Source of the DNA: Minisyncoccota bacterium
Lineage (GTDB): Bacteria > Patescibacteria > Paceibacteria > UBA9973
Assembly: GCA_028696935.1 (NCBI GenBank)
Contig: JAQVGE010000009.1
Location: 1-14,930, forward strand
Reading direction: 5' to 3'
DNA length: 14,930 nucleotides
In this document: positions 1 through 14,930 of the stretch, in pieces
How the letters are laid out: each line of letters begins with the position of its first letter
Position numbering within the stretch: position 1 is the stretch's first letter
Program-made: the position numbers and the translations under genes
Notes under the pieces: generated by a model
The model's database searches: none
What the model was told of the DNA's origin: nothing
What the model saw: only the letters and a program-made list of their open reading frames with translations

Positions 1-433
1 TCTCTTGGTCCACCCAGTAACCTATTCGATTGGTGAATTTCTCCCAAAGGTCGGTATATTCCCAGACACTTTCTTTACATTCTTTATTAAATTTTGCGAC
101 ACCATATTCCTCAATGGCTTTCTTTGAAGTAAGTCCTAACTTTTTTTCAACTTGAAGTTCAACTGGTAAACCATGAGTATCCCAACCACCCTTTCGTCGG
201 ACATGGTAGCCACACATCGTTTTATATCTTGGAATTGCATCCTTGAAAGCCCTGGCTTCCAAATGGTGGATTCCAGGCTTCCCATTTGCGGTCGGAGGGC
301 CTTCATAGAAAACATACTCACCTTTTGGGGAGTCTTTTTCTAAACTTTTTTTGAAAATTTGATTTTGTTCCCAGAATTCTAAGACTTTTTCCTCTCTCAA
401 AGCACTCTGGCTTTTTTCTTTATTTTCATCCAT
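1..433 (-). CDS. ileS: Isoleucyl-tRNA synthetase, N-terminal 144 residues (runs off the left edge)
   Basis: Class I aminoacyl-tRNA synthetase that charges tRNA-Ile with isoleucine in the cytosol. Only the first 144 codons are present and the rest lies beyond position 1. The reading frame starts at the ATG at 433-431 and gives the IleS nucleotide-binding start: [16 protein letters not shown], then ARAFKD, then [10 protein letters not shown], and [10 protein letters not shown], the latter typical of IleS rather than ValRS or LeuRS. The HIGH signature is replaced by GIHH, as in the Bacteroidetes-type IleS sequences I recall. There is no clear Shine-Dalgarno sequence. A possible -10 (TAAAAT) lies 9 nt before the ATG. 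It follows argS on the same strand, with a 173-nt structured spacer between. Confidence 0.93.
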
Positions 434-459
434 ATGAAAGCCATTTTATCAGAAAATAC

Positions 460-487
460 TTGTTTTTGAAAGAAAAAAGAATATAAT
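460..487 (+). promoter_or_regulatory. Sigma70-like promoter facing into the ileS-argS spacer
   Basis: TTGTTT at 460-465, a 16-nt spacer, and a consensus TATAAT at 482-487 on the plus strand. Both neighbouring genes are on the minus strand, so this promoter would make only a short antisense or free-standing RNA. Start expected near 494. The -10 match is perfect, but in such AT-rich DNA it could be chance. Confidence 0.45.
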
Positions 488-516
488 CAAATCAAATGAC
501 CCTTATTTTTATCCTA

Positions 517-565
517 ATATAAAAATCACCTCACATTACCTTCTACATATTCCCGCGAGGTGATT
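517..565 (-). terminator. Possible terminator of argS, or leader hairpin of ileS
   Basis: Read on the minus strand, AATCACCTC (565-557) pairs with GAGGTGATT (532-524), and a T-rich run (TTTATATT) follows. It lies between the argS stop and the ileS start. The 24-nt loop is long for an intrinsic terminator, so the call is tentative. Confidence 0.35.
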
Positions 566-572
566 AATTCCC

Positions 573-606
573 GCCTGCAGTTTCCAATACTGCAGGCTTT
601 TTATTT
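573..606 (+). terminator. Intrinsic terminator, plus strand
   Basis: GCCTGCAG (573-580), loop TTTCCAATA, CTGCAGGC (590-597), then TTTTTATTT on the plus strand, ending at the argS stop codon. It is a perfect 8-bp stem and among the most GC-rich segments of the area. On the minus strand there is no T-run after it, so its polarity is plus. Since no plus-strand protein gene precedes it, it implies a short plus-strand transcript. Confidence 0.6.
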
Positions 607-2322
607 CTACATCTTCCTTGGAATTTCTATTCCCAAAAGCCAAAGACCGTTTTTCATAGTCTGAGTAAATGCTTTTATTAGGTCTAAGTGATAAGACATA
701 TTTTTATTTTCTTCAATAAGAATCTGAGTATTCCCATAAAATGAATTGAATGCACTTGAAATTTTTGTAAGGTAGAGAGATATATAATGAGGAGCAAATT
801 CTTTATAAGAATACTCTACAATTTCAGAAAACTGATAAAGCAATTTTTCCAAATCTGTAATCTCTTTTGGAATTTCTTTCTTATCACTTAAATCAAAGTC
901 CTTTGATTTTTCCAAAATTGAATTTGCTCGAACAACGGTATATTGCAAATAAGGACCTGAGTCTCCATCAAAAGAAATAGACTTTTCAAAATCATAAACA
1001 ATGTCAGAACCAAGTGATGATTTAAGAATTGAATACTTCAAAGCAGAAACTCCAACTTTTTTTGCAATATCTTTTCTCTCCTCTTCACTCATTTCTCTTT
1101 CTTTCATCTTTTCTAAGACAACATTTATTGAATCATTAAGTAAAGACTCTCCTGTTATTACATTCCCTTTTCTGGAAGACATTTTTCCGTCAGCAAAACG
1201 CATCATTCCATGAGCTATGTGCTTCATCTTCTTTTCTAACAGAGGATGCATAACAGAAATAGCTTTGCTTACAACCTTCATGTATTCTGCTTGTTCAATT
1301 GCGGTAGTTACAATAGAAATATCTAAATCCTTTTCTTTTTCAAATTTAGTTAAAGTAAGACCAATCTCTTTTGTTTCATAAGTCGGAAGTCCTTGTGAAT
1401 TTATAAAAACCCGAGTATGAAGTTTAGAGTCATAATTTTCACCATGAAAAACAATCGCATCTGATTCTTCTGATTTATCAAATATTTTGCCAACATTTTC
1501 TCGTACAACACTTTCTCCAATCTTGGCCATTTCACTTTCAAAAAAATAGTAATCAAACTTTGTTCCAAGTAAATCATAAATTTCTTCAAAAGCTTCTAGG
1601 GTTATTTCTCTACCCCACTGATAGATTTCATTTATTTTTTCATCAGACTTGTCGTAAACTTTTTTATTTATTTCATCTATTTCTTTCTTAATCTCTTCAT
1701 TTTCATCATACAAATTACTTCCTTTTGAGTAACATTCACCTATATATCTAGCTTTTAAAGATGTTGATTCAGATTCATCTGGTAAACCAAACTTTAAAAG
1801 TCCATATATTGCCTTAGCTATATGAGGACCCACGTCTCCTTGATAATTTGCCCGGATTGTTTTTGCTCCAGAAAATTCTACAATTCTCGAAATAGATTCT
1901 CCAATTGCATTACTCATCAAGTGACCAATATGAAAAGGTTTAAATGGGTTTGGTTGAGTGTATTCCACCATTACTTTTTTGCTAGACAATAGTTCATTTT
2001 TACCCCAATCTTCTCCTTTCTTTAAAATTTCTTCAATACTTTCAGTAAAAAATTCACGAGATAAATAGAAATTTATAAAACCAGGTCCAGCAACTTCAAC
2101 TTTTTCAATTTCTTTTGGTAAATTTTTCTCTAATTCCTGTTTAATTTTTTCAGCCAAACCCCCGGGGTTTGATTTTAATTGCTTGGCATACACCATCGCC
2201 ACATTTGTTGAATAATCCCCATTTTTAAAATCCTCTGGATGTTCAATATTAAAATTAATATCTTCTGTAATTCCAAGATTTTTTAATACTTCTTTAATTA
2301 AATTTTCTATTTGTTTTTTCAT
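607..2322 (-). CDS. argS: Arginyl-tRNA synthetase
   Basis: Class I synthetase that charges tRNA-Arg with arginine; cytosolic; 571 residues, a normal length. The N-terminal Add-1 (tRNA D-loop recognition) domain spans about residues 1-95 and includes FKNGDYSTNVAM. The catalytic domain shows VEYTQPNPFKPFHIGH with HIGH at 131-134, ANYQGDVGPH near 160, and a KMSKS-like loop KMSSRKGN at 380-387. The C-terminal DALR anticodon-binding domain begins near 425 (ALKYSILKSS, then DGDSGPYLQYTVVRANSI) and ends in the usual terminal methionine. There is no clear Shine-Dalgarno before the ATG. The start (MKKQ) and the AT-rich bases before it resemble those of the dCMP deaminase gene at 7605. ileS lies downstream on the same strand. 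Confidence 0.97.
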   Translation of the reverse strand: MKKQIENLIKEVLKNLGITEDINFNIEHPEDFKNGDYSTNVAMVYAKQLKSNPGGLAEKIKQELEKNLPKEIEKVEVAGPGFINFYLSREFFTESIEEILKKGEDWGKNELLSSKKVMVEYTQPNPFKPFHIGHLMSNAIGESISRIVEFSGAKTIRANYQGDVGPHIAKAIYGLLKFGLPDESESTSLKARYIGECYSKGSNLYDENEEIKKEIDEINKKVYDKSDEKINEIYQWGREITLEAFEEIYDLLGTKFDYYFFESEMAKIGESVVRENVGKIFDKSEESDAIVFHGENYDSKLHTRVFINSQGLPTYETKEIGLTLTKFEKEKDLDISIVTTAIEQAEYMKVVSKAISVMHPLLEKKMKHIAHGMMRFADGKMSSRKGNVITGESLLNDSINVVLEKMKEREMSEEERKDIAKKVGVSALKYSILKSSLGSDIVYDFEKSISFDGDSGPYLQYTVVRANSILEKSKDFDLSDKKEIPKEITDLEKLLYQFSEIVEYSYKEFAPHYISLYLTKISSAFNSFYGNTQILIEENKNMSYHLDLIKAFTQTMKNGLWLLGIEIPRKM

Positions 2323-2338
2323 ATATTAATAAATCTGA

Positions 2339-2447
2339 AAAATTAAAATAGTCTTTGAGAAATGTCTTGCGTAGTGCGACGGCGCGAGCAGAGCAAATTT
2401 TCAGTAGAAAATTATGCGTACATTTCGAGAAGAGTTATTTTAATTTT
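2339..2447. repeat. Imperfect 109-bp palindrome with GC-rich core
   Basis: The outer arms are perfect 12-bp inverted repeats, AAAATTAAAATA (2339-2350) and TATTTTAATTTT (2436-2447). Further in are GAAATGT (2359-2365) with ACATTTC (2420-2426), then GCGTA with TATGC, and finally an inner hairpin AATTTTC-AGTA-GAAAATT (2396-2413). Between them sits a GC-rich stretch (2369-2394) very unlike the surrounding DNA. It fills the spacer between dut and argS. It may be a dispersed palindromic (REP- or MITE-like) element and could also stop transcription from dut. No flanking target duplication was found. Confidence 0.6.
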
Positions 2448-2460
2448 AAATACACTTTCA

Positions 2461-2883
2461 TTATTTTTTCCCCGTTGACCCGAATGCTCCTTCTCCCCTA
2501 GAAGATTCATTCAAACTATCAGTCTCTTCAAGTTCTGCGATAACTACTGGATAAATTATCAACTGACTAACTTTATCCCCCTCTTCTACAGTATATGGTT
2601 CAGAGCTTAGATTTACAAGGTGAGTATTATATTCACCCCGATACCCAGCATCAAAAACTCCACCCATCGTATGCAACCCAGCTTTTGAAATACTACTTTT
2701 ATCTTTTATGATAGCAGCATATCCTTCAGGAAATTCCATCGCAAAACCATGATAAAAAAAGTGATGTCCTCCTGATTCTATTGTAAAAGTTTCCATTGAA
2801 AACAAATCCATCCCCACATCTCCCGGATGAGCATAGCTTGGTATTTTTGCTTTATCTTTTAATTTTTTGATTTTTATTTTCAT
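2461..2883 (-). CDS. dut: dUTP diphosphatase (dUTPase)
   Basis: Trimeric dUTPase that hydrolyses dUTP to dUMP and pyrophosphate, keeping uracil out of DNA and supplying ThyA with dUMP. 140 residues, the normal size. The family motifs are visible in order: HPGDVGMDLFS (residues 19-29), KDKSSISKAGL (60-70), GGVFDAGYRGEYN (74-86) with the catalytic-region Asp78 and Tyr81, EEGDKVSQLII (100-110), and the C-terminal arm RGEGAFGSTG (129-138), which closes over the nucleotide. Motif 2 has KDKSS rather than the more usual R-S-S/G form. It is the last gene of the glyA operon, 3 nt after the preceding stop, with no clear ribosome-binding site. Confidence 0.95.
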   Translation of the reverse strand: MKIKIKKLKDKAKIPSYAHPGDVGMDLFSMETFTIESGGHHFFYHGFAMEFPEGYAAIIKDKSSISKAGLHTMGGVFDAGYRGEYNTHLVNLSSEPYTVEEGDKVSQLIIYPVVIAELEETDSLNESSRGEGAFGSTGKK

Positions 2884-2886
2884 AAA

Positions 2887-3468
2887 TTACTGCATTCCAT
2901 CCTTTCCTTCCTTGATATGAATTAAAGCAAAAATTAAATAATTAGTAATATCAAACAACGAATCTAATATTTTCGGATTTAATTGAGAAGCTTTTCTTCC
3001 ATCTTTTTTTATAAAATTTTCCATCTTAATAATTCTATCTGTTTTAACTAGTGCTTCATCAATAATGGCAGAAACTCTCATTTTCTTCCAAGATTCTCCA
3101 TAATCATGATTTTTCTTTATCATCATTTTTTTAACTTCTGAAATTATTTTTTTTATTTTGAGAGAATTTATAACCTTTACATCTTTCTTTTCCTCTAATC
3201 TCCAAATTCTAAAGAGAACATAATTTATTGTATGAGTAACTGTTTCTTCTATTGACTCATTGATCAAACGAGCTTTTTTCTCTTGAATAGAACGAATCCT
3301 GGAAAGCTTAGTTAGTATTCTGTCAGTGATGGAAGATGGTCGATAACGACAAACACTTGAGCCGTACTCTTTCTTTTTTGAATCAATAATATCTAAACAT
3401 TCTTTTGTTATCTCATCAAACCAAATATTTGTATCTTTGTATTGTTTATCTTTTTTATTCTTTATCAT
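2887..3468 (-). CDS. DUF1599 / MazG-like all-alpha protein with two repeats (possible nucleotide pyrophosphatase)
   Basis: 193 residues, highly charged and predicted all-alpha. It appears to hold two related halves. Residues about 21-92 contain KKKEYGSS, a KLSRI helix and a TINYVLFRI helix. Residues about 107-186 contain KKNHDYGESW, KTDRI and DITNYLIFALIHI. The DYGxSW, KxxRI and DxxNYLIF pattern matches my memory of the DUF1599 family (nucleotide modification associated domain 1), related to MazG-like NTP pyrophosphatases. The second half looks more conserved. The position inside an operon of glyA, a NUDIX hydrolase and dut supports a role in clearing or modifying nucleotides, but the substrate is unknown. 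Its start overlaps the NUDIX gene by 14 nt, which suggests translational coupling. Confidence 0.8.
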   Translation of the reverse strand: MIKNKKDKQYKDTNIWFDEITKECLDIIDSKKKEYGSSVCRYRPSSITDRILTKLSRIRSIQEKKARLINESIEETVTHTINYVLFRIWRLEEKKDVKVINSLKIKKIISEVKKMMIKKNHDYGESWKKMRVSAIIDEALVKTDRIIKMENFIKKDGRKASQLNPKILDSLFDITNYLIFALIHIKEGKDGMQ

Positions 3469-3883
3469 AAAAATTTACCCCTTCTTTATAAGAATTAATT
3501 AAAACTTGTGAAGGATAAAAAATGGGTGTAGGTAAATCATCAAGAGGATACCAACCCCATTCTCCTATTTTTTCATTCTCGTCATTTGTTATTTCACCAG
3601 AGCTCCAGTCTGCAATAAAATTCAAAAGAACATCTTGTCTGTTTTCGTGCTTAACTATATTTACAACACTCAAAAATTTTATATTTTTAATTTCTATTCC
3701 AGCTTCTTCTTTTGTCTCGCGTTTTGCACATTCAAAAAAAGATTCTCCAAATTCCAAATGCCCACCTGTAAAAGAATATTCTCCTTCACCATGAGATCCC
3801 TTTCTTTTCCCCATCAAAATTTTTCCATCTTTAAAAACCATTACCCCCACACAAGCTTTTATTTTACTTCGATCCTCTTTCAT
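3455..3883 (-). CDS. NUDIX hydrolase, NUDT15/MutT-like
   Basis: 142 residues. The full NUDIX box runs from Gly41 to Ile63, GHLEFGES then REtKEEAGI, matching Gx5Ex7REUxEExGU and so able to bind the catalytic metal. The region just before it, GKRKGSHGEGEY then GGHLEFGES, and the later IGEWGWYPLDDLP resemble NUDT15-type nucleotide diphosphatases that clean (d)NTP pools. It could act on oxidised or surplus nucleotides, but the substrate cannot be read from sequence. It starts 1 nt after the glyA stop and overlaps the next gene by 14 nt, so it is the second gene of a four-gene operon. No Shine-Dalgarno sequence is evident. Confidence 0.92.
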   Translation of the reverse strand: MKEDRSKIKACVGVMVFKDGKILMGKRKGSHGEGEYSFTGGHLEFGESFFECAKRETKEEAGIEIKNIKFLSVVNIVKHENRQDVLLNFIADWSSGEITNDENEKIGEWGWYPLDDLPTPIFYPSQVLINSYKEGVNFYDKE

Positions 3884-3884
3884 T

Positions 3885-5057
3885 CTATTTTCTCAAAATC
3901 TTATCTATCTTTCTAGCAATATTTATCATATCATTCTCCTTCTTCCCCCTAGTTGTCTCAGCACAAGTTCCAAGTCTAACACCAGAAGGATCCATAACTT
4001 TTCTCGTATCTCCAGGAATAGCATTCATGTTGACTATTATTCCGGCTTTCTCTAATCTATCACTCGCTTCTTTCCCAGAGATCCCCTTTCCTTCCATCCA
4101 GGTATCCATCAAGATTAAATGTGAATCTGTCCCTCCTGAAATAATATGCCAACCTAATTTTTGTAATTCTTTAGCAAGAGTTTTCGCATTCTTTACGACT
4201 TGTTTAGCATATTTTTTAAATTCTGGTTTCATCGCTTCAGCGAGTGCTACAGCGGCTGCCGCAATACTGTTTTCATGAGGACCACCATAAAGTCCCGGGA
4301 TTATCATTTTGTCTAATTTTTTATCAAATTCTCTTTCATCTTTTTTAACAAACAAAAACGCATGCCTTGGACCCCGAAGAGATTTATGAGTCGTGGTCAT
4401 TACTGAATCCGCATAAGCAAATGGAGAAGGATATGCCCCTCCTGCAATTAAACCAGCAAAGTGTGAGATATCAACGTGAAGTAAAGCTCCACAAGTATCA
4501 GCTATTTCTCTAAACTTTTTAAAATCAACAATACGAGGATAAGCCGTAAAGCCACATACAATAATATTTGGTTTTTCTTTTTTAGCTATTTTTTTAAGAG
4601 CCTCATAATCAATAACTTCTGTTTTAGGATTAACTTCAAATTGAATTGGTTGCCAGATTTTTCCGGTCATTGAAAGAGGGTGCCCATGGGTAAGATGTCC
4701 ACCAGACGAGAGTTTCATACCCATAATTTTCCCTCCAACTGGAACAAGGGCAGAATAAAGAGCAAAGTTTGCAGGAGAGCCAGAAAGTGGTTGGACATTC
4801 ACATGCCATTTATCAGCTTTTAATTTAAAAAGTTTTAAAGCTCTTTCTATTGCTAAATTCTCAACCTTATCAACTATCTCGTTTCCACCATAATACCTCC
4901 TACCTGGATAGCCTTCTGCGTACTTATTAGTTAACTTAGAACCAAGAGCTTTCAAAACATCGTCCGAGACAATATTTTCTGACGCAATTAGATTGATAAC
5001 ATTTTTTTGTCTTTTCTCTTCGGCCTTTATAAGATTCTCTACTTGTTTATCTTTCAT
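3885..5057 (-). CDS. glyA: Serine hydroxymethyltransferase
   Basis: PLP enzyme that converts serine and tetrahydrofolate to glycine and 5,10-methylene-tetrahydrofolate, the one-carbon donor used by ThyA. 390 residues, slightly shorter than typical bacterial GlyA (about 415). Visible motifs: NLIASENIVS (22-31), NKYAEGYPGRRYYGG (44-58), HVDISHFAGLIAGG (194-207), and TTTHKSLRGPR (221-231), with the Schiff-base lysine at 225. It is the first gene of the operon running to dut and diverges from thyA-folA across a 118-bp spacer. Upstream of the ATG is AT-rich DNA with TAAAAT only 3 nt before it and no clear -35, so its promoter could not be fixed. Confidence 0.97.
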   Translation of the reverse strand: MKDKQVENLIKAEEKRQKNVINLIASENIVSDDVLKALGSKLTNKYAEGYPGRRYYGGNEIVDKVENLAIERALKLFKLKADKWHVNVQPLSGSPANFALYSALVPVGGKIMGMKLSSGGHLTHGHPLSMTGKIWQPIQFEVNPKTEVIDYEALKKIAKKEKPNIIVCGFTAYPRIVDFKKFREIADTCGALLHVDISHFAGLIAGGAYPSPFAYADSVMTTTHKSLRGPRHAFLFVKKDEREFDKKLDKMIIPGLYGGPHENSIAAAAVALAEAMKPEFKKYAKQVVKNAKTLAKELQKLGWHIISGGTDSHLILMDTWMEGKGISGKEASDRLEKAGIIVNMNAIPGDTRKVMDPSGVRLGTCAETTRGKKENDMINIARKIDKILRK

Positions 5058-5140
5058 AAGATTTTAATTAGTTTGATTAAATAATGTCTCAATTTTAACA
5101 CGTTTACTTAAAATAATAAAAGGTTAGATTTTGTGTCTTT

Positions 5141-5169
5141 TTGTAGAAAATTTACTTTAGGGTTATAAT
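5141..5169 (+). promoter_or_regulatory. thyA-folA promoter, predicted leaderless
   Basis: TTGTAG (5141-5146), 17-nt spacer, TATAAT (5164-5169), then exactly 6 nt to the thyA ATG at 5176. The expected start site is the A of the ATG itself or within a base of it, so the mRNA would have no 5' untranslated region. The -35 hexamer is identical to that of the dCMP deaminase promoter. Confidence 0.8.
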
Positions 5170-5175
5170 ATTTAC

Positions 5176-6048
5176 ATGAAAGCATATTTAAATATTGTTG
5201 AAAAAATATTAAAGGAAGGTAAAAAAGTAGACACTAGAACTGGTATCAAAGCTTATACTATCGCTGGAGCTATCTTTGAACACGATATGCAAGAGGGTTT
5301 CCCTCTCTTAACAACAAAAAAGGTTCCTTTCCGTTTGATTGCTTCTGAATTAGAATTTTTTATTAAGGGAATTACTGATAAAAAATGGCTCCAAGATAAA
5401 AATAATCATATTTGGGATGAGTGGGCTAAACCACAACTAGCTCCTTATGGTCACGACGAAGAATCTAAAAAGAAAATGCTAGATGAAAGAGATTTAGGTC
5501 CTATCTATGGATTCCAGTGGCGTCATTTCAACGCACCCTATAAAAAGTTTGATTCAAATCATGAAGGACAAGGAATAGACCAGCTTAAAAAAATAGTAGA
5601 GACATTAAAAACAAATCCAAGAGACAGAAGAGTGATTGTCAGCGCCTGGAATCCTCAACAATTCGATGAAATGGCTCTCCCCCCATGTCATTATGCCTTT
5701 CAAGTAACAGTCATTGATGGAAAATTAAATTTACTTTGGAACCAAAGATCTGTTGACACTATGCTTGGTCTTCCCTTTAACATTGCAAGTTATGCCCTGC
5801 TTCTTCATTTACTCGCTAAAGAATCAGGACTTAAAGAAGGCAAACTTGTTGGTTTCTTAGCAGATGTTCATATTTATGAAAATCACATAGAAGGAGCCAG
5901 GGAACAATTAGAGAGAGACCCTGATAAATATCCTCTCTCTCAAATAGAAACTAATAATTGGAAATCTATTTTTGATTGGAATTATGAAGATACAGAAATA
6001 AAAAATTACCAGAGCTATGATCGGATTAAATTTGATATTGCTGTATGA
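5176..6048 (+). CDS. thyA: Thymidylate synthase
   Basis: Makes dTMP from dUMP with 5,10-methylene-tetrahydrofolate, releasing dihydrofolate. 290 residues. The catalytic cysteine is Cys171 in MALPPCHYAFQ. Also present are the phosphate-binding RTG (21-23) and DRRVIVSAWNP (150-160), NQRSVDTMLGLPFNIASYALL, and ADVHIYENH for nucleotide binding. It ends in a typical hydrophobic C-terminal residue (IAV). The ATG is placed by the promoter 6 nt upstream and by the conserved start of the family. Its stop overlaps the folA start (ATGA), so the two are translated together. The dihydrofolate product is recycled by the next gene. Confidence 0.98.
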   Translation: MKAYLNIVEKILKEGKKVDTRTGIKAYTIAGAIFEHDMQEGFPLLTTKKVPFRLIASELEFFIKGITDKKWLQDKNNHIWDEWAKPQLAPYGHDEESKKKMLDERDLGPIYGFQWRHFNAPYKKFDSNHEGQGIDQLKKIVETLKTNPRDRRVIVSAWNPQQFDEMALPPCHYAFQVTVIDGKLNLLWNQRSVDTMLGLPFNIASYALLLHLLAKESGLKEGKLVGFLADVHIYENHIEGAREQLERDPDKYPLSQIETNNWKSIFDWNYEDTEIKNYQSYDRIKFDIAV

Positions 6049-6554
6049 TTCTTTCAATAATTTCAGCTATTGCTAATAACAATGAAATCGGAAGAAGAAA
6101 TGAGCTTCTGTGGAATTTGCCGATAGATATGAAACATTTCAAAGAAACTACTTCTGGTCACCCCGTCATAATGGGCCAAAAAACATTTGAATCTATTGGG
6201 CGACCCTTACCTAATCGTCGAAATATAATTCTGACTAAAGATTCTAATTTTATATCTGAAGGAGTAGAAATTGTTTACTCGTTAGAAGAGTTGAATCAGC
6301 TACTAGAAAAAACAACAAATGAAAACGAGGAAGTTTTTGTGATTGGAGGAGGTCAAATATATAAATTATTTATAGACAAAGCCGACAGATTATATATTAC
6401 TCATGTAAATGCTGATTTTCCTGATGCTGATACCTTTTTCCCAGAGATAGAAAGGGATAAATGGAAAATTATTCATGAAGACAAGCATGAAAAGGACAAA
6501 AAAAATATTTATGATTGCAATTTTGTAGTCTACCAAAAAATAAAGCACTCCTAG
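6045..6554 (+). CDS. folA: Dihydrofolate reductase
   Basis: NADPH-dependent reduction of dihydrofolate to tetrahydrofolate, needed to regenerate the cofactor used up by ThyA. 169 residues. Motifs: ISAIANNNEIGRRNELLWNLP near the N-terminus, with the catalytic acidic residue in LPIDMKHFK; GHPVIMGQKTFESIGRPLPNR for NADPH and folate; and VFVIGGGQIYKLF. The usual LPW is LLW here. The start overlaps the thyA stop by 4 nt with no Shine-Dalgarno, which suggests coupled translation. Its last codons lie inside a 36-bp perfect palindrome shared with the convergent kinase gene, and the two stop codons overlap. Confidence 0.97.
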   Translation: MILSIISAIANNNEIGRRNELLWNLPIDMKHFKETTSGHPVIMGQKTFESIGRPLPNRRNIILTKDSNFISEGVEIVYSLEELNQLLEKTTNENEEVFVIGGGQIYKLFIDKADRLYITHVNADFPDADTFFPEIERDKWKIIHEDKHEKDKKNIYDCNFVVYQKIKHS

Positions 6555-6570
6555 GAGTGCTTTATTTTTT
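6535..6570. terminator. Bidirectional terminator: perfect 36-bp palindrome spanning two gene ends
   Basis: The palindrome is centred between 6552 and 6553. Its core is GCACTCCTAGGAGTGC, flanked by AAAAAATAAA on the left and TTTATTTTTT on the right, with every position paired. The folA stop (6552-6554) and the kinase stop (6551-6553) both lie in the central CTAG. Each strand gives a GC-containing stem followed by a T-run, so it can end transcription both ways. Confidence 0.85.
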
Positions 6571-7108
6571 CTAATATCTCATCCACTTGTCTATACAAAT
6601 CTTCTAAACTTGAGTTGTTATCGATAGAAAACTTGGCTTTCTTCATGACCACTGGAACTAAACTATCTGCTTCTGATTCATGATCTTTGAGAAATTCTTC
6701 GTAGGTCTTGTTATCATCCCCTGGATTTTCATTTCTTTTAACCATTCGGTCATATCTTAATTTAGAATCAGCCTCTATTTTGATTAAAAAGAAATTTGGT
6801 AATTCTTCAAGATAAGAAATGTCAGTTGGTCTTCTCACTCCATCAATCACCACAAATTCACTTTCAAGATTTTTTGAATCCTCCGCAATAATTTTAGCCA
6901 ATAAGTCTTCGCCAAAACCAGCCCTTAAAATGGTTGAGAGTTTCTGCATATTCTCTCGACTAACAGGAACGCTAATTCGATTCAAAACATCACGCAAAGG
7001 AGTCGAAAACTTACAATCTTTCGCCTGATATTTCTCTATTAAATATTTTTTTGTAACTTCTTTTCCAACAGCAATTGGACCCGTTAAACCTAAGATAATT
7101 TTATTCAT
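6551..7108 (-). CDS. P-loop nucleotide kinase-like protein
   Basis: 185 residues. The N-terminal P-loop reads GLTGPIAVGKEVTKKYL, so the Walker A is GPIAVGKE (residues 10-17), with Glu17 where Ser, Thr or Gly is usual. A later VVIDGVRRP (near 90-97) fits a Walker-B or substrate strand of the NMP-kinase fold, and KLRYDRMVKR resembles the lid region. This suggests a dNMP kinase or dephospho-CoA-kinase-like enzyme. Next to dCMP deaminase and opposite thyA, a role in phosphorylating dTMP or another dNMP is plausible but not shown. It starts 2 nt after the deaminase stop and ends in a palindrome shared with folA. Confidence 0.75.
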   Translation of the reverse strand: MNKIILGLTGPIAVGKEVTKKYLIEKYQAKDCKFSTPLRDVLNRISVPVSRENMQKLSTILRAGFGEDLLAKIIAEDSKNLESEFVVIDGVRRPTDISYLEELPNFFLIKIEADSKLRYDRMVKRNENPGDDNKTYEEFLKDHESEADSLVPVVMKKAKFSIDNNSSLEDLYRQVDEILEKIKHS

Positions 7109-7110
7109 AT

Positions 7111-7605
7111 TTAGTTTGTTTTATGTTTATAAAATCTAGTTTTAACTCCTGCTAATTTAAGCATTCTTTTTGAAGCTCTCACGATTGGAGTATCAGCATA
7201 TTTATCACTCTCGTAAATAACTTCTTTTATACCATTTTGAATGATGGTTTTAGTGCACTCATTACAAGGAAAGAGGGTGCAGTATATTTTACAATTAGCA
7301 GTAGAATTATTGGCATTATAAATAGAGTTTTCTTCAGCATGACAAACATAAGCATATTTAGTATTTTCAAAGTCCCCTTCTCGGTCCCACGGTAAATCAT
7401 CTTTTTTAATTCCTCTTGGCCAACCATTATAACCAACACCAACGACAACATTGTCATTATTAACAACGACTGCTCCAGCTTGAGTTGAAGGGTCAAGAGA
7501 CCGATCAGCAATTACATGAGCAATTTTCATAAAACACTCATCCCATGAAATTCTATCTTGCCTAGCCATTGTTCCTATTTTTTTTGTTTTAGTTTGTTTT
7601 TTCAT
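7111..7605 (-). CDS. dCMP deaminase
   Basis: Zinc-dependent deamination of dCMP to dUMP, a second source of dUMP for ThyA. 164 residues. The zinc site is CHAEENSIYNA (His89, Glu91) with CTLFPCNEC (Cys114, Cys117). SLDPSTQAGAVVV and GVGYNGWPRG are typical of ComEB/dCMP deaminases. The first ATG (7605) gives a lysine-rich tail of 12 residues before a second possible start at Met13 (MARQDRISWDE). The first is preferred because a -10 box sits 6 nt upstream, as in thyA. It is co-transcribed with the kinase gene downstream. Confidence 0.95.
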   Translation of the reverse strand: MKKQTKTKKIGTMARQDRISWDECFMKIAHVIADRSLDPSTQAGAVVVNNDNVVVGVGYNGWPRGIKKDDLPWDREGDFENTKYAYVCHAEENSIYNANNSTANCKIYCTLFPCNECTKTIIQNGIKEVIYESDKYADTPIVRASKRMLKLAGVKTRFYKHKTN

Positions 7606-7611
7606 ATATTT

Positions 7612-7640
7612 ATAATATCGGATTAATCTAATAACTACAA
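7612..7640 (-). promoter_or_regulatory. dCMP deaminase promoter, predicted leaderless, overlapping the htrA stop
   Basis: Reading on the minus strand: TTGTAG (7640-7635), 17-nt spacer, TATTAT (7617-7612), 6 nt, then the ATG at 7605. The geometry and the -35 hexamer are identical to the thyA promoter. The TTGTAG hexamer is also the last Leu codon and the stop of the upstream htrA gene. Confidence 0.7.
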
Positions 7641-8885
7641 CCCAAGCGGAGCTTGTTCAAGTATAACTACAATAGTTTTAATCAGACCTTTTGAGTAAAC
7701 CCTCATACTCAAAAAATCACCAATTTTTTTATTTCTTATAACATAAGATAAAACTCGATCGGAGTCTATTTTCTGACCATCGACTTCGAGAATAATATCA
7801 CCTTCTTGTAATCCAGCTTTTTCCGCTGGAGAACCAGATAAAATAGCTAGATCATCCTCCGTCTGACCTTTTTGGATAAACACCCCATAATCGTATGGTA
7901 AATCATATATAGTTTTTACGTTTGGCGTTATAAAAACATATCTGATTCCAATATATGGCCTTATGATTCGACCTGTTTTTCTCACAGATTCAATAACATC
8001 TTTAACACTATTTATTGGTAAAGAAAATCCAATGCTCGACGAATTCTCAACAACTGCTACATTAATACCAACAACTTCTCCATAGATATTAAGAAGTGGC
8101 CCTCCAGAATTACCTTTATTAATTGCCGCGTCAGTTTGAATGACTTTATCTAAGTATTCTTTCTGACCAAAATTATCACCTGCTGTTAAAGACCGAGATA
8201 ATCCAGAAATAACTCCCGCTGAAACAGTGTTCTTAAATTCACCTAAAGCATTTCCAATAGCAATAACTGTTTCTCCTACTTCAAGCAAATCAGAATCTGC
8301 TAGAGTTAAATATGGTAAATTATTATCTTCTATCTTAATCAGGGCAATATCTAAGACAGGGTCACGATCTAAAACTTTTGCTTTATATTCTCTACCATCG
8401 TTTAATAAAACATTAAAAATTACATCATCCTGATAAACAACATGTCGATTGGTAACAATTAAGCCATCAGGTGATATAAGAAAACCTGAACCACTTCCAA
8501 TTTGTTTTCCTCCGTCTGTTTTTGTAATTATTATTGAGATAACAGCTGGTTTGGCTTTTTTGACCGCACTAACTACTGTCGGAGCCTCCTCCTCTTTTGT
8601 TTTTTCTTCAGGAACAATCTGATTAGCAACTAAAGACTCTGCTTCTACAATTTTTTCCTCCTCCTTTTCTTCAATAAAAGGAATAGAAACCGAAGAAAAA
8701 TCTTTCTGACTTGCTCTATATTCTTTAACTAAAAAATTTAAGATATCTACCCTATTGGTCCAAGCAAATAAAAAGACTGCCCCTGAAAATATAATCATAG
8801 TTACTAAGCTAATTAAAGTAGCTTGAACAATGTTGTTATAAAAATTTTTCTTTATTTTTGAATTAATATTTTTTATTTGCTCCAT
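7635..8885 (-). CDS. htrA: Membrane-anchored HtrA/DegP-type serine protease with PDZ domain
   Basis: 416 residues. One N-terminal membrane segment (about 20-42, ATLISLVTMIIFSGAVFLFAW) places the enzyme outside the cytoplasmic membrane. An acidic Glu/Lys-rich linker (about 70-102) follows. The trypsin-like domain has the catalytic triad His148 (TNRHVV), Asp179 (LDIALIKIE) and Ser260 (GNSGGPL). One PDZ domain spans about 320-405 (SGSPAEKAGLQEGDIILEVDGQKI). The family degrades misfolded envelope proteins. It starts 4 nt after the stop of the CPBP protease gene, so the two form an operon. It ends in TTGTAG, which doubles as the next gene's -35 box. Confidence 0.96.
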   Translation of the reverse strand: MEQIKNINSKIKKNFYNNIVQATLISLVTMIIFSGAVFLFAWTNRVDILNFLVKEYRASQKDFSSVSIPFIEEKEEEKIVEAESLVANQIVPEEKTKEEEAPTVVSAVKKAKPAVISIIITKTDGGKQIGSGSGFLISPDGLIVTNRHVVYQDDVIFNVLLNDGREYKAKVLDRDPVLDIALIKIEDNNLPYLTLADSDLLEVGETVIAIGNALGEFKNTVSAGVISGLSRSLTAGDNFGQKEYLDKVIQTDAAINKGNSGGPLLNIYGEVVGINVAVVENSSSIGFSLPINSVKDVIESVRKTGRIIRPYIGIRYVFITPNVKTIYDLPYDYGVFIQKGQTEDDLAILSGSPAEKAGLQEGDIILEVDGQKIDSDRVLSYVIRNKKIGDFLSMRVYSKGLIKTIVVILEQAPLGL

Positions 8886-8889
8886 AATC

Positions 8890-9504
8890 TTAACTAGTTA
8901 CAAAAAACCCAAAAACCATAGCCACAAAATTAAGAATGGTATGAGAAATTGAAACTAAAATTAAATTTGGGTATTTATAATAAATCCAAGCAAAACCAAT
9001 TCCTGCAATAAAAGTTAGAGGTAAAACAAAAGTTGCATTGCTATAAATAACATGAATTAAAGCAAAAACCATAGCATTTAAGACAATAATAAAAAACGGG
9101 TTTGTAAAAGCTTGTCTGAGTAGTTTCATTAAAATTCCACGAAAAATTACTTCTTGCAATACACTAATAGGAATAAAAAGTAAAAGGAACTTGGCATTCC
9201 TCCACCAATTTAAAAACGGACTATGAGGAACAATAGCTGAAAGCCAAAAAAGAAAACCGACACCAGCCATAGTAAAAAGAGCATAAACAGAAAAATCCTT
9301 CATAAAACCCTTAAAAATTCCTAAGTCAAGCCATGACCACCTAGCATGCCTAACTATTCCATACATCAACAGAGTAATTCCAAGAAGCATAACAATCCGC
9401 AAATCACTCGGAATCACTTTAAAATATAGAAGGAGTGTCGGAATAACAAAAAGATATAATATTTGAACCCAAACTAATTCCTTTTCCTTAGATAAATTAA
9501 ACAT
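8890..9504 (-). CDS. CPBP-family intramembrane metalloprotease
   Basis: 204 residues, with several membrane segments (about 11-30, 36-52, 72-92, 106-120, 136-155, 158-176 and 183-203). The three CPBP (Rce1/abortive-infection-like) motifs are visible: QEVIFRG (117-123), normally EExxxR, here with Gln117 for the first Glu; FALIH (147-151); and SHTILN (187-192). These would hold the metal in the membrane. The role of bacterial members is mostly unknown; some cleave membrane peptides or protect from bacteriocins. It is the first gene of an operon with htrA. The start is fixed by a TATAAT box 6 nt upstream. Confidence 0.9.
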   Translation of the reverse strand: MFNLSKEKELVWVQILYLFVIPTLLLYFKVIPSDLRIVMLLGITLLMYGIVRHARWSWLDLGIFKGFMKDFSVYALFTMAGVGFLFWLSAIVPHSPFLNWWRNAKFLLLFIPISVLQEVIFRGILMKLLRQAFTNPFFIIVLNAMVFALIHVIYSNATFVLPLTFIAGIGFAWIYYKYPNLILVSISHTILNFVAMVFGFFVTS

Positions 9505-9510
9505 TTCTCT

Positions 9511-9538
9511 ATTATACCTTGGAGTTAATTTTTATAAA
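9511..9538 (-). promoter_or_regulatory. Promoter of the CPBP-htrA operon, predicted leaderless
   Basis: Minus strand: a weak -35 TTTATA (9538-9533), 16-nt spacer, a consensus TATAAT (9516-9511), then 6 nt (AGAGAA) to the ATG at 9504. The transcript would begin at or within a base of the start codon. Confidence 0.6.
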
Positions 9539-9585
9539 AGTTAGCTAATTTATAAAACGAAATCTTATTAAGATAATACTAATCT

Positions 9586-10197
9586 TTATTTTTTATTATA
9601 TCTTGGATGTTCTTCTGAAATATCGAGGATAAAGTTTGCATAACGAGACATTGCAAACAAAACACTGGAAAGTCTATTCAAGTACGAAAGTGTTACGAGA
9701 CCTATTTTTTTACTACCCTCTTCCTCTCCAACTGAAATTATTCTTCTCTCAACTCTGCGAGCGAGAGTTCTTCCATAATCAAGCTTTGCACTCAACAGGC
9801 TCCCTCCAGAAACAGTAAAAGATTTAATTGGAGGCAAAATATCACCAATTGTATTTATTATTTTTTCTATTCTATTTAAACTTTTCTTTAAAACAGTTAG
9901 CTCTGACCCGGCCAACTCTGCTTGAATAATAAATAAAACTTGCTGAATTTCATCTACTAAAAGAGAATAGGAAATATTTTTATTCCCTATTTTTATTTTC
10001 AACTGTTCTTTCTCTGCATAAACCTTAACAATTCCTAAATAAGCATTCAATTCATCAACTGCTCCAAGAGCTTCAATAATTAAAGCGCTTTTAGAAACTC
10101 GTCCTTGTTTGCAATTAAATAAGGTTGTCGTTCCCTTATCACCAAAACCTGTATATAAAATATTTTTTTCTCTCTTTAGGTGATTTTTTGATTTCAT
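9586..10197 (-). CDS. pduO: Cob(I)alamin adenosyltransferase, PduO type
   Basis: Transfers the adenosyl group of ATP to cob(I)alamin, giving adenosylcobalamin. Visible motifs: the ATP-binding YTGFGDKGTTTLF at the N-terminus, GAVDELNAYLG, then SGGSLLSAKLDYGRTLARRVERR and SYLNRLSSVLFAMSRYAN, all typical of the PduO/MMAB trimer family. The start is taken at the ATG at 10197 (203 residues) because TGTTATAAT lies 6 nt before it. An ATG at 10224 would add nine residues but lies upstream of that -10 box. A cell with few pathways probably needs this cofactor for a class II ribonucleotide reductase; that link is inferred. Confidence 0.92.
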   Translation of the reverse strand: MKSKNHLKREKNILYTGFGDKGTTTLFNCKQGRVSKSALIIEALGAVDELNAYLGIVKVYAEKEQLKIKIGNKNISYSLLVDEIQQVLFIIQAELAGSELTVLKKSLNRIEKIINTIGDILPPIKSFTVSGGSLLSAKLDYGRTLARRVERRIISVGEEEGSKKIGLVTLSYLNRLSSVLFAMSRYANFILDISEEHPRYNKK

Positions 10198-10203
10198 TTT
10201 TGT

Positions 10204-10232
10204 ATTATAACAATCTTTTAACAATATTTATA
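10204..10232 (-). promoter_or_regulatory. pduO promoter, predicted leaderless
   Basis: Minus strand: extended -10 TGTTATAAT (10212-10204), 6 nt (ACAAAA), then the ATG at 10197. At 17 nt upstream there is only TATAAA (10232-10227), a poor -35, so the extended -10 may compensate. The divergent promoter of the 88-residue gene carries the same nine bases, TGTTATAAT. Confidence 0.55.
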
Positions 10233-10239
10233 AATATTG
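10222..10239. promoter_or_regulatory. 18-bp perfect palindrome between divergent promoters (candidate operator)
   Basis: CAATATTTATAAATATTG is its own reverse complement. It overlaps the -35 region of both pduO (minus) and the 88-residue gene (plus), where a dimeric repressor could act. AT-only palindromes are common in such DNA, so the C/G ends are the informative part. Confidence 0.4.
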
Positions 10240-10265
10240 ACTTATTCAACATAAAATGTTATAAT
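10237..10265 (+). promoter_or_regulatory. Strong sigma70-like promoter of the 88-residue gene
   Basis: TTGACT (10237-10242), 17-nt spacer, TATAAT (10260-10265) with an extended TG at 10257-10258. A second TATAAT follows at 10265-10270. It is one of the best promoter matches in the window. A leader of about 25 nt precedes the ATG at 10298 and shows no Shine-Dalgarno. Confidence 0.75.
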
Positions 10266-10297
10266 ATAATAGAGTTTACAAACCTTAAAAATTAAAT

Positions 10298-10564
10298 ATG
10301 AACAAAATCGAATTTTTAAAAGACGGAAATGGTAACATAAAAGGTGTCATTTTTTATGGACTGAAAGCTGAAATAGTTTCAAACATACGAGTATTCATAA
10401 TGAATGCAATTGATGCCCTTAAGAAAGATTTTTATCCAACATTTGTTTGGGTAACAGACCAGAAAGAAAAGCTCTATGGTATAACTAATGTTAAAAGAGC
10501 TGACATTGCCGTCAAATTCATTGAAAGTTGTCTCCCCGTCTACACAGGGACACACTATCTTTAA
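10298..10564 (+). CDS. Orphan 88-residue protein of unknown function
   Basis: Not recognised. The protein begins MNKIEFLKDGNGNIKGVIFYGLKAEIV and ends PVYTGTHYL. The pattern suggests a small alpha/beta fold: strand (KIEFLK), strand (GVIFYG), helix (about 24-42), strand (FVWVTD), strand (LYGITN), helix (ADIAVKFIESCL). There is no signal peptide, membrane segment or metal motif, and a single Cys79. It has its own strong promoter and a terminator right after the stop, so it is a monocistronic unit. It is the only plus-strand gene between 6554 and the right edge. It diverges from pduO, with a palindrome between them. Confidence 0.8.
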   Translation: MNKIEFLKDGNGNIKGVIFYGLKAEIVSNIRVFIMNAIDALKKDFYPTFVWVTDQKEKLYGITNVKRADIAVKFIESCLPVYTGTHYL

Positions 10565-10572
10565 AACACAAA

Positions 10573-10594
10573 ACCGGCCATTTGGTCGGTTTTT
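10573..10594. terminator. Bidirectional terminator between the 88-residue gene and pyrD
   Basis: ACCGGCC (10573-10579), loop ATTT, GGTCGGT (10584-10590) with one G-U pair, then TTTT on the plus strand. On the minus strand the stem is followed by TTTGTGTTTT, so it can also end pyrD. The pyrD stop codon overlaps its edge. Confidence 0.8.
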
Positions 10595-11705
10595 ATTTAT
10601 AATAAGATCCTATTGCTTCTGTAATATTTTTATAACCATCTTTTTCCAACAAATCAACCAGACCCTTATTTACTTGGCCTATAATTTGTGGCCCTTCATA
10701 AATCATTCCTGTAATCATTTGAACTAAGCTCGCTCCCCTTCTTATCTTTTCATAAGCATCATCTGCACTAAAAATTCCACCACAACCAATAATCACAAAT
10801 CGATCTTTATATTTTTTATAAACCTCACTAATTAATTCATTTGAAAGATTTTTTGTTGGTTTGCCACTAAAATTTCCTTTTCCGGCTTTTTTAATCTCTT
10901 CTTTATCGAAATTAGGATTATCTCTATTTTTTACTAAGTTCGAAAAAATTAAGCCGGAAACATAACTATGTTTTGAGGCAACTTCTGCAAGAGTTAGTGT
11001 ATCCTTAACACTTTTCTCTAAATACATTTTTATAAAAAGGGGCTTATTAATCTCTACTTTAGACAATTTATTTAAAAGCATATCAAGACCCAAAGGAGAA
11101 TCGAAGGTGTCAGAAAGATGATTAAGATTTATAAGGTTTGGGCAACTTATATTTAATTCAAAATAATCAAAATAATTATTCTCGAGAACTTTTTGAAAAG
11201 AAGAAACGATATCATTAATCATTTCATTTGTACTATTGTAAATTTGATTAGTTGAACCAATACTTATTCCAAGAGGAATACTTTTTTCTCTACCTTTTAT
11301 TTTTTCAAGGACTACTTCAACTCCCCGACTCTTAAAGCCCTTATTAACCAGAAGTGATTTTGATTTTGGTAATCTACCCAACATCGGCCTTGGATTCCCT
11401 TCATATGGCAAATAAGTCACTGTTCCAATGGTATGATAACCAAAACCAACTGAGGGTAGGATTTCAATTAAATCGGCATCATAATCAAAACCAGCAGCTA
11501 AACCAACTGGATTTCTAAAATCAATTCCAAGCACCTGACTATTTAAACTTGGACCCTGGTAAGATAATATTTTATTTATCAACCATTTTTTAATCTTAAT
11601 TCCACCAAGAAAACGACCCATTCTTAAAAATAAAGAATGGACGTCGTCTGCTTTGAATAAAAATAAAATCGGTTTTAAAATATTTCGATATAGCACACCA
11701 ATCAT
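10593..11705 (-). CDS. pyrD: Dihydroorotate dehydrogenase, class 2-like
   Basis: FMN enzyme that oxidises dihydroorotate to orotate in pyrimidine synthesis. 370 residues. The N-terminal extension (1-45, IGVLYRNILKPILFLFKADDVHSLF) matches the membrane-docking helices of class 2 (quinone) enzymes. NPVGLAAGFDYDADLI (65-80), GTVTYLPYEGNPRPMLGRLP and LLVNKGF follow. The catalytic loop reads ELNISCPN with Cys188 where class 2 enzymes have Ser (NISSPN in E. coli), a feature of class 1. GCGGIFSADDAYEKIRRGASLVQ binds the FMN phosphate. It lies 43 bp after the glutaredoxin gene on the same strand and may be read from that transcript; the only -10-like sequence near its start is TATAGT. Confidence 0.94.
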   Translation of the reverse strand: MIGVLYRNILKPILFLFKADDVHSLFLRMGRFLGGIKIKKWLINKILSYQGPSLNSQVLGIDFRNPVGLAAGFDYDADLIEILPSVGFGYHTIGTVTYLPYEGNPRPMLGRLPKSKSLLVNKGFKSRGVEVVLEKIKGREKSIPLGISIGSTNQIYNSTNEMINDIVSSFQKVLENNYFDYFELNISCPNLINLNHLSDTFDSPLGLDMLLNKLSKVEINKPLFIKMYLEKSVKDTLTLAEVASKHSYVSGLIFSNLVKNRDNPNFDKEEIKKAGKGNFSGKPTKNLSNELISEVYKKYKDRFVIIGCGGIFSADDAYEKIRRGASLVQMITGMIYEGPQIIGQVNKGLVDLLEKDGYKNITEAIGSYYK

Positions 11706-11748
11706 ATATATACTATATCTTTATTTTAAAATAAAAACTAGACTTGAT

Positions 11749-11994
11749 TTATTGACTAAGTAATTGTTCAAAAACATTTGGTTGAAAACCAACAACAATT
11801 TGTCCTTCAATATCAATAACAGGCACACCCATTTGTCCACTTTTACGAACCATCTCTTCTGCTCGAGCTCTATCTAACCCAACGTTAACATCTTCAAAAT
11901 TAACATCATTTTCTTTGAAAAAATTCTTAGCCATAACACAATATGGGCAACTTGTAGTTCCATAGACGATAACTTTTTTATTTTTTGGATTCAT
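11749..11994 (-). CDS. Glutaredoxin / NrdH-like redoxin
   Basis: 81-residue thioredoxin-fold dithiol protein. The active site is CPYC (Cys16, Cys19) after VIVYGTTS. The cis-proline region MGVPVIDI and the following GQIVVGFQP match the small glutaredoxin-like (Grx/NrdH) family. It probably reduces protein disulfides and could feed electrons to a ribonucleotide reductase, as NrdH does; that partner is not in the window. Its ATG lies in the 6-bp duplication at the edge of the MITE-like insertion, so the element supplies the whole upstream region (TTCTAACGGG before ATG). The insertion separates it from the arsR gene. pyrD follows on the same strand. Confidence 0.92.
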   Translation of the reverse strand: MNPKNKKVIVYGTTSCPYCVMAKNFFKENDVNFEDVNVGLDRARAEEMVRKSGQMGVPVIDIEGQIVVGFQPNVFEQLLSQ

Positions 11995-12107
11995 CCCGTT
12001 AGAAGCAGGAAATGTTTACATTTCCGTTACTTAATTAATTTAATAAACTCGACAATAATAAAACTTTAATCTTACTTCCCGTCTTGACCATAAAAGCTTC
12101 TAACGGG
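11995..12107. mobile_element. MITE-like insertion, 113 bp, with 12-bp inverted ends and a 6-bp target duplication
   Basis: The ends are perfect inverted repeats: CCCGTTAGAAGC (11995-12006) and GCTTCTAACGGG (12096-12107). They are flanked by the direct repeat ATTCAT (11989-11994 and 12108-12113), as a target-site duplication. Inside is a hairpin GGAAATGT-TT-ACATTTCC (12008-12025). There is no reading frame for a transposase, so it would depend on one encoded elsewhere. On the minus strand the duplicated sequence is ATGAAT, that is, the start codon and second codon of the glutaredoxin gene. Confidence 0.7.
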
Positions 12108-12113
12108 ATTCAT
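12072..12113 (-). other. Displaced copy of the glutaredoxin start codon, now a 13-codon mini-frame
   Basis: The far copy of the duplicated ATGAAT (12113-12108) opens MNPVRSFYGQDGK and stops at 12074-12072 inside the element. It is probably the original start site, cut off from the gene by the insertion. If still translated, it would be an upstream mini-ORF on the glutaredoxin mRNA. Expression is not shown. Confidence 0.4.
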
Positions 12114-12139
12114 ATAATTTTAATTAATCTTAATAATAA

Positions 12140-12448
12140 TTATTTATATCGACAAATAAAACTTTTTAAATCTTTTGCTATATTACTTTTTGAAAGAGAA
12201 TAACAAATTCTTTTGCCTTCTCGATCAGAATCAAGCAAACCTTCTTTTGTTAAAGATTGTAAGTGATGAGAAGTAATCGCAATACTCAAACCTAAATAAT
12301 TTGCAATATCTGAAACACAAACCTTTTTGTTATTAAAAATAAGACAAAGTATCTTTAACCTATTTGAATCACCAGCTGTTCTAAGTTTTTTAGCTAATAA
12401 TTCTAATTTCTGTTTTTCTTGTTTTATCGACATAAATAATACATTCAA
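12140..12448 (-). CDS. ArsR/SmtB-family winged-helix repressor
   Basis: 102 residues. Dimeric ArsR fold: AGDSNRLKILCLIF (25-38), then the helix-turn-helix KVCVSDIANYLGLSIAITSHHLQSLTKEGLL (42-72) and the beta-wing DREGKRICYSL (75-85). The metal motif of ArsR/CadC (CxCDL) is only partly kept: VCVSD has Cys44 but Ser46. Cys35, Cys82 and Cys99 are also present, so the ligand may be another metal, a thiol oxidant, or none. The first ATG (12448) lies inside the operator; Met6 (12433) is an alternative start and would leave the operator fully upstream. It is followed by the MITE-like element and the glutaredoxin gene. Confidence 0.92.
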   Translation of the reverse strand: MNVLFMSIKQEKQKLELLAKKLRTAGDSNRLKILCLIFNNKKVCVSDIANYLGLSIAITSHHLQSLTKEGLLDSDREGKRICYSLSKSNIAKDLKSFICRYK

Positions 12449-12463
12449 ACCTACATTTGAATG
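12442..12463. promoter_or_regulatory. ArsR-type operator, 8-6-8 inverted repeat
   Basis: CATTCAAA (12442-12449), 6-bp spacer, TTTGAATG (12456-12463). It closely resembles known ArsR/CadC operators built on TTCAAA...TTTGAA. It covers the -10 box and the predicted start of the arsR promoter, so autorepression is expected. Confidence 0.75.
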
Positions 12464-12488
12464 ATATACTATATAAAAAAAATGTCAA
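12461..12488 (-). promoter_or_regulatory. arsR promoter
   Basis: Minus strand: consensus TTGACA (12488-12483), 16-nt spacer beginning with eight T, and TATCAT (12466-12461), overlapping the inverted-repeat operator. The -35 lies directly beside the terminator of the upstream gene. Confidence 0.7.
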
Positions 12489-12489
12489 G

Positions 12490-12517
12490 AAAAAACACCC
12501 AAGTTAGGGTGTTTTTT
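12490..12517. terminator. Bidirectional intrinsic terminator
   Basis: AAAAAACACCC (12490-12500), loop AAGTTA, GGGTGTTTTTT (12507-12517): an 11-bp perfect stem with A and T runs on either side. It follows the secreted-protein gene on the minus strand and insulates the arsR promoter, whose -35 begins one base beyond it. Confidence 0.85.
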
Positions 12518-12529
12518 CTTTAGCTATTA

Positions 12530-12946
12530 TTATCGATGTAATCCTAATCTTTGACCTTGGCCTTGATTCTGGCCCTTGCCTAGACCACGTCTTTGCCCAT
12601 CAAGAGGTCTGTCACCACCACTTGTTCTTAATCCTAATTCTTTACGAATAGTATTCGCCTCTTTAATTTTCCCTTCTTGAGCCAATAGCCATGCCTCTCT
12701 GAATTTAGAAAAATTGTCTTGATTTATAACCTCATCAACTCTTCCATTTGGAGATCTCTCAGAAACTAAATCTCTCCACTTCTCGTAATTTCCTTCTTCC
12801 ATAACTTTGGTCATTTCTTCACTAAGCTCCTGATTGCAATTGGAACCTTTTTGAGAAAAATCACCTTGATAAGCAAAAACAATTGAACTAATACCGAGAC
12901 CTAAGACCAAAGCCATTAAACCACTCATCATTAATTTATTTTTCAT
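12530..12946 (-). CDS. Small secreted protein of the ECF module
   Basis: 138 residues. An N-terminal signal peptide (KNKLMMSGLMALVLGLGISSIVFA) has a likely cut after Ala25. The mature part has a helical middle (about 38-105) with NYEKWRDLVSER, NFSKFREAWLLAQEGKIKEA and ELGL, a pattern I recall from short exported proteins of Parcubacteria-type genomes. A Gly/Gln/Arg-rich tail (GKGQNQGQGQRLGLHR) follows. One cysteine (Cys37) remains after cleavage. No enzyme motif was seen. It lies downstream of a sigma factor and membrane protein and has its own copy of the two-block ECF-type motif, so it is probably a target of that sigma factor. Confidence 0.85.
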   Translation of the reverse strand: MKNKLMMSGLMALVLGLGISSIVFAYQGDFSQKGSNCNQELSEEMTKVMEEGNYEKWRDLVSERSPNGRVDEVINQDNFSKFREAWLLAQEGKIKEANTIRKELGLRTSGGDRPLDGQRRGLGKGQNQGQGQRLGLHR

Positions 12947-12998
12947 ATTTATTTTATCTCTTAAAATGAGATTTTTTATTATTAATTAAGCTAATAAA

Positions 12999-13021
12999 TG
13001 TAGATAATCATTTTCTCTACA
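12999..13021 (-). other. Hairpin in the 5' leader of the secreted-protein mRNA
   Basis: TGTAGA (12999-13004) pairs with TCTACA (13016-13021) around an 11-nt loop, just after the predicted start of transcription. The leader of about 75 nt also contains ATCTC and GAGAT, which can pair near the start codon. The effect is unknown; the 6-bp stem is weak. Confidence 0.3.
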
Positions 13022-13029
13022 CTTATTAT

Positions 13030-13060
13030 TACGCAAGAGTTTAATAATTTATCTCATTTT
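13030..13060 (-). promoter_or_regulatory. Two-block ECF-type promoter motif, copy 1 (secreted-protein gene)
   Basis: Minus strand: AAAATGAGATAA (13060-13049), 12-nt spacer, TTGCGTA (13036-13030). The same two blocks at the same spacing stand before the sigma gene. The first block is exactly the last codons of the membrane protein (Lys-Met-Arg-stop), so the promoter overlaps that gene. Transcription would start near 13023, giving a leader of about 75 nt. Confidence 0.7.
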
Positions 13061-13816
13061 GTAATCTAACCTAAAATCTCTATTTCCGTTTAGTGAATTC
13101 ATTCTACCAACATTGTTAAACCATGGTCTAATTTCTTCGGCAATAAAAACATACCCCCCTTCTTTTCTCCCAATTATCTTTATTTCTTGACCATTTTCCA
13201 AAACAATTTTAGGACTTATAAAAACATCATCCTTGTTTATTTTAATATTCCAAACTATATTATTTTTATCTTTTATTTCTAGTTTATCATCTTCAGCAAA
13301 AATAATTTCTCCGGACAAAAATCCCTGTTCTGGTTGCATCCACATAATTTCTCGGTCAAAAATAAAATTACGATAAATAGGAACATTCCTGTGTATAGAT
13401 TGTTCAATTTTATCCTCTATTCGAAGATAATAAATCAGTGAACCTAAAATAACTGTTATTAATAAATAGAAGCCAACAATTAACATAGCTCTATACCTAT
13501 AACCTAAATAGGTCTTTTTGTAATAAAATTCTCCCAGAAAAACAAAGAAACCCAAGCAAATAAACCAAAAATAAGGTAATGTTTGTAAAATAAAAGAAAA
13601 ACCGAATCTTCTATACAGACTCCAATCATTATTTACTAAAAAAGAGATTGTTATTGCAAAAGAAATCGACCCGATCACAATCGACAAAACAACTAAAAAC
13701 CAAAATAATAATTTTCTTAAATAAAAAAACTTCTTAGAAATTGGTCGGATGCCTTTTTCTTTTATTTTTTCTAAAGCTATTTGACTTATATTTTTATTCT
13801 CCATTTTATTTTTCAT
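13049..13816 (-). CDS. Three-helix membrane protein, probable anti-sigma factor
   Basis: 255 residues. A short cytoplasmic N-terminus (NISQIALEKIKEKGIRPISKKFFYLRK) is followed by three membrane segments (about 35-62, 72-96 and 108-130) and an extracytoplasmic part. That part contains a beta-rich, OB-like stretch (about 165-231: GEIIFAEDDKLEIKDK, then EIKIIGRKEGGYVFIAEEI). The gene overlaps the end of the sigma gene by 11 nt; a second ATG at 13804 lies one base after the sigma stop. This layout is typical for a membrane anti-sigma factor that holds its ECF sigma until a signal arrives. No zinc anti-sigma motif (HxxxCxxC) was seen, so the role rests on context and topology. Confidence 0.85.
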   Translation of the reverse strand: MKNKMENKNISQIALEKIKEKGIRPISKKFFYLRKLLFWFLVVLSIVIGSISFAITISFLVNNDWSLYRRFGFSFILQTLPYFWFICLGFFVFLGEFYYKKTYLGYRYRAMLIVGFYLLITVILGSLIYYLRIEDKIEQSIHRNVPIYRNFIFDREIMWMQPEQGFLSGEIIFAEDDKLEIKDKNNIVWNIKINKDDVFISPKIVLENGQEIKIIGRKEGGYVFIAEEIRPWFNNVGRMNSLNGNRDFRLDYKMR

Positions 13817-14381
13817 TAATTAATTTTTCATACTCGACCTTAAATAGTTTCTTACCCCTGGCTATTAAATTCCCAATTGTACTTACTGGCTTCTTTAAAA
13901 TATCAGCAATTTCAAGATATTCCTTTTCTTCTAAAAACCGAAGAATTAAAACCTCTCGGTATTTTTCACTCAAGAGGCTCAGAGCTTTTTCAATCTTTTT
14001 CTTTTCGTAAGAGATATCTATTTCCTTTTCTATGTCGAAAAGATCTTTCAAACCCTCCAAATCTTTATCCTCCAAATAAACAGTTGGACGAACAACCCTT
14101 TTTCTTATTTCGCTAACAGTTTGATTATGAGCTATTCGATAAATCCAAGAAGAAAATTTAAGACTGGGGTCAAAATCATTTAAATTATAATAAGTCTTTA
14201 TCAAGACTTCTTGAAGAACATCTTCTGTGTCTTCGCGAGAGAATTTAGATATTCTTTGTATGTATCTTAAAAGTTTTTCTTCATATCTTTTAGATAAACA
14301 AAAAAACCAATCAGCATCAATCAGTGCCTCCTTAACTAAATCAATATCTGATTTATTACCACAATCTTTATGATTAATCAT
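13806..14381 (-). CDS. ECF-type sigma factor (sigma-70 family)
   Basis: 191 residues. The sigma-2 domain (about 28-97) contains YIQRISKFSREDTEDVLQEVLIKTYYNL and the -10 recognition segment KFSSWIYRIAHNQTVSEIRKR. A linker follows, and then the sigma-4 domain (about 128-182), with LLSEKYREVLILRFLEEKEYLEIADILKKPVSTIGNLIARGKKLF forming the -35-binding helix-turn-helix. There is no sigma-3 domain, as in ECF factors. It is the first gene of a module with an overlapping membrane protein and a secreted protein. A motif shared with the secreted-protein gene lies 9 nt before its ATG, pointing to self-activation and a nearly leaderless mRNA. Confidence 0.95.
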   Translation of the reverse strand: MINHKDCGNKSDIDLVKEALIDADWFFCLSKRYEEKLLRYIQRISKFSREDTEDVLQEVLIKTYYNLNDFDPSLKFSSWIYRIAHNQTVSEIRKRVVRPTVYLEDKDLEGLKDLFDIEKEIDISYEKKKIEKALSLLSEKYREVLILRFLEEKEYLEIADILKKPVSTIGNLIARGKKLFKVEYEKLINEK

Positions 14382-14390
14382 CTAATATAG

Positions 14391-14421
14391 TACGCAAAAC
14401 GAGTTAATTTTATCTCATTTT
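14391..14421 (-). promoter_or_regulatory. Two-block ECF-type promoter motif, copy 2 (sigma gene)
   Basis: Minus strand: AAAATGAGATAA (14421-14410), 12-nt spacer, TTGCGTA (14397-14391), then 9 nt to the ATG at 14381. Both blocks and the spacing are identical to copy 1, while the middle differs. The GAGATAA block would be the -35 and TTGCGTA the -10 of the module's own sigma factor. Confidence 0.72.
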
Positions 14422-14447
14422 TATATATTCAGTCTAACATCTTTATT

Positions 14448-14485
14448 AAATAAAAGAAGCCTTGCTTAAAAATAAACAAGGCTTC
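14448..14485 (-). terminator. Intrinsic terminator downstream of the DedA-family gene
   Basis: Minus strand: GAAGCCTTG (14485-14477), 12-nt loop, CAAGGCTTC (14464-14456), then TTTTATTT. The stem is a perfect 9 bp. It separates the edge gene from the sigma operon. About 100 bp of G-poor sequence between it and the gene's stop shows nothing else recognisable. Confidence 0.75.
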
Positions 14486-14583
14486 AAACCCAACTAGACT
14501 AAACCGAACCTCAATCAAACACTAAGTCAACTAAAAAATGAAAAACAAATTTTACTTCAATTTAACTGAAACAAATGGGTAGT

Positions 14584-14930
14584 CTAAGTCAAGCGCTTAC
14601 TTCCGTTCTTTAAAAAAACTATTATTTTCTTCCAAAAAATAACAATTAGAACAATTACAACAAAACCTCCTATCAAAGAAATTCGTCCCAAAATAGTATT
14701 AACTGCCTGCCAACTTGATCTAAAAATATGTCCAATTAAACTGTAGAAAAAGACTTGGGCTAATGTTCCCAAAGACTCATGGATAAGATATTTTCGATAA
14801 GACACTTTCCCTAAACCAGCTAAGAGATTTATCACTGAAGTAGAGATGGCATCAAAACGACTTATAAAAATGATAAACCCTGGTTGCCTGCGAAATTTAT
14901 CTTCTATTAAATTAAATGTTCTTGATTCTA
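14584..14930 (-). CDS. DedA/VTT-domain membrane protein, C-terminal part (runs off the right edge)
   Basis: The open frame continues upstream without a stop to the edge of the window. Its last 115 residues are present, from ESRTFNLIEDKFRRQPG through FIIFISRFDAISTSVINLLAGLGKVSYRKYLIHESLG to the end. The order R-F, then N-L-L-A-G, then S-Y-R-K, then a glycine-containing helix matches the VTT (SNARE-associated, DedA/TMEM41) core. Two further membrane segments follow (about AQVFFYSLIGHIF and ISLIGGFVVIVLIVIFW), with a basic C-terminal tail. Relatives act as lipid or small-molecule transporters in the cytoplasmic membrane. The GTG at 14835 is an internal valine codon, not the start. Confidence 0.85.
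   Translation of the reverse strand, partial: ESRTFNLIEDKFRRQPGFIIFISRFDAISTSVINLLAGLGKVSYRKYLIHESLGTLAQVFFYSLIGHIFRSSWQAVNTILGRISLIGGFVVIVLIVIFWKKIIVFLKNGSKRLT

Follow-up and report, generated by a model that had tools for sequence, protein, structure and literature searches.

The source DNA is a stretch of 14,930 nucleotides (contig JAQVGE010000009.1, assembly GCA_028696935.1) from a Minisyncoccota bacterium, an uncultured organism with a tiny genome, and "the window" refers here to that whole stretch. Its minus strand carries an operon of three genes, in the order ECF sigma factor, membrane protein, and a small protein whose N-terminus resembles a signal peptide. The features of the locus are as follows.

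13806..14381, minus strand: ECF sigma factor gene, 191 aa, Pfam Sigma70_r2 and Sigma70_r4_2
13049..13816, minus strand: membrane protein gene, candidate anti-sigma factor; the true start is likely the ATG at 13804, where most orthologues begin with M-E-N or similar
12530..12946, minus strand: gene for a small secreted helical protein, 138 aa, predicted output of the second promoter; signal-peptide-like N-terminus by eye
14391..14417, minus strand: predicted sigma gene promoter; -35 TGAGATAA at 14417-14410, 13 nt, -10 TGCGTA at 14396-14391; exact
13030..13056, minus strand: predicted secreted-protein gene promoter; -35 TGAGATAA at 13056-13049, 13 nt, -10 TGCGTA at 13035-13030; exact
12992..13028, minus strand: leader hairpin 1, a 15-pair helix that coincides with or adjoins the expected 5' end of the mRNA
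12956..12972, minus strand: leader hairpin 2, separated from the ATG by 9 nt, from the individual MFE fold

A preliminary description of this DNA reported two identical copies of a two-block motif, AAAATGAGATAA-N12-TTGCGTA, and this proved exact: the copies lie on the minus strand at 14421-14391 and 13060-13030, and the window holds no third copy with up to 3 mismatches allowed. Two matches to this named motif occurred in none of 200 dinucleotide shuffles. Markov shuffling of the window produced an unnamed repeat of the same design (12- and 7-base blocks, gap 3-20) in 18 of 200 cases. Taken by itself, the repeat is therefore only mildly surprising, and it is conservation that makes the motif real. 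Conservation also redrew its limits. The blocks of 12 and 7 bases are indeed identical within the window, but the AAAA at the start of block 1 is not conserved among relatives, and the core that emerges from the comparison, TGAGATAA-N13-TGCGTA, is narrower than first described. The first block had further been said to be made from the last codons of the membrane protein, and the output -35 (13056-13049) does end in the TAA stop of that gene (K-M-R-stop).

Protein relatives, where the organism is given, belong to Paceibacterota, Nomurabacteria or Kerfeldbacteria. A search with one genome per species returned 25 loci, among them one close locus (L001, 70% identity). In the 197 genomes around the genome of that locus (G001), some ECF match is found in 165 and a close sigma orthologue (64-71% identity) in 10, G001 counted in. 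The three-gene order is identical in all 10, and 9 of them have additional ECF-like genes, one or two each (two or three in total). The third gene of G016 encodes a different short secreted protein, and its site is therefore counted as lying before the third gene and not before an orthologue.

Alignment of orthologous upstream regions, as the preliminary description had proposed, placed a site in register ahead of the sigma gene and another ahead of the third gene, and did so in 11 of 11 operons (the window and 10 relatives). The 22 sites comprise 8 exact matches to the core, 7 with one mismatch, 4 with two, 2 with three and 1 with five; 15 of the 22 thus have at most one mismatch, and those with more than one were accepted by position and spacing and not found blindly. 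The output sites have 0-1 mismatch in 10 of 11 operons, with five in G014 (TGCAACAA..AACGTA). The sigma-gene sites range from 0 to 3 mismatches in the 10 orthologous operons, with at most one in 5 of 11 operons (window included), two in G001, G004, G010 and G016, and three in G002 and G021 (CGCGACAA). All 22 sites share G-35, A-32, A-30, A-29 and CGTA at one spacing, and 20 of them fit TGNRAYAA-N15-CGTA; at position -31, 19 sites have T and 3 have C. When the four sites of a third target (see below) are included, the tally over 26 sites is G-35 in 26, A-34 in 18, G-33 in 23, A-32 in 26, T-31 in 23 (C in 3), A-30 in 26 and A-29 in 25, together with CGTA in 26, the last not being independent because CGTA was part of the criterion by which sites were recognised. 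Position -34 is looser in the sigma promoters (C in 5, A in 4, G in 2) than in the output promoters (A in 10 of 11).

The output -35 includes the membrane-gene stop codon in 7 of the 11 operons, and the stop lies 2-6 nt upstream of it in G009, G010, G014 and G016. Since the output site is kept in these four operons even though it falls outside the membrane gene, it is not a coding relic. Also noticed, in 7 of the 11 operons (e.g., L046 and L048-L051), was a TATAAT hexamer whose end lies 6-10 nt upstream of the sigma start codon; it is perhaps an overlapping housekeeping promoter. It overlaps the CGTA in the sigma leaders of G002 and G021 and is seen in some output leaders as well, for example that of G005.

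The core motif was sought with at most one mismatch in 11 genomes, namely the 10 operon-bearing relatives and G146. There were 23 sites in 10 genomes and none in G146, and the pattern read backwards, as a control, gave 2 matches. Nine sites stand before the operon's third gene, 4 before the sigma gene and 4 before a second secreted gene; the rest are 5 inside genes and 1 (G010:C145) without a clear target. Most sites, 18 of the 23 when the unclear one is counted, thus avoid genes and lie ahead of these targets. As a control, 12 of the 32 relatives lacking a sigma match were scanned; the 2 matches obtained were both inside genes, with no intergenic sites. The motif is therefore not scattered at random across genomes.

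The third target is an unlinked gene for a second secreted protein, rich in Ala, Lys and Thr, in 4 of the 10 genomes (G001, G004, G014 and G021). The proteins are homologous across the four, with the weakest match in G021 (E 9e-9).

128-577 of L026, minus strand: second secreted protein gene, with the same promoter motif; also in L075, L080 and L085

The leaders of this gene share the sequence GGTCGAT in all four loci.

How far the promoter type extends was surveyed over 75 sigma loci, 11 of which form the close clade; the helix pattern was unrecognised in 13 of the 75. Among the 64 other loci, a TGAAA-like -35 stands 15-18 nt upstream of CGTA in 13 (imperfect in two), in none of which is there a C at -31; 3 have TAAGAT-N15-CGTA, and 48 showed neither type of site. 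The same rule, applied to the clade, scores 7 of 11 loci as TGAGAT-like, 2 (TGCAAT, G001 and G004) as TGAAA-like and 2 (CGCGAC, G002 and G021) as having no site, so the call for the clade rests on the whole 8-base element and its spacing. In 8 distant genomes, exact TGAAAG-N16-CGTANTA has 11 matches, 8 of them in operons of this kind. It is found both before the sigma gene and at the membrane-gene 3' end in G127 and G157, and at the membrane-gene 3' end in G146, G065, G030 and G076; the other 3 matches lie elsewhere (G160, G030:C2 and G076:C42), and G121 has no exact match. A secreted-type gene follows the site in G157, G146, G065, G030 and G076. The sigma promoters of G030 and G076 are also TGAAAG (L065, L066) and L002 has TGAAA at both places, so that the sigma and secreted-gene sites are both TGAAA-type with N16 in G157, G030, G076 and L002. 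Distant Patescibacteria thus carry TGAAAG-N16-CGTA at the corresponding places, which indicates that motif and linked sigma factor change together.

Several smaller observations belong to these lineages. The output promoter of TGAAAG lineages lies within the last membrane-gene codons (L185, L183; DERNIFQMR in G146) and overlaps the code. In G127:C7 (L190), the ORF 235 nt beyond the membrane-gene 3'-end TGAAAG site is rhodanese-like by eye and not secreted. The exact TGAAAG-N16-CGTA in G030:C2 (L188 1501, minus strand) has the leader GGGTCGAAT, with no ORF of at least 40 aa starting within 250 nt.

The sigma factor has the ECF (group IV) domain layout, with Pfam regions 2 (31-95) and 4 (129-178) only, and it scores above the TIGR02937 cut-off. 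Its best NCBIfam match is SigW (NF007223) at 95.3 bits, short of the 209-bit cut-off for a SigW equivalog, and SigW, whose domain layout it shares, is also its best match among solved structures. B. subtilis SigW promoters read TGAAAC-N16,17-CGTA (PMC2375139). The sites described here have in common with them the -10 CGTA, the spacing and T-36 G-35 A-34, and differ in having G-33 for A, mostly T-31 for C, and A-30/A-29 for C/T. As judged from sequence, the -10 is therefore the ordinary CGT-type ECF element and the -35 is mostly without the AAC that was an early ECF hallmark, although AAC is described as no longer defining (PMC8103513). The preliminary description had called the -35 atypical in this respect, which is apt for most sites and goes along with altered -35-contacting residues; C at -31 is kept in 3 sites. 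The same description overlooked the wider regulon, the leader hairpin and the SigW-typical -10 and spacing.

The residues expected to read the -35 are altered in a corresponding way. In the SigW-DNA structure, R175 reads G-35, T168 and T171 read A-34, and K170 contacts the G opposite C-31, with weak density for this last contact (PMC6713349). A gap-free alignment of the recognition helices shows that T168 and R175 are kept in the window sigma factor, while K170 is replaced by G, T171 by N and R172 by L. The helix reads STVGNL or STIGNL in 11 of 11 clade members, and residue 170 is Ala in 11 of 12 TGAAA-type loci with a readable helix. The -35 would thus depart from AAC because the Lys170 with which SigW reads the C of AAC is Gly here, whereas the Arg that reads G-35 is retained. 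Retention of G-35 goes with retention of the Arg, and loss of the Lys with a mostly missing C-31, but this co-change is a correlation over essentially one evolutionary event. The rule is also imperfect, with GTVAVR helices going with two -35 types, TAAGAT-N15 (3) or TGAAAG-N17 (1), and with neither type of site found at the GTVAVR loci L059 and L063.

Taken with the register sites in every operon and a site type that follows the sigma lineage, these observations make it very probable that the two blocks are, as had been proposed, the -35 and -10 of the linked ECF sigma factor, which would activate its own operon and the secreted protein as its main output. The motif before the sigma gene suggests positive autoregulation. 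A different sigma factor, either another ECF sigma of the same cell or the housekeeping sigma, seems improbable. The further ECF-like genes in 9 of 10 relatives would allow recognition by a paralogue, and the TATAAT hexamers would suit the housekeeping factor; yet the motif type tracks the linked sigma across lineages, the genomes without a sigma match have no intergenic sites, and TATAAT is absent from some sigma leaders whereas CGTA is in all. Less credible again is a role of the sites as operators, bound by some DNA-binding regulator, in place of a -35/-10 pair. Operators also can consist of two blocks at fixed spacing, and an ArsR-type helix-turn-helix gene (12140-12448) lies just after the secreted gene, but the blocks are not palindromic by eye, their spacing and CGTA match the SigW type of ECF promoter, and within the three-gene operon the sigma factor is the sole regulator. 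A chance repeat whose first block is fixed only by coding (Lys-Met-Arg-stop) can practically be set aside despite the frequency of such repeats in shuffles, given that the site is in register in all 22 places and that 11 sites before sigma genes and 4 before third genes lie outside the membrane gene.

The promoter of the secreted-protein gene is followed by a structured leader. The protein itself has no Pfam match, and its 86 homologues are unnamed or hypothetical except for two records labelled glucose dehydrogenase; its structure alignment comprised the window sequence and 36 of these 86 matches. Across 11 sequences, the 15 pairs of hairpin 1 are 88.5% formed, and 10 pairs show compensatory changes. 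None of 500 shuffles reached the values for paired cells, changed pairs, changed cells or covariation, and 2 of 500 reached the pair-type count, statistics that ignore the relatedness of the sequences; slid controls pair at 33-46%. RNAalifold, run on 10 sequences with no structure given, returned essentially the same helix (13 pairs, 9 two-sided changes), and for 13 leaders, including two distant ones, the MFE z-scores lie between -2.8 and -7.7 (window, -4.6). The two arms vary together, which suits a structured RNA better than an operator bound by a protein. When the clade leaders are folded individually, 10 of 11 form hairpin 2; its support is weaker, since RNAalifold gave no consensus for it on the alignment.

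A 5'-terminal stabilising stem-loop is one whose stem starts within a few nucleotides of the transcription start site and which prolongs the life of the mRNA. The ompA, papA and aprE leaders have mRNA-stabilising stem-loops of this kind (PMC3997798). Hairpin 1 resembles them in being placed at the expected 5' end of a secreted-protein mRNA, and differs in that the start is here predicted from the promoter and that the leader (12956-13028, minus strand) has no Rfam match in the window. By analogy, hairpin 1 may stabilise the output mRNA; the hairpin at the expected mRNA 5' end probably acts either in this way or in controlling translation.

The conserved membrane protein gene adjoins the sigma gene, and its product is a candidate cognate anti-sigma factor that matches no Pfam or NCBIfam family and no anti-sigma family. 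Its AlphaFold model (pLDDT 82, pTM 0.70), with a structure alignment of the window protein and 41 of 56 other matches, consists of a helix at 10-21, helices at 28-62, 82-99 and 107-131, and an OB-like domain at about 158-236. From charge and helix count we infer that the N-terminus is inside and the OB domain outside. Class II (CnrY) anti-sigma factors bind sigma through two short cytosolic helices in a domain of under 50 residues (PMC7406223). In the model, helix 10-21 and the first part of helix 28-62 precede the membrane and recall this arrangement, with putative binding to the sigma factor. As in other operons of an ECF sigma factor and a membrane anti-sigma factor, the membrane gene comes after the sigma gene and a motif before the sigma gene suggests autoregulation. 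The differences are the three predicted membrane helices with an outer OB-like domain, and the output promoter that includes the partner's stop codon in most operons; the residues at 170 and 171 and a partner matching no Pfam or NCBIfam anti-sigma family likewise set the pair apart from SigW.

Comparison supports the core of a regulatory circuit, namely the two-block site before both genes, its fixed spacing, the change of its type with the sigma lineage, and a third target in some relatives. Beyond this, the short cytosolic N-terminus of the membrane protein would hold the sigma factor in an inactive state until a surface signal, sensed by the outer OB-like domain, frees it. The freed sigma factor would then steer RNA polymerase to the two-block sites, raising its own operon from the more variable site and the small secreted proteins from mostly near-perfect ones.

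Most Patescibacteria are uncultured, so gene regulation in this group is little known. The evidence supports a circuit of a known kind, ECF sigma autoregulation. Its particular traits are a variant -35 element, an output promoter sited where the candidate anti-sigma gene ends, and a leader with RNA structure. No description of such a system, or of the leader, in Patescibacteria/CPR was found in the openly licensed literature, among the matches listed (titles and abstract openings). More speculatively, and with the odds rather against it, the operon may represent an ancient and widespread envelope-sensing module of Patescibacteria in which the sigma factor dropped the AAC contact and re-specified its -35, the output promoter came to lie in the anti-sigma gene 3' end, and new structured 5' leaders add control at the RNA level (stability or translation). 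Comparative sequence has in this case yielded a sigma factor, a predicted code for its promoters, its targets (two or three) and a candidate for the sensor. It also offers a natural example of a -35 code that differs in parallel with the residues expected to read it, which bears on specificity switching in ECF sigma factors.

Elsewhere in the window (7635-9504, minus strand), an HtrA-like trypsin/PDZ protease with a hydrophobic N-terminus is encoded beside a CAAX-type (Rce1-like) membrane protease, and these proteases are possible candidates for releasing the sigma factor.
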